Positions 1-64,000 of a DNA stretch of 64,000 nt are shown here, in pieces. The number at the start of each line of letters is the position of its first letter. Within the stretch, counting starts at the first letter, position 1. Origin of the DNA: Dendronalium phyllosphericum CENA369 (lineage in GTDB: Bacteria; Cyanobacteriota; Cyanobacteriia; Cyanobacteriales; Nostocaceae); contig NZ_JAECZA010000005.1 of assembly GCF_016056275.1 (NCBI RefSeq), positions 11,628-75,627 of the forward strand, in the 5' to 3' direction. A program made the translations under genes and the position numbers. Under the pieces are notes generated by a model. The model was not told where the DNA came from and searched no databases. It worked only from the letters and a program-made list of their open reading frames with translations.

Positions 1-91
1 TGGGGGAGAAGAACCAGATAATAATGTTACAGACAAAAATTGGATAGTTTATTTCTTGGAGTTCCCTAATCCCCGATCCCCAGTCCCTACA

Positions 92-2803
92 TCACAACCA
101 ATTACCAACTAACACATAGGCAGACCAAAAGCTGGGTGCGTTGTAGTTGGGATGTCCCAGCAATTTTAATTGGGCACAACGAAGAGCTTGGGCTTTGGTG
201 ATTTCTTTGCCCCGAAGTTGTCGGTAGAATTCACCAACAAATAAGGCTGTGGGTTCATCCTCAATTTGCCATAGAGACGCTAAGGTGCTGCCTGCCCCTG
301 CTCGTACTGCTGCTCCTGCAAGACCAAGGGTTGCACGGTTATCTCCAACAGCTGTCTGACAAGCACTTAAAAATAACAGTTCTAATGCTCCCGAACGGCT
401 TTCATCTCGATTGCGGAGAAGAATGTTGAAATCCTTGACTTTGATCGGGCCGCTGGCAGCCAAAATAAAGGTGTTTTCAGCATTAGAACTAAACTGACCG
501 TGAGTTGCTAAATGCACTATATTGAATGGAACTGTACTGACTTTGTTTTCTAGTGCCTTACGGGTGAAATCTTTATCTAGCAGACTAGTTGTGGATATTC
601 CAGCGCTAGCGATGAGGTTGATTTCAGACTTGATGGCAGGTAATGACCCAAAGTTAGAATATCCTGGTGGGGGCTGAGTTAGCCCAGCAGTTAATGCTCT
701 AAGTTGTTTTCTCCTCAATCGTTTGGGATTTTGGAGTTGCAGACCAACGCTCAGAGCGATCGCATATTTTTGCACTAAGTATTTCTCGCCATCATAGAGC
801 GCTGCCATTGGTAAATTACGTAACGCTCCATCCAGCACAAATACTAAGGTATCTACTTTACTCTTGGCTAATTGTTTTTCAATCGGTTTAATCAGCCAGT
901 TGTAAACTTGCCGCGACTGATTTTTGAGGACGTTAATAGCAGCAGGATTGACAAGGGTTTCTTGCAGTTGGGCGATCGCTTCTTCTACTTCTGTTGGGGA
1001 AATTTTGGTACTGTAATGCTGTAGTTGTTGTCTGGGAATTTTAACAATTACCTGGAGTTCTTCGGGCAGAATAATTGGGTAAAGGATGGCGGCAGTCGGA
1101 TTTTCTTGGTCTACGACTCGATCGAGTGTTACACTTTCGCCTTGCAAGCAAGCTTCTTGGAAGAAGTTATCTAATTCTGCCAACTGCAATGCTTCAATTC
1201 GCTGACGGGCTTTATCTAAAATTCGATCTTGGTTTGCGTATGGAGATTGCATCAGTAACTCTACGGACTCTCGATATACTGGTTCAACACTATCTCGAAA
1301 GTTAAATTGCACATCTTGATTAACTGCTACTAAGTCATTGCGGAGAGATTTTAGACTTTCTACCGCAGTATCATAAGCTGCGATCGCTCCTTTAATATCA
1401 TTTTGTCTTCGCAGCAATCTACCTAACTGCCACTCTAACCGATAGGCAATATCTTGGGCGTTACTTGTCTGAGCTAAAACTAATCCTTGCTCAGTGAGAC
1501 TTTGGGCTTTTGATAATTGTTGAGTCTTCTCGTACAAATTACCCAAACTCAAAAGCGCATAAGCTTCTGCTCGTTTATCGCCTAAACTGCGGGATTGCTG
1601 GACGCTAGTTTCTAAAAGTTGAGCAATTTTTTCGGGGCTGGGGACTGGGGACTGGGAATTGAGAAGACTTTCTTTCTCAATCGCAGATCCCCGATCCCCG
1701 ATCCCCGATTCCCGATCGCCAATACTTAATTTCATTAAGCTTTGGGCAAAGTTAATCTGAGCATAGATAGCAGCACGACTGGGAGGAAGTTGTTGGAGTT
1801 GGGATTGAATTAATGGCAATAATTGTGTTGCCAATGGTCGATCTGGGATCAGCAGGCTGAGAAGATTGAGCTGTGCCTGAACTTTTACTAAGGGTGAGGT
1901 AGATATTTGAATTGTTTGTTGATAGTAGGTAATCGCGTTTTCTTTTTCCTGCTTGATGCGGGCGTAGTTTCCCAAACTGAAAAGACTTGCTGCAATATTG
2001 GCATGAGATTGCAGGTTTTGAGCGATCGCCAAACTTCTATTTAAAGCATTGTGACACTCTTCTAGATTCCCTGCTACCAACTGGGCATCACCAAGCGATC
2101 GCAACGCCACTGCTTTTTCTATTGAGTCCGGTTGAGATTGTAATTGCCGATCTACTTCTTTAAGAATTTTGACGGCACGAGTGTAAAATCCTTGAGTTCG
2201 CCATGCTTGTGCTTGATTGATTTGCGATCGCACTTCCCCATTAAAATTTTTTGCTTGCTTGTAAATTTCTGCTGTTTGCTGCCAAGTTGTTAAAGCTTCT
2301 TCTGCTTGTCCCATTGCTAGTTGCAAACGACCTTGAATATCTAATGATTGAGCTAATACTTGCAAATTTTGATTTTTATTACTTGTTTTTAGCAGATTCA
2401 AGCTATCTGTAATTGCCTGCTTTGCTTCATTCCATGCACCTAGTTGTTGATAAGCCAAAGATAAATTACTCAAAGTGATAGCCAATCTCAGGTTATCTTC
2501 TTGTTGCTGATATTTCTCTGCTGCCTGCTGCAATACTTGTACTGCTTCGGCAAAACGTCCGACATCATATAACATTTTGCCTTGTTCTAAAGGCGAAACA
2601 GAGACATTATTAGTAATAGTTGTATTTGCTAGTTGAGATGACAAGTTAATTGCATCAGGAACTTTTGCCAGCACTGGTGAGCCGACGATGCACAGCAAAG
2701 CTATCAGAAAATACAAAGGCAAATGTAATAAAGTCAAAACTTTCGCTTTTGGCCTTCTGTTTTTTAGAAAATTTTGGTAATAAATCTTAGTTATTTTAGT
2801 CAT
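92..2803 (-). CDS. TPR-repeat CHAT-domain protein (caspase-like protease fold)
   Basis: 903 aa ORF; N-terminal TPR-like repeats; C-terminal CHAT hallmarks HLATHG (His) and FLSACQTAVGD (Cys). Confidence 0.9.
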   Translation of the reverse strand: MTKITKIYYQNFLKNRRPKAKVLTLLHLPLYFLIALLCIVGSPVLAKVPDAINLSSQLANTTITNNVSVSPLEQGKMLYDVGRFAEAVQVLQQAAEKYQQQEDNLRLAITLSNLSLAYQQLGAWNEAKQAITDSLNLLKTSNKNQNLQVLAQSLDIQGRLQLAMGQAEEALTTWQQTAEIYKQAKNFNGEVRSQINQAQAWRTQGFYTRAVKILKEVDRQLQSQPDSIEKAVALRSLGDAQLVAGNLEECHNALNRSLAIAQNLQSHANIAASLFSLGNYARIKQEKENAITYYQQTIQISTSPLVKVQAQLNLLSLLIPDRPLATQLLPLIQSQLQQLPPSRAAIYAQINFAQSLMKLSIGDRESGIGDRGSAIEKESLLNSQSPVPSPEKIAQLLETSVQQSRSLGDKRAEAYALLSLGNLYEKTQQLSKAQSLTEQGLVLAQTSNAQDIAYRLEWQLGRLLRRQNDIKGAIAAYDTAVESLKSLRNDLVAVNQDVQFNFRDSVEPVYRESVELLMQSPYANQDRILDKARQRIEALQLAELDNFFQEACLQGESVTLDRVVDQENPTAAILYPIILPEELQVIVKIPRQQLQHYSTKISPTEVEEAIAQLQETLVNPAAINVLKNQSRQVYNWLIKPIEKQLAKSKVDTLVFVLDGALRNLPMAALYDGEKYLVQKYAIALSVGLQLQNPKRLRRKQLRALTAGLTQPPPGYSNFGSLPAIKSEINLIASAGISTTSLLDKDFTRKALENKVSTVPFNIVHLATHGQFSSNAENTFILAASGPIKVKDFNILLRNRDESRSGALELLFLSACQTAVGDNRATLGLAGAAVRAGAGSTLASLWQIEDEPTALFVGEFYRQLRGKEITKAQALRCAQLKLLGHPNYNAPSFWSAYVLVGNWL

Positions 2804-2954
2804 GAATATGGCAAAAGGCAGGGAGCAAGGGAGCAGGGGGAGTCAGAGAGAAATAACTACTGACTCTTGCCTATTACCTATTGCCTTCTAACTCTTGTAC
2901 AGACAAGGATTAATTGCGTCTCTACGACAACTGACAACTGACTTCTTTTCATCT

Positions 2955-3605
2955 TCATAACAAGCCCTCCAATTCAGCAAATTTTCGCAAGCGTGGCAGG
3001 CACTGACGCTGATAAAAACTGCTTAAAGTCGGAATTGGCAGTCCAAATGTCTCAGATAATTCTTTCCAGCTAACTTCTGGGGGTAGGCGTTTGAGAATTA
3101 ACACCTGACAATTCACTTCCGGATGCCCTTTAATGTGAGTATTACGTAGTTCTCCATTCGCATCTGTCTTCACCCATATCTCTAAGTTTTCTAGAATTGG
3201 GGGTGCTTGGGGAGTAGCTGGTAAATTGTCTATAGGGTCGCTGATTTCACTATTTCTACCCGACCCTGACTGCCAAACTTTGTGAGGAACTGTTACGGCT
3301 TGTTCCCGGTACTGGTTCAGATAAAAGTCTTGTAATCTGCGTTTTAAGTAAGCATTCAACCAAGTGATAACACTGCCATGAGTGGGATCGTAGATTTGAC
3401 CTGTCAAGCCTTCACAAACATTGCGACAGAAATACAACCAAGTTTGTTGTAGGGCATCTTGATAGTAGGGAGTACTTTCCCTCCAAAGTCTCCTAGAACT
3501 CAAGCGTATGATTTGCGTGAGCAGCTTCTGACGCTGAGGGCTTCCAGGTGAGTGTCCACAGGCTTGAGCAACTAAGCAGCGTAGCTGTTCATCAAATTCA
3601 GCCAT
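2955..3605 (-). CDS. sigma-70-like / ECF-like regulatory protein
   Basis: 216 aa ORF with sigma2-like N-terminus (YYQDALQQTWLYFCRNV) and C-terminal HTH-like region (VSWKELSETFGLPIPTLSSFYQRQCLPRLRKF); adjacent to CHAT gene. Confidence 0.6.
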   Translation of the reverse strand: MAEFDEQLRCLVAQACGHSPGSPQRQKLLTQIIRLSSRRLWRESTPYYQDALQQTWLYFCRNVCEGLTGQIYDPTHGSVITWLNAYLKRRLQDFYLNQYREQAVTVPHKVWQSGSGRNSEISDPIDNLPATPQAPPILENLEIWVKTDANGELRNTHIKGHPEVNCQVLILKRLPPEVSWKELSETFGLPIPTLSSFYQRQCLPRLRKFAELEGLL

Positions 3606-3797
3606 GTCAAATTTTTAGCAAAAAAAGCAAGAATATTATAGTATTGCGTATAAATAAGCTTTAGAAAATTACCCCGTGTCGTGATAGTACCTCTTTTTTA
3701 AATTCTCCAGCCAAAAATTTATATCAACAGATAGTAGAAGCGGAGGGGAGAAGAGAGCAGGGGGAGCTAGGGAGGAAAAATATCTTTACTCTTGTAC

Positions 3798-3817
3798 AGA
3801 CGCGATTAATCGCGTCT
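3798..3817. repeat. dispersed 20-bp perfect palindrome AGACGCGATTAATCGCGTCT
   Basis: identical palindrome recurs at 35218 and 41942; variants at 14389, 14427 and 58570. Confidence 0.9.
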
Positions 3818-3909
3818 CTTTGGTCTTAAGATTTTGCTGTGTAACTCGACCTTAATCCATTCTTGGCAGAATATAAAGAATGATTAAGAAAAGTGGTGTG
3901 TAAAATAAG

Positions 3910-5160
3910 ATGATTAAGATGCTAGCTCAAAGCTTGACTGAAATTGGGGCAAAGCTACACATAGATTGGATTTTAGTAAATGCCTGCTTGCAATTTGCAA
4001 TTTGGGGATTGTTCTCTGTTTTACTCGCTGAAATATTAAGAGACAGCTACCATGCTTTGTGTCACCAAGTCAGTTGGCTGGCTAAGTGGCACAACAAGCA
4101 TCATATGGCATATCGTCGCGATTTATCAGTTGTTTCCCTCAAAGCCTATCAAGATTCTCAGCTTTACCACGACATTTTAGAGTCGAGTCTATTGCTGGCA
4201 GTTTTGACAGTAGTTGCTTTGGTTGTCCACCAACTAGGGTTATGGTTAGGAGTAGCCTATGCTTTTAGTTTCTTGTTTGGTGCATCCCTGCGCTATTTCC
4301 AAGGGACAATTGATACAGACTACAACCATCTACCCGGCCCTTTAGAAACAATTCCATCCGTTTGGTGGGTGAATCGGTCTTATCATTGGCGACATCATTT
4401 TGATGATGTCAATGCTTACTATAGTGGTGTATTTCCGTTGGTAGATAAAATACTCGGTACGGGACTGTCCCTCAAAGGTAAAACCATTGCTTTAACTGGT
4501 GCTTCGGGAACTTTAGGACAAGCATTGGCTGCCGAACTCCTCAAACATAACGCGAAGGTAGTAGCATTAACTACTAACCCAGAAAAATTAGCACCGCAGA
4601 CTGGATTAAAAGTAGTCTCCTGGGAGTTGGGTAATGAAGCTCAACTGAAGGATAGTTTAGAAAAAATCGATATTTTGATTATCAACCACGGAATTAATGT
4701 CTATGCTAGCCGTACACAGCAGGCAATTAATTCTTCTTATGAAGTCAATGCTTTTTCAGCGTTACGGTTGATGGATGTATTTTTAACAACTGTAACGGGG
4801 CCACAAGCTAAGGCAACTAAGGAAATTTGGGTCAATACTTCTGAGGCTGAGGTTTCCCCCGCTCTCAGTCCGCTATATGAACTCAGCAAAAGGGCTTTGG
4901 GAAATATTATCACCCTCAAACGGTTGGATGGGGATTGTGTAATTCGCAAGTTAATTCTCGGGCCGTTTAAGAGCCAACTCAATCCTTACGGAGTTATGTC
5001 AGCACAGCAAGTAGCTCGTGGCATTCTATTTTTAGCGCAACGAGACTACCGCAATATTATTGTGACGATAAATCCTCTCACCTATGTGCTTTTTCCCTTG
5101 AAGGAAGCTAGTACTTGGCTGTATTATCGAATTTTCAGTAAAGCTACAACGAGTCAGTAA
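3910..5160 (+). CDS. fused fatty acid hydroxylase (sterol desaturase-like) and short-chain dehydrogenase
   Basis: His clusters SYHALCH, HNKHH, HWRHH, then a Rossmann SDR motif TGASGTLGQALAAEL. Confidence 0.8.
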   Translation: MIKMLAQSLTEIGAKLHIDWILVNACLQFAIWGLFSVLLAEILRDSYHALCHQVSWLAKWHNKHHMAYRRDLSVVSLKAYQDSQLYHDILESSLLLAVLTVVALVVHQLGLWLGVAYAFSFLFGASLRYFQGTIDTDYNHLPGPLETIPSVWWVNRSYHWRHHFDDVNAYYSGVFPLVDKILGTGLSLKGKTIALTGASGTLGQALAAELLKHNAKVVALTTNPEKLAPQTGLKVVSWELGNEAQLKDSLEKIDILIINHGINVYASRTQQAINSSYEVNAFSALRLMDVFLTTVTGPQAKATKEIWVNTSEAEVSPALSPLYELSKRALGNIITLKRLDGDCVIRKLILGPFKSQLNPYGVMSAQQVARGILFLAQRDYRNIIVTINPLTYVLFPLKEASTWLYYRIFSKATTSQ

Positions 5161-5567
5161 TTTTACAGGTTAAGAGTCTTTCATCAAGAAGATGGCTGAA
5201 AAGCGATCGCGCTGTATCCTTTACTCAGCGCATGACAATATTTTTCATCTTGATGGCTCTTAACCTCATAGATAATATGCACCACTAATTTACTCAACTA
5301 TTGAAGTCTTCAAGCTTACCTTGACAGGATTACCAACCCGGCATACATTAAGAAATATGTAGTAAGTTAAACTTATAATTCCGATAAGCAGTCTCATAGC
5401 ATTCATCAAGATTATTACGCAAACAACCAGTTATCAGTTGCTATTGATACATAAGTTGCAAAAAACTTTTTTGTAGTATAAGTGTTACAATAATTTGTCA
5501 GAGCTTGACAACTGAGTAGCAAAGATACTAATTATTGAATAACGAGCGTTCGATATAAATCCAAATC

Positions 5568-6179
5568 ATGCCTAAAATTGTCGACCGCGACCAATACCGT
5601 AAAGAATTGCTCGCCAATTGCTTTGATTTATTTGCCCAAAAAGGCTATGGTTCCATCACCATGCGCCAAATTGCTCAAGGATTAAATGTTTCTACGGGTA
5701 CGCTGTATCACTATTTTCCTAGTAAACAAGCTTTATTTGAACAATTGGTGGAGGAGATCAATCAGCAAGAAATACTCACAGCAATGGCTGAGTTAGAAGG
5801 AAGGGAAACACTCCAAGAAACGATGGAAGCATTGGGAAAATATCTTGCTAAAAACGAAGATTATTACATTAAATTGCATTACATTTTAGTTGATTTTTGT
5901 CAACATCAAGACTCTAAAGAGATGTGGGGTAGTGGAATTTTTCAGCGAGTTGATGAGCGTTGTCAGCAAGCTGTGAGGGATGTTTTGGGCATTGAAGATT
6001 CAGATTTGATATCTTTTGTATTGCTTTTAATCGACGGCTTAATTCTCGAAAGGCTGTTGGGAAATGAAAGGATTTCTTTTATCGAACAGTGTAATCTCTT
6101 AGGTAAAATGCTGACAGCATATTTGCAGCAATATCCATCTAATGAGAGTTCTAAAACTAAATCATATTCAGCTAATTAG
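5568..6179 (+). CDS. TetR/AcrR family transcriptional regulator
   Basis: N-terminal HTH: FAQKGYGSITMRQIAQGLNVSTGTLYHYFPSKQALFEQLV. Confidence 0.92.
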   Translation: MPKIVDRDQYRKELLANCFDLFAQKGYGSITMRQIAQGLNVSTGTLYHYFPSKQALFEQLVEEINQQEILTAMAELEGRETLQETMEALGKYLAKNEDYYIKLHYILVDFCQHQDSKEMWGSGIFQRVDERCQQAVRDVLGIEDSDLISFVLLLIDGLILERLLGNERISFIEQCNLLGKMLTAYLQQYPSNESSKTKSYSAN

Positions 6180-6235
6180 TTACTAAATGGCATTGATTTT
6201 CTCAGAAAAATTACCATTATATAAAGGATAAAAAA

Positions 6236-7525
6236 ATGGGTGAAAGACTGCTATTAAAACCTGTAAATAAAGGATTAATTGCATTAGTAATTGCGGCTAC
6301 TGCGATTACAGGTGGAATTGTTATTTATGGAATTTCACAGTTTGGGCAAATTGGTGAAAAAGCTTCATCTGAACCAGTAGAAACCACACCAGTCACGCCA
6401 AAAGTGACAGCCTTAGGCAGACTAGAACCAGAAGCAGAGGTAATTAGCTTATCTGCGCCATTGGTTTTGGATGGCGATCGCGTTGCTAAAATCCTAGTCA
6501 AAGAGGGGGATACTGTCAAAGCCGGACAGGTAGTAGCAATTTTAGACTCACGAGCTCGTTTGCAAACTGCGGTGCTGCAAGCCGAAAAACAAGTTAGAGT
6601 CACTCAAGCAAAACTCGCGCAAGTGAAAGCTGGTGCTAAAGCTGGAGATATTCAAGCGCAGCAGGCCAGCGTTGAACGCTTCCAGGCCCAGTCACAAGGA
6701 GACAAAACAGCTCAACAAGAAACCATTGCTCGATTAGAAGCACAGTGGCAAGGAGACAGAACAGCTCAACAAGCAACAATCAAAAAGCTGGAAGCAGAAC
6801 TCAAAAATGCTCAAGCCGAATATCAACGCTATCAACAGCTATATTCCCAAGGAGCAATTTCTAACTCTTCATTTGATAGCAAGCGCTTAAGTCTTGACAC
6901 TGCACAACAGCAACTCGACGAAGCTAAAGCAATTCTCAACCGAATTAATTCTACTGCTCAAAGACAACTAGCCGAAGCTAAAGTAGCGCTCAACCGCATT
7001 AACGCTACTGGTAATAAGCAAGTCAGCGAAGCCAAAGCCACACTTACTAGTATTGCCGAAATCAGACCAGTAGATGTGCAAGCGGCACAAAGTGAAGTGG
7101 AAAATGCGATCGCTTCCCTAAAACGCGCCGAAACTGACTTAGAAGCAGTTTACATCAAAGCCCCAATGGCAGGTCAGATTCTCAAAATTCATACAAGAGT
7201 TGGAGAAAAGATTAGTAGTAGCGGGATTGCAGACTTAGCCCAAACCGAGGAGATGATGGTAGTAGCGGAAGTTTATCAAACTGATGTCGGTAAAGTCAAA
7301 CTCGGACAGCAGACTGTGATTACTAGTCAGGCATTTCCTGGCGAACTGCGAGGAAGTGTTTTCCATATTGGCTTACAAGTGAATCGGCAAAACGTTTTTA
7401 GCAACCAGCCAGGCGAAAACCTCGATAGTCGAGTCGTTGAAGTGAAAATTCGCTTAAATCCTGAAGATAGTCAACGAGTTGCAGGTTTCACCAATTTGCA
7501 AGTACAGACAGCGATTGAATTGTAA
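6236..7525 (+). CDS. HlyD-family membrane fusion protein, DevB-like
   Basis: biotinyl-lipoyl-like half motifs, long coiled coil, followed by DevC-like and DevA-like genes. Confidence 0.88.
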   Translation: MGERLLLKPVNKGLIALVIAATAITGGIVIYGISQFGQIGEKASSEPVETTPVTPKVTALGRLEPEAEVISLSAPLVLDGDRVAKILVKEGDTVKAGQVVAILDSRARLQTAVLQAEKQVRVTQAKLAQVKAGAKAGDIQAQQASVERFQAQSQGDKTAQQETIARLEAQWQGDRTAQQATIKKLEAELKNAQAEYQRYQQLYSQGAISNSSFDSKRLSLDTAQQQLDEAKAILNRINSTAQRQLAEAKVALNRINATGNKQVSEAKATLTSIAEIRPVDVQAAQSEVENAIASLKRAETDLEAVYIKAPMAGQILKIHTRVGEKISSSGIADLAQTEEMMVVAEVYQTDVGKVKLGQQTVITSQAFPGELRGSVFHIGLQVNRQNVFSNQPGENLDSRVVEVKIRLNPEDSQRVAGFTNLQVQTAIEL

Positions 7526-7620
7526 ACACTGGGAGAGGACGCAAGGACGCGGAGAATCATTGCTGACTCTTGCCTCTCGCCTTTTGACGACTGACAACTG
7601 ACTATTGACTAACATCCAAT

Positions 7621-8781
7621 ATGAAACTATTTCGCAAAACACCGCTAGCATGGCGGCAGTTAATGAAAGAAAAAACGCGTCTGGCAGTTGCAGTTGCAGG
7701 TATTACCTTTGCAGACATGCTGATGTTCATTCAGTTAGGGTTTGAAAGCGCGCTGTTTGATGCAGCGGTGAAACCTCATCGTAATTTAGAAGCTGATTTA
7801 GTTTTGATTAGTCCTCAATTTCAAACTCTATTTTCAGTCAAAAGCTTTTCTAGAGAACGGCTTTACCAAGCATTAGCCTATGACGGCGTTCAGTCAGTGA
7901 ATTCTGTTTACATTGGCACTGGACAATGGCGAAACCCCGAAACGCGGTTAGAGCGTGCTATTTTGGTTTGGGGTATCGATCCGGCAAAACCGACATTCAA
8001 ATCGCCTGAAACCAAACAAAATCAGCATCAACTCAAACAGTTGTATCAAGTTATGTTTGACCAGGCGGGTCGTCCGGAATATGGGACAGTTGCCGACATT
8101 TTCAATAAAACAGGCAACTTTGAGACGGAACTGAATAGCATTGGCATTAAAGTTAAGGGCTTGTTTACTGATGGTGCTTCCTTTGCTGCCGATGGTAATG
8201 TGATTACCAGTGACTCTACTTTTTTACAACTATTCCCAGAGCGTCAATCCGATCGCATCGAAGTTGGGTTAATAACTCTCAAACCAAATGCCGATCCCGA
8301 AAAAGTGCGATCGCAACTGAGTGCCGGATTGCCTAAAGATGTCAGAGTCTTGACTCCAGAAGGATTTGCCGCAGTCGAGAGACATTACTGGGAAACTGGT
8401 ACTGGTATTGGTTTCATTTTTGGTTTGGGTACAGCAGTCGGGTTTATTGTCGGCATTGTGATTGTTTACCAGATCCTTTACTCCGATGTCTCCGACCACT
8501 TACCAGAATACGCCACGCTCAAAGCGATGGGCTACACCGATCGCTATCTTTTAGGAGTCCTGCTTCAAGAAGCATTATTCTTAGCTGTCTTAGGTTTTCT
8601 GCCTGGATTCATCCTTTCCTTTGGGTTGTATCAGGTTACTTATGCTGCCACAATGCTGCCGATTTTTATGAAGGTAGATCGGGCAATTCGTGTTTGGATT
8701 TTAACTGTGATTATGTGTAGTTTTTCCGGGGCGATCGCCATGCGAAAACTCCGGGCTGCCGACCCCGCCGATGTTTTTTAG
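7621..8781 (+). CDS. ABC transporter permease, DevC-like (FtsX/MacB type)
   Basis: 386 aa, C-terminal TM helices, conserved DevC-like N-terminus KTPLAWRQLMKEKTRLAVAVAGITFADMLMF. Confidence 0.88.
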   Translation: MKLFRKTPLAWRQLMKEKTRLAVAVAGITFADMLMFIQLGFESALFDAAVKPHRNLEADLVLISPQFQTLFSVKSFSRERLYQALAYDGVQSVNSVYIGTGQWRNPETRLERAILVWGIDPAKPTFKSPETKQNQHQLKQLYQVMFDQAGRPEYGTVADIFNKTGNFETELNSIGIKVKGLFTDGASFAADGNVITSDSTFLQLFPERQSDRIEVGLITLKPNADPEKVRSQLSAGLPKDVRVLTPEGFAAVERHYWETGTGIGFIFGLGTAVGFIVGIVIVYQILYSDVSDHLPEYATLKAMGYTDRYLLGVLLQEALFLAVLGFLPGFILSFGLYQVTYAATMLPIFMKVDRAIRVWILTVIMCSFSGAIAMRKLRAADPADVF

Positions 8782-8943
8782 TTGTCAGTTGTCAGTTGTC
8801 AGTTGTTAGGAGGCAGCTTTGCTGGAGTAAGTCAAAAGGTAAAAGTAAAAAGTAAAAACAAAATAATTAAGAATTGAATCTCAAAATTTCATCAGTTCTC
8901 TTTTACCTTTTACCTTTTGACTTTTGACTTTATCTTGTCTCCC

Positions 8944-8984
8944 TCATCTTCCTCATCCCCCTCATCCCCCTCATCCCCCTCATC
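8944..8984. repeat. tandem CCCCCTCAT-type 9-mer array directly upstream of the DevA start
   Basis: cctcatccccctcatccccctcatccccctcat; explains the artefactual HPPHPPHPPH N-terminus of the longer ORF. Confidence 0.85.
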
Positions 8985-8992
8985 TGTGCTAT

Positions 8993-9745
8993 ATGTTGCA
9001 AGAATCCGCACCAACAGCTTCTAGTTCAACAATCTCTGCTGTCGAACCAGTAATTTCTATCCATTATCTCAATCACTACTTTGGTAGTGGTACGCTTCGC
9101 AAGCAAGTTTTATTCAATATTAATTTAGAGATTAACGCTGGTGACATTGTAATTATGACTGGCCCTTCTGGCTCAGGAAAAACTACTTTGTTGACTCTCA
9201 TGGGTGGCTTACGTTCTGCTCAAGAAGGTAGTTTAAAAATCTTAGGACAAGAAATTTGTGGAGCCAGCAAGCAGCAATTAACCAAGCTTCGCCGCCAAAT
9301 TGGCTATATTTTCCAGGCGCATAACTTAATGACTTTTCTCACAGCCAAAGAAAATGTGCGAATGTCTTTAGAATTGCATGAAGAATTTCTCAATCAAAAT
9401 ATTGATGCGAAAGCGTTGTCGATGTTAGAAACTGTCGGTTTAGCAGATCGTGTTAATTACTATCCAGAAAATCTATCAGGAGGACAAAAACAACGGGTTG
9501 CGATCGCTCGTGCCTTAGTCAGTCATCCTAAAATTGTCTTAGCAGATGAACCCACTGCCGCACTTGACAAAAAATCTGGACGCGATGTTGTGGAATTAAT
9601 GCAGAAGCTAGCTAAAGAGCAAGGCTGTACGATTTTGTTAGTGACTCACGACAACCGCATTTTAGACATTGCCGATCGCATTATTTATATGGAAGATGGT
9701 CAGCTCAAGAGTGATGAGGTAGATATTACTGCCAGAATGCATTAA
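8993..9745 (+). CDS. ABC transporter ATP-binding protein, DevA-like
   Basis: Walker A GPSGSGKTT, signature LSGGQKQR, Walker B IVLADEPT; start placed at ATG 8993 because the upstream extension is repeat-encoded. Confidence 0.9.
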   Translation: MLQESAPTASSSTISAVEPVISIHYLNHYFGSGTLRKQVLFNINLEINAGDIVIMTGPSGSGKTTLLTLMGGLRSAQEGSLKILGQEICGASKQQLTKLRRQIGYIFQAHNLMTFLTAKENVRMSLELHEEFLNQNIDAKALSMLETVGLADRVNYYPENLSGGQKQRVAIARALVSHPKIVLADEPTAALDKKSGRDVVELMQKLAKEQGCTILLVTHDNRILDIADRIIYMEDGQLKSDEVDITARMH

Positions 9746-9959
9746 AAGCGGTCAAAAACAGGGTGTGGCGCAACGGGTGTTGGGTGTAGTGAAGACGGCA
9801 TTGGTCGGGGCTTGGTCAGTAGTCAGGCGATACTTCTCAGATAAGGACTCTTCACCTCTGCTATTGTCTGAGAAAAGGTCAAGGATGAATTTAAAGCTTT
9901 CCCCTTTAACCGAGAAGTATTGCCTCACAACTAACAACTAACAACTAACAACTGACTAA

Positions 9960-12488
9960 TTACACTTCCGCAGGATGCTGTTCTTGTTGTCTTTCTATAA
10001 ATGCCTGGACGCGAGCGCGGTAGTTTCTGGAAGTTTCATCTACCCAATCGCGATCGTTACTGTTTGCATACAAATGTACTAATGGTTCGCTAGCATCTGG
10101 TAAAACTAATAGCCAACTGTCATCGTAGGGTTGACAAATTTTCACGCCATCGATCAGTTCTAGATTTTGGGCTGGGTGAGTTTCGACCAAATAACGCATC
10201 AGTGCCCCTTTGGCTGTCCAAGGGCAGCGGATTGTATGAGTTTTGTGAATTACACGGGGCAATTCCGATCGCACAGTCGCCAGCGATCGCTCTTGGATAG
10301 TCAACATCTCAATTAGCTTGGCAATGCAGAACATGGAATCAAATCCCGGATGCAGTTGCGGGAAAATAAAACCAGTATCTCCGCTACCTCCTAAGACGAC
10401 ATTTGAATTTTTCTGACATGCCTCCATCAAAGCTGTAGGATTAGCTTTGGTGCGAATTACTCTACCATCATGGCGGCGGGCGACTTGTTCTACAGCACTG
10501 GAAGCATGAACCGGCACTACTACCGTGCCTCTGGGGTTAGAGGTTAAGATCGTGTCTACCATCAAAGCTGTTAAAGTTTCCCCGCGAATTGAGAAACCTG
10601 ATTCATCAACTAAAATTAGCTGTTCTCCGTTAGCCGATACCTGAACGCCAAAGTTAGCTTTCAATGCTTCCACCACATGACCTAACTGAGTCAGTAGTCC
10701 TTCGCGATCGGTTACTGACATGGCCGTTTTATTCACACTGGCATTTAGTACTACCGCATCAGCACCAAAGTTATCTAACATTTGCGGCAAAACAGCCCCA
10801 GATACAGCATAAACATAGTCAATTACGACTTTTGCCCGACTGTTGCGGAGGGTTTCAACGTGTAACAGCTTCTCAAAGGCAGTACAGTAACGGTCGATTA
10901 CTTGGCTGGGATAAGCGACATCACCAATTTCTTGGATTAGCGCCCGCCGCATATCTTCCTTAAAGTAAGCCCCTTCAATTTTCTTTTCCACAGCTTTGGT
11001 AATATTTATTCCCTTAGCATCCATAAATTCAATCAGGATGTAGTTCGGGCGATCTGGGTGTACCCGCACATGAATACCGCCGGCTACCGACATTGTGGGT
11101 ATAACTGTACGGGCGATGGGGATAGCTGTGGCATCAAGGTTTTGAATATCAATCCCTACTGACATCAAACCAGCAATCAGCGATCGCGTCACCATGCGAG
11201 AGATATTGCGCTGGTCGCGGGAAACCGTTATTTTAGAACCGGGTTTTAAAGTAGAACCATAAGCAGCTCCTAACTTCACGGCAAACTCTGGGGTGATGTC
11301 AATATTCGCTAATCCTTGCACGCCACGTTGCCCAAATAAATTTCGTTGGGCGATGTTACCCCAAATTAAGTTAATGTTTAAGATTGCGCCTGATTCAATT
11401 TTTTTACTCGGCCAAACCCGGACACTGGGGCTAATTTGAGCTTCTTCCCCTACAGTGGACAGCGAACCGACCACAGATGCTTCTAAAACATGGGCGCGAC
11501 GGTCTACACGAGTACCGCGAGCAATCACACAAGCACTCAGTTGCGCTTCATCTCCAACAATCGCCCCATTCCAAACAATGGGACGCTTCAGGTTAGCATC
11601 AGCGCCGATGGTAACATTATCGCCAATTACGGTTCCGCCTTCTATCTGCACCCTTGCACCAATGCGGCAATTGTCACCAATTACTGCGGGGCTTTCAATC
11701 GTAGCTGTGGAGTCGATAAAAGTATTTTGACCAACCCACAACCCATCGGAAACTTCTCTGTAAGCAAAGTCAAGTTTTACCTTGCGGTCTAATGCATCGT
11801 ACTGAGCTTCCCGATAGGCATCTAAGTGACCGACATCACACCAATAACCTTGAGCAATGTAACCATACATTGGTTCGCCCTTGGCTAGTAGTAAGGGAAA
11901 TAAGTCTTTGGAAAAATCGGACTCAGTGTTATCTGGGAGATATTCTAAAACTTCTGGTTCGAGAATATAAGTACCTGTGTTGACGGTATCAGAAAAAATT
12001 TCACTTGTAGAAGGTTTTTCTAAAAAGCGGTTAATACGTGATTCTTCATCGGTAATTACCACCCCAAATTCAACTGGGTTGGGAACTCTGGTTAAAATCA
12101 AAGTAGCTTTTGACTTTTTTTGTTTGTGAAAAGCGATCGCTGCACTCAAGTCAAAATCTGTGATACTATCGCCGCTAATGACTAAAAAAGTTTCATCCAA
12201 GAGTTCGGCAATATTTTTCACGCAGCCTGCCGTACCCAGAGGCTGGTCTTCTTCAACGGCGTAGGTCATTTGTACGCCAAAATCACTGCCATCTTGAAAA
12301 TAGTCCCGCAGTACATCAGGTAAATAATGTAATGTTGCAATCACTTCCGCGATCTGATGTCTTTTGAGAAGATTAATAATATGTTCGGCAATTGGTCTAT
12401 TTAAGATGGGCACCATTGGTTTGGGTAGATCGCAGGTTAACGGACGAAGCCGCGTTCCCGAACCACCTGCCATCAGTACTGCACGCAT
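9960..12488 (-). CDS. mannose-1-phosphate guanylyltransferase / phosphomannomutase-like fusion
   Basis: N-terminal nucleotidyltransferase [13 protein letters not shown], hexapeptide repeats, C-terminal phosphohexomutase-like domain. Confidence 0.9.
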
Positions 12489-12693
12489 AAATCCTCCTTA
12501 AATATTCGTAGCATTTGTAACTTCCTAATCGGCGATTGTATATTGTGTTTTTCTTCCTTTAGTTTCTTACGGATATTGATATTTAAGGAACTTCCGCAAG
12601 AGACATCTGCTAAAGAATAAGCATATTTACTCAACACAATCGCTTATTTGTCCGGAGACAATCTATAAAAGTGAAACATCCATAAGTAAAAAT

Positions 12694-12736
12694 TGTTTCC
12701 AGTGCCGAAAGTCACTTACGGTAGCTCCTGGAAACA
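12694..12736 (+). ncRNA. candidate structured leader: 9-bp stem TGTTTCCAG/CTGGAAACA
   Basis: perfect 9-bp complementary arms enclosing 25 nt with a further small CCG/CGG pairing; directly upstream of a 22-codon ORF with a purine-rich RBS. Confidence 0.35.
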
Positions 12737-12761
12737 TTACAGACAAAGAGGAAAAAGTAAT

Positions 12762-12830
12762 ATGGACAATCTTTTTGCCTTTTATGTTTTAATTTGTCTT
12801 TCTTGTGCTTATGTTCTATTTTGGCAATAG
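12762..12830 (+). CDS. possible 22-aa hydrophobic small protein MDNLFAFYVLICLSCAYVLFWQ
   Basis: ATG after gaggaaaaagta; single hydrophobic segment; below the ORF-track cutoff. Confidence 0.35.
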   Translation: MDNLFAFYVLICLSCAYVLFWQ

Positions 12831-13005
12831 GTGTTTTTTGCTAACTAGTGACTAGCTACGATGCAATCAGCTATTTTACACTGGAGTATGAGACTGTATC
12901 ATCTAGTAACTCAGATGTGAAGACTGAGTAGATCGAGCATATATTCTCAGTGTAGGGTAGGAATACTTTACTTAAGTTCTGTTCTGTCAGTCGCTAACGG
13001 AGTTA

Positions 13006-13203
13006 ATGGCAATGGGTAACTTGCTTGTTTTTGCCGCGATCGTTGTTTATGTAGGTGGTGTTTGGAAGTTCTGGTCTGGGTTCGAGCGGACTAACTTTTC
13101 TCGGTCTTTGTCCAATCGTATTGGTTTGTCTTTACTTTGGCCAGCTTTGTTTATTACAAATCAATCCTATCGTCGCAACTTTAGAAAGGCGTTAAAGGGT
13201 TAG
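13006..13203 (+). CDS. small conserved-looking membrane protein (65 aa)
   Basis: hydrophobic N-terminus; followed by a strong terminator hairpin. Confidence 0.6.
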   Translation: MAMGNLLVFAAIVVYVGGVWKFWSGFERTNFSRSLSNRIGLSLLWPALFITNQSYRRNFRKALKG

Positions 13204-13240
13204 AAGTTACTATTAAGTTTCAAGTCATTATATCCTTGCC

Positions 13241-13281
13241 TAATATTAAGCCTGCTTTGTAGCAGGCTTAATATTATTTAA
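13241..13281 (+). terminator. intrinsic terminator, 16-bp perfect stem
   Basis: TAATATTAAGCCTGCT-TTGT-AGCAGGCTTAATATTA then TTTAA. Confidence 0.85.
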
Positions 13282-13380
13282 CGTGTGTGAGGAATTTTGC
13301 TGTTAGCTATCCCTGACAGAAACAAGGTAGTTACAAATCGGATTCACAATTGATAATTCGTAATCACCTGCGATCGCAAA

Positions 13381-13779
13381 CTATCTTCTGTTGCGAAGGA
13401 TGTGGATGGCTGCACCACCGACTGCGCCACTAGCACCTTTTTTGAGGGTATTTCTGCAACCGCCAGTAAATGTGCCTGCTAATATGTTAGCACCTGCACC
13501 GACTCCAACATCCTGACCTAAGCTACGGTTTCTCGTATTTCTTCTTAGACCATTAGCACCATTGACAGCAGCACCACTAAGACCACCCCTAATGGCATTA
13601 TCGAATGCAGAACCACATCTTGTGACAGCTCCAGTTACCACCCCAGCACCTGCGCCAATAGCTGCATCTTCTAATACTCGCTTATCAGCAGCAGCAGGTT
13701 GAGCAGGCAATAAGGTGACACCTGCTAAACTAGCAGCCATAACACTGGGTAGAAATGTGCGTTTTAGTAATTGTTTCAT
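13381..13779 (-). CDS. secreted glycine-zipper-like protein
   Basis: signal peptide MKQLLKRTFLPSVMAASLAGVTLLPAQPAAA followed by Gly/Ala-rich repeats; start chosen at MKQLL. Confidence 0.65.
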   Translation of the reverse strand: MKQLLKRTFLPSVMAASLAGVTLLPAQPAAADKRVLEDAAIGAGAGVVTGAVTRCGSAFDNAIRGGLSGAAVNGANGLRRNTRNRSLGQDVGVGAGANILAGTFTGGCRNTLKKGASGAVGGAAIHILRNRR

Positions 13780-14073
13780 GGTAGCACTTTGTGAAAAAAT
13801 CAAACGGCTAAAGATAAATTAAGGTTGTTGCAGTTGGGAAGAATTATATTTCTAGTCTAGACAACAGCAACTGTTCTTTGCATGAGAATATTCTGATATT
13901 CGCACGAGTAAAACCTCAATTTCATCTGCTAAAAGCTAGAATTTGCTTTCTTGGGTTCAACCATTTTTGTTGATTTGGTAGACGATTATGGAACTGGCAC
14001 ATGTACAAAATTAAGCAAAAATGAAACTAAAATCCAAATTGTACAGTGTGGAAATCCGACTATTGATTATTAT

Positions 14074-14343
14074 TTAAATAGCTTGAATCCACTCTTTAAC
14101 AGAATATTCAGTCCAAATGCCATTTTTCCAGTAGGGGTCATCTTCAATTAATTGACGTACAGTGGCTTCATCTTCAGCTTCGTAAATACCAAAAACTTTT
14201 GTGATATCTTTGGTAGGGCCGATAGTAATCAGCACACCAGATTCTTTCTGTTTTGCTAATCCGTCTAAATGAGCTTGACGGTAAGGGGCACGTTTTTCGA
14301 GAACGTCTTCGCAGTATGTTCCCCAGATGATGTATTTAGGCAT
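14074..14343 (-). CDS. YciI-family protein
   Basis: 89 aa; RQAHLDGLAKQKESGVLITIGPT...DDPYWKNGIWTEYSVKEW. Confidence 0.8.
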   Translation of the reverse strand: MPKYIIWGTYCEDVLEKRAPYRQAHLDGLAKQKESGVLITIGPTKDITKVFGIYEAEDEATVRQLIEDDPYWKNGIWTEYSVKEWIQAI

Positions 14344-14388
14344 GGCAATTAATTAAAAACGAAAAATTGCAAATATCAAATATATTAC

Positions 14389-14446
14389 AGACGCGATGAA
14401 TCGCGTCTCTACTCTAACTTTTGCACAGACGCGATGAATCGCGTCT
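14389..14446. repeat. two tandem copies of AGACGCGATGAATCGCGTCT
   Basis: copies at 14389-14408 and 14427-14446 between yciI-like and pheT. Confidence 0.9.
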
Positions 14447-14452
14447 CTACTG

Positions 14453-16894
14453 CTAACTTCTTAAATTAACACCGAATTTTTCCACTAAGGCTTCGCGGAC
14501 TTTATTGTGTACGGGTTCTACTTCTGTGTCGGTGAGGGTACGATCGCTGGCGCGATAAATTAAGCGAAATGCTAAACTTCGCTGTCCTTCGGGTACGTTT
14601 TCACCGCGATATTCATCAAACAATTCCACAGATTCTAGTAAGTCTTTGCCAGCTTTGTTAATTGCTTTTTCAAGTTCGGCGACTGTAACTTTTACAGGTG
14701 CGAAGAAGGCAATGTCGCGATCGCTTGCGGGATAGGTAGAATAAGGCTGGAATGCTGGGGTCAGTAGTTCATCTTGATCTAGAGAATCCAAAAGCACATC
14801 TACATCTAGTTGAAAAACGTAGACTGAATCTGGTAAGCCTTTTTCTCGCCGCAGTTGGGGATGAACTTGCCCAAAAATACCTAGTTTGTTACCTCTCACC
14901 CACAGAGATGCAGTGCGTCCTGGATGCAAGCGTTCATCTTGGCGATCGGGTTGATATTCTACCTGCAAGCCAAGTTGCCGAAATACGCTTTCTAAAATGC
15001 CTTTGGCTTCAAACCAGCTGATTGGTTCCTCACGACCGCCTTTTGACCACTTACTTGAGGTAATATCGCCTCCCATTATCCCGGCGATCGCTTCTGCCTC
15101 TTGCAAACCGTCTTCTTCTTGCCAGAAAATCCGCCCCATGTCAAAACCGTTCAGCGAACCATTTCCTTGTTCTAGGTTGTACTGAAAAGCATCAATCAAT
15201 CCAGAGATCAAATCGGTTCGCAGAGCTGAATATTCTACAAACAACGGATTACTCAATACTACTTGTCTGTCTTCCCCTGGTTTTACCAAAGAATAGTGAA
15301 TTAATTCTGTCAAACCTTCTGCCCGCAAGGAAGCACGCAACTTGCGGATGAGTTCTCGATCTAAAGGTAGGTAGCCAGCTTCTGCTTTGTCTGGCAAGGT
15401 ATCGCAAAAATTGTCATAACCATAGAGACGGGCAATTTCTTCAATTAAGTCAATTTCCCGTTCTAAATCGCGGTAACGATAAGGTGGTACAGAAACATTC
15501 CAAGTATCTTCTCCTGAAGAAGTTACCTGACATCCCAGTGCAGTCAAAATCCGCTCAACATCTTTTGCGGCGAGTTCTCCGGTGTCTTCACCCAAATCGA
15601 TTGGCCCTAGCACCTGATTGACTCGTTCTAAACGCAAGGCAATGGAACGACTCCAAGTCGATGGATCTGGACGAGTGTCGGCAATTTCTTGCTGGATAAT
15701 TACTCCCTCGGCTAATTCACTAATCAGCGATAAAGCGCGACGAGTAGCTAATTCCAATTCAGCACGGTTAACGCCGCGTTCGTATCTCCCAGAAGCCTCA
15801 CTTCTTAATCCCACACTGCGAGAAGAACGCCGAATTGCCACAGAATCAAACAACGCTGCTTCTAAAACTAAGCTTTGGCTACCGTTATGAACTTCCGTTT
15901 CTTCTCCACCCATGACTCCCGCCAAGGCAACGGGTCTTTCGTTAGCAGTGATTAACAAATTTTGAGTTGTCAAGTTGCGAGTTTGCCCGTCTAGGGTTTT
16001 GAGGGTTTCCCCAGAATTAGCAAAACGCACGCCGATGGTTAAATTTCCATTTTCTGCAACAGATTCTAAGCGGTCTTTGTCAAAGGCGTGTAGTGGTTGT
16101 CCCCATTCCAACAAAACATAGTTAGTAATATCTACCACATTACTAATTGGTCGAACTCCTGCCGCCCGCAAGCGTTGTTGCAACCAATCTGGGGATGGGG
16201 CAATTTTGACTTGTTCGATTACTGTACCAATGTATGCAGGACAGGCTTGCTTATCGGCAATTTTTAAGGCAAGATTTCCACCTCCATTGCTAATGGCAAC
16301 TTCCCCAGGTTCGGGAATGCTTAATTTCCCACCAGTCAAAGCTGCTACTTCTCGTGCTATGCCCACCATACTCAAGGCATCCGCACGATTGGCTGTGGCA
16401 GTAACATCTAAGATCGCATCATCCAAACCCAACAACGGACGCACATCGCTACCCAACGGCAGATTGTCTTGAGTAAAAATATGAATACCATCGACATCAG
16501 TGGGCAAACCGAGTTCCTTCAAAGAACAAATCATCCCTTGAGATGGAACGCCACGCAGTTTTGCAGGTTTAATCTTTAAATCAATGTTGGGTAAATAAGT
16601 GCCCGTAGTTGCCACTGGGACATAGATATCTGCACGGACATTAGCAGCACCGCAAACAATATTTAAAGTCTCAGTTGCACCGATATCTACTTGGCAAACA
16701 CTTAACTTATCTGCATTAGGGTGGGGTTGACGCTCAAGCACTCTTCCCACAACAACGCCATTTGCCCAAGTGCGACGGTCTTCAATATCTTCGACTTCAA
16801 ACCCTGCCATTGTCAAGGTTTCGGCTAATTCTTCCGGCTTTAGTTTTATCTCTACTAGTTCTCGCAGCCAATTTAGAGAAATACGCATAAACAA
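14453..16894 (-). CDS. pheT: phenylalanyl-tRNA synthetase beta subunit
   Basis: 813 aa; tRNA-binding domain, B5-like and FDX-ACB-like C-terminus; start likely [12 protein letters not shown]. Confidence 0.95.
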
Positions 16895-17185
16895 CCTAAA
16901 ATCAATACTTGTAGCTGACTAATTTGAAATACTCGGTTAATGCTCAAAAGAGTAATTTTCTGTGTTTTAGAGCCATTATGAGCATGTTTATATACTCAGT
17001 AAGATTCAGTCAACACGCTCAAATAATGTTCATTTTTTATCTGTCTATCTCAAAATTTACTCCAAATAGTACTTTAATTCTCAAACAATCCTTATCCTAC
17101 AAGCATTTCAGTTATTTTTGCCTATATATTAACTATTTTTCCTGGCGATTACATTTTTTCGTGTTGACTGTTAACCCTCAAATGC

Positions 17186-17263
17186 GTAGGTTGGTTGAAC
17201 CGCGTTCAACCCAACAGTTACAAGACTTTGAGGTGTTGGGTTTCGTCCCTCAACCCAACCTAC
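17186..17263. repeat. MITE-like palindromic repeat with 9-bp terminal inverted repeats GTAGGTTGG/CCAACCTAC
   Basis: internal hairpins GGTTGAAC-cgc-GTTCAACC and GTTGGGTTtcgtccctCAACCCAAC. Confidence 0.75.
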
Positions 17264-17288
17264 ATCTTGCATAAGTCCTAATACAGAT

Positions 17289-17327
17289 AAAAAAGCGATC
17301 GCCCAATTTTAGAGCGATCGCTTTTCA
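17289..17327. terminator. bidirectional terminator built from two HIP1 octamers
   Basis: AAAAGCGATCGC ... GCGATCGCTTTT, 12-bp stem, just 3' of ftsH. Confidence 0.75.
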
Positions 17328-17343
17328 CTTCAATCTCAAATTG

Positions 17344-19278
17344 TTAGTTTAGAACAGATTGCAACAATGGTTTATCTTCTGATAACTTACCAGATCGCAA
17401 CCATTCTGCTAGTTCCTCTGGAACTCTCGCTTTTATGAGGCGATCGCGCAGTTGCGAACCTTCGAGAATTTCTTTTTCTAACAGTGTTTGTGCGGTTTCC
17501 TCTAACAAGTCGCGGTTAGTTTGCAGAATGCTCAAAGCGATATGATGAGCGTTATCTACTATCTGCTTCACTTCCCGGTCAATTTCTTCAGCTACTTTCG
17601 GGCTGATAGAACGGCGCGGGTTGCCGTAACCTTCGATAAATTGCTGTTGAATTTTCTCAAATGCTACTGGCCCGAGTTTATCGCTCATTCCGTACAGCGT
17701 AATATAGCGTTCTGCCAAATCTGTAGCTTTTTGAATGTCGTCAGCAGCACCAGTGGAAACCTTACCAAAGACGATTTCCTCGGCGGAACGTCCGCCCAAT
17801 AAGGTAGCAATCCGACCGCGAATTTCATCTTCAATCATTAAGAAGCGGTCTTCTTCAGGCATCTGAATTGTGTAACCTAAAGCACCGACACCACGAGGCA
17901 CAACGGAGATTTTTTCGACTTTACCAGCACCAGGCATTAACGCCCCGATGATGGCGTGACCGACTTCGTGATAAGCGACGGTCTTTTTCTCGGTTTCATT
18001 GAGTACGCGAGAGCGTTTTTCTAAACCAGCCACCAAACGCTCGATCGCTTCGTTAAAATCTGCTGTCGTTACAGCTTGACTATTTTGCCGCGCAGCCAAC
18101 AATGCAGCTTCATTCACCAAGTTGGCTAAATCTGCACCAGCAAAGCCTGGAGTTCTGATGGCAATAGCACCTAAATCGACATCATCAGCCAATTTGACGT
18201 TTCTGGCGTGAACTTTAAGAATCGCTTCGCGACCGATTTTATCAGGGCGATCGACTACAACTTGGCGGTCAAATCGGCCGGGACGGCGTAAAGCTGGGTC
18301 GAGAACTTCGGGACGGTTGGTAGCAGCGATAATAATTACCCCTGTGTTGGCATCAAAGCCATCCATTTCAGTGAGTAACTGGTTGAGAGTTTGTTCGCGT
18401 TCGTCATTACCACCAACGAACCCGCCAGCACCGCCGCGAGATTTACCCAGTGCGTCTAACTCATCGATAAAGACAATACAGGGTGCTTGTTGTTTGGCTT
18501 GTTCAAACAAATCGCGGACTCGTGCAGCACCTACACCCACGAACAGTTCGATAAATTCCGAACCAGAGATGCTGAAAAAAGGAACGGCAGCTTCACCTGC
18601 GATCGCTTTTGCCAACAGCGTTTTACCTGTTCCGGGAGGGCCTACCAATAAAGCACCTTTGGGAATTTTTGCCCCTAATGCCGTATATTTAGACGCATTT
18701 TTGAGAAAATCCACAATCTCTTCTAGTTCGGCTTTGGCTTCATCTACACCAGCCACATCTGTGAATTTGACACCCGTACTGCCTTCAGAGTAGATCCGAG
18801 CCTTGCTTTTACCTACTGTGAGTGCAGCCGGGCCACCCTGACGATTCATTAAAAAGCCCCAAACAGCAAAGAAAATGATCGGCGGAGCAACCCAACTAAG
18901 TAAAGTGCCAATCCAGCCATTTTGGTCTGGTGGTGGTGCAGCAAACTCAACATTATGTTCGCGGAGAATCTTTGGTAAATCCAAATCGAGTGCTACTGGT
19001 GTCGTGGCAAATACCTGTTCGCTAGGTTTGCCATCTGGAGTTTCGGTTTTAATGGCATATTGGATGCGATCGCCACCCACAATTGCTTTATCGACTTTAC
19101 CTGCTTGGACTTGAGCAATAAATTCGCTATAGGGAACTTGGGATAGCCGCGGCCCAAAAAAACTAGGAACAATAAAGTTAAGCAGTAATAGAAGAGTTAG
19201 CAAAATCAGTAAACTACCGCCAAACTGCCGTACTCTCGGCGGTTTGATTTGTCTTTTGTTATTAGTTTCAACAGGCAT
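17344..19278 (-). CDS. ftsH: ATP-dependent zinc metalloprotease FtsH
   Basis: Walker [12 protein letters not shown] region, HEVGH zinc motif, two N-terminal TM segments. Confidence 0.97.
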
Positions 19279-19471
19279 TTTTGATGTACCCTCAAATAGA
19301 ATTTGTCAGTAGTCAGTGGTCATCAGAAAAAAAAACAAATGACAACTAACAGTTGATATATTTACAAAATATATTTGTAAAGGTTTGTATCTGTAGGTCT
19401 ATTCTAGAAACTAGAGGCAATAGCCCGAATGAGTGCATACCCTACAAGAAAATGCGTATTGCCGTACTTTT

Positions 19472-19663
19472 ATGGAAAATCAGTTAGGATTGGTTCTGAA
19501 ATTGCTTTTACTTTCAGCTGTGTTATCGCTTTTAATTCAACAGGTGGGGCCGATTTTAGCGATTCCAGCAACAGCAACTAATGCTCTAATTATAGTTTTG
19601 TTGCCGAATGCGATCTTGGCGATCGCTCTGTTGTGGCGATTGCAAACACAGAAACAAAATTAA
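19472..19663 (+). CDS. small membrane protein
   Basis: MENQLGLVLKLLLLSAVLSLLIQQVGPILAIPATATNALIIVLLPNAILAIALLWRL; two TM segments; start moved to the internal Met. Confidence 0.6.
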   Translation: MENQLGLVLKLLLLSAVLSLLIQQVGPILAIPATATNALIIVLLPNAILAIALLWRLQTQKQN

Positions 19664-19753
19664 CTAAAATCATCAAGGCGGAAGTTGCTAAAATCAGCTA
19701 ACCTACTTGCACGTTAGGTAAATTGCAGCACGCCAACCACTGGGAGTTAATTT

Positions 19754-20896
19754 GTGAAACTTGGTCAATGGATCGGCTTAATCGCCATTTTTCTTTGTTT
19801 ATATGTATTGTGGCAAATTCGAGAAGTGCTTTTACTCGTGTTTGCCGCTGTTGTATTAGCTACTACCTTAAATCGGCTAGCGCGACGCTTTCAACGCTCA
19901 GGTATGAAGCGGGGATTCGCCGTCTTGTTGTCGGTAGCTATCTTTTTTGCTGGGATCGTCGGTTTTTTCTGGCTGATTGTCCCGCCTTTTGCCCAACAGT
20001 TTCACGAATTAACTTATCGGGTTCCCCAAGGGTTTGAGCGCTTTAATGATTGGCTTGACCAACTCAGAACTCGCATTCCTAGCCAGTTAGTTCCTTACAT
20101 TCCCGATCTCAATAGCCTCATCCAACAAGCACAGCCATTCATCAATCGGGCATTGGGAAGCTCTTTTGCCTTTGTATCTGGCTCTTTGGAAGTGCTGCTC
20201 AAAATTTTACTGGTACTAGTTTTGACAGGAATGACTTTAGCCAACCCCCTGGCCTACCGTAAAGTATTTATCCGAATTTTTCCTTCATTTTATCGACGGC
20301 GAGTAGATGGAATTTTAAATCAATGCGAAGTCTCATTGGGAGGCTGGGTAATAGGCGCTGTGATTGCTATGGGTGTAGTGGGGTTGATGAGTGTAATCGG
20401 CTTATCAATTTTGCGTGTCAAAGCAGCGCTAGCGTTAGGAGTTTTGGCAGGATTTTTGAACTTAATTCCCAATCTAGGGCCAACAATGAGTGTAGTACCA
20501 GCAATGGCGATCGCTCTATTAGATGCCCCTTGGAAAGCTGTTGCTGTCTTGATTCTCTATTTTATTATTCAACAAGCTGAAAGCAATTTCATCACACCTA
20601 TTGTCATGGCGCATCAAGTTTCATTACTACCAGCCGTGACTTTAATTGCCCAACTATTTTTTGTAACTTTCTTCGGCTTTTTAGGATTATTTTTGGCGCT
20701 ACCCCTGACTGTTGTTGCCAAGATTTGGCTGCAAGAAGTATTGATAAAAGATATTTTGGATGAATGGGGGCATAATCATGAAAAAGAGACTGAGTTGGTA
20801 ATAATTGCTGATTCTCCTGGAGAAGGCGATTACACAGTAGAAACTCCAATTCATAAAGAGCGACCTACTGATGATGCTTTTTCACCAGAAGAGTAG
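19754..20896 (+). CDS. AI-2E family transporter / PerM-like permease
   Basis: 380 aa multi-TM; NLIPNLGPTMSVVPAMAIALL and FITPIVMAHQVSLLPAVTLIAQLFF. Confidence 0.88.
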   Translation: MKLGQWIGLIAIFLCLYVLWQIREVLLLVFAAVVLATTLNRLARRFQRSGMKRGFAVLLSVAIFFAGIVGFFWLIVPPFAQQFHELTYRVPQGFERFNDWLDQLRTRIPSQLVPYIPDLNSLIQQAQPFINRALGSSFAFVSGSLEVLLKILLVLVLTGMTLANPLAYRKVFIRIFPSFYRRRVDGILNQCEVSLGGWVIGAVIAMGVVGLMSVIGLSILRVKAALALGVLAGFLNLIPNLGPTMSVVPAMAIALLDAPWKAVAVLILYFIIQQAESNFITPIVMAHQVSLLPAVTLIAQLFFVTFFGFLGLFLALPLTVVAKIWLQEVLIKDILDEWGHNHEKETELVIIADSPGEGDYTVETPIHKERPTDDAFSPEE

Positions 20897-21082
20897 TTAC
20901 CAACAAAGGTAGGAGGTTCAGCAGTCAGCGAAGCCTTCCCCTACCTTTTTCACCTGATTCCTAGTAGTACGCCAAGGCAACTTGGCGCTTTAAAGAGGCG
21001 TGGGAAAGGGGAAAAGTTTTTTATCCTTACCCTTTTACTTTTAAACCCAACCTCCACCTAACATTTTTGAGTTGGCAGACCA

Positions 21083-24000
21083 CTAATCTGACACCTTAGC
21101 TTTCGCTACTGGTTTGCCTGATGTCGCTTGACGAATTGGCAACTCAACCACAAACTCTGTGCCTTTGCCGAGTTCAGATTGGCAGTAAATTTTACCGTTA
21201 TGTTTTTCTGTAACAATCTGATAACTGATAGAAAGTCCCAGCCCTGTGCCTTTGCCCACACCCTTGGTAGTAAAAAATGGATCGAACAGCCGCGAGAGTA
21301 CCTCTTGACTCATACCGAGTCCGTTGTCGGCAATCCGAATATCAATCCAATCTTTATTGAGTACAGAGGTAGAAATTCTGATTTTGCCAGGGCTGGCGGC
21401 TTCGGCACTAGTTTGGGCGTTTCGCTCTTCTAATGCATCAATGGCATTAGACAGCAAATTCATAAATACTTGATTCAACTGACCGGGATAGCATTCTATT
21501 AAAGGTAAAGTATCATAATCTTTACTTACATGAATCGTGGGGCTATCGCCTGAAGGCTTCAAGCGGTTTTGCAAAATCATTAATGTACTGTCGATGCCTT
21601 CATGAATATTTGCGGTTTTGAAGTCGGCTTCATCTAGACGCGAGAAGTTCCGCAGCGAACTGACAATTTCACGAATGCGCTCAGTGCCCACCTTCATAGA
21701 CTGAAATAATTTCGGTAAGTCGTCGAACAAAAACTCGATTTCAGCTTTCTTTAAAAACTCTTTGATTTCTGGGCCGGCATCGGGATGATAATGTTGGTAA
21801 AGCTCCACACAGCGCAGTAACTCTTGCGTATATTGATGGGCGTGTTCTAAATTGCCGTGAATAAAATTCACTGGGTTATTAATTTCATGGGCAACCCCCG
21901 CAACTAGTTGCCCTAAACTAGCCATTTTTTCAGAGTGAATAATTTGCAGTTGGGCAGTACGCAGTTCATTTAATGCTTGGGCGAGTTGATTTGCTTCTTC
22001 ACGGGTTTGACCCAGCAAACTCGATTGCTGGAATAAGTTGGCTTGACGTAGTGCTACACTCAGTTGAGCCGCTACCTGGCTGACAAATTCCAATTCCGGT
22101 TCTTCCCAATCGCGGGCATGGGTGCATTGGTGAATGCACAATAACCCCCACAGTTCATCACCTTCCATCAGCGGCACAATAATCTGGGCTTTGACTTGGA
22201 ATCTTTCAATCACATCTAGATGCGGCACTTTCGAGCCAACGCTGTTGACATCAGACATCACTTGCAGTTTGCCTTGGCGGTATTGCGGTGCATACTGGTC
22301 GCCAAAGCAATAGTCTTGCACCTTCACAGCGAGGGTAGAATCAAACTTGGGTAGGACATCTTCAGCGATAAATTCACCACTGCAAAAACCGACATCAGAA
22401 TCAAAGCGAAAGATGCCGACGCGATCTGCGTTGAGCGATCGCCGCACTTCCTGTACTGTGGTCTTTAAAATTGTCTCTAAATCTAACGATTCCCGAATTT
22501 TGACGACCAAATCGAATAATATCCGCCGTTGTTCAGCCGATTGGTGCAGTTCATCAGCGCGAGTTTGGATTTGCGTCACCATTTCTGAACTTTGCATCGC
22601 CACTCCTAGTTGGCTAGCAACCTGTCCCAAAAATTCCACTTCCACACTATCCCACTGGCGCGGTGCAGAATGTTGGTAGGCAGCTAGCAATCCCCAAAGA
22701 TTTCGTCCCACAAAAATTGGAGTTAGGACATAGGCGCGAATCTTGAACTGCTCCAAAATATCTAGGTGACAGCGCGAGTGTCCGGCTTGATAAATGTCGT
22801 TAACAGCAAAAGTTTCGTTGTTGCGGTAGCGTCCGCCTTTGGTTTCTTGGAGGTGAGTATCCTCCCAAACGAGATTTTTACCAAACGGGTTGATACTGTC
22901 CCACTGTGCCTCAACCATGCCAAAATGACTGACAAATTCGCCACTCCAGTCGGGATTAAAGCGATAAACGCCGACTCGCTCAACTCGCAGCAATTTACAT
23001 ACTTCCTGGCAAGTGGTTTTGAGAATCAAATCAATATTTAGGGAGGAGCGAATTTTCCCAACCACTTCTGTCAGCGCCCGTTGCCGAGCGATCGCATCTT
23101 GTAGAGCCATCGCTTGTTGTTTCGACTGAGTTAAATTTTCGGCTTGCTGAATGGCAACTCCCAATTGTGCCCCCACCTGTCCGAGGAACTCAACTTCATA
23201 ATTTGCCCATTGGCGCGGCCCGGAGTGTTGGTAGGCTGCGATCAATCCCCATAGTTTCGGCCCAATGAAGATGGGCGCTAAAGCATACGCCCGAATCTTG
23301 AATTGCTCCAGAATATCGATGTGACAGCGCGAGTGAGCAACTTGATAAATATCGTTGACAGCAAAACTTTCGTTATTGCGGTAGCGTCCTCCTTTGGTGT
23401 CTTGGAGGTGGGTATCTTGCCAAACCAAATTTTTGCCAAATGGATGGATTCTATCCCACTGCGCCTCTACCATGCCGAATTGGCTGACAAATTCACCGCT
23501 CCAGTCTTCATTGAAGCGATAAATTGCCGCCCGCTCCAACTTCAGAAGTTTGCAGAGTTCCTGACAAGCGGTGTCTAGAATAATTTCGGTGTTGACAGAC
23601 GAGCGAATATTCCCCACTACTTCCGTTAAGGCACGTTGGCGAGCGATCGCATCTTGCAGTTCTGCTGTCCGTTGTTTGGTTTGTTCTAGAGTTTCTATCT
23701 GCTGCATTGCCACACCGATATGGCTGGCGGCTTGGGCGAAGAATTCAACTTCGTGAGGATACCATTGCCGGGGTGCGGAGTGTTGATAAGCTGCAAGCAT
23801 TCCCCACAGTTTTGCCCCCACGAAAATAGGCGCGATCGCATACGCCCGAATCTGAAACTGTTCTAACACCTCAACATGACAACGAGCGTGCCCTGCATCG
23901 TAGATATCAGCCACAGCAAACGGCTCATTTTTGCGATATCGTCCTCCTTGGGTTTCTTGCAAGTGCGAATCTTGCCACACTAAGTCCTGTCCAAAGGCAG

Positions 24001-24277
24001 TTAGTGCATCCCAAGGAGACTCTGCAAAGCCAAAACGATTGATAAAACTACCACTCCAATCTGTGTTAAAGCGGTAGATTGCTACCCGCTCAATCTTCAA
24101 TTGCCGACAAATATCTTGACAAGAAGTCGAACATAAGGATTCTAAGTTTACAGATGCACGAATCTTAGCCAGAATTCTCCCCAGGATTTTTTGGTACTGA
24201 ACGGCAAGCTGTAGCTGCTTGTGACATTCTTGTAGGTCTAAGAGGTTTGATGTTTCATAACCGTTTGTTATTGTCAT
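21083..24277 (-). CDS. multi-GAF sensor histidine kinase with cyanobacteriochrome-like GAF domains
   Basis: three GAFs with GGRYR...FAV.DIY..(A/G)HxRCH..(I/V/L).EQF.IRAY plus a fourth GAF, then SEKMASLGQLVAGVAHEINNPVNF and a HATPase with DNGLGM and GTGLGLSI. Confidence 0.93.
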   Translation of the reverse strand: MTITNGYETSNLLDLQECHKQLQLAVQYQKILGRILAKIRASVNLESLCSTSCQDICRQLKIERVAIYRFNTDWSGSFINRFGFAESPWDALTAFGQDLVWQDSHLQETQGGRYRKNEPFAVADIYDAGHARCHVEVLEQFQIRAYAIAPIFVGAKLWGMLAAYQHSAPRQWYPHEVEFFAQAASHIGVAMQQIETLEQTKQRTAELQDAIARQRALTEVVGNIRSSVNTEIILDTACQELCKLLKLERAAIYRFNEDWSGEFVSQFGMVEAQWDRIHPFGKNLVWQDTHLQDTKGGRYRNNESFAVNDIYQVAHSRCHIDILEQFKIRAYALAPIFIGPKLWGLIAAYQHSGPRQWANYEVEFLGQVGAQLGVAIQQAENLTQSKQQAMALQDAIARQRALTEVVGKIRSSLNIDLILKTTCQEVCKLLRVERVGVYRFNPDWSGEFVSHFGMVEAQWDSINPFGKNLVWEDTHLQETKGGRYRNNETFAVNDIYQAGHSRCHLDILEQFKIRAYVLTPIFVGRNLWGLLAAYQHSAPRQWDSVEVEFLGQVASQLGVAMQSSEMVTQIQTRADELHQSAEQRRILFDLVVKIRESLDLETILKTTVQEVRRSLNADRVGIFRFDSDVGFCSGEFIAEDVLPKFDSTLAVKVQDYCFGDQYAPQYRQGKLQVMSDVNSVGSKVPHLDVIERFQVKAQIIVPLMEGDELWGLLCIHQCTHARDWEEPELEFVSQVAAQLSVALRQANLFQQSSLLGQTREEANQLAQALNELRTAQLQIIHSEKMASLGQLVAGVAHEINNPVNFIHGNLEHAHQYTQELLRCVELYQHYHPDAGPEIKEFLKKAEIEFLFDDLPKLFQSMKVGTERIREIVSSLRNFSRLDEADFKTANIHEGIDSTLMILQNRLKPSGDSPTIHVSKDYDTLPLIECYPGQLNQVFMNLLSNAIDALEERNAQTSAEAASPGKIRISTSVLNKDWIDIRIADNGLGMSQEVLSRLFDPFFTTKGVGKGTGLGLSISYQIVTEKHNGKIYCQSELGKGTEFVVELPIRQATSGKPVAKAKVSD

Positions 24278-24646
24278 AGTTCAGTGTAAAGAAAGTTAAA
24301 TATCTAGTTTTAGTGTTCCCTGATTTATTTTTTAGATCGCATAGTAAAAACAAAAACTGAGTTTGTTTTATGTGATATTTTTAGCAAAATCGACTACGAA
24401 TAAACTCTGAGATTTGAGAGAAAGCTAGGGAAGTTTCTGATTGCGAGAATTTAATAGCTTGGAGAGCAAAGATTGTACCCACTAGCAGATTTTGTAATAC
24501 AATGTAATTTGAAACTAATACAAAAAATCATACTTTTGATAGAGGTAGCGATCGCTAAAATTGATATTCCAATTATGCAACGCCGAATTATTTAACTGAT
24601 GTGCCACCCAAGATTGTGCTAACGCTCAAGCCAAAGCAGATATCTG

Positions 24647-24748
24647 CTAAAGCGCATTTAATTTTCAGAAATACTCATAGTGGTTGTTGACCGCTGACTG
24701 TTAACTGTCAACTTTGGTCAATGTACAATTTAAAAGCGTAGCAGCTTA
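24647..24748 (+). repeat. about 100-bp dispersed element, copy 1
   Basis: ctaaagcgcatttaattttcagaaatactcatagtggttgttgac...tcaactttggtcaatgt...taaaagcgtagcagctta; near-identical to 30986-31097. Confidence 0.9.
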
Positions 24749-24875
24749 GTAGTTGACGGAATCACTATTTGACAGGAATTACCCATTTCTTACCTGCTAT
24801 TTTTAGAAAAGCAGTTAGCTGACGTGAAAACTTTCATTTCTTCATTTAGCAATATAAATTTTTTTATTAAATTTT

Positions 24876-26906
24876 ATGATGTGGCTAGTAGTAGTTTTTA
24901 TTTGTTTGGGTTGGGTTTTGTCTTTATGCTTGCATGAATTTGGTCATGCATTAGTGGCATATTGGGGTGGAGATACTTCTGTTAAAGATAAGGGATATTT
25001 GACTTTAAACCCACTCAAGTATACTGAGCCAAATTTGAGTTTATTAATGCCGCTGTTTTTTCTTCTAATAGGTGGTGTTGCTCTACCTGGAGGTGCAGTT
25101 TACATTAACCATAGTCGATTACGCAATCGCTTATGGAAAAGTGCTGTTTCCGCTGCTGGGCCGATGGCGGATCTGATTTTAGCTTGTTTGCTATCTCTGC
25201 CTTTTATGTTGGGTTGGTATTTCCTAGACCTAGAAAATCAAAATTCGATTTTATTCCCTTTTGTAGTTTCATTAGCTTATATAATTTCCCTAAATATTTA
25301 TGTTGTTTTAATTAATTTATTACCCATTCCGGCGCTAGATGGTTACGGGATTATTGAGCCGTGGTTGCCACAACCAATTCGACAGCAATTCAACAAAGTT
25401 GCTAAATATGGTATTTGGGTACTGATTGGTCTATTATGGTTTGCTCGACCTTTTAATCAATTTTTATGGGATTTAACTGCTTATATAGGTGAATTCTTAA
25501 AAGTTCCGCTGCATCTAACTATATTAGGTAGTGGAATATTTAGACAAAACTCCCAATATTTAGTTATCGGATTAGTTTTGCTTTTATGGATATTTAGAGA
25601 CAAGAATCAAACCTTACAGCAACAAGCCAATAAATTAATTTCTTCGCAACAATACGAGCAGGCGATCGCATCCTATGACAAAGCACTCAAAAATCAACCC
25701 AAAAATGCTGATGCGTGGTACTGGCGAGGCTATGCGTTTTATTCATTGAAGAAATATGAAGAAGCGATCGCCTCATACGACCGAGCTATTCAGATTCAAC
25801 CAGACTACACTGAAGCTTGGTTTTTGCGTGGTTATTCACTTTATTCATTACAAAGATATGTAGAGGCGCTTGCTGCTTACGAAAAAGCACTAGAAATTAA
25901 ATCTGACGACCCAGAAATTTGGTATTACCACGGGATTGTTCTGAAAGATTTAGGACGCTACGAAGAAGCGATTGCTTCTTATGACAAAGCAATTCAATTC
26001 CAAGCAGAATATGCAGAAGCATGGATTGAAAAAGGTATAGCTTTAGAAAAGTTACAACAAAATAAAGCAGCGCTTATTGCTTATAACCAAGGAATACAAC
26101 TAAAACCCGACTCTCAAGCTGGGATTAACCAAGTTCAATTGCTAGAAAAATTACAAAAGTACGAACAAGTTCTGAATATCTATGACCAGAGACTGAAAAT
26201 TGAACCAGAATCTATTAACCTTTGGTATTACCGAGGTTTGACTTTAGAAAAACTACAAAGAGAGGAACAAGCTTTAGAAGCATACGATAAAGCGATCGCT
26301 TTGTCGGTAGATTTCCACCAAGCTTGGTATAGCAAAGGTGTAATTTTAACTCAATTACAGCGTTATGCAGAAGCGATCGCAGCTTACGATCGAGTGCTTG
26401 AAATTAGACCTGACGATAGTAATACTTGGTGGTTGCGAGGACAAGCTTTAGCAGCAAACCAAGACTATAAAGCAGCTATATACTCTTATGACAAAGCAAT
26501 TACTATCTATTCTGACTTTTACGGTTTTTGGTTGGATCGAGGAAATGCACTCTATTATTTACACCAGTACGAACAAGCGATCGCCGCTTATGACAAAGTT
26601 ATTTCTCTCAATTCAGATAATACCGCTGCTTGGAATTACAAAGGCTTGGCTTTAACAAAATTAAAAAGATATCAAGAGGCTTTGATTATCTACGAAAAAG
26701 CCATTGAAATTCAGCCACAATATGCTGATTATTGGTACAATCAAGCCTGTTGTTATGCATTACTAAATAATGTAACCCTGGCAACTCAAAACTTAGAAAA
26801 AGCAATCAAACTCGAACCGAAAAGATTTCAAAAACTTGCCAAAACTGACAGTGATTTTGATGGAATCCGAGAACATCAACTTTTCAAAAGTTTAGTTGAT
26901 AAGTAA
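24876..26906 (+). CDS. site-2 protease-like M50 metallopeptidase fused to a long TPR array
   Basis: HEFGH zinc motif near the N-terminus and NLLPIPALDGYGIIEPWLP motif; about 11-12 TPRs C-terminal. Confidence 0.9.
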   Translation: MMWLVVVFICLGWVLSLCLHEFGHALVAYWGGDTSVKDKGYLTLNPLKYTEPNLSLLMPLFFLLIGGVALPGGAVYINHSRLRNRLWKSAVSAAGPMADLILACLLSLPFMLGWYFLDLENQNSILFPFVVSLAYIISLNIYVVLINLLPIPALDGYGIIEPWLPQPIRQQFNKVAKYGIWVLIGLLWFARPFNQFLWDLTAYIGEFLKVPLHLTILGSGIFRQNSQYLVIGLVLLLWIFRDKNQTLQQQANKLISSQQYEQAIASYDKALKNQPKNADAWYWRGYAFYSLKKYEEAIASYDRAIQIQPDYTEAWFLRGYSLYSLQRYVEALAAYEKALEIKSDDPEIWYYHGIVLKDLGRYEEAIASYDKAIQFQAEYAEAWIEKGIALEKLQQNKAALIAYNQGIQLKPDSQAGINQVQLLEKLQKYEQVLNIYDQRLKIEPESINLWYYRGLTLEKLQREEQALEAYDKAIALSVDFHQAWYSKGVILTQLQRYAEAIAAYDRVLEIRPDDSNTWWLRGQALAANQDYKAAIYSYDKAITIYSDFYGFWLDRGNALYYLHQYEQAIAAYDKVISLNSDNTAAWNYKGLALTKLKRYQEALIIYEKAIEIQPQYADYWYNQACCYALLNNVTLATQNLEKAIKLEPKRFQKLAKTDSDFDGIREHQLFKSLVDK

Positions 26907-27130
26907 GAATTCAGCACCCAGGAGTCAGAAGTCAGAATTTATCGAGACTCTAGTATCCAGTAAGATATTCATGTATCAAATCTTCGCCTGATTCTTCAAC
27001 TATTCTGACTCCTAAATTATTCTTCATATTAAAAAAATACTCCTAAGAATAGATGACTTGGCCAGAGCCAGAGGGATAATGCTCAAGTGCGTTATTTTTT
27101 CTTATTAATTACTGACCAGGAGACTGTTCG

Positions 27131-28111
27131 ATGAAAACTAGAAAGCTGGGCAAACAAGGACTTGAAGTTTCTCAACTGGGACTTGGTTGCATGGGAATGT
27201 CTGAGTTTTACAGCGGTCGTGACGAGTCAGAAGCGATCGCCACCATTCATCGTGCTTTAGACCTTGGGTTAAATTTTCTCGATACGGCTGATATGTACGG
27301 GCCGTTTACCAATGAACAACTAGTAGGCAAAGCAATTAAGGATCGTCGGGATCGAGTAGTACTAGCAACCAAGTTTGGCAATGTTCGTACTGAAGATGGT
27401 GGCTGGAAAGGAGTTAATGGCAGCCCTGAATATGTTCGTCAAGCTTGCGATGCTTCACTCAAGCGTTTGGGAGTGGACGCGATCGATTTGTACTATCAAC
27501 ATCGCGTCGATCCAAACGTGCCAATTGAGGATACTGTAGGAGCAATGGCAGAGTTAGTAAAACTTGGAAAAGTGCGCTATCTAGGGCTTTCGGAAGCTGC
27601 TCCCGCGACAATTCGCCGAGCAGTTGCAATTCACCCAATTACCGCACTACAAACAGAGTATTCACTGTGGAGTCGCGACCCAGAAGATGAAATTTTACCT
27701 ACTATACGGGAACTAGGAATTGGTTTTGTAGCTTACAGTCCGCTTGGTCGTGGGTTTTTATCGGGAGCGATCGCCCGTCCTGAAGACCTCGCCGCAGACG
27801 ATTACCGGAGAAATAATCCACGTTTTCAGGGTGAGAATTTCAATAAAAATCTGCAACTAGTGCAAAAAGTCAAGGAAATCGCTGATGAAAAGCAAGTAAC
27901 ACCTAGTCAACTTGCTTTAGCATGGTTATTGGCGCAAGGTGAAGATATTGTCCCCATTCCTGGTACAAAGCGGCGCACTTATTTAGAGGAAAACATTGCA
28001 GCGACTGAGATTGTATTGACTCCAGACGATCTCAGGCGAATTGAAGCAGTTGCACCAAAAGGTATTACCGCAGGCGATCGCTACCCGGACATGAGTACAG
28101 TTAATCGTTAA
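27131..28111 (+). CDS. aldo/keto reductase
   Basis: [39 protein letters not shown]. Confidence 0.95.
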
Positions 28112-28230
28112 ACTACTTATAAAGATGAGCGGGAATGAAACAGCCCTGCGTTGGGGCGGGGTGTGGGGTGTGGGGGAAGAAATAGCCCCAACAACCGCTA
28201 TTGACACAATCCTAAGCTTTTCAAGACGAT

Positions 28231-28265
28231 GGCATTGGTGGGGCATCCTCGCCCCGACCAATGCC
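28231..28265. repeat. long hairpin GGCATTGGTGGGGC-atcctc-GCCCCGACCAATGCC, related to sequence near 9765-9815
   Basis: near-perfect stem; shared 'gcgcaacgggtgt...acggcattggtcgggg' tract in opposite orientation near 9770. Confidence 0.7.
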
Positions 28266-28332
28266 GTTTTCCCTACACCCGTTGCGCTACTCCCTACACC
28301 CTCTTCGTGACAACCGCTCGCTGACTAATAAT

Positions 28333-30447
28333 CTAATTGAGTATTCTAGCTTCAGAGTTTTGAATTCTGGTTTCTGAATTGACTGTTGTTAATTGATGAC
28401 GCGATCGCGGCCTACCAGTTGTGATCGCGTAGCCAATAGCCAAGCACCGCAACCACAAAGCGGGATAGCGAGGTTCGAGCCAAGGTTGAATCTGTATCAG
28501 GAAGTGCGGGAACCATTTACTCAGCAAAGCATTGACTAAAGCATGACGACCGAAATTAAAATAATTACCAAGCCAGCGCATTAAATCTTTTGGCCCGGCG
28601 AGTTGCCAAATCCACAACAACAAGGCGGGATTTTTGCGAGCTGCTTTGAGTGCTAGGCGGTTAAAAGTTAACCAATCGCACCGATCTTTGATAAAATTAT
28701 CTGCTACTTCTGGGGGTTCGTCAGCCAACAGCCCAAAAAAGGTATTGAGCATAGAATTAATCCGCTGGGGTGGTAAAAATTTCCCCGTCGGAACCATCAT
28801 GCCTTTGGAAAATAACCAAGTTACGGAAACGTTACTTTGGTAAGCGCGAATGCGGTTTAAGTGACGAAAAGCGAGCAAATCATGCTTAAGGGCGGTATCT
28901 AATAGGGTTGTTAACCGTTCTAAGTTGCGAACCAGAGAACCAAAACCCGTGAAGACAAGGGGAGACTGGAGAGATGCAGCATCACCGATCGCAATCAATC
29001 TATCAAAGGCAACCTTGCGATCGCTACTCCCGACACTAAAATGACCCGGAATATAGCCAAATGTCGGCTTTTTCCACACCAACTTGTCTACATCGCAGCG
29101 GCGATACTCTGGCAAAATCGTGAAAAAGTCTTCGTACATCTCCAGCAGAGAACCGGGATTTTGCGGATTAACTTCGTGGTAGTGAAATAAATAAATCGTC
29201 ATTTCCTCACCCACTCCCGGAAACAATTCCCAAATCAACTGCCTTCCCCGCGAAATATCTCCGTGGCTGTAAAGCACATCTCCATACTGAGAATCCCAAA
29301 CTTCTGGCGCAAACCCGCGCTCAATTACTGCTCCCACCGTTGGACAAACACTATCAAAGGCACGACCGCCATTTAATTGCCAAGCAATAGGGGAGGCGGT
29401 TCCCATCGCATCGACTAACAGTCGCCCACTCACTTGTTGCTCTTTTTCACTGGGTAAATGCTTGACTGTAATAACAACTTGTGCTTCACTGATATCGGCA
29501 CGAATAAATTCTGTCTCGTCCCAAATTTCCCCACCTGCTGCTCGTAGCTTTTGACCGCACATTTGCAGCCATTTGTCAGAGTCTAAAGCTACATTCAAAA
29601 CTGTGGGTGTGTGCAAAACAGGCGATCGCAGTTTAGCTGGATTATTGCCATCAAAAAATTTATTAAATCCATCTTTATATTCTCTCGCAATTACAGTTTC
29701 TAACTCGGCAGATGTCACCAAACCCAGATTAATCAAACTTTGAATTTCATCACGAGAAATATTCCATTCTCGATTCATCCGCCCAAAAGGCATTCGCTCC
29801 ACCAGTAGCACTTTATATCCCAGTTTGGCCATAACTGCCGCATGGATAACACCCAATGCCCCACCGATGTAGATCAGGTCGTAAGTGGCGGATGAAGAGG
29901 ATTTTGCTCCCTCATCTCCCCCATCTCCCCCATCTCCTTTAAAAACCACCTGCCTAGGCTGCTGAGGATTCCGTACTCCTTCGCGCCATCTTTGCTCCCA
30001 CCAGTAGGCACGCTTGAGGTCGTATTCCCCATTGGGCATTTGCTGAAAATATTTGACTGTCAGAGGGTAATAAGGGGCTAGCGCCTCAAAAATTGATTGT
30101 TTAGAATCAATCTTTGGTGGTTCCGGGTAATTATGCCCAAAGCGCTTTCTGATTTCAGCGCTCAAGCGTTGCAGGATTTGCCTTTCCTGAGGAAACGGTC
30201 GGTCTGCCCAACGAAAAACTTTCAAATATGTGGTGCGCTGCACCGACCAGACAAATACAGAAAGTTCTATCGGTAATTTTTCGGAAATAGCTGCACCAGC
30301 AGTTGTAGTCTCAGTAGTTATTCTGAGGCGAAAGCCATCTGGAGTCAGCACTTTTTCACCATTTCCTGGTTCAAAATCTGTTTGCAACCAGCTGCGTACA
30401 GCCGCGATATCTGAAATTGGAACTTCTAAATACAGTATTTCTTTCAT
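28333..30447 (-). CDS. FAD-dependent oxidoreductase of the lycopene cyclase CruA/CruP family
   Basis: LIYIGGALGVIHAAVMAKLGYKVLLVERMPFGRMNREWNISRDEIQSLI resembles CruP-type GG(T/A)LG...EWNISR. Confidence 0.7.
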   Translation of the reverse strand: MKEILYLEVPISDIAAVRSWLQTDFEPGNGEKVLTPDGFRLRITTETTTAGAAISEKLPIELSVFVWSVQRTTYLKVFRWADRPFPQERQILQRLSAEIRKRFGHNYPEPPKIDSKQSIFEALAPYYPLTVKYFQQMPNGEYDLKRAYWWEQRWREGVRNPQQPRQVVFKGDGGDGGDEGAKSSSSATYDLIYIGGALGVIHAAVMAKLGYKVLLVERMPFGRMNREWNISRDEIQSLINLGLVTSAELETVIAREYKDGFNKFFDGNNPAKLRSPVLHTPTVLNVALDSDKWLQMCGQKLRAAGGEIWDETEFIRADISEAQVVITVKHLPSEKEQQVSGRLLVDAMGTASPIAWQLNGGRAFDSVCPTVGAVIERGFAPEVWDSQYGDVLYSHGDISRGRQLIWELFPGVGEEMTIYLFHYHEVNPQNPGSLLEMYEDFFTILPEYRRCDVDKLVWKKPTFGYIPGHFSVGSSDRKVAFDRLIAIGDAASLQSPLVFTGFGSLVRNLERLTTLLDTALKHDLLAFRHLNRIRAYQSNVSVTWLFSKGMMVPTGKFLPPQRINSMLNTFFGLLADEPPEVADNFIKDRCDWLTFNRLALKAARKNPALLLWIWQLAGPKDLMRWLGNYFNFGRHALVNALLSKWFPHFLIQIQPWLEPRYPALWLRCLAIGYAITTGRPRSRHQLTTVNSETRIQNSEARILN

Positions 30448-30607
30448 GTTTTACTCATATCTCCGATTAATCTATTCATTAAGACAGATTTTAAAAAGAC
30501 AGAAATTACGATAGACTCCGCCCTATTAGTTAAGTAAAGATTCAGTAAAGAATTTTTAATAGTTTCTCAAATTTGTTGTTCATTTTGAATTTCTGTAAAC
30601 CCACGCC

Positions 30608-30841
30608 ATGAATTATCCCATCCCAGATAGTCCCCAAGAAATTTTTGACCTACAACAAAAGCCGATTGATGAAGAATTAGTCGCCTCAGCGATCGCTGGT
30701 GTGATTAAAATTGTTCGCTCTCAGGGTCAATCCTTGGAAGAATTAACCGCTCAAGTACTAGCCGATGATACAGTGTTAGATCGACAGCAAAGACGCTGGC
30801 TGAGTAAATTGGTCAGCCAAGCTTGGGAAAGTCTTCCATAA
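30608..30841 (+). CDS. small conserved cyanobacterial protein
   Basis: 77 aa ORF MNYPIPDSPQEIFDLQQKPIDEELVASAIAGVIKIVRSQGQSLEELTAQVL. Confidence 0.65.
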   Translation: MNYPIPDSPQEIFDLQQKPIDEELVASAIAGVIKIVRSQGQSLEELTAQVLADDTVLDRQQRRWLSKLVSQAWESLP

Positions 30842-30985
30842 AGAAGGCAGGAAGCAGAAGGGTTTTAGTGACTTCTGCTGTGTGACTGTATTAATGTTTG
30901 GAAATTTTGGCTCAAATTGTGTAGATGCAAAACAGTTTGTCGTGAGACATCGCTTTCTTAGGTGTGGGAATCGATAAAAACTAAG

Positions 30986-31097
30986 CTAAAGCGCATTTAA
31001 TTTTCAGAAATACTCATAGTGGTTGTTGACGGCTGACTGTTGACTGTCAACAGTCGTCAACTTTGGTCAATGTGCGATTTAAAAGCGTAACAGCTTA
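30986..31097 (+). repeat. about 110-bp dispersed element, copy 2
   Basis: same core as 24647-24748 with a short extra insertion (agtcgtcaac). Confidence 0.9.
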
Positions 31098-31340
31098 TTT
31101 GTCTGGGATTGTCAATTGAGCTACTGTTTCTGGATTTACAGCCTCCCAATCAATATTGTCTAGAAAAGGGGGAGTAGCACTGAAAACGAACAAAGGAATT
31201 CCTTTCCCTTTTGCTGCTTACCCTCCCTTATCCCTCCGAAGTTCGCCCGGAGGGAGACCACGCCACTTGCTTCAAGCCGGGAAACCCGTCCAAAGCAGTG
31301 GCTCCTCCTTGCGACTTCTCTCCTCATCTTTCCTAACTCC

Positions 31341-33002
31341 TCAACTCGAAGCTTTCAACGCCGCTTCAGCTTGGGAATGTAACAACAAACCATATTCTAA
31401 TCCTTCTACCACTGCTTGATAAGAAGCTGCCAGAATGTTGGTGGAAACCCCTACAGTTGTCCAGCGTTGATAACCATTGCCTGATTCTGCCAGCACGCGG
31501 GTTTTTGCTGCTGTACCTGTATGTCCGTCAAGAATTCGCACTTTGTAGTCTGTCAACTCAAAAGTGGCAATTTGGGGATAAAAGTTAACCAAAGCCTTGC
31601 GTAAGGCTGCATCTAAAGCTGCAACCGGGCCGTTACCTTCTGCGGCCTCTAAAATATTCTTGCCACTGACAGCTACTTTCACTGTCGCTAGGGCATTGCT
31701 AGCTTCTTTCTCCTCAATCAAATCACAGTGAACTTGAAAACCTCTGATTTCAAAAAATTGCTGGCGACCGCCCAATGCCTCATACATCAACAAGGCAAAA
31801 CTCGCCTCTGCGGCTTCAAATTGATATCCTTCATTCTCCAAATCTTTGAGGCGTTGGAGAATCTGCCGAGCTTGGGGTGTTTGTTTATCCAGTTCAATGC
31901 CAAAAGTACGGGCTTTCGCTAAAACATTACTCAGTCCAGCCTGTTCGGAAATTACGATGCGGCGGCGATTACCGACTTGTTCTGGTTGAATGTGTTCGTA
32001 AGTCAGGGGATTGCGTTCTACTGCTGAGACATGAATACCACCTTTATGAGCAAAAGCCGAACGTCCTACAAAGGGAGCATGTTCGTCAGGAGCGAGGTTC
32101 ACCACTTCGCTGACAAAGCGACTAGCTTCTGTAAGCTGATTTAGCTGGTGTTCTCCGATACAACTGTAACCTAGCTTCAGTTGTAAATTGGGTATTAACG
32201 AACAGAGGTTAGCATTACCACAACGTTCGCCATAACCGTTGATTGTCCCTTGTACCATCCTTGCCCCTGCCATTACAGCAGCTAAAGCATTGGCTACTGC
32301 CATATCCGAATCATTATGAGTGTGAATTCCGATTTGAGGAGTCGTCAGTTGTCCGTTGTCAGTAGTCATTTGTTCTTGGCAACTGACTACTGACAAATGA
32401 CTATTGACTGCTTCAACAATTTGGCTGACTTCGTGGGGCAAAGTGCCGCCATTCGTATCGCAGAGGACTAGCCATTCCGCACCAGCTTTGAATGCTGCCT
32501 CTAATGTCTGTAAAGCATAATCTTGATTGTGCTTATAACCATCAAACCAGTGTTCTGCATCGTAGATGACGCGCCGACCTTGAGCGCGAAAAAACTCGAC
32601 AGTATCGCGGATCATTGCCAAATTTTCTTCTAAAGTTGTCTTTAGACCTGTTGTGACATGTAAATCCCAAGATTTGCCAAATATTGTTACCCAACGCGTG
32701 CCCGCAGCGAGGATGTCTTGCAGCATCGGCTCGTCAGCAGCATTAGTGTTGGGTCGTCGAGTTGAACAAAAAGCAACAATTTCTGCTTGTTTGAGCGGAT
32801 CTTCTTGCTGTTGCCAGAAAAATTGAACATCCTTAGGATTGGCCCCAGGCCAACCACCTTCAATGAAGGGAATTCCGAGTTGGTCGAGTCTTTTAGCAAT
32901 GCGTAACTTATCTTCTATAGAAACTGATAACCCTTCGCGCTGAGTGCCATCCCGTAACGTGGTGTCATAGAGCCAAATTTGAGGTGTGGGATTTGTGGTC
33001 AT
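31341..33002 (-). CDS. cimA: (R)-citramalate synthase
   Basis: LYDTTLRDGTQREGLSVSIEDKLRIAKRLDQLG, HTHNDSDMAVANA; start likely MTTNPTPQIW. Confidence 0.92.
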   Translation of the reverse strand: MTTNPTPQIWLYDTTLRDGTQREGLSVSIEDKLRIAKRLDQLGIPFIEGGWPGANPKDVQFFWQQQEDPLKQAEIVAFCSTRRPNTNAADEPMLQDILAAGTRWVTIFGKSWDLHVTTGLKTTLEENLAMIRDTVEFFRAQGRRVIYDAEHWFDGYKHNQDYALQTLEAAFKAGAEWLVLCDTNGGTLPHEVSQIVEAVNSHLSVVSCQEQMTTDNGQLTTPQIGIHTHNDSDMAVANALAAVMAGARMVQGTINGYGERCGNANLCSLIPNLQLKLGYSCIGEHQLNQLTEASRFVSEVVNLAPDEHAPFVGRSAFAHKGGIHVSAVERNPLTYEHIQPEQVGNRRRIVISEQAGLSNVLAKARTFGIELDKQTPQARQILQRLKDLENEGYQFEAAEASFALLMYEALGGRQQFFEIRGFQVHCDLIEEKEASNALATVKVAVSGKNILEAAEGNGPVAALDAALRKALVNFYPQIATFELTDYKVRILDGHTGTAAKTRVLAESGNGYQRWTTVGVSTNILAASYQAVVEGLEYGLLLHSQAEAALKASS

Positions 33003-33077
33003 AAGACAGGGACTTTGGAGACAACTTTTATGGCAATGTGCCAAGATACTACAACAAGCCAGTTTGGTAATTGAAAA

Positions 33078-33401
33078 ATGCCCAAGATACTAGCTCAAGG
33101 TAAAACAATTGAGTGCAATCGCGGAGCCAACTTACGAAAAATTATGCTGCAAAATGGCATTGACCTCTACAATGGCGGTGCTAAGGTAATAAACTGTCGA
33201 GGAATTGGCAGTTGTGGTACTTGTGCTGTCAAAGTAGAGGGTGAAGTTTCTGTGGCGAATTGGCGTGACAAAGCGCGACGCTCGCTTCCTCCCCATTCTC
33301 CTACAAGAAACCTACGTTTAGCCTGTCAAACTCAGGTTTTAGGCGATGTGACAGTAACAAAATTTGACGGATTTTGGGGTCAAGGTTCTCAAACGGTATA
33401 G
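33078..33401 (+). CDS. 2Fe-2S ferredoxin
   Basis: CRGIGSCGTCAVKVEGEV ... RLACQTQVLGD cluster motif. Confidence 0.9.
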   Translation: MPKILAQGKTIECNRGANLRKIMLQNGIDLYNGGAKVINCRGIGSCGTCAVKVEGEVSVANWRDKARRSLPPHSPTRNLRLACQTQVLGDVTVTKFDGFWGQGSQTV

Positions 33402-33437
33402 AAATCAAAAGGTTAGGTTACAAAGGAGCAAAACAAA

Positions 33438-33878
33438 ATGGGTAGATGGACACCGTTAATTTTAATGGCTGGAGGCTTGGCAATTTTGTTAGGTACATTG
33501 CTAGGCATCAACTTTCCAATGGGGCAACAAACAGCCAGTAATACTCCTACGGGCAGAAAATCACAAGTCCTGCCAGCTAATATTAATGTTAATAGCTCTG
33601 CTCCCAGCAGGAATAGGAGTAATAATACGCCAACTGAAGGTAAGACTAGTGTTGCCTCGGATGAACTCAGCACTAATGAAGACAAGACAAGTTCTACCGA
33701 AGAAAATAATAACTCTAGCGAAAACAGGACTAGCGTTGCTCAAAACAACGCTCCTAGTGATTCATCGTCATCATCTGAGAACACACCAGATAGCAGCGCT
33801 ACCAACGTGCAATCAACAGACACGTCAACCTCAAGTGAGACAAATCAAAATAACGAACCGATTCGAGCTTTATGGTAA
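33438..33878 (+). CDS. membrane-anchored Ser/Thr/Asn-rich low-complexity protein
   Basis: N-terminal TM LILMAGGLAILLGTLLGINF then a disordered tail. Confidence 0.55.
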   Translation: MGRWTPLILMAGGLAILLGTLLGINFPMGQQTASNTPTGRKSQVLPANINVNSSAPSRNRSNNTPTEGKTSVASDELSTNEDKTSSTEENNNSSENRTSVAQNNAPSDSSSSSENTPDSSATNVQSTDTSTSSETNQNNEPIRALW

Positions 33879-33961
33879 CGATCGCTAGTCGTTAGTTACA
33901 TGTTATGAGTTATTAGTTATGTACTAATAAGAAATAGCAGATGATAAATCATAAATAACTA

Positions 33962-36034
33962 ATGACTAGCGACATTTTAATTATCGGTGGCGGCGTTATT
34001 GGCTTGGCGATCGCCATTGAACTCAAACTGCGCGGGGCACATGTCACCGTGCTTTGCCGTGATTTTCAAGCTGCTGCCACTCATGCAGCCGCTGGCATGT
34101 TAGCACCAGATGCAGAAAACATCCCAGATGAGGGAATGTATTCTTTATGTTGGCGATCGCGTTCTTTATATCCAAACTGGACGCGTAAACTCGAAGATTT
34201 GACTGGTTTAAATACTGGTTATCGACCCTGTGGCATTTTAGCACCCATTTATGAAGAAAGCAGGAAAGCAGAGGAAGAAGACGCGGAGATTGGGAGACGC
34301 AGGGACGCGGAGAGTAATTTCCCCGCGTCCCCGCGTCCCCATGTCCCTCCGTCCTCTTCATCTTCTCCTCACGCCCGTGAGTCACCTGCTTACTGGTTAG
34401 ATCGAGCCGCCATTCATCAATATCAATCGGGATTGGGAAATGAAGTTGTTGGTGGTTGGTGGTATCCAGAAGATGGACAAGTTGATAATAGAGCGTTAGC
34501 TAATATACTTTGGACAGCCGCTGAGTCTGTTGGTGTTGAACTCAAAGACGGCATTACAGTAGAAGCATTTTTACAGCGACAAGGACAAGTGATAGGCGTG
34601 CAAACTAGTGCTGGAGTCATTAGCGCTGCCCATTATGTCTTAGCTACAGGTGCTTGGTCAAATGAATTATTACCGTTACCCGTGCGCCCTCGCAAAGGGC
34701 AAATGTTCAGCTTGCGCGTCCCAGAATTTTTACCAGAATTGCCTTTAAAGCGAATTTTATTTGGTCAAGACATTTACATAGTACCAAGAGGCGAGCGAGC
34801 GCTCATTATTGGTGCAACTAGCGAAGATGTCGGTTTTATCCCACACAACACCCCCGCAGGTATTCAAAGCTTACTCCAATCAGCAATTCGCCTATATCCC
34901 CAATTACAGGATTATCCTATCCAGCAATTTTGGTGGGGATTTCGCCCAGCCACCCCCGATGAATTGCCTATCCTTGGTGCTAGTCATTGTCAAAATTTAA
35001 CCTTTGCCACAGGTCATTATCGTAATGGCATTTTGCTTGCGCCGATAACCGCAGTTTTACTTGCCGATTTAATTTGCGAACAAAAATCAGATCCTCTACT
35101 GTCTAATTTCCACTATTCCCGCTTCCACACCCAGCCATCTACCTCCATGCTCACTCACTCCAGCAATTTCTCCAACGGACATCACCCCGCCCCACTCCCT
35201 ACTCCTTACTATTGTACAGACGCGATTAATCGCGTCTCTCCCGACTCAGCACTTATTATCGCTGGCAAAACTTTCCAATCTCGCTTGATGACGGGAACTG
35301 GCAAATATCGCAGTATTGAGGAAATGCAACAAAGTATTGCTGCTAGTGGTTGCGAAATTGTCACTGTAGCAGTACGAAGAGTACAAACCAAAGCACCGGG
35401 ACACGAAGGTTTAGCCGAAGCCCTAGATTGGACAAAAATCTGGATGTTGCCTAATACAGCAGGTTGTCAAACCGCAGAAGAAGCGATTCGCGTTGCTCGT
35501 TTGGGGCGAGAAATGGCCAAACTATTAGGACAGGAAGATAACAATTTTGTCAAGTTAGAAGTGATCCCCGACCCGAAATATTTACTTCCCGATCCGATTG
35601 GAACATTACAAGCCGCAGAACAACTAGTGAAAGAAGGTTTTGCGGTATTGCCCTACATCAACGCTGACCCGATGTTAGCCAAGCGCTTAGAAGATGTCGG
35701 CTGTGCTACAGTCATGCCTTTAGCATCGCCCATTGGTTCGGGACAAGGGCTGAAGACAACTGCCAATATCCAAATTATCATTGAGAATGCTAATGTGCCG
35801 GTGGTGGTAGATGCTGGTATTGGTTCGCCATCAGAAGCAGCACAGGCAATGGAATTAGGGGCAGATGCCTTATTAATTAATAGTGCGATCGCTCTTTCCC
35901 AAAATCCAGCAGTTATGGCTCAGGCGATGAATTTAGCCACAGTTGCCGGACGTTTAGCATACCTTGCTGGCAGAATGCCTCTCAAAGACTATGCAAGTGC
36001 TAGTTCGCCACTCACCGGCACAATTACTAGTTAG
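33962..36034 (+). CDS. thiO-thiG: glycine oxidase ThiO / thiazole synthase ThiG fusion
   Basis: N-terminal FAD motif [16 protein letters not shown]-terminal ThiG ([67 protein letters not shown]). Confidence 0.95.
35218..35237. repeat. AGACGCGATTAATCGCGTCT palindrome inside the thiO-thiG linker
   Basis: encodes part of [12 protein letters not shown] in frame. Confidence 0.95.
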
Positions 36035-36170
36035 TCAGTTGTCAGTTGTCAGTCGTCAATAGCAAAACAACTGACAACTAACAAATGTAACGATTTAGTC
36101 CCCTAGTATGAGAGCATAATATATATGTTTCTGTAACATTAAATAAACAAAGGAAATAAGGAACTGGTTC

Positions 36171-36350
36171 ATGCCCTATACACAAGAAGAAGGCGGTCTT
36201 CTAAACAATTTTGCTAAGGAACCAAAGATTTATCAAGCCCAACCTCCCACAGATGGGCAAAAGCGGACTTATATTTACTTAGGAGTCGCTGCTACAGCTT
36301 TGGTAGGTGGTTTGATTTTTGTCGCCTTCTCTGTTTCCAATCTTAGTTGA
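36171..36350 (+). CDS. psb34: Psb34 / Ssl1498-family photosystem II assembly protein
   Basis: 59-aa ORF missed by the length cutoff: MPYTQEEGGLLNNFAKEPKIYQAQPPTDGQKRTYIYLGVAATALVGGLIFVAFSVSNLS; upstream aggaaataagga RBS. Confidence 0.88.
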   Translation: MPYTQEEGGLLNNFAKEPKIYQAQPPTDGQKRTYIYLGVAATALVGGLIFVAFSVSNLS

Positions 36351-36387
36351 GCAAAAAGTTTTTAATAAAATTTAATTTTTTCGTTTT

Positions 36388-36420
36388 TCAGGTTTCCATT
36401 ATGGTGGGAGCCTGATTTTT
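36388..36420 (+). terminator. intrinsic terminator after psb34
   Basis: TCAGGTTTCC-attatggt-GGGAGCCTGA-ttttt (10-bp stem with two G-T pairs). Confidence 0.75.
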
Positions 36421-36540
36421 GATTTTTTGCGAGAATTATCATATTGTAGTATAATTATATACTTTATTTTTGGCTAATCTGAAAAGCTTAATATATCCAA
36501 AGTAGAATAACATCTACTTGATGACAGTCATGAGCTGTTC

Positions 36541-36670
36541 CACATAAAAATTGCACATTGACTGGAGGCGGAGCTATCCTTGCTTTGCTCGATTAGACTG
36601 TTGACAGTCAACAGTTAACAGTCAACAACCACCACGAGTAGTTATGCTTTTTTAGCGTGCATTAGCTTAG
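36541..36670 (-). repeat. dispersed element, diverged copy 3 in opposite orientation
   Basis: reverse complement shares actcgtggtggttgttgactgttaactgttgactgtcaac and gtcaatgtgcaat with copies at 24647 and 30986. Confidence 0.65.
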
Positions 36671-36740
36671 TGAGATTGTTAGCTTATTTTGAATGCGCCC
36701 TATCAGGGGATGTAAACTTTGTCTTGGCTCTTTAGCCGCC

Positions 36741-38939
36741 ATGAGCGTGAATGATACTGCACACTCCGATAATTTCGCTTGGAATCGGCAAGTTTATCAC
36801 CGTCTAAAGCTCGCCCTCAGTCTCGACTTACGGCGACAAATATTTTTGGCGGTATGTGATGATTTACACTTAAGAAATCAAGTGGCGGCTCGTTTGCATT
36901 CCACTTTGGCTTATCCAGTTGGGCAAATTTTATATCAGCCATTAGATGGCCAGGCAACTAGTACTCCAGCCTACCCGCGATTAGTGACTTTGCGGTTGAA
37001 TTTAAGCGAACCTCACCCTATAGCTCAGATAAATCAATGGCTAACTAACTATCCACCGCCGATTGTTGGGGCATCAAAAGATACACCTGGACGACCTTTA
37101 CCAATACCAACATTTCAGATTGTCGGGGTAGAGCAGCTAACTAAGCAGCCAGTAGCAGTACAACGTTCCTTTTTACACAATTTGCGCTTAAGCGAACAGT
37201 ATTTCTCTAGCCAAGAATCTAGCCGATTCCTTGAGTCTAGCCTGCTGTTGTGGGTATCGCGTCCTTGGTTATCTGCTATTCAGCAGTCAGCTCCACAGTT
37301 TTGGCGTTGGCGTACTGGTGTATTTATATTTGCTGGAGAACCTACACCTACGACACATAATTCAGATTATCCAGAACGTTTTTCTAGTTCTAGAAGTTTG
37401 GACTTAGGAAATTTTGAGCGATCTGTTTTAGAAGAATCAGCAATTGAAGCAGAACTTAAAGAAGCAGCTGCAAAAAATCTCAAGTTTGCGGATGATTTTA
37501 ATTTGTCGCCAGAAATACCAACAAGAGCAGGTAAAGTACAAGAAACTCCACCTGTAACTTCAGAATTGTTGAACAATGAGCTACAGCAGCAGGAACATGC
37601 AGCTAGTACGAGTGAAAACCAGAGCTTATCACTGTCTTATGTGAGTCAGGAATTAGTAGAGTTAGTCACAGCAACGATTAATCCGCAGGATCGAGACACA
37701 GAAGAGAACTGGCAACCACAACAAATTTTGTTAGAAATAGAGGAATTACACTCACAACAAGCTTCCCAAGAAACACTAGCAGCAGCTTATCATCAGTTAG
37801 GAAATTTATATCGCCTTCGGATTGAGCAAGGACAGTCAAGCATCGAAAATTTGATGGTGGCAATTCTTGCTTATCAAGAAGCGATCGCTCACGATGAAGC
37901 CTCACCACAACTGCCAGATATTTTAAATGATTTAGGTACACTTTACTGGATGCTATATCGCACACCACATAGTTCCGAAGAGGGACAAACTTACATTGAG
38001 CAGGGAATTGAATTTTATCAGTTGGCTTTAAAGTTAATTTCACCACAGACACATGCCGAAACTTACGCGCGGGTGCAAAATAATTTGGGAACAGCTTACG
38101 GTGATTTAGCTCGTTTTTCTCAGCCAGCCGAGAATTGGCAGCAAGCAGTTTCAGCTTACAGCGAAGCACTGCGTTATCGAACAGCCGAAACCGATCCGTT
38201 AAAGTATGCTGCTTGTCAGAATAATTTAGGTACTGCCTACTGGCATCTCGCACAACACAATCAACCAATTGTGCATTTGCAGCAAGCGATCGCATCTTAC
38301 AATGAAGCACTGGTTCGCTACAACCCAGAACAGGAGCCGCTAAAGTATGGCATGATTCAAAATAATATCGGTACTGCCTACTGGAACCTAGCTCAATACG
38401 AACAACCAGCTGAAAACCTCAAGTCAGCTATCGATGTCTACCGCGAAGCTTTAAAATATCGAACTCCCGTTCATGTTCCTAATGCCTGCGCCGCCACTCA
38501 CAATAATCTTGGTACGGCATACTGGCATCTCGCAAATTTGTCTCAGACAACAAAAGATGTGCGGCAAAAATTACTACAATTGTGCATCAGCGCTTACGAA
38601 GAAGCCATTGCTTTAGCTCATTCACTAAACAGTGCCTCTTTAAGTTTTGATGTGTTTGCTGCTCACAATAATTTAGGACTAGCTCATTATCAGCTAGTAA
38701 CAGATAATGCTTTTAATGGTGATAAAGCGACGCGATCGCAACATTTAGAAGTAGCATTAAACAATCATTTACAAGCCTTAAAAGGATTGAGAAAACAACC
38801 AGAGGCTTATCAAACAACTTTTGCCTATGTGGTGAAAACAATTCGGGCTTTCCACAACGAATTAGGCATCCAAGGACAAAATCTTGCCTTATCTAAAGTA
38901 CCTAGTCAGTTGTTGCCAGAAATTCTCACTAAGTTATAA
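36741..38939 (+). CDS. large TPR-repeat protein
   Basis: repeated NNLGTAYWxLAQ...Y.EAL motifs; start chosen at MSVNDTAHSDNFAWNRQVY. Confidence 0.8.
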   Translation: MSVNDTAHSDNFAWNRQVYHRLKLALSLDLRRQIFLAVCDDLHLRNQVAARLHSTLAYPVGQILYQPLDGQATSTPAYPRLVTLRLNLSEPHPIAQINQWLTNYPPPIVGASKDTPGRPLPIPTFQIVGVEQLTKQPVAVQRSFLHNLRLSEQYFSSQESSRFLESSLLLWVSRPWLSAIQQSAPQFWRWRTGVFIFAGEPTPTTHNSDYPERFSSSRSLDLGNFERSVLEESAIEAELKEAAAKNLKFADDFNLSPEIPTRAGKVQETPPVTSELLNNELQQQEHAASTSENQSLSLSYVSQELVELVTATINPQDRDTEENWQPQQILLEIEELHSQQASQETLAAAYHQLGNLYRLRIEQGQSSIENLMVAILAYQEAIAHDEASPQLPDILNDLGTLYWMLYRTPHSSEEGQTYIEQGIEFYQLALKLISPQTHAETYARVQNNLGTAYGDLARFSQPAENWQQAVSAYSEALRYRTAETDPLKYAACQNNLGTAYWHLAQHNQPIVHLQQAIASYNEALVRYNPEQEPLKYGMIQNNIGTAYWNLAQYEQPAENLKSAIDVYREALKYRTPVHVPNACAATHNNLGTAYWHLANLSQTTKDVRQKLLQLCISAYEEAIALAHSLNSASLSFDVFAAHNNLGLAHYQLVTDNAFNGDKATRSQHLEVALNNHLQALKGLRKQPEAYQTTFAYVVKTIRAFHNELGIQGQNLALSKVPSQLLPEILTKL

Positions 38940-38987
38940 ATTAAAACATATCTGGCGTTGCCCAATTACTCAATCTAATTATTAATA

Positions 38988-40091
38988 TTAAACACCTAAA
39001 ACAGCGAGATATTGTTGTGCGATCGCTTCTAAAGTAAAATGCTCAAGCCAAACTGGCTCGACATATTTCATCTCACCCGACAAAACTCTCAAAATTGCTT
39101 GTGCTATTGCTTCAGGATCGCCAACTGGAACTAATTCGCCATACTTGCCATTATCTAAAATTTCTGCCGGGCCGCTCGGACAATCAGTTGAAATTACCGG
39201 AGTTCCCACTGCCATTGCTTCTACTAAAACATTACCAAAACCTTCCCAAGCGGAAGATAAAACAAATAAAGCTGATGCAGCCATATAAGCATAGGGATTA
39301 TTAATAAATCCAAGTAAAGCAACTTTATCCTTTAAGCCTAATTCTTGAACTAAAGACAATAAATTTTGCTTCTCTCTGCCATTTCCTAAAATCATTAACC
39401 GACAGGGTTGTTGGCGCTGCACTTTCTCAAATGCGCGGATTAAAGTAGGAAAATCTTTTTGTGCTATTAATCTACCAACCCCAAGTATGACAGGTGGTTC
39501 TCCAGATGCAAACCAAGGGTGGTTGATGGGTTCTTTAGCTTTTTCTAATAAATCTGAAGTAATAACAGGATTGTAAATAGTTTGGATGCGTTCCAAGGGC
39601 AAATGCGTGACATTAGCTAAGTCTTGCGCCACCCCTTGAGAAACTGCAACGATCGCATCCGCCCAAGGATAAAATAAGCGTGCGGCGACAGGACTCAAAC
39701 GCGCTGTCAGTTGGGGTAGATTTTTCGCTTCTACAGAAAGAGTATTATGTTCCGACACCACAACCCGCGTTGAAACTCCAGCTAATTGCTTTGCCAACAA
39801 GGCAATTTCGCAGGGATAGTGCAGTGCAGTTAAGAGGGCGATAGGTTGCTGCTGTCGCAAATAACGCACCAGCTTGGGCAAACTCATTGGTAACTTAGGA
39901 GACTTCAAATCAACAATTCGCACATGGGGCGATACTAAAGAGGTGTAAGTTGCATCTATCCCAGTTAGTACTAAATCAACGTTGTATTGCTGTTGAACAA
40001 AATAGTTTACTAAATTTACCATCAATCGTTCGGCTCCGCCATTGGCAAGGCTGCGAAGGAACACAGCAATTTGAGGTCTTGAGTTTGTCAT
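38988..40091 (-). CDS. glycosyltransferase family 4-like
   Basis: RSLANGGAERLMVNL, GVGRLIAQKDFPTLIRAF, SSAWEGFGNVLVEAMAVGTPVISTDCPSGPAEIL. Confidence 0.93.
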   Translation of the reverse strand: MTNSRPQIAVFLRSLANGGAERLMVNLVNYFVQQQYNVDLVLTGIDATYTSLVSPHVRIVDLKSPKLPMSLPKLVRYLRQQQPIALLTALHYPCEIALLAKQLAGVSTRVVVSEHNTLSVEAKNLPQLTARLSPVAARLFYPWADAIVAVSQGVAQDLANVTHLPLERIQTIYNPVITSDLLEKAKEPINHPWFASGEPPVILGVGRLIAQKDFPTLIRAFEKVQRQQPCRLMILGNGREKQNLLSLVQELGLKDKVALLGFINNPYAYMAASALFVLSSAWEGFGNVLVEAMAVGTPVISTDCPSGPAEILDNGKYGELVPVGDPEAIAQAILRVLSGEMKYVEPVWLEHFTLEAIAQQYLAVLGV

Positions 40092-40132
40092 AGTTACGAG
40101 AAGGTAGAAAGATCGTTATTGTTCGTTTTATA

Positions 40133-40163
40133 ACCCAATCCCCAATCCCCAATCCCCAATCCC
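40133..40163. repeat. STRR heptamer array (CCAATCC)n
   Basis: cccaatccccaatccccaatccccaatccc. Confidence 0.9.
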
Positions 40164-40165
40164 TT

Positions 40166-41119
40166 TTACTTCAAAAGTGAAAAAGAACTCATAAAGCGTC
40201 CGATTCTACCTTGATATTCACAGGCTTTGCCAATATCTGTAGCAAATTGGTTGCGGTAGCGTAGATAGTAGGAAATCAATTTATAACCATCTGAGATTAT
40301 ATAAAAAGGAGTTAAGAAAACCATGAAAGGACGTTGCCAAGGATAAAGTCGAGTTAGTCGAAAAGTATAGTTTGCTAGTCCGAAACCGCGAGATAGTTTC
40401 AGAAGATAATCTCTTTCTAATCGTCTGGCTTCAATGTGGTGATATATTTTCATTTGGGGATTGTGCCAGATTTCCCAATGACTATTTTGAATATGATAGA
40501 GTGCTTCAGTATCTTCGCCACATCCGGCTATTTTGCTTTTATTTTCATCTCTACCCTGACGCGACAATTTGGATGGAACGCACTCCAGCCATGCTTGCTT
40601 TCTAACTACACATCCAGCGCCCGCCGGAACTTTTCGAGGTTTGGCATCTCGTGCATAACAAAAGGAGCTGTCACCAGGATTATTGACTGCTAAAAGACTA
40701 TTAATTTGTTTAAAATAGGCAGGAATTGGTGTATCTAATTTAGGATAAATAATGCTCCCATAAGCGCCTATTTTCGGATTTTTATGACCGAAGCTATAAG
40801 CCTCAGATACCCAATTTTCTACAGGGAGATTGTCATCGTCTAAAAAACCAATTAAATTGCTTTTGGCACTTTCAATAGCTTGCTGACGGGCTGCTGCTAA
40901 TCCTTGTATAGGTTCAAATACACATCGTAACTGACAATCTAAACGCCATTTTTGAGCATATTTAGAAATAATTTCTCCTGTGTTATCAGTGCTATTATTA
41001 TCGACAACTAACACCTCCCATTTGATTCCTTCTAAATCGACTTGTTTGGACAGACATTCGAGAACTTCTGGAATGCGTTTAGCTCCGTTATAAGTACAAA
41101 TGGCAACGGTAAAGTCCAT
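40166..41119 (-). CDS. glycosyltransferase family 2, HpsE-like (hormogonium polysaccharide)
   Basis: VAICTYNGAKRIPEVLECLSKQ, VVDNNSTDNTGEI, FLDDDNLPVENWV. Confidence 0.85.
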   Translation of the reverse strand: MDFTVAICTYNGAKRIPEVLECLSKQVDLEGIKWEVLVVDNNSTDNTGEIISKYAQKWRLDCQLRCVFEPIQGLAAARQQAIESAKSNLIGFLDDDNLPVENWVSEAYSFGHKNPKIGAYGSIIYPKLDTPIPAYFKQINSLLAVNNPGDSSFCYARDAKPRKVPAGAGCVVRKQAWLECVPSKLSRQGRDENKSKIAGCGEDTEALYHIQNSHWEIWHNPQMKIYHHIEARRLERDYLLKLSRGFGLANYTFRLTRLYPWQRPFMVFLTPFYIISDGYKLISYYLRYRNQFATDIGKACEYQGRIGRFMSSFSLLK

Positions 41120-41278
41120 CTAGACCTCCGTAATGGCTTCGAGATTTGGATTTCTTAGATTATGCTCGATTCAGAGCAATGAAGGGGTAGGGAGCAGGGG
41201 GAGCATGGAAGACAAAGAGGGAAAATGGAAAAAGATTTCTTGCCCTTTAACCTTTTCCCTATTACTTCTGCTCCTGTT

Positions 41279-41875
41279 TTAATTTTTAATTTGCGACAAT
41301 TTCCACATTTTCCAAAAATAGCTAGAAATCCAATTAGTTGTGATGTGAGCAACAATTGGTACTAACAAGTTGCCACTAATGAGGGTGCTAAATCCCAGTA
41401 TGAGACCTATAATAGTTGCCCAAATTACATAAGGCCATTGTTGGGAACCGCTGAGGTGCAAGACACCAAAGCAAAGACTCGATACAATGACAGCCACACT
41501 ATCTAAGCCTAAAGCTGGTAGCATTACACCGCGAAATAATAATTCTTCGCTCAACCCTGGTAGCAACCCCAACCAAATTAAATCTGGCAAAGCTAAAGGA
41601 CTCAGTACTACTTCCAGGTAATAATCTGCACTTTTCCGGTAGGGAAGACAAAAGCGATAGGCTAAACCACTCAAGGCTGTAATTGTTAACCCCAACGCCA
41701 GCCCCAAGAGTAAATCCTTTTGATCCCAGTACCACTTAAACAGCGATACATTACCAAAGTGCAACCACAGCTTGGCAACTATCCACAAGATAATTGCCGT
41801 TGCTCCCATTGCTACTAGTACTTGGATGCGTGTGAGGTAGGGAATTTCTGGTTCGTGTTTTTGTTGTTCTACCAC
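41279..41875 (-). CDS. CPBP-family intramembrane metalloprotease
   Basis: SEELLFRGVMLPAL and FGVLHLSG, HITTN motifs. Confidence 0.9.
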   Translation of the reverse strand: MVEQQKHEPEIPYLTRIQVLVAMGATAIILWIVAKLWLHFGNVSLFKWYWDQKDLLLGLALGLTITALSGLAYRFCLPYRKSADYYLEVVLSPLALPDLIWLGLLPGLSEELLFRGVMLPALGLDSVAVIVSSLCFGVLHLSGSQQWPYVIWATIIGLILGFSTLISGNLLVPIVAHITTNWISSYFWKMWKLSQIKN

Positions 41876-41941
41876 GGGTATTTAGGGAGATGAGGGAGCA
41901 GGGGAGGCAGGGGAAGAATAACCACTGACTGACCATTGTAC

Positions 41942-41961
41942 AGACGCGATTAATCGCGTCT
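41942..41961. repeat. AGACGCGATTAATCGCGTCT palindrome
   Basis: exact match to the dispersed repeat. Confidence 0.9.
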
Positions 41962-43029
41962 CTAACAACTGACAACTGACTGCAAAGAGGATAATTTAGG
42001 ACGGAGAGCAGATGGATTAATACCTGCTTTGTGTGCTACTAACACACCTACTGCTTCTAAATACGAGTTTACCTGTATGGATTCGATCCCCAAGGGTTGG
42101 GGAGGAACTTGTATTAAAGTTTTATTTTCCTCCACTGTAATTATTTGGCATTGCTTCTGGCTTAAACTCAGTAAGGCACTACTGCCACAAGCATTTGCAG
42201 GTACGATCGCAGTATCTACTCGATCTGCCCAAATATCTTCTTGTAAAGATGTCGTTAGTTCTTTCTCTAATATAAATTGTGGGGCACGACTTAAGCCGAC
42301 AAGTACGCACGGTAAAAAAGTATAACCTAATTCTTCGGCAGCGGAACGGGGCGATAAATTTGGATCTGGGGGTGCGGTTGCAAGGGCAGGAGAATGGGCG
42401 CAAGGAATTTGAAAGGTTCGTACTACTAAATGACTAATTACCGCTTCTGCACCCGCTAGGGGATCTACGCCTTGACCGTAACGGTAGTTTTGCACTGCTT
42501 CTTCATCCATATCATCGGGGAAACGAGCCACAACTGCGATCGCTTCTGCCCCCGCTTTTTTAATTAATATCTCAGCTGCCCTAAGCAAACTATCGGGGTT
42601 GCCAATTGTTCCCCAACTCGCCCCCGATGGCGCACACCGTAATTCTACATTTAAGGGAGCATCAGTAATCACATAATCTGTTAAAGTTAAGCCTAGTGTT
42701 GCCCGCGCTGCGTCGGCTGCTTGCAAATGTCGCAACCGCAATTCTGGCTCAATGCCTTGGTCTAAAAGTAAACCTATTTTGTTGTTGCGAACCGGACGCA
42801 AACCCCAGCATCCAGAGGCAAATTTGTCAAGTCCGTAACCTTCAACATAGAAAGCATTGGGAATATTCCAGTACAAACTTGCGCCATTGAGGACATTGGG
42901 ATGAGTAATGAGGCGATCGCAAACCTGTGCTAAAACTTTAGCAACTGGGAGTGCATCTCCGGCATAACCTCCAATTGCTGCCCCAACGCCAGTAGGAATA
43001 ATTAAAATAGTAGTGTAAGGTCGATTCAT
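41962..43029 (-). CDS. DUF3326-like protein
   Basis: 355 aa; IIPTGVGAAIGGYAGDALPVAKVLAQVCDRLITHPNVLNGA. Confidence 0.75.
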   Translation of the reverse strand: MNRPYTTILIIPTGVGAAIGGYAGDALPVAKVLAQVCDRLITHPNVLNGASLYWNIPNAFYVEGYGLDKFASGCWGLRPVRNNKIGLLLDQGIEPELRLRHLQAADAARATLGLTLTDYVITDAPLNVELRCAPSGASWGTIGNPDSLLRAAEILIKKAGAEAIAVVARFPDDMDEEAVQNYRYGQGVDPLAGAEAVISHLVVRTFQIPCAHSPALATAPPDPNLSPRSAAEELGYTFLPCVLVGLSRAPQFILEKELTTSLQEDIWADRVDTAIVPANACGSSALLSLSQKQCQIITVEENKTLIQVPPQPLGIESIQVNSYLEAVGVLVAHKAGINPSALRPKLSSLQSVVSC

Positions 43030-43130
43030 AAAAAGTCTGGTGCTGAGTCGGAATCATTAAGAATGATTTCAGATTGATTCGCTAACTTCAAGTTCTAGGC
43101 TGCTAATCCTCTAGCACTTCTAATTATGCA

Positions 43131-43160
43131 GAACTCAGCACTCAGCACTCAGCACTCAGC
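43131..43160. repeat. STRR heptamer array (CAGCACT)n
   Basis: gaactcagcactcagcactcagcactcagc. Confidence 0.9.
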
Positions 43161-43214
43161 GAGAAGTTGCGTGCGGGGGTTCCCCCCGTTGAGCAAACTT
43201 CGGTAACTCAGAAC

Positions 43215-43391
43215 TCAGCACTCAGAAGTCACAACGGCTTCTACAACAGCTTTTTGTTGAGTATCGTCTACAGAGGTAATTGCCCAACGTAAGGGTTCTC
43301 CTTGTTTTTTCAACTCTGCTTCAATTGCTTTTTGTAACTCTGTAGGAGTTTCTTGCAGGTCAATTTCAGCGGTAATAAAATGAGTAGTCAT
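43215..43391 (-). CDS. 58-aa small protein MTTHFITAEIDLQETPTELQKAIEAELKKQGEPLRWAITSVDDTQQKAVVEAVVTSEC
   Basis: intact ORF below the track cutoff; ordered amphipathic composition, ATG preceded by aaggatgtaccgta. Confidence 0.65.
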   Translation of the reverse strand: MTTHFITAEIDLQETPTELQKAIEAELKKQGEPLRWAITSVDDTQQKAVVEAVVTSEC

Positions 43392-43485
43392 TACGGTACA
43401 TCCTTGTGATTTGTAATTTATAGAATAGCTGAATCAAGGATGAAGTAAAAAACTTGAGTTTAATTTAGCTTCATCCTTAAACCTT

Positions 43486-43806
43486 TCATTTGTCTTTGCC
43501 AAATTGCAACTGATAAACTATTTCTTCCTTTTCGGTATCAATTTTCAAATCCGAACGGGGATAAGCAACACAAAGCAATACATAACCTTGTTTTTGCAAA
43601 TCTGGACTCACACCCATACCATCAGTTTGATCGACAGTTCCCTCAATTACTTGACCGGCGCAAGTTGTACAAACACCTGCATGACAAGAACTCGGTAAAT
43701 CTAGACCAGCGCTATCAGCTACCGACAAGATAGTTTCGTTTTCAGGAACTTGCAAAGTATGAGTTTTGCCTTGGTGGTTAATTTCTACGGTGTAAATTTT
43801 GGACAT
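43486..43806 (-). CDS. plant-type 2Fe-2S ferredoxin
   Basis: CHAGVCTTCAGQV ... LLCVAYPRSDLKI. Confidence 0.93.
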   Translation of the reverse strand: MSKIYTVEINHQGKTHTLQVPENETILSVADSAGLDLPSSCHAGVCTTCAGQVIEGTVDQTDGMGVSPDLQKQGYVLLCVAYPRSDLKIDTEKEEIVYQLQFGKDK

Positions 43807-44283
43807 ATAGAAAAAAGGTGTGTGCCAACAGTCAAATGGATTATTTTATCCGATCGATAGATGCAAAAACAAATTTTACAATACAGCATTCAGGAGTCAG
43901 GAGGAGGCAGTGCGTTGCGGAGGTTCCCTCCGTTGTAGCAACTGCCGTCCAGAATTCAGAATTTGCCTAAGTACAAGTGGCGTATGAATAAACAGTGAAA
44001 TACCACACTAAATCTTCGATTTAGTCTTCTTAAATTTAGTGGCAAGTCTAAATCCCACACTAATTAATTCTGACTCCTGAATTCTTCAATTTAAAATAGC
44101 TTTATCGGCAAAAGTAGCTTTACAGTGTAATTATAAGTCCTAGCCAGACGAAAAACTTAAAGTTATGAGCTTCACTTCGTTGTTAATTCAACCGTCAAGA
44201 GTTATGAAGTTGAATTATCATAAAGCTTCGGAAGTGATTATAAATACTTAACAAATGTTTGGCTAAATATCTTGGAGTGTAGA

Positions 44284-46914
44284 ATGTTAGAATCTTATCG
44301 TCAACACGTTGCCCAAAGAGCAGCACTAGGAATTCCTCCTTTACCTTTAGATGCAAAGCAGACATCAGAACTGTGCGAACTATTGAAGAATCCGCCAGCT
44401 GGTGAAGAAAGTACATTATTACATTTATTGCGCGATCGCGTTCCTCCTGGTGTTGATGAAGCTGCTTATGTCAAAGCTGGATTTCTCACCGCCATTGCCA
44501 AAAAGGAAATCAGCAGTCCCTTGATTTCATCCATAGAAGCAGTAGAATTACTGGGAACAATGGTAGGTGGCTACAACGTCCAAGCTTTAATTGACTTGCT
44601 GCAATTACCCACCAAATCTGTATCAGAATCTGCCGATGCACCTTTGGTAATGGGCGGACAAGGAAAAGAACCAATAGCCGCACACGCCGCCACTGCCTTA
44701 AGCAAAATTTTGTTGGTGTATGATGCCTTTCACGATGTTTTGGAGTTATCTAAAACTAACCCCTTCGCCAAGCAAGTGATTGACTCTTGGGCAGAAGCTG
44801 AGTGGTTTACTACTCGTCCGCAGCTACCAGAATATATTAACGTCACCGTTTTTAAAGTCCCCGGCGAAACCAACACCGATGACTTATCCCCCGCCACCCA
44901 AGCCACGACTCGCCCAGACATTCCCTTACATGCGTTGGCAATGCTGGAGTCAAGACAACCGGGAAGCTTAGAAACTATTGCCGAGTTGAAGAAGAAAGGA
45001 CATCCTGTTGCTTACGTGGGGGATGTAGTTGGTACTGGTTCTTCCCGTAAATCTGCCATCAACTCAGTGTTGTGGCACATGGGAAATGATATTCCCTTTG
45101 TACCCAACAAACGCGCTGGAGGGTATATTTTAGGTGGTGCGATCGCGCCTATTTTCTTCAACACTGCTGAAGATGCTGGTGCTTTGCCAATTCAATGCGA
45201 TGTCACCAAGCTAGAAACAGGGATGGTGATAACCATCTATCCCTACAAAGGTGAAATTACCAACGAAGCAGGCGAAGTCATTTCCACCTTCACTCTCAAA
45301 CCCGATACCATTCTCGATGAAGTCCGTGCGGGTGGACGCATCCCCCTACTTATCGGGCGTACCCTCACCGATAAAACCCGCCAAGCACTCGGTTTAAAAC
45401 CTAGCACCGTCTTTATCCGTCCTCAACAACCAAGCGATACAGGCAAAGGCTACACCCTAGCACAGAAGATGGTAGGTAAAGCTTGTGGCTTACCTGGTGT
45501 GCGTCCCGGTACATCCTGCGAACCTATTATGACTACAGTTGGTTCCCAGGATACTACAGGCCCCATGACCCGCGACGAGTTGAAAGAACTCGCTTGTCTG
45601 GGTTTCAGTGCAGACTTGGTAATGCAAAGTTTCTGTCACACCGCCGCTTATCCCAAGCCAGTTGACATCAAAACTCATCACGAACTCCCAGACTTTTTTG
45701 CCCAACGTGGTGGCGTTGCCTTGCGTCCTGGTGATGGTATTATTCATTCTTGGTTGAACCGGATGCTGTTACCCGACACCGTAGGAACAGGCGGTGACTC
45801 TCACACTCGCTTTCCCTTGGGCATTTCCTTCCCTGCTGGTTCTGGGTTAGTTGCGTTTGCGGGTGCTTTGGGTGTCATGCCTTTGGATATGCCAGAGTCA
45901 GTTTTGGTACGCTTCAAAGGTGAATTACAACCCGGTATTACTTTACGGGATGTCGTGAATGCCATTCCCTACGTGGCAATTCAAAAAGGTTTGCTGACGG
46001 TAGAGAAGCAGAATAAAAAAAACGTCTTCTCTGGACGAATTATGGAAATTGAAGGCTTACCCGATTTAAAAGTGGAACAAGCCTTTGAACTTGCTGATGC
46101 TACTGCCGAGCGTTCCTGTGCGGGTTCTACCATTAAACTGAGTGTAGAAACAGTTTCTGAATATCTGCGTTCCAACGTAGCGCTGTTGAAGAACTTGATA
46201 GCAAGAGGCTATCACGATGCCCGTACCATCCTGCGCCGTGTGGCAAAAATGGAAGAATGGCTAGCAAACCCCGTATTAATGGAAGCAGATACCGATGCGG
46301 AGTATGCTGAAATCATTGAAATTGATTTGAACGAAATCAAAGAACCAATTGTTGCTGCTCCCAATGACCCCGATAATGTGAAATTATTATCGTCAGTTGC
46401 TAACGACCCAGTGCAAGAAGTATTCGTTGGTTCTTGTATGACAAATATCGGTCATTATCGGGCAACAGCAAAAGTTTTGGAAGGTGCAGGGGAGGTGAAA
46501 ACTCGCCTGTGGATAGCACCACCAACCCGTATGGACGAACACCAACTCAAAGAAGAAGGTGTGTATAGCATTTTTGGTGCTGCGGGTGCTAGGACAGAAA
46601 TGCCTGGATGCAGTTTGTGTATGGGAAATCAGGCGCGAGTTGCTGATGGCACAACAGTGTTTTCTACCTCGACACGCAACTTTAACAACCGTATGGGTAA
46701 AGATGCACGAGTGTATCTCGGTTCAGCAGAATTAGCAGCGGTTTGTGCATTGTTAGGACGCATTCCTACGGTGCAAGAATATATGGATATTGTGGCGAAG
46801 AAGATCGATCCTTTTGCTGATGATTTGTATCGGTATTTGAACTTTGATCGCATCGCTGGTTTTGAGGATGAAGGGCGCGTGATTTCTAAAGAGGATCAAG
46901 CGTTGTTAGTGTAG
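44284..46914 (+). CDS. acnB: bifunctional aconitate hydratase 2 / 2-methylisocitrate dehydratase
   Basis: about 876 aa; [57 protein letters not shown]. Confidence 0.96.
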
Positions 46915-46923
46915 TTTAATTAG

Positions 46924-46947
46924 GGTGAGTCTTGATGGCTCACCTTT
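46924..46947 (+). terminator. acnB terminator hairpin
   Basis: GGTGAG-tcttgatgg-CTCACC-ttt. Confidence 0.65.
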
Positions 46948-47125
46948 ACTGTATAAGTAACATTTTATTTACGGCATTTCAAATGAGTTATGAACTTTAT
47001 TACATGATAAAATTTATACTTAAAACACTGTAATTTAATCTAGGAGTAATAATATGAATACATTTTAACTTGGTGTAGTAGAAACATTTCTATCTGTAAA
47101 CATAAATAAAAGTAAATTATCAACT

Positions 47126-48220
47126 ATGAGTTCTCAATTAGAAATTACAGATGAACGTAAAGAAAACGCTGAAGCAGAAATTCGTGACAAAACAAAGCGT
47201 GTTGACTACAACACCTTAGAATATCCCATAGAAGTGATTGTTCAAAAATACTTAGATGGAAAAGATGAAGACGAAAATGAATTATTTATTCCAGACTATC
47301 AACGAGAAATGGCTTGGGATGAAGATAGACAATCAAAATTCATCGAATCTGTAATGTTAGGTTTACCAATCCCCTCTATTTTTGTTGCTGATATATCAGG
47401 TTCAGACGATTTAGCACGTTTAGAAATTATAGATGGAACCCAACGTATTCGGACTTTAGCTAATTTTATTAACAATGAGCTAAAATTACAAAATCTTAAG
47501 AAATTGGAGAATCTGAATGGGTTTACTTTTCGAGATTTACCGTTACCACGTCAAAGACGTTTTAATAGAACCACGATGAGAATGATTCAATTAACAGAAG
47601 AAGCAGATGAAGAAATTAGAAGGGATCTTTTTGAGAGAATCAATAGTGGTAGTGTTGAATTGAATGAAATGGAGAAACGAAGGGGATCTCAACCAGGAAA
47701 GTTTCTCGATTTAATTGAGGAATTGTCAAAAGAACAACAATTTCGTGCTTTATGCTCTTTTACTGAAATTCAAATAAATAAGAGAGATCCACAGGAATTT
47801 ATTCTACGCTTTTTTGCATTTTTAAATAATTATAGAAACTACCCTGGTAAAAGTAATATTCATAAGTTTTTAGATGATTATTTAAAACAAGAAAATGAAT
47901 CAAAAACATTAGATATTAATGTGTATAAAGATGAATTTTCTTCAATGCTGCATTTTGTTACAAAATATTTTCCAGATGCTTTGCATACTTACGTAAAGAG
48001 CAAGAATCGCTACGAACCTACAACTAGAATTAAGTTTGAATCTATTACAGTGGGAGTTGCTCTAGCATTAAGAAAATATCCGACATTAATACTAAAATCT
48101 ACCAGTTTTTTAGATTCTGAGGAATTTAAAAAATTAACAAAATCTGATGCAAGTAGTTCGCAAAATAAAGTTATTAATCGTATTGAGTATGTTCGCGATC
48201 AGCTTTTAGGTAATTCATGA
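47126..48220 (+). CDS. DUF262 (GmrSD N-terminal / ParB-like fold) protein
   Basis: FIPDYQREMAWDEDRQSKFIESVMLGLPIPSIF, LEIIDGTQRIRTLANF, RRDLFERINSGSVELNEMEKRRG; no HNH C-terminal motif seen. Confidence 0.9.
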   Translation: MSSQLEITDERKENAEAEIRDKTKRVDYNTLEYPIEVIVQKYLDGKDEDENELFIPDYQREMAWDEDRQSKFIESVMLGLPIPSIFVADISGSDDLARLEIIDGTQRIRTLANFINNELKLQNLKKLENLNGFTFRDLPLPRQRRFNRTTMRMIQLTEEADEEIRRDLFERINSGSVELNEMEKRRGSQPGKFLDLIEELSKEQQFRALCSFTEIQINKRDPQEFILRFFAFLNNYRNYPGKSNIHKFLDDYLKQENESKTLDINVYKDEFSSMLHFVTKYFPDALHTYVKSKNRYEPTTRIKFESITVGVALALRKYPTLILKSTSFLDSEEFKKLTKSDASSSQNKVINRIEYVRDQLLGNS

Positions 48221-48930
48221 GAAGTATATTATTTCAAAATTTTGATGAACTCGCTCAAGAAGTTAGTAAATACTTTTTATTTTTGAAAAACCTAGAGCAA
48301 GGTTCAATTCTGTTAAGTATGGGTAATGCTAACAATATTAAAACTAAACCAATAAACAATGATTTAGAAAAAACTCTTAAAGCAACAGGATATTTGTTAC
48401 TCTACAACCTAGTTGAAGCTACAATGCGTAATGCTATTGAAACAATTTTTGATGAATTAATAACTCAAAGAGTTTCTTTTGATGAAGTGAGAGAAGAAAT
48501 AAGAAAAATTATTATTAATCATGTTAGAGATAAAGATATACAATCCACAGATGCTCTTTTACTAGGTCTCCAAAATATTTCAGTTGATATTATATCAGTT
48601 ACCTTTGATGCTCTTGTTAAGAAAGAGAATAAGAAAAGACTATTTTCAGGTAATGTAGATGCACGAGAAATAAGAAATACAGCAAAACTTTATGGATTTT
48701 CATCACAAACTAATAATATCAGAACTAGAGATGGCAGTGATTTATTAACAATTAAAACGAATAGAAACGATTTAGCACATGGTTTTAAGTCATTTGAGGA
48801 AGTTGGCAGAAACGCTACTGCTGATGAGTTATTGAAAATTCAAAAAAGTGTTAGATACTATTTAAGAGAAATATTAGAGAATATAGAGACGTATTTATCT
48901 AACAAAGAATATTTAAAGGTTGTTCTTTAA
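48217..48930 (+). CDS. HEPN-superfamily protein (MAE_28990/MAE_18760-like), predicted RNase
   Basis: ATGA overlap with the upstream DUF262 gene; all-helical 237 aa with C-terminal RNDLAH (RxxxxH) motif. Confidence 0.75.
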   Translation: MRSILFQNFDELAQEVSKYFLFLKNLEQGSILLSMGNANNIKTKPINNDLEKTLKATGYLLLYNLVEATMRNAIETIFDELITQRVSFDEVREEIRKIIINHVRDKDIQSTDALLLGLQNISVDIISVTFDALVKKENKKRLFSGNVDAREIRNTAKLYGFSSQTNNIRTRDGSDLLTIKTNRNDLAHGFKSFEEVGRNATADELLKIQKSVRYYLREILENIETYLSNKEYLKVVL

Positions 48931-48951
48931 ATATTCTTTGTTAGATAAATA
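48892..48951. terminator. 27-bp perfect inverted repeat with 6-nt loop spanning the HEPN stop codon
   Basis: TATTTATCTAACAAAGAATATTTAAAG-GTTGTT-CTTTAAATATTCTTTGTTAGATAAATA; could act as terminator or 3' structure. Confidence 0.7.
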
Positions 48952-49141
48952 AAAATGGTTATTTAGAAACTTTTATGTTAGTCCTCCATAAAAGTTCTAG
49001 TTGAATAAAATGTATAATCTAAAATTACTAAATCAACAAAAACTATAAGTAAATTTTATAATTAACTTGATGTTAAAAGTATAAGTTATTTTGAATACCA
49101 ATTTAAATTTGCATCGTACTTCCCAAAGTTACATACAAACT

Positions 49142-49227
49142 TAACCCCACAACCCCCTTCCCTACTAGGGAAGGGGGAGAAATCTGACTCCCCTCTCCGC
49201 GTCGGAGAGGGGTTGGGGGAGAGGTCA
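49142..49227. repeat. double-hairpin repeat, copy 1 (86 bp)
   Basis: stems CCCCCTTCCCT-act-AGGGAAGGGGG and CCCCTCTCCG-cgt-CGGAGAGGGG. Confidence 0.95.
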
Positions 49228-49268
49228 GCCATAATGTATGAATCAACACAAGCCTTTATGCTTTACAC

Positions 49269-49688
49269 ATGAGCAATCCAACATCACAGCAACCCTCGCC
49301 ACGGGAAGAGAAGGGAAATCGCAACATTGTTATTGGACAAAAAGTAAATCCAGTTAAACTACAACGTGCAAAAGAACTTCGTCGCCAAATGACACCAGAA
49401 GAAAAAATACTTTGGCAACATCTTCGTGCTAATCGCTTGCATGGTTTACACTTTCGTCGTCAGCAAATCATTGATGGGTTTATTGCAGATTTCTACTGTC
49501 ACGCGGCTAGATTAGTGATAGAAGTGGATGGAAAAATTCATGAACAACAAGCTGAATATGATGTAGAAAGAGGCAAAGTTTTGACAGGATGCGGACTGCG
49601 TTTGTTACGGATTAAAAATGAAGAAGTAAGACAGGAACTTGATAAGGTTTTGATACTTATTTCTCAGGCTTGTTGTAAAGAAACCTAA
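49269..49688 (+). CDS. DUF559 / Vsr-like endonuclease domain protein
   Basis: MTPEEKILWQHLRANRLHGLHFRRQQIIDGFIADFYCHAARLVIEVDGKIHEQQAEYDVERGKVLTGCGLRLLRIKNEEV. Confidence 0.92.
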   Translation: MSNPTSQQPSPREEKGNRNIVIGQKVNPVKLQRAKELRRQMTPEEKILWQHLRANRLHGLHFRRQQIIDGFIADFYCHAARLVIEVDGKIHEQQAEYDVERGKVLTGCGLRLLRIKNEEVRQELDKVLILISQACCKET

Positions 49689-49771
49689 CCCCCCAACCCC
49701 CTTCCCTACGAGGGAAGGGGGAGAAATTTAGCTCCCCTCTCCGACGCGGAGAGGGGCTGGGGGAGAGGTCA
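49686..49771. repeat. double-hairpin repeat, copy 2 (86 bp), supplies the DUF559 stop codon
   Basis: direct repeat of 49142-49227; TAACC overlaps the TAA stop. Confidence 0.95.
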
Positions 49772-49836
49772 ATCCATGCGGATCGCCCTTACCATTCCTT
49801 AAGTGCAAAGTGCTGGCTCCTCAGCACTTTCTATAA

Positions 49837-50241
49837 CTAGCATTGAACTAACTTTATCGGAATATACTGACTAAAATTCTCAAAATGTTTGTCTGTGGTT
49901 AGGATTTTATAATTTCTCCGAACGGCTGCGGCACAAATTAGTAAATCAGTGTTTGTACTTAGAATGCTCTGGCGATCGCAAGCATAATAAAACTCAGAAG
50001 CAAGTTCGTAGTCTTCGATATCTAACTCAAGATTCGGAAATGCATGGAGATAATTTTTCAGTATATTATATTGAGCTGTATGACGAATTCCCGAAAGTAT
50101 TTCTTGTCTAATAGCACCCAGCAAAACAACTCGACCATCTGTAATTAAATCTCGAAACAATACAACATGGGATGAATGCTCAACTTTGGAATTGTGTCTG
50201 AGAGCTAAAAACCAAACTGATGTATCAACAATGACTTTCAC
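49837..50241 (-). CDS. PIN-domain toxin, VapC-like
   Basis: MKVIVDTSVWFLALR, acidic residues in GAIRQEIL and STNTDLLICAAAVRRN, ILTTDKHFE. Confidence 0.9.
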   Translation of the reverse strand: MKVIVDTSVWFLALRHNSKVEHSSHVVLFRDLITDGRVVLLGAIRQEILSGIRHTAQYNILKNYLHAFPNLELDIEDYELASEFYYACDRQSILSTNTDLLICAAAVRRNYKILTTDKHFENFSQYIPIKLVQC

Positions 50242-50438
50242 ATTCTTTGGCGCTGTTCTTTAAAGTCATAATTATCATCGTATTCAATTGTGCCGAATAG
50301 CTCTAAAATTTTCAACTGCTTTCGACGCTGCACATACTCTCGTAGTGCCTCTTCAATAACGGCACGTTTAGAAGTCTGACCACCAAGTTCCAGGGCTTCT
50401 TGAATTAAGTTTTCGACAACTTTGAGATTAGTATTCAT
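50238..50438 (-). CDS. VapB-like antitoxin
   Basis: MNTNLKVVENLIQEALELGGQTSKRAVIEEALREYVQRRKQLKILELFGTIEYDDNYDFKEQRQ; 4-nt overlap with toxin. Confidence 0.88.
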   Translation of the reverse strand: MNTNLKVVENLIQEALELGGQTSKRAVIEEALREYVQRRKQLKILELFGTIEYDDNYDFKEQRQRM

Positions 50439-50574
50439 AAAAATATTTTCTCATACAATGTGCATAGCGAACGATATGTGCTGACTCATCGCTCTACGTT
50501 TATGCCCAAGATACATTTACAGTATGGGAATATTACCTGATTAATTTGAAAACAGTAAAATAACGAGATCGGAC

Positions 50575-50820
50575 TTAAGTTTGTACGCTAAAATTATCCG
50601 GTTCGACTCCCCAATCGATCCAGCTAATAGCTTCTCTTGCCGATGTCATTTCAGGTGGAACTCGTAAGATATGGATAAAGCCTGTACTCTGACAAGTCAT
50701 TTTTAATACAACAATTGGTTCAAGTTCGATATCGTTATCTATTTTTCATAGAATATATTCTTGCCAAGAATCTAATTCAACTGCTTGTAATTCACGGGTG
50801 ACTCGATCGGAACCAATACT
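50575..50820 (-). pseudogene. 3' remnant of a cyanobacterial hypothetical gene (DUF6745-like?) with in-frame TGA
   Basis: one reading frame SIGSDRVTRELQAVELDSWQEYIL*KIDNDIELEPIVVLKMTCQSTGFIHILRVPPEMTSAREAISWIDWGVEPDNFSVQT*; no intact start. Confidence 0.55.
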
Positions 50821-50823
50821 TTA

Positions 50824-52230
50824 TCAAGTCAAATACATAAAGACTATTTTTAATAATTCTGCCCGCGTAAAAGGTTTAGTCAAATACCCAGATGCCCCAA
50901 CTAATCTAGCTTTTACTTTATCTACAATGCCTTTCTGACTTGTGACAAAAATAATAGGAGTTTTCTGAAATATTGAGTTATTTCGTATCAGCCGACATAA
51001 TTCATAGCCATCAATTCCTGCCATATTTAGGTCTAGTAAAATTAAGTCAGGTTTGTGTCTAATAATCGACATCACCGCTTTTAATGGGTCATCAATAGCA
51101 ACCACAGAAAAACTTTCACTTTCTAAAAAACGGCTAATTTCTTTGAGAATTGTGGGGCTATCATCAACAGAAACAATTTTATAGACTTGTTTGGCAGGTA
51201 CGGTAGCAGCCGTTACTCTTTCAAGAGGAAGATTTATGTTATTTGATATTGTTAATTCCTGAATATTGTCTTTTAGAGGAGTAGAAATTTTTGCTAACTC
51301 CCGAACATTAGCTATATTTTCTATAGGAATATTTGTAAAATCTGGGGCAGCATTATTATCTTTTTCTAACACTACTGTGTCAACTAATTCTCTATCAAGT
51401 AATGCTGTTGTATATCTAGGAGATGATGACAATTGAGCTAAATTCTTTGGTAATTTATCAAAGGGGGGGTCTGGTTGGTGCAATATAATCCCGCCTTGAA
51501 TGATGTAAGGGTATAAATTTTTAGCCAGTTGGATTTCATCTTGATTCATGATCGCAGCAAGATGGCGCAAGCTGAAACCCTTCATCCAACTAGTTAAGTT
51601 TGGCTGGATGTCTGGAAAATTTTTGCTGTGTATCTCATTGCTAATCAACAGGTACGGACGCTGATAGGGAGAAGAAATGTGAGGCGATAATGACTGCCAA
51701 CGCTGTATTTGCATTTGACAGTGAACTATCAGTTTTTCTACATCTAGCCTGCAAATTTTTGCTACTGTCTGCTGCGAATTGCTTAATGAAAAAATACCTG
51801 TTTTGATTAATAGAAATGATTCCATCACTTCTTTAACCAATTCCTGAATCAGGACTGTGGCTTGTGTAGTATCTAAATGTCCTTCATTAATCAGCCAGTG
51901 AATAGCTTGATACTCAGAAGGTTGACTTATTTCAGCAGTGCGATTTTCTGTAAACTGATTTTGTGAGTCGATTTCAAACATCAAGCGTAATTGGACGCGA
52001 GTTTCACTAGTCAGCCGAGGAATTTTATCGCTAAGGCGACGCAGATGGCGTTCGAGTCGATCGAAGGGTTCTACTGAATGGGTCGCATAAGTTATTGTCC
52101 CCTGCTCTAAGTAAATAGACCAGGTAACTGAGTTGCTCAAAACTTGCAAACAAGTAGTTTCAGAACAACTAGATAACTGGCCTAACAAACTCTGGGGACG
52201 TAGTACCGTGAATGTACCAAAATTATTCAT
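50824..52230 (-). CDS. PATAN-domain response regulator (PatA/PixG-like)
   Basis: N-terminal PATAN-like region and C-terminal REC: IVSVDDSPTILKEISRFL, DLILLDLNMAGIDGYELCRLIR, PIIFVTSQ. Confidence 0.88.
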   Translation of the reverse strand: MNNFGTFTVLRPQSLLGQLSSCSETTCLQVLSNSVTWSIYLEQGTITYATHSVEPFDRLERHLRRLSDKIPRLTSETRVQLRLMFEIDSQNQFTENRTAEISQPSEYQAIHWLINEGHLDTTQATVLIQELVKEVMESFLLIKTGIFSLSNSQQTVAKICRLDVEKLIVHCQMQIQRWQSLSPHISSPYQRPYLLISNEIHSKNFPDIQPNLTSWMKGFSLRHLAAIMNQDEIQLAKNLYPYIIQGGIILHQPDPPFDKLPKNLAQLSSSPRYTTALLDRELVDTVVLEKDNNAAPDFTNIPIENIANVRELAKISTPLKDNIQELTISNNINLPLERVTAATVPAKQVYKIVSVDDSPTILKEISRFLESESFSVVAIDDPLKAVMSIIRHKPDLILLDLNMAGIDGYELCRLIRNNSIFQKTPIIFVTSQKGIVDKVKARLVGASGYLTKPFTRAELLKIVFMYLT

Positions 52231-52269
52231 GTTTTGAAGTTATTTTGAGAAATGTTACAGAAGGTAAGT

Positions 52270-52461
52270 ATGACAATGCAGTATCTTATTAGTTGTAATT
52301 TTTATCCTCAAAAAAAATATTTTTCTTTTGAAGAATATGTACATATATTAAAAAGTTCGTTGCGTGTAGAGCGATCGCGCGCTATGGATATTCTTTTTCG
52401 ACTCAAGTTCTTAAAGCCAGGCCCTGAGACTTTTCATCCTGAGATGGTTGATTTCAATTAA
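52270..52461 (+). CDS. possible small protein of unknown function
   Basis: 63 aa from ATG 52270; carries a HIP1-related site in frame; no recognised domain. Confidence 0.35.
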   Translation: MTMQYLISCNFYPQKKYFSFEEYVHILKSSLRVERSRAMDILFRLKFLKPGPETFHPEMVDFN

Positions 52462-52801
52462 TTTGTTTTATATAAACAATAAACTTTCTACATAAAATCT
52501 TTAACATTATGCATACGTAAATCTGCCTATCATTTATTTATGTTCTGTGTACTCTATATATATAGGTTAGTAGATTTACTCATGTAAACGATGCTAACTC
52601 CAGGTAAATACTGTTTCAGCTAAATTATGGTCAAGAATTGCTTCAATATTGTAAAAAAATCGCTAAGAAAAATCTCTTTAATAAAGATTCCAACAGCTAC
52701 GACCAAACATCTACCTTTAGGCTCGTAAGCTCCGGAAACTAAACTATATACTTTGAAAAAAGGAAAATAAAGCTTTGGACTATAACATAACACAAGAAGT
52801 T

Positions 52802-53476
52802 ATGCACGATACCTTAAGACTTGATGAAGTAGTAGAGTTTGCTGAAAACCCAGAACCGCGTTGTCCTTGTGTATTGTTGCTAGACACATCTGGCTCGATG
52901 CAAGGAGAAGCGATAGAAGCTTTAAATCAAGGCTTACTGACCTTAAAAGATGAATTAGTGAAAAATTCCTTAGCTTCCAGACGGGTAGAGGTGGCGATCG
53001 TCACGTTTGATAGTCATGTGAACGTAGTGCAAGACTTTGTGACTGCCGATCAATTCAATCCGCCCATCCTGACAGCCCAGGGATTAACGACTATGGGTAT
53101 GGGAATTCATAAAGCTTTAGATATGATTCAAGAGCGCAAATCCCTGTATCGTGCCAACGGCATAGCTTACTACCGCCCTTGGGTATTCATGATTACTGAT
53201 GGAGAGCCGCAGGGCGAACTAGAGCAGGTAGTAGAACAAGCGGCACAGCGCTTACAAGGAGATGAAGCTAATAAACGCGTAGCTTTTTTCTCCGTGGGTG
53301 TGGAAAATGCTAATATGGGGCGTTTAAATCAAATAGCTGTGCGTACACCTCTCAAACTCAAAGGACTAAACTTTATTGAAATGTTTGTTTGGTTATCGGC
53401 TAGTATGTCAGCGGTTTCCCATTCGCAAGTAGACGAACAGGTAGCACTACCACCGATAGGCTGGGGATCTATTTAA
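52802..53476 (+). CDS. VWA-domain protein (TerY/YegL-like)
   Basis: MIDAS CVLLLDTSGSMQGEAIEALNQGL, TTMGMG, MITDGEPQGE; ORF may begin at an upstream TTG (52775). Confidence 0.88.
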   Translation: MHDTLRLDEVVEFAENPEPRCPCVLLLDTSGSMQGEAIEALNQGLLTLKDELVKNSLASRRVEVAIVTFDSHVNVVQDFVTADQFNPPILTAQGLTTMGMGIHKALDMIQERKSLYRANGIAYYRPWVFMITDGEPQGELEQVVEQAAQRLQGDEANKRVAFFSVGVENANMGRLNQIAVRTPLKLKGLNFIEMFVWLSASMSAVSHSQVDEQVALPPIGWGSI

Positions 53477-53525
53477 ATGCGATCGCGGCCTCATACTCAC
53501 ACAGCTAGCTGACAGAACATAATCT

Positions 53526-54308
53526 ATGAACACATCAAAACAGATTTCTCATTGGCGGGTAGTCGCCGCATCTGTCTGTGGCACAAGCCACATCAAAAAC
53601 AAGCAGCTGTGTCAGGATGCCCACCACTGGCAGGTATTGCCGGGTAATGTGTTAGTGACCGCCGCCGCCGATGGAGCGGGTTCCGCCAGTCAGGGAAAAA
53701 TCGGAGCGATGGTAGCTGTGGAAGCAGCGATCGAAAACTTAGCAATTCAAGAAATTACCACAGACTCCCTTAGCGATGATGCGATCGTTCAATCGCTGTT
53801 ACATGAAGCTTTGTTAGCAGCCAAAAAAGCAGTGGAAGATGAGGCGGCGGCTTGTAGCAAACAGCCTCAAGATTTAGCAACTACCTTAATTATTACGATC
53901 GCTACACCAGACATGGCAGCAGCGGCCCAAATTGGTGATGGTTTGGCAGTGGTAAAGGATCGTCAAGGTAACTTAATTGCACTGACTATACCTAACAATG
54001 GCGAATACATCAACGAAACAACTTTTTTGACTTCACTGGATGCCATCGATACAGCCCAAATGAGATTGTGGCGCGAAGCAATAGTTAATGTTGCTGCCCT
54101 CACTGATGGTCTGCAAATGCTGGCTTTAAATATGGTTGTTGGCGAACCTCACAAACCGTTCTTTTTTCCTTTATTCGATTTTGTCAAGAACACCGAAGAC
54201 AGGACAATCGCAAAAGAGCAGTTGGTGAAGTTTTTAAATTCGGAACGGATTACGCAACGTACCGATGACGATTTGACGCTAATTATTGCTGCCTTCAACA
54301 ACACATAA
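53526..54308 (+). CDS. PP2C-family serine/threonine phosphatase (YegK-like)
   Basis: SVCGTSHIKNKQLCQDAHHW, AAADGAGSASQGKIGA, AQIGDGLAVV, RTDDDLTLIIA. Confidence 0.9.
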   Translation: MNTSKQISHWRVVAASVCGTSHIKNKQLCQDAHHWQVLPGNVLVTAAADGAGSASQGKIGAMVAVEAAIENLAIQEITTDSLSDDAIVQSLLHEALLAAKKAVEDEAAACSKQPQDLATTLIITIATPDMAAAAQIGDGLAVVKDRQGNLIALTIPNNGEYINETTFLTSLDAIDTAQMRLWREAIVNVAALTDGLQMLALNMVVGEPHKPFFFPLFDFVKNTEDRTIAKEQLVKFLNSERITQRTDDDLTLIIAAFNNT

Positions 54309-54325
54309 ACCTTTAGGAGTACTGA

Positions 54326-54349
54326 TTGCTGAGTGCTGAGTGCTGAGTA
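54326..54349. repeat. STRR heptamer array (GCTGAGT)n
   Basis: ttgctgagtgctgagtgctgagta; same family as 43131 in opposite orientation. Confidence 0.85.
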
Positions 54350-54460
54350 ACAATAGCTCCTCTGATGCCACTGATATTGAATCCTCATACCACTCAGCAA
54401 TTTTTTGGGGATTCTGCAAATCTAGTCTCTTAAATAACTCCCGTTAACTGTAACTTTATC

Positions 54461-56656
54461 ATGCAGGTACTTCGTTGTCTTCCTAAAGAACTTATCAACC
54501 TCAGCGTCAGTCTAGGGCGTGGCGGTGAAGCTTGTATCTATGCTGTGCCGTCTGATGGTGACTTAGTAGCCAAGGTTTATCACAAGCCAACAGTAGCTCA
54601 CGCTAACAAACTCCAAGCGATGCTAGCTAACCCACCGGAAAACCCCACAGCTAACTTAGGGCATATTTCCATCGCTTGGCCAGAGGATTTATTACTAGCA
54701 CCAGTCAACGACACTGACGATGACAAAATCAAGGGCGATCGCATCATTGGCTTTTTAATGCCACGGATTCGCGGGATGCGTCCGATCATCGACTTTTACA
54801 ACCCTAGAACTCGTCGCGAACACTGTCCTTTATTCAATTATCAGTACCTACTGCGAACTGCGCGTAATTTAGCAGCAGCATTTGCCGCTTTGCACAACAG
54901 TGGATATTGCGTTGGCGATGTGAATGAATCCAATATCCTCGTCAGCGACACAGCATTAGTCACCTTGGTAGACACCGACTCCTTCCAAGTGCGCGACCCA
55001 GAAGGCAATGTGGTTTACCGTTGTCCAGTAGGTAAACCAGAGTTTACCCCACCAGAACTACAGAATAAGATTTTTGCTCAACACGATCGCCAAGTCAGCC
55101 ATGACTTATTTGGCTTGGCAGTGTTGATATTTCAACTCTTAATGGAAGGCACTCATCCCTTCTCTGGCATCTTCCAAGGTAATTCCGAACCACCCCCCTA
55201 CGAAGCGCGCATTGCCGCTGGACATTTTACTTACAGTCAAAAGCGGCAAGTTCCCTATCTGCCTACACCCATTGCACCCGCTTGGGACATTCTGCATCCC
55301 AAATTACAAGAACTATTTCTCCGTTGTTTTGAGGATGGTCACAACGACCCACAATTACGCCCCAATGCCCAAAATTGGTTATCAGCAGTAGCTGAAGCCG
55401 AAGATAGCCTGATTACCTGTACCGTCAATCCCCAGCATCGCTACAACAATCACCTACATAACTGTCCTTGGTGCGATCGCGCTTTGCGCTTAGGCGGACG
55501 CGATCCGTTCCCATCACATCGAGCAATAGAAAATAAAGAACATCTCAAACCGAGAATCCAACCAAAGCGGCGTTACACCCAAGTTCCTGGTTTACCACAG
55601 CCAGTAACACCATTACACCAATTTAATTATTGGCAGCAAACAAACACCGCAACCTATTCTCCCCGCAAACGTTCCCGCAAGACAAAGTTTTATCCTGTAA
55701 TTTTTGGCTTGCTGGGTTTTGGGATGTTGGGATATCTGGACGTAATGATTAAATTTACGCGTCCATTTGTATCCCAAAATGCATACAGCCAACAATCGTT
55801 GATGACTCGTTCCAAAACTAACAATCCTACTCTCAGCTTTACCGATTACTACAAGCAAGGTCATGCTGCTTACCGAACGCGAGACTACGAGCAAGCAGTG
55901 GCAAATTTTAGCCAAGCGATCAAACAGCAACCTACCTATGCTAGAGCTTTTGTCAACCGAGGTAATGCTCGCTACAATCTCAAAGACTACGAAGGTGCGC
56001 TTGGAGACTATAACCAAGCCATACACATCAATCCCAGTGAAGTCAAGGGTTTTGTGAATCGAGGTAACGCTCGTTACATGCTTGCTGAATACAGCAACGA
56101 CCCCGATCGCGAGTACAGACAAGCGATCGCCGATTACAATCATGCTCTACAACTCAACGTTAGAGAAGTCGAAGCTTATCTCAGAAGGGGTGTTGTTCGT
56201 TCGCAAATGGCTAAATACAGCGGTGTAGCTATAGAAGATTTCAAACAAGCAATTGCGGATTTTACAGAAGCGATCGCCCTCAATCCATCCAAAGCAGAAG
56301 CTTATTTTCAGCGCGGCTCTGTGCGCTATCAAATGGCTCAATATAGTGGCGATTACAGTCAAGAATATCAAAAAGCCCTTGCTGACTTCGACCAAGCATT
56401 ACTAATTAATGACAAACTAGCGAAAGTTTATCTCAAACGTGGTATGGTTCGCTACGAACTTGCACAATATATTAGTAGCGAATCAGACCAAAATCATCAG
56501 CAAGCCATTCAAGATTTAAACACAGCTGCTAAATTGGCAATGGAACAAGAAGATACAGAAAATTACCAACAAGCACTTAGCAGTCTTTGCGTCATAGAAG
56601 AAGACAAATGTAATAATTTATTCCAAGGTTCTAGTATGTTGAATAATTTCAAATAA
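54461..56656 (+). CDS. atypical Ser/Thr kinase-like protein with CPWC zinc-ribbon-like motif, TM segment and TPRs (YegI-like)
   Basis: LGRGGEACIYAV, LVAKVYHK, GDVNESNILV, VDTDSFQV; HNCPWCDRAL; TM FYPVIFGLLGFGMLGYL; C-terminal TPRs. Confidence 0.88.
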   Translation: MQVLRCLPKELINLSVSLGRGGEACIYAVPSDGDLVAKVYHKPTVAHANKLQAMLANPPENPTANLGHISIAWPEDLLLAPVNDTDDDKIKGDRIIGFLMPRIRGMRPIIDFYNPRTRREHCPLFNYQYLLRTARNLAAAFAALHNSGYCVGDVNESNILVSDTALVTLVDTDSFQVRDPEGNVVYRCPVGKPEFTPPELQNKIFAQHDRQVSHDLFGLAVLIFQLLMEGTHPFSGIFQGNSEPPPYEARIAAGHFTYSQKRQVPYLPTPIAPAWDILHPKLQELFLRCFEDGHNDPQLRPNAQNWLSAVAEAEDSLITCTVNPQHRYNNHLHNCPWCDRALRLGGRDPFPSHRAIENKEHLKPRIQPKRRYTQVPGLPQPVTPLHQFNYWQQTNTATYSPRKRSRKTKFYPVIFGLLGFGMLGYLDVMIKFTRPFVSQNAYSQQSLMTRSKTNNPTLSFTDYYKQGHAAYRTRDYEQAVANFSQAIKQQPTYARAFVNRGNARYNLKDYEGALGDYNQAIHINPSEVKGFVNRGNARYMLAEYSNDPDREYRQAIADYNHALQLNVREVEAYLRRGVVRSQMAKYSGVAIEDFKQAIADFTEAIALNPSKAEAYFQRGSVRYQMAQYSGDYSQEYQKALADFDQALLINDKLAKVYLKRGMVRYELAQYISSESDQNHQQAIQDLNTAAKLAMEQEDTENYQQALSSLCVIEEDKCNNLFQGSSMLNNFK

Positions 56657-56657
56657 C

Positions 56658-57114
56658 ACTAAGCTCGACTTTATCCATTTTCATAGAAAGCGACGCATAT
56701 GCTAAAACCTTTATATATAGCTGGGGACTGGTGACTGGTGAGACAGCGCTCTTGGTAGGGTTTCCCTCCGAAGCCACTTGTGTGGGCGGGTTTCCCACGC
56801 CACTTGCCACAACGGGGGGAACCCCCGCAAGACAGTGGCTCGACTTGAGCAAAGTGGCATCAGGCGACTGCGTTAGCGCTAGCGGTAGCGACGCAGGAGC
56901 GTCACCCTTCGGTGACTGGGTGAAAAGTCTTTTTGTGTCTAGGTTCGCTCGTCTGTTGATGTCCTAACAGTACTGGCGACGGCTATAATTTAGGTTTTGA
57001 CTTTTTCGATTTCATCAAAACTAACCATATAGGAAAAAGTTTTTGCCACAAAGCTAGAATTTTTGCCAAATAACAAAAGTTACGTTCTTTTATTTGGATA
57101 AAGTCGAGCTTAGT
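56658..57114. mobile_element. 457-bp segment bounded by 20-bp perfect inverted repeats ACTAAGCTCGACTTTATCCA / TGGATAAAGTCGAGCTTAGT
   Basis: arms at 56658-56677 and 57095-57114; no intact transposase inside; possible MITE or remnant. Confidence 0.5.
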
Positions 57115-57691
57115 CATTTGCTCACACGGCGCTGGTATCTACAATTATCAGCATATGCCTTGTGAGTTTTTTTACGATACTCCCACCTTTTCAAATATCC
57201 TCTTGATACATCTTTACGTCTGTATTTGTATCATTTTTTAAGTGAAACAGTACGAGAAATCAATAAATAAATACTCCATTGTAATTGTTGACTGATGACT
57301 GTCAACACCTTTTAGCCAGATAATTAGTTTATTGGAGTTACTTTAACTCAAAGTTAGTAAATTTTGCCACAATTTATTACTAGTATTATTTTTGTAGCTA
57401 ACTCCTAAATTCCTGCATAGCAAGGGTTATAGAAGCTAAATATAATTAGTTATTAGGTATTATTTTGACTTATTTGAACTTAGGCAATTTTTGTTTCATA
57501 GATATTCATAAACCTTTTACACATCAAAGATTTTTATTTACCTGCTCTTTACATTATGGTGATAGATTTTAGTTAAATTATGTACGGAGAAAAACAACAT
57601 CCAAGAAAAATTTTTCTCTTTACCAAGTGCATTTTCCTCATCTCGAAAATTTCCAAATAATAATTTCCTTGCAAATCTCCGAGGTAATTGA

Positions 57692-58465
57692 ATGAAAGCG
57701 GTGATTTTGGCTGGAGGGCTTGGTACGCGCCTCAGTGAAGAAACTAGTATCAGACCCAAGCCGATGGTAGAAATTGGTGGTAAACCAATTCTCTGGCACA
57801 TAATGAAAACCTACTCTGCCCACGGTATTAATGATTTCATCATCTGTTGCGGCTATAAAGGTTACATCATTAAAGAGTATTTTGCTAACTACTTCTTACA
57901 CATGTCAGATGTCACATTTGATATGCGCTTTAACCAGATGAATGTGCATTCTGGATATGCAGAACCTTGGCGTGTCACCTTAGTAAACACGGGCGACCAC
58001 ACAATGACAGGCGGACGCTTAAAGCGAGTTTGCGAGCATATTGGTAATGATACTTTTTGCTTTACCTATGGTGATGGGGTGAGTGATATCAATATCACAG
58101 AGCTAATTAACTTTCATAAAGAACAAAGAAGCTTGGCGACTCTCACAGCCGTTCAACCAGCAGGACGTTTTGGCGCAATTTCCCTAGGACAAGAACAAAC
58201 TAAAATCAGCAGCTTTCGGGAAAAACCCGAAGGTGATGGAGCTTGGATTAATGGTGGTTATTTTGTCTTAGAACCGGAAGTAATCAACTTAATTGCTGAT
58301 GATTTTACAGTTTGGGAAAAAGAACCATTAGAAAAGCTAGCCGATATGGAGCAGCTATCTGCTTTCAAGCATCATGGCTTTTGGCAACCAATGGATACCT
58401 TAAGAGATAAAAACTATCTAGAAGACCTGTGGAAGAACGGTCAGGCTCCTTGGCAGGTGTGGTAA
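57692..58465 (+). CDS. rfbF: glucose-1-phosphate cytidylyltransferase
   Basis: MKAVILAGGLGTRLSEETSIRPKPMVEIGGKPILWHIMKTYSAHGINDFIICCGYKGYIIKEYF. Confidence 0.95.
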   Translation: MKAVILAGGLGTRLSEETSIRPKPMVEIGGKPILWHIMKTYSAHGINDFIICCGYKGYIIKEYFANYFLHMSDVTFDMRFNQMNVHSGYAEPWRVTLVNTGDHTMTGGRLKRVCEHIGNDTFCFTYGDGVSDINITELINFHKEQRSLATLTAVQPAGRFGAISLGQEQTKISSFREKPEGDGAWINGGYFVLEPEVINLIADDFTVWEKEPLEKLADMEQLSAFKHHGFWQPMDTLRDKNYLEDLWKNGQAPWQVW

Positions 58466-58537
58466 TAAGTTATGAGTTATAAAAGTGGTAAGTAATGAGT
58501 TATAACTTGAATTTAACTTCTAACTTCTAAATCTTGT

Positions 58538-58589
58538 ACGCGATTAATCGCGTCTCTTAAATATTGTACAGACGCGATTAATCACGTCT
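58538..58589. repeat. two tandem (one truncated, one mutated) copies of the GACGCGATTAATCGCGTC palindrome
   Basis: gtacgcgattaatcgcgtctcttaaatattgtacagacgcgattaatcacgtct. Confidence 0.85.
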
Positions 58590-58633
58590 ATACTCCTAAC
58601 TTTTGTGTCGTCGTTTCGAGTGCAATAATACCA

Positions 58634-59848
58634 ATGTATGATTTTGCTATTGTCGGTGGGGGAATAGTTGGTCTGTCTACAGGGATGGCTTTAGGTAAAC
58701 GCTATCCCAGTGCCAGAATTTTAGTATTAGAAAAAGAGAATAACTGGGCATTCCACCAAACCGGCAATAATAGTGGGGTGATTCACTCTGGCATTTACTA
58801 TAAGCCAGGGAGTTTCAAAGCGAAATTCTGTCGTGACGGTAGTCGCTCAATGGTAGAGTTCTGCCAAGAGTATGGGATTGAGCATGAAATCTGCGGTAAG
58901 GTAATTGTTGCAACCGACAAACAACAGCTACCGCGCCTAGAAAACCTCTACAAACGCGGTTTAGAAAATGGCATAGAAGTCCAAAAAATTAGCTCAGAAG
59001 AAGTTAAAGAAATTGAACCTCATGTTAGTTGTGTAGGTGGAATTAAAGTATTTTCAACTGGTATTGTTAATTACAAGCAAGTTTGTTTAAAATACGCGGA
59101 ATTAATTCAACAGCAGGGGGGAGATTTACGCCTGAATACAAAAGTCCTGAAAATCTCCCCCAGTGGAAACAATCAGGTACTAGAAACCAACAAAGGCAAC
59201 TTTGAAACACGCTTTGTCATCAATTGTGCCGGATTGCACAGCGATCGCGTTGCTAAATTAGGTGGGGTTGAACCAAGTGCGAAAATCGTCCCCTTCCGGG
59301 GAGAATATTACGAACTCACCCCAGAAAAACGCTATCTGGTTAAAACTCTCATTTACCCAGTTCCCAATCCCGATTTTCCTTTCTTGGGTGTCCACTTCAC
59401 TCGGATGATCGATGGCAGCGTTCACGCCGGGCCAAATGCAGTCCTCAGCCTCAAACGCGAAGGTTACACCAAAACCGACTTTGACTTGAAAGATTTTGCC
59501 GAAGTCATCACCTACCCCGGTTTTTGGAAACTGGCAGCCAAACATGCTGACGAAGGCATTCAAGAAATCATTCGTTCCTTTAGTAAAGCCGCCTTTACTA
59601 GAAGTTTGCAACAACTAATTCCCGAAGTCCAAGCCGAGGATTTAGTCCCCACCCATGCGGGAGTCCGCGCCCAAGCTTTGATGAACGATGGTTCTCTAGT
59701 GGACGACTTTTTAATCGTTCCCGGTGAAAATTCCATCCATGTTTGCAATGCGCCTTCTCCAGCTGCCACTTCTTCTCTGGAGATTGGGAAAGCGATCGTT
59801 GCACAAATTCCGCAACTTTCACATCTTGAGACAGTAGTAACTGCATAG
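58634..59848 (+). CDS. lhgO: L-2-hydroxyglutarate oxidase LhgO-like FAD oxidoreductase
   Basis: MYDFAIVGGGIVGLSTGMALGKRYP, NNSGVIHSGIYYKPGSFKA, VHAGPNAVLSLKREGY. Confidence 0.85.
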   Translation: MYDFAIVGGGIVGLSTGMALGKRYPSARILVLEKENNWAFHQTGNNSGVIHSGIYYKPGSFKAKFCRDGSRSMVEFCQEYGIEHEICGKVIVATDKQQLPRLENLYKRGLENGIEVQKISSEEVKEIEPHVSCVGGIKVFSTGIVNYKQVCLKYAELIQQQGGDLRLNTKVLKISPSGNNQVLETNKGNFETRFVINCAGLHSDRVAKLGGVEPSAKIVPFRGEYYELTPEKRYLVKTLIYPVPNPDFPFLGVHFTRMIDGSVHAGPNAVLSLKREGYTKTDFDLKDFAEVITYPGFWKLAAKHADEGIQEIIRSFSKAAFTRSLQQLIPEVQAEDLVPTHAGVRAQALMNDGSLVDDFLIVPGENSIHVCNAPSPAATSSLEIGKAIVAQIPQLSHLETVVTA

Positions 59849-59872
59849 CATAGTTACTTATAGACATAGACA

Positions 59873-60574
59873 ATGAATAGCTTGGCAAGCAATGGGAGTT
59901 TGAACCCAGCGATCGCTCCTGCCAAATTGGCACGCCTAAAAGAGGTTTTATTAACTATACTATTAGGAAATCTGCCGACAATTGCTTTAGGAGTCCACTT
60001 GCGAAAGCTATTGTATTCTCAGATTTTTGGTCAATTTGGCAGATTTATTTGCATCGAAACCAATGTGAAATTTTATGGTACTTCTAATATCCGGCTAGGA
60101 GATAAAGTCAAAATTTGCAGTGGCGTTCGGCTTAACAGCCTCGGCGCAGAAAACAATCGGATTACTCTTGGCTCTGAAGTAACTTTGGAACGCGGCGTTG
60201 ATATTGGTACGCTACAAAATTCTTTTATCGAAATTGGTGAAAAAACATACATCGGTTTGTATACCTGCATTACTGGTTATGGCAACATCAAAATCGGTAA
60301 AAACTGTCTAATCGCAGCCCATTCTGGCATCTATGGTAACAGCCATATTTTTGCAGATCCATCGCAGACAATTGGCGACCAAGGAGTTACCAGAAAAGGA
60401 ATAGTCATAGAGGACGACTGTTGGTTAGGTCATGGAGTCACAGTCATAGATGGTGTCACTATCGGTCGTGGCAGTGTCATCGGAGCTGGAGCAGTTGTCA
60501 ATAGAGATATTCCTCCTTACTCAATAGCAGTCGGCATACCTGCTAAGGTAATTGCTCAAAGAAATCGCATTTAA
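59873..60574 (+). CDS. hexapeptide-repeat acyltransferase
   Basis: left-handed beta-helix repeats; DDCWLGHGVTVIDGVTIGRGSVIGAGAVVNRDIPPYSIAVGIPAKVI. Confidence 0.93.
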   Translation: MNSLASNGSLNPAIAPAKLARLKEVLLTILLGNLPTIALGVHLRKLLYSQIFGQFGRFICIETNVKFYGTSNIRLGDKVKICSGVRLNSLGAENNRITLGSEVTLERGVDIGTLQNSFIEIGEKTYIGLYTCITGYGNIKIGKNCLIAAHSGIYGNSHIFADPSQTIGDQGVTRKGIVIEDDCWLGHGVTVIDGVTIGRGSVIGAGAVVNRDIPPYSIAVGIPAKVIAQRNRI

Positions 60575-60674
60575 CTAAGTCAGCAAAACATACCGTGTGT
60601 TGTTGTAAGTAACAACACATGAGCATCTTTCTGCTCGATACTCAGCACTTTTAAACACAGAGGATTGGATTGCA

Positions 60675-61703
60675 ATGAAAGTATTGGTAACTGGAACAGA
60701 AGGCTATCTAGGTTCTTTATTACCTCCTCTGTTAATCGAACGAGGACATGAAGTTATTGGCGTAGATACGGGTTTCTATAAAGTAGGTTGGTTGTACAAC
60801 GGTACTGAAGTCACAGCCAAGACTCTTAACAAAGATATTCGTCACATCACCCCTGAAGATTTGCAAGGTGTCGAGGCAGTAGTTCACATGGCGGAACTAT
60901 CCAACGACCCCACCGGACAATTAGCACCTAATATCACCTACGAAATTAATCATCTAGGTTCAGTTCGTTTGGCTAATTTAGCTAAAACAATGGGTGTGCG
61001 CCGCTTCGTCTATATGTCTTCGTGTAGTGTCTATGGTGTTGCTACCGAAGGTGATGTCACAGAAGATTCTCCGATCAATCCTCAAACAGCCTACGCAGAA
61101 TGTAAAACTCTCGTAGAAAGAGATGTCAAACCATTAGCTGACGATGATTTTTCTCCTACTTTTATGCGGAATGCCACTGCCTTTGGCGCTTCCCCTAGAA
61201 TGCGGTTTGATATTGTCTTAAACAACTTGGCTGGTTTGGCATGGACTAGCAAAGAAATCAAAATGACTAGCGATGGTACACCTTGGCGGCCACTAGTTCA
61301 TGCACTAGATATTTGTAAGGCAATTGTCTGTGCTTTAGAAGCACCCCGCGACATCGTACACAACCAAATCTTTAATGTCGGAGATACAACTAACAATTAT
61401 CGCGTTAAAGAAATTGCGGAAATTATTGCTGATATTTTTCCTGGTTGTAAATTGTCCTTTGGTGATAATGGTGCAGATAACCGCAGCTACCGAGTATCGT
61501 TCGAGAAAATTAACACCGTCCTCCCTGGATTCAAATGTGATTGGAATGCCCAACGTGGGGCACGACAGTTATTTGATTTATTCAGTCAAATTGACATGAC
61601 TGAAGATACTTTCTTATTTAGAGGATTTACGCGGTTAAAACAACTAGAGTACTTGATTCGTACTCAGCAAATTAATCAAGATTTCTTTTGGAATAAAAAG
61701 TAG
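60675..61703 (+). CDS. NAD-dependent epimerase/dehydratase (extended SDR)
   Basis: MKVLVTGTEGYLGSLLPPLLIERGHEVIGVD; YAECK catalytic region. Confidence 0.92.
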   Translation: MKVLVTGTEGYLGSLLPPLLIERGHEVIGVDTGFYKVGWLYNGTEVTAKTLNKDIRHITPEDLQGVEAVVHMAELSNDPTGQLAPNITYEINHLGSVRLANLAKTMGVRRFVYMSSCSVYGVATEGDVTEDSPINPQTAYAECKTLVERDVKPLADDDFSPTFMRNATAFGASPRMRFDIVLNNLAGLAWTSKEIKMTSDGTPWRPLVHALDICKAIVCALEAPRDIVHNQIFNVGDTTNNYRVKEIAEIIADIFPGCKLSFGDNGADNRSYRVSFEKINTVLPGFKCDWNAQRGARQLFDLFSQIDMTEDTFLFRGFTRLKQLEYLIRTQQINQDFFWNKK

Positions 61704-61739
61704 GTTGGCTATCTAAATAGCATCTCAAACTATATTCTA

Positions 61740-61771
61740 TATTCCGAATCAAATATATTTGATTCGGAATA
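61740..61771. promoter_or_regulatory. 32-bp perfect loop-less palindrome TATTCCGAATCAAATATATTTGATTCGGAATA
   Basis: read directly; lies between the epimerase and glycosyltransferase genes. Confidence 0.7.
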
Positions 61772-61800
61772 ATCGCACCTCAAAAGTGATGCTTTTAACA

Positions 61801-62829
61801 ATGAACAAATTACTGACCATTGCCATTCCTACTTATAACCGTGCTGAGTTACTAGATAAACAGTTAGCATGGTTAGCTCAAGCCATCAAAGGATTTGAAT
61901 CTGAGTGTGAAATTTTAATCTCTGATAATTGTTCTACCGATAATACTCAGTGTGTAATTAGAAAGTGGCAAGAAATTCTGAGCGATTTTACCTTTAAGGT
62001 GAACAAAAATCCGGAGAATTTAGGCGTAATGCGAAATATTATGTACTGCCTAAATTCAGCCACAACAAAGTATGTCTGGACAATTGGCGATGACGATCCA
62101 ATTCAGAATAGAGCTATCACTTATGTAATCGATAAAATTAAACAACATGAAGATTTATCATTATTATTTCTTAATTTTTCTGGAAAAAATAAAATTACTG
62201 GTGAAGCAGTACATCCACCAACAATAGTTGGGAACCGCTGGTTTGATGCTGACAGTGAAGATGCTTGTGGTGATGGCAAAGCCATATTTGAACATTGTTT
62301 TTCTAAAAGTGTCGGTGCAGTAATTTTTCTCACTGCTACTGTCTACCGTACCGACTTAGTGAAACGTGCCTTGCAAATTTGGCTAGATGCTGCAAGTAAT
62401 TGGATATCTTTAGCATACTTGGCTGGTTATTGTGCTGCTAATGGCAGTGTCATTGTCACTAAAGAAACCTATTTAGAATGTATTGTAGGTGTGAGTTATT
62501 GGCAGAAAGAGCCAAAATCTGCACTTTTAATGCAATACAAACATATACCTGAAGTTATTTTAAAACTTGAGGAAAGTGGATATTCTAAGCAGTTTTGTAG
62601 ACGAATGCTTTTACAAAACTCCAAAGATGTTAGCTGGAAAGTTTTCTTAGGTGCTTTGAGAAGATGGCCTGTATCTGCTATCAAGACAGTAGTTCCTTTT
62701 TTAGCTTTAGTCAGTATTTCTGCTTTTGATGTTATGGCTTTCAAAGAGTTGAAAATTGCTGAAGTTAACGAACCAGCTAGTCAAGAAATACGTTCTCGTC
62801 AGGGTAGCGATCGCTCAATCAATTTATAA
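61801..62829 (+). CDS. glycosyltransferase family 2
   Basis: LTIAIPTYNRAELLDKQLAWL, ILISDNCSTDNTQ, WTIGDDDPI; start at MNKLLTIAIPTYN. Confidence 0.92.
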   Translation: MNKLLTIAIPTYNRAELLDKQLAWLAQAIKGFESECEILISDNCSTDNTQCVIRKWQEILSDFTFKVNKNPENLGVMRNIMYCLNSATTKYVWTIGDDDPIQNRAITYVIDKIKQHEDLSLLFLNFSGKNKITGEAVHPPTIVGNRWFDADSEDACGDGKAIFEHCFSKSVGAVIFLTATVYRTDLVKRALQIWLDAASNWISLAYLAGYCAANGSVIVTKETYLECIVGVSYWQKEPKSALLMQYKHIPEVILKLEESGYSKQFCRRMLLQNSKDVSWKVFLGALRRWPVSAIKTVVPFLALVSISAFDVMAFKELKIAEVNEPASQEIRSRQGSDRSINL

Positions 62830-62850
62830 TCAAAAATAGGTAGTTATAGC

Positions 62851-63714
62851 ATGATTATGAATATTAAAGATAAGGTTTCATACTTTAATTATGAGTTGAA
62901 TTATCGAGTCAATCTGTGGCAACATACGAAAAATTTACCACCAATAGAAGAACGCGATCGCATAATTCTTGATTCTCTCAAAAGCAAAAGTATTTACATT
63001 ACAAACCTTGCCGAATTAGGATTTACTTCTACCTCCGAATTGCTTGATGCTGCTCATAGTTTATTACCAAGCATGGGAAAAGCTAACTATGATGATTCGG
63101 GCGAAAATCCGCCTGAAATTTGCATAGTCACAGATTTACCAGAATTTTATAACTGGGGAAAAGAACAAAGGCTGTTCAATATCATTGAAAATTATATTGG
63201 TCTTCCTGTTGCCTATCATGGCGTACATCTCCGCAAAGATTTTGCTAACAAAAATCAGTTTGCCACATTGCTATGGCATAGAGATATAGAAGACCGCCGA
63301 GTTATCAAAATAATGGTTTACTTAAATGATGTAGAAGAAAAGCACGGGCCTTTTGAATACGTGCCCTCACATCTGACCTCCAAATATACACTTAACTATT
63401 ATCGAATTAAAAATAAGATTAAGAATTCTGGAGGAATCAACGATGAAACACTAAACCAAATTGTTCCCAAATCAGCTTGGAAATCTTGTCCTGGAAAAGC
63501 AGGTACAGTCATTATTGCTGATACAAGACGACTTTTACATCATGGGACTCTTCGCACTCAAGAGCGGTCAACACTATTTTTTGCTTACACTGCTAACCCC
63601 CCTAAACAACCACAACTTTGTACTCATTTCTGGGACGATTCTTATCCTAAACCAGAGTTTTATCTAAAATCTGAAGAAACTAGATTAAGTACATTAACTA
63701 CCTTAACCAAATAA
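62851..63714 (+). CDS. phytanoyl-CoA dioxygenase (PhyH)-like Fe(II)/2OG oxygenase
   Basis: LLWHRDIEDRRVIKIMVYLNDVEEKHGPFEYVPSHL (HxD) and distal H in RRLLHHGTLRTQERSTLFF. Confidence 0.82.
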   Translation: MIMNIKDKVSYFNYELNYRVNLWQHTKNLPPIEERDRIILDSLKSKSIYITNLAELGFTSTSELLDAAHSLLPSMGKANYDDSGENPPEICIVTDLPEFYNWGKEQRLFNIIENYIGLPVAYHGVHLRKDFANKNQFATLLWHRDIEDRRVIKIMVYLNDVEEKHGPFEYVPSHLTSKYTLNYYRIKNKIKNSGGINDETLNQIVPKSAWKSCPGKAGTVIIADTRRLLHHGTLRTQERSTLFFAYTANPPKQPQLCTHFWDDSYPKPEFYLKSEETRLSTLTTLTK

Positions 63715-63735
63715 GTCAGTCATCCTGTGTGAAAG

Positions 63736-64000
63736 ATGTTACAAGATAAAATATTGACATTGAAATCTGAGTTAGGTTATAGATTAGCACTGCGGCAGCA
63801 TCGGAAAAATTTACCTGCATTAACAAAAGGCGATCGCCTAATTGTTGATACTCTCAAAACGGAGGGAGTTTACGTTACAACACTCGCTGAACTAGGATTT
63901 TCATCTACCTCCAACTTGCTCAATTCTGCTAACAAGCAAATGTCTGAAATGTTAGCAAATGATAGCAACCAAACCCAAAAACTGCCGCAAATTTATACAG
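63736..64000 (+). CDS. second PhyH-like paralog, truncated by window end
   Basis: MLQDKILTLKSELGYRLALRQHRKNLPALTKGDRLIVDTLKTEGVYVTTLAELGFSSTSNLLNSAN aligns to the N-terminus of the preceding gene. Confidence 0.8.
   Translation, partial: MLQDKILTLKSELGYRLALRQHRKNLPALTKGDRLIVDTLKTEGVYVTTLAELGFSSTSNLLNSANKQMSEMLANDSNQTQKLPQIYT

Follow-up and report, generated by a model that had tools for sequence, protein, structure and literature searches.

Introduction

The locus described in this study bears a likeness to the REP/REPIN-RAYT systems, in which scattered palindromic repeats with a conserved head occur together with an enzyme gene that is flanked by repeats, single-copy and vertically inherited, and in which more repeats tend to accompany the enzyme. 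In E. coli, for example, RAYT-bearing genomes tend to contain more REPINs (PMC8049555). REP heads carry GTAG or CGTC tags (PMC3733652), in contrast to the C-rich heads (GACCT... or CCCTCACC...) reported here. A further difference concerns the enzyme: RAYTs are Y1 (HUH) tyrosine transposases, whereas the enzyme of the present locus is a putative PD-(D/E)XK Vsr-like nuclease of family DUF559.

Several proteins of the same DUF559 family as the nuclease studied here have been described, namely YcjD of E. coli, NGO0050 (3hrl) and VsrA of Caulobacter. YcjD has been assigned to the PD-(D/E)XK superfamily, close to Vsr (PMC1189080). VsrA has a functional link with ScmA, a solitary cytosine methyltransferase, in whose absence it accounts for the DNA damage response (PMC12907096). 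The accessible parts of the papers on these proteins do not describe a link to repeats; in the current study, ycjD was found to adjoin repeats that have solo relatives. A literature search, outside which most subscription journals and bioRxiv lay, found no report linking DUF559 to such repeats.

Results

A DUF559 gene between two double-hairpin repeats

The window, that is, the whole 64-kb stretch of DNA analysed from Dendronalium phyllosphericum CENA369, contains two copies of a double-hairpin repeat (approximately 49138-49228 and 49683-49771) that are 90% identical over 86 bp, with an intact DUF559 gene (49269-49688) between them. Each copy comprises two hairpins, CCCCCTTCCC-n5-GGGAAGGGGG and CCCCTCTCC-n5-GGAGAGGGG. 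The half-sites searched are confined to these two copies within the 64-kb window (four matches versus approximately 0.1 expected). The features are as follows:

44272 to 46914, + strand: acnB (aconitase B), conserved upstream neighbour of cyanobacterial class-A DUF559 genes (context, outside the repeat pair)
49138 to 49228, + strand: upstream copy of the class-A double-hairpin repeat, with heads AACTTAACCCCACAA and TTGGGGGAGAGGTC
49153 to 49177, unstranded: hairpin 1 of the upstream copy, CCCCCTTCCC-TACTA-GGGAAGGGGG
49190 to 49212, unstranded: hairpin 2 of the upstream copy, CCCCTCTCC-GCGTC-GGAGAGGGG
49269 to 49688, + strand: DUF559 (PF04480) gene for a putative Vsr-like nuclease of 139 aa, with invariant E85, D87, G88 and H91
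49683 to 49771, + strand: downstream repeat copy, whose head ACCTAACCCCCCAA forms the last sense codon and TAA of the DUF559 gene
49697 to 49721, unstranded: hairpin 1 of the downstream copy
49734 to 49756, unstranded: hairpin 2 of the downstream copy

The gene at 44272 to 46914 is presumed to be acnB, a name read from its protein and not from a family search. The first-pass annotation had described two-hairpin repeats on either side of a DUF559 ORF, of which the downstream one supplied the stop codon and the upstream one ended about 40 bp before the start. This layout was confirmed in each of its parts, as the TAA stop (49686-49688) lies inside the downstream head ACCTAACCCCCC, while 40 bp separate the end of the upstream copy from the ATG.

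Between acnB and the repeat unit, the window contains GmrSD-N and HEPN genes (47126-48930), the first of which resembles the defence proteins NsnA and PD-T4-2_A, and a possible terminator, a perfect inverted repeat of 27 bp, is found where the HEPN gene ends (48892-48951). Genes for a PIN-domain toxin-like and a VapB-like antitoxin protein (49837-50438) are located directly downstream of the unit.

Characteristics of the encoded protein

The window ORF belongs to DUF559 (PF04480, E=1.6e-36), and residues E85, D87, G88 and H91, representing a site of the EDxHD type, are invariant in an alignment of 62 sequences. The EDxHD motif is common to I-Bth0305I and DUF559. Profile searches returned 3hrl (E=1.2e-33) and the homing endonuclease I-Bth0305I (E=1.8e-4) as the closest solved relatives, and a structure model of the DUF559 protein (pLDDT 88) also matched these two first, with Vsr (1cw0, 1vsr) being a weaker match. 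We regard the window protein as a candidate Vsr-like PD-(D/E)XK nuclease with its active site kept. Padloc yielded only weak matches for this nuclease.

Repeats bracket many stand-alone DUF559 genes

DUF559 loci were sampled from the host's phylum, from named genomes of several phyla and from plasmid-collection records, and genes were considered bracketed at a flank-against-flank repeat score of at least 20. The proposal made for the window would have been refuted had the repeats shown no link to DUF559 genes and had DUF559 loci elsewhere lacked them, yet the opposite was observed: 88 of 188 DUF559 genes were bracketed, comprising 87 of 169 stand-alone and one of 19 fused genes, versus six of 293 control ORFs, a comparison in which approximately half of the stand-alone genes fell below the score, many class-A loci have the acnB site in common and are not mutually independent, and host composition is partly accounted for since the controls were drawn from the same loci. 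GC-rich hairpins on both flanks were present at 70/169 stand-alone DUF559 genes compared to 8/293 controls. Cognate palindromic repeats on the flanks of the enzyme gene are a feature shared with REP/RAYT systems.

A number of individual loci may be mentioned. Head-and-hairpin repeats accompany a DUF559 gene between sufB and sufC in Sphingomonas (L166) and another within the hpa gene group of Deinococcus (L165), while a Sinorhizobium DUF559 gene (L162) is followed by hairpin repeats which we take to be RIME-like, a kind known from rhizobia. Several contigs (L087, L091, L096, L120 and L129) end within approximately 100 bp upstream of DUF559, as would be expected if repeats break assemblies.

Repeat classes and nuclease clades

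Repeats were assigned to five head classes: A (GACCTAACCCCC), B (CCCTCACCCC), C (ACCCCACCCCC), D (CCCCTAAATCCCC and relatives) and E (GATCCCCC). On a tree of 79 DUF559 sequences of less than 70% identity, 43 of which were without a class, these labels, chosen by eye from the same data, required 21 changes as opposed to 33.6 in shuffles (none of 200 being as low). A label-free Mantel test of repeat words against protein identity gave r=0.26, a value that none of 2000 permutations reached. Class A is confined to a single DUF559 clade, across Cyanobacteriota, Chloroflexota, Planctomycetota, Thermodesulfobacteriota, Spirochaetota and Armatimonadota; class E is likewise confined to one clade and class D nearly so, while class B is scattered on the tree. 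Repeat class tracks nuclease clade across phyla, the effect being clear but modest. In classes A, C and E, the heads are mostly oriented towards the gene, unlike those of B and D. The C-rich heads, of the form GACCT... or CCCTCACC..., have neither the GTAG nor the CGTC tag of REP.

Solo repeats and their association with the nuclease

Among 30 hairpin loci from different genomes, 28 had no DUF559 motif within 1.5 kb, and most possessed the double hairpin with outward heads. The repeats are, as in REP/RAYT systems, multi-copy and scattered without the enzyme gene, with the host itself containing a modest number of about 3-10 copies. The class-A hairpin was detected in 19 of 21 genomes with a class-A DUF559 gene versus 46 of 224 without one (Fisher p=1.7e-10), the mean copy number being 34 and 2.9, respectively, an association that is confounded by phylogeny. 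Within genera, repeat number supports this link in g171 and weakly in g196 and g147, but not in g5, g47, g176 and g166. Many class-A hairpins also occur in G074 (82 copies), G019 (44) and G172 (33), in which no DUF559 was found by protein search.

A solo class-A element with GACCT...AGGTC as its boundaries was found in G401 and is lacking in its relatives G425, G482 and G413. This is the sole clean repeat insertion; no clear target duplication was seen at the site, and no class-A DUF559 gene was detected in G401. At a second class-A solo site that differs among related cyanobacteria, the relatives contain a different palindromic insert.

Within the 8.4-Mb host genome, which comprises 338 contigs, exact matches to the second hairpin were found at six places and approximate ones at about ten, and the first hairpin is present at three. 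Several of the solo host copies (L003, L004, L006, L013, L019 and L020) lie inside a longer MITE-like element with inverted AACGTGAGTTCGA ends, and L019 and L020 contain an additional hairpin insert. Of the two DUF559 genes in the host, the second (L002) also lies between repeats, in this case of an unrelated double-hairpin kind, which likewise extend to the stop codon. The two genes belong to different classes and do not represent copies of a single unit. As for Y1/RAYT transposases, a fragment of a Y1 gene but no intact one was found in the host genome. Across 28 Y1 loci of the host and five relatives, class-A heads were present in the 1.5-kb flanks of one only, more than 1 kb from the gene, and some Y1 genes of the relatives sit amid hairpins of their own. 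In G019, a RAYT-like gene with its own hairpin repeats is positioned downstream of acnB (L315), in the region where other cyanobacteria have DUF559.

Neighbourhood and inheritance of the class-A gene

In 38 of 59 cyanobacterial loci, the class-A DUF559 gene follows acnB on the same strand, at a distance of 0.2-4 kb downstream; most of the remaining loci have too little flanking sequence for this to be judged. Since this distance varies between species, the interval may be an insertion hot spot. The downstream head starts exactly three bases before the stop codon in 31 of the 40 class-A loci with such a head, a constancy that is in part due to shared descent at the acnB site. With a median dN/dS of 0.14, the class-A gene is under purifying selection.

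At the acnB sites of genomes without a class-A DUF559 gene, there is mostly no repeat within 1.5 kb. G417 retains the upstream repeat and approximately 25 bp beyond it but not the gene, which its congener G477 possesses, and G428 contains an apparent C-terminal remnant of the gene; both sites resemble gene loss. Among the few sites that could be examined, neither an empty site of the whole repeat-gene-repeat unit nor a target-site duplication nor recent whole-unit copies were found. The dispersing part is the repeat, while the gene stays in place across cyanobacteria.

The E. coli member ycjD

In E. coli, the DUF559 gene ycjD lies between sapF and fabI with related repeats downstream, and solo copies of the ycjD type occupy the sstT/alx, fepB/entC and ypfG/tktB intervals. 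The copies in sstT-alx and fepB-entC are arranged as hairpin-head, short spacer and head-hairpin. Across a spread of 60 records, 4-10 matching places were found with ycjD (ycjD included) and 1-6 without it, which, like the genome-level association above, is confounded by phylogeny; 832 of 5426 genomes match neither. The fepB-entC copy is missing in other strains, the length difference being 186 bp, and at sstT-alx one strain is without the middle part between both hairpins.

Other intervals were rejected as clean empty sites: at sapF-fabI the difference is an efflux island next to sapF, and ypfG-tktB and alx-sstT have other inserts in other strains (L173, L302-L310). The alx-sstT interval is also the location of TRIP1d (PMC10888264). 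TRIP1 elements resemble the ycjD-type repeats, which other strains have at this very site, in being GC-rich intergenic repeats, but are longer, and ycjD is absent from the main text of that paper.

Discussion

The first-pass annotation had likened the locus to REP/RAYT, with DUF559 substituting for the Y1 transposase. This analogy is well supported by the bracketing of stand-alone genes, by the match between repeat class and nuclease clade, and by the larger number of repeats overall in genomes with the nuclease, the contrasts within genera being mixed. It is quite probable that the DUF559 nuclease and the repeats are functionally paired, and the window gene with its repeats is probably one example of a widespread REP/RAYT-like pair composed of a stand-alone DUF559 nuclease and cognate repeats. 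From comparison of the sequences, we consider it likely that the nuclease acts on repeat DNA, while the spread of the repeats may conceivably, with the balance slightly against it, also be driven by the nuclease.

An alternative, which we consider unlikely, is that some other enzyme (Y1/RAYT or a different transposase) or plain recombination disperses the repeats, and that DUF559 genes come to lie between them since such repeats tolerate or attract insertions. Such a scenario would agree with the repeat-rich genomes without DUF559, with the insertion in G401 in the absence of a class-A DUF559 gene, with the host solo copies that lie within a MITE-like element with inverted AACGTGAGTTCGA ends, and with the unrelated palindromic repeats that can occupy the same sites in related strains. 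However, the host contains only a Y1 fragment, class-A heads occur at just one of 28 Y1 loci and more than 1 kb away, and random insertion leaves unexplained both the match of repeat class with nuclease clade and the stop-codon junction that is fixed in 31 of 40 loci.

We assign a lower probability to the notion that DUF559 is a repair endonuclease of the very-short-patch type, acting on T:G mismatches from deaminated 5-methylcytosine, with the repeats being mere neighbours. The main published alternative of this kind is provided by the tie between Caulobacter VsrA and ScmA (PMC12907096), and the fold of the window protein is weakly like that of Vsr (1cw0, 1vsr). A repair function predicts neither class-matched bracketing repeats across phyla nor the link between nuclease and repeat number, although such a function may apply in certain clades and would not conflict with an additional connection to repeats.

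There is a still slimmer chance that the gene and both repeats travel together as a small transposon or homing unit. The proximity of gene and repeats, the fixed junction, the occurrence of class A with the same repeats in several phyla and the relationship of the protein to I-Bth0305I (PDB 3r3p), a relative in both sequence and fold, would all be in keeping with such a unit. On the other hand, the window gene differs from that homing endonuclease in being without an intron or intein, in its position between multi-copy hairpin repeats and in being mostly kept in place; where homing would leave empty targets in gene-less relatives, the sole informative site resembles gene loss, and no empty site or target duplication was found. 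The acnB neighbourhood is kept across cyanobacteria, and the host has two DUF559 genes that differ in class. The 'minimal mobile unit' that had been suggested for the window copy did not find support, given the acnB neighbour in 38/59 loci, the dN/dS of 0.14 and the apparent gene loss in G417. Finally, GC-rich hairpins directly at the stop codon could insulate the nuclease gene by terminating transcription or stabilising mRNA, but this is very improbable as the repeats are multi-copy, their heads vary with nuclease clade, the upstream side is flanked too, hairpins on both flanks are rare in control genes (8/293) and all Rfam matches fall below the curated threshold.

Returning to a nuclease that is paired with its repeats, we propose that it would recognise the hairpin together with the C-rich head, most likely on separated strands as at a replication fork, and would nick or cut there, upon which repair would copy the repeat to a new site. 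DUF559 would thereby take the role that RAYTs have for REPINs, with tyrosine transposition replaced by a nuclease of the homing type and repair by the host, and the repeats beside the gene may be those that preserve the linkage between gene and substrate. More tentatively, and with the odds somewhat against it, stand-alone DUF559s might constitute the dedicated enzymes of a second, independent kind of REP system in many bacterial phyla, E. coli included. Each clade would have its own hairpin-plus-head repeat family, which it would recognise and disperse through nicking and repair by the host.

The pairing of DUF559 and repeats represents a candidate answer amenable to immediate testing, since E. 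coli K-12 possesses both a member of the family (ycjD) and its repeats. If true, it would provide a role for a common protein family that is still named as being of "unknown function".
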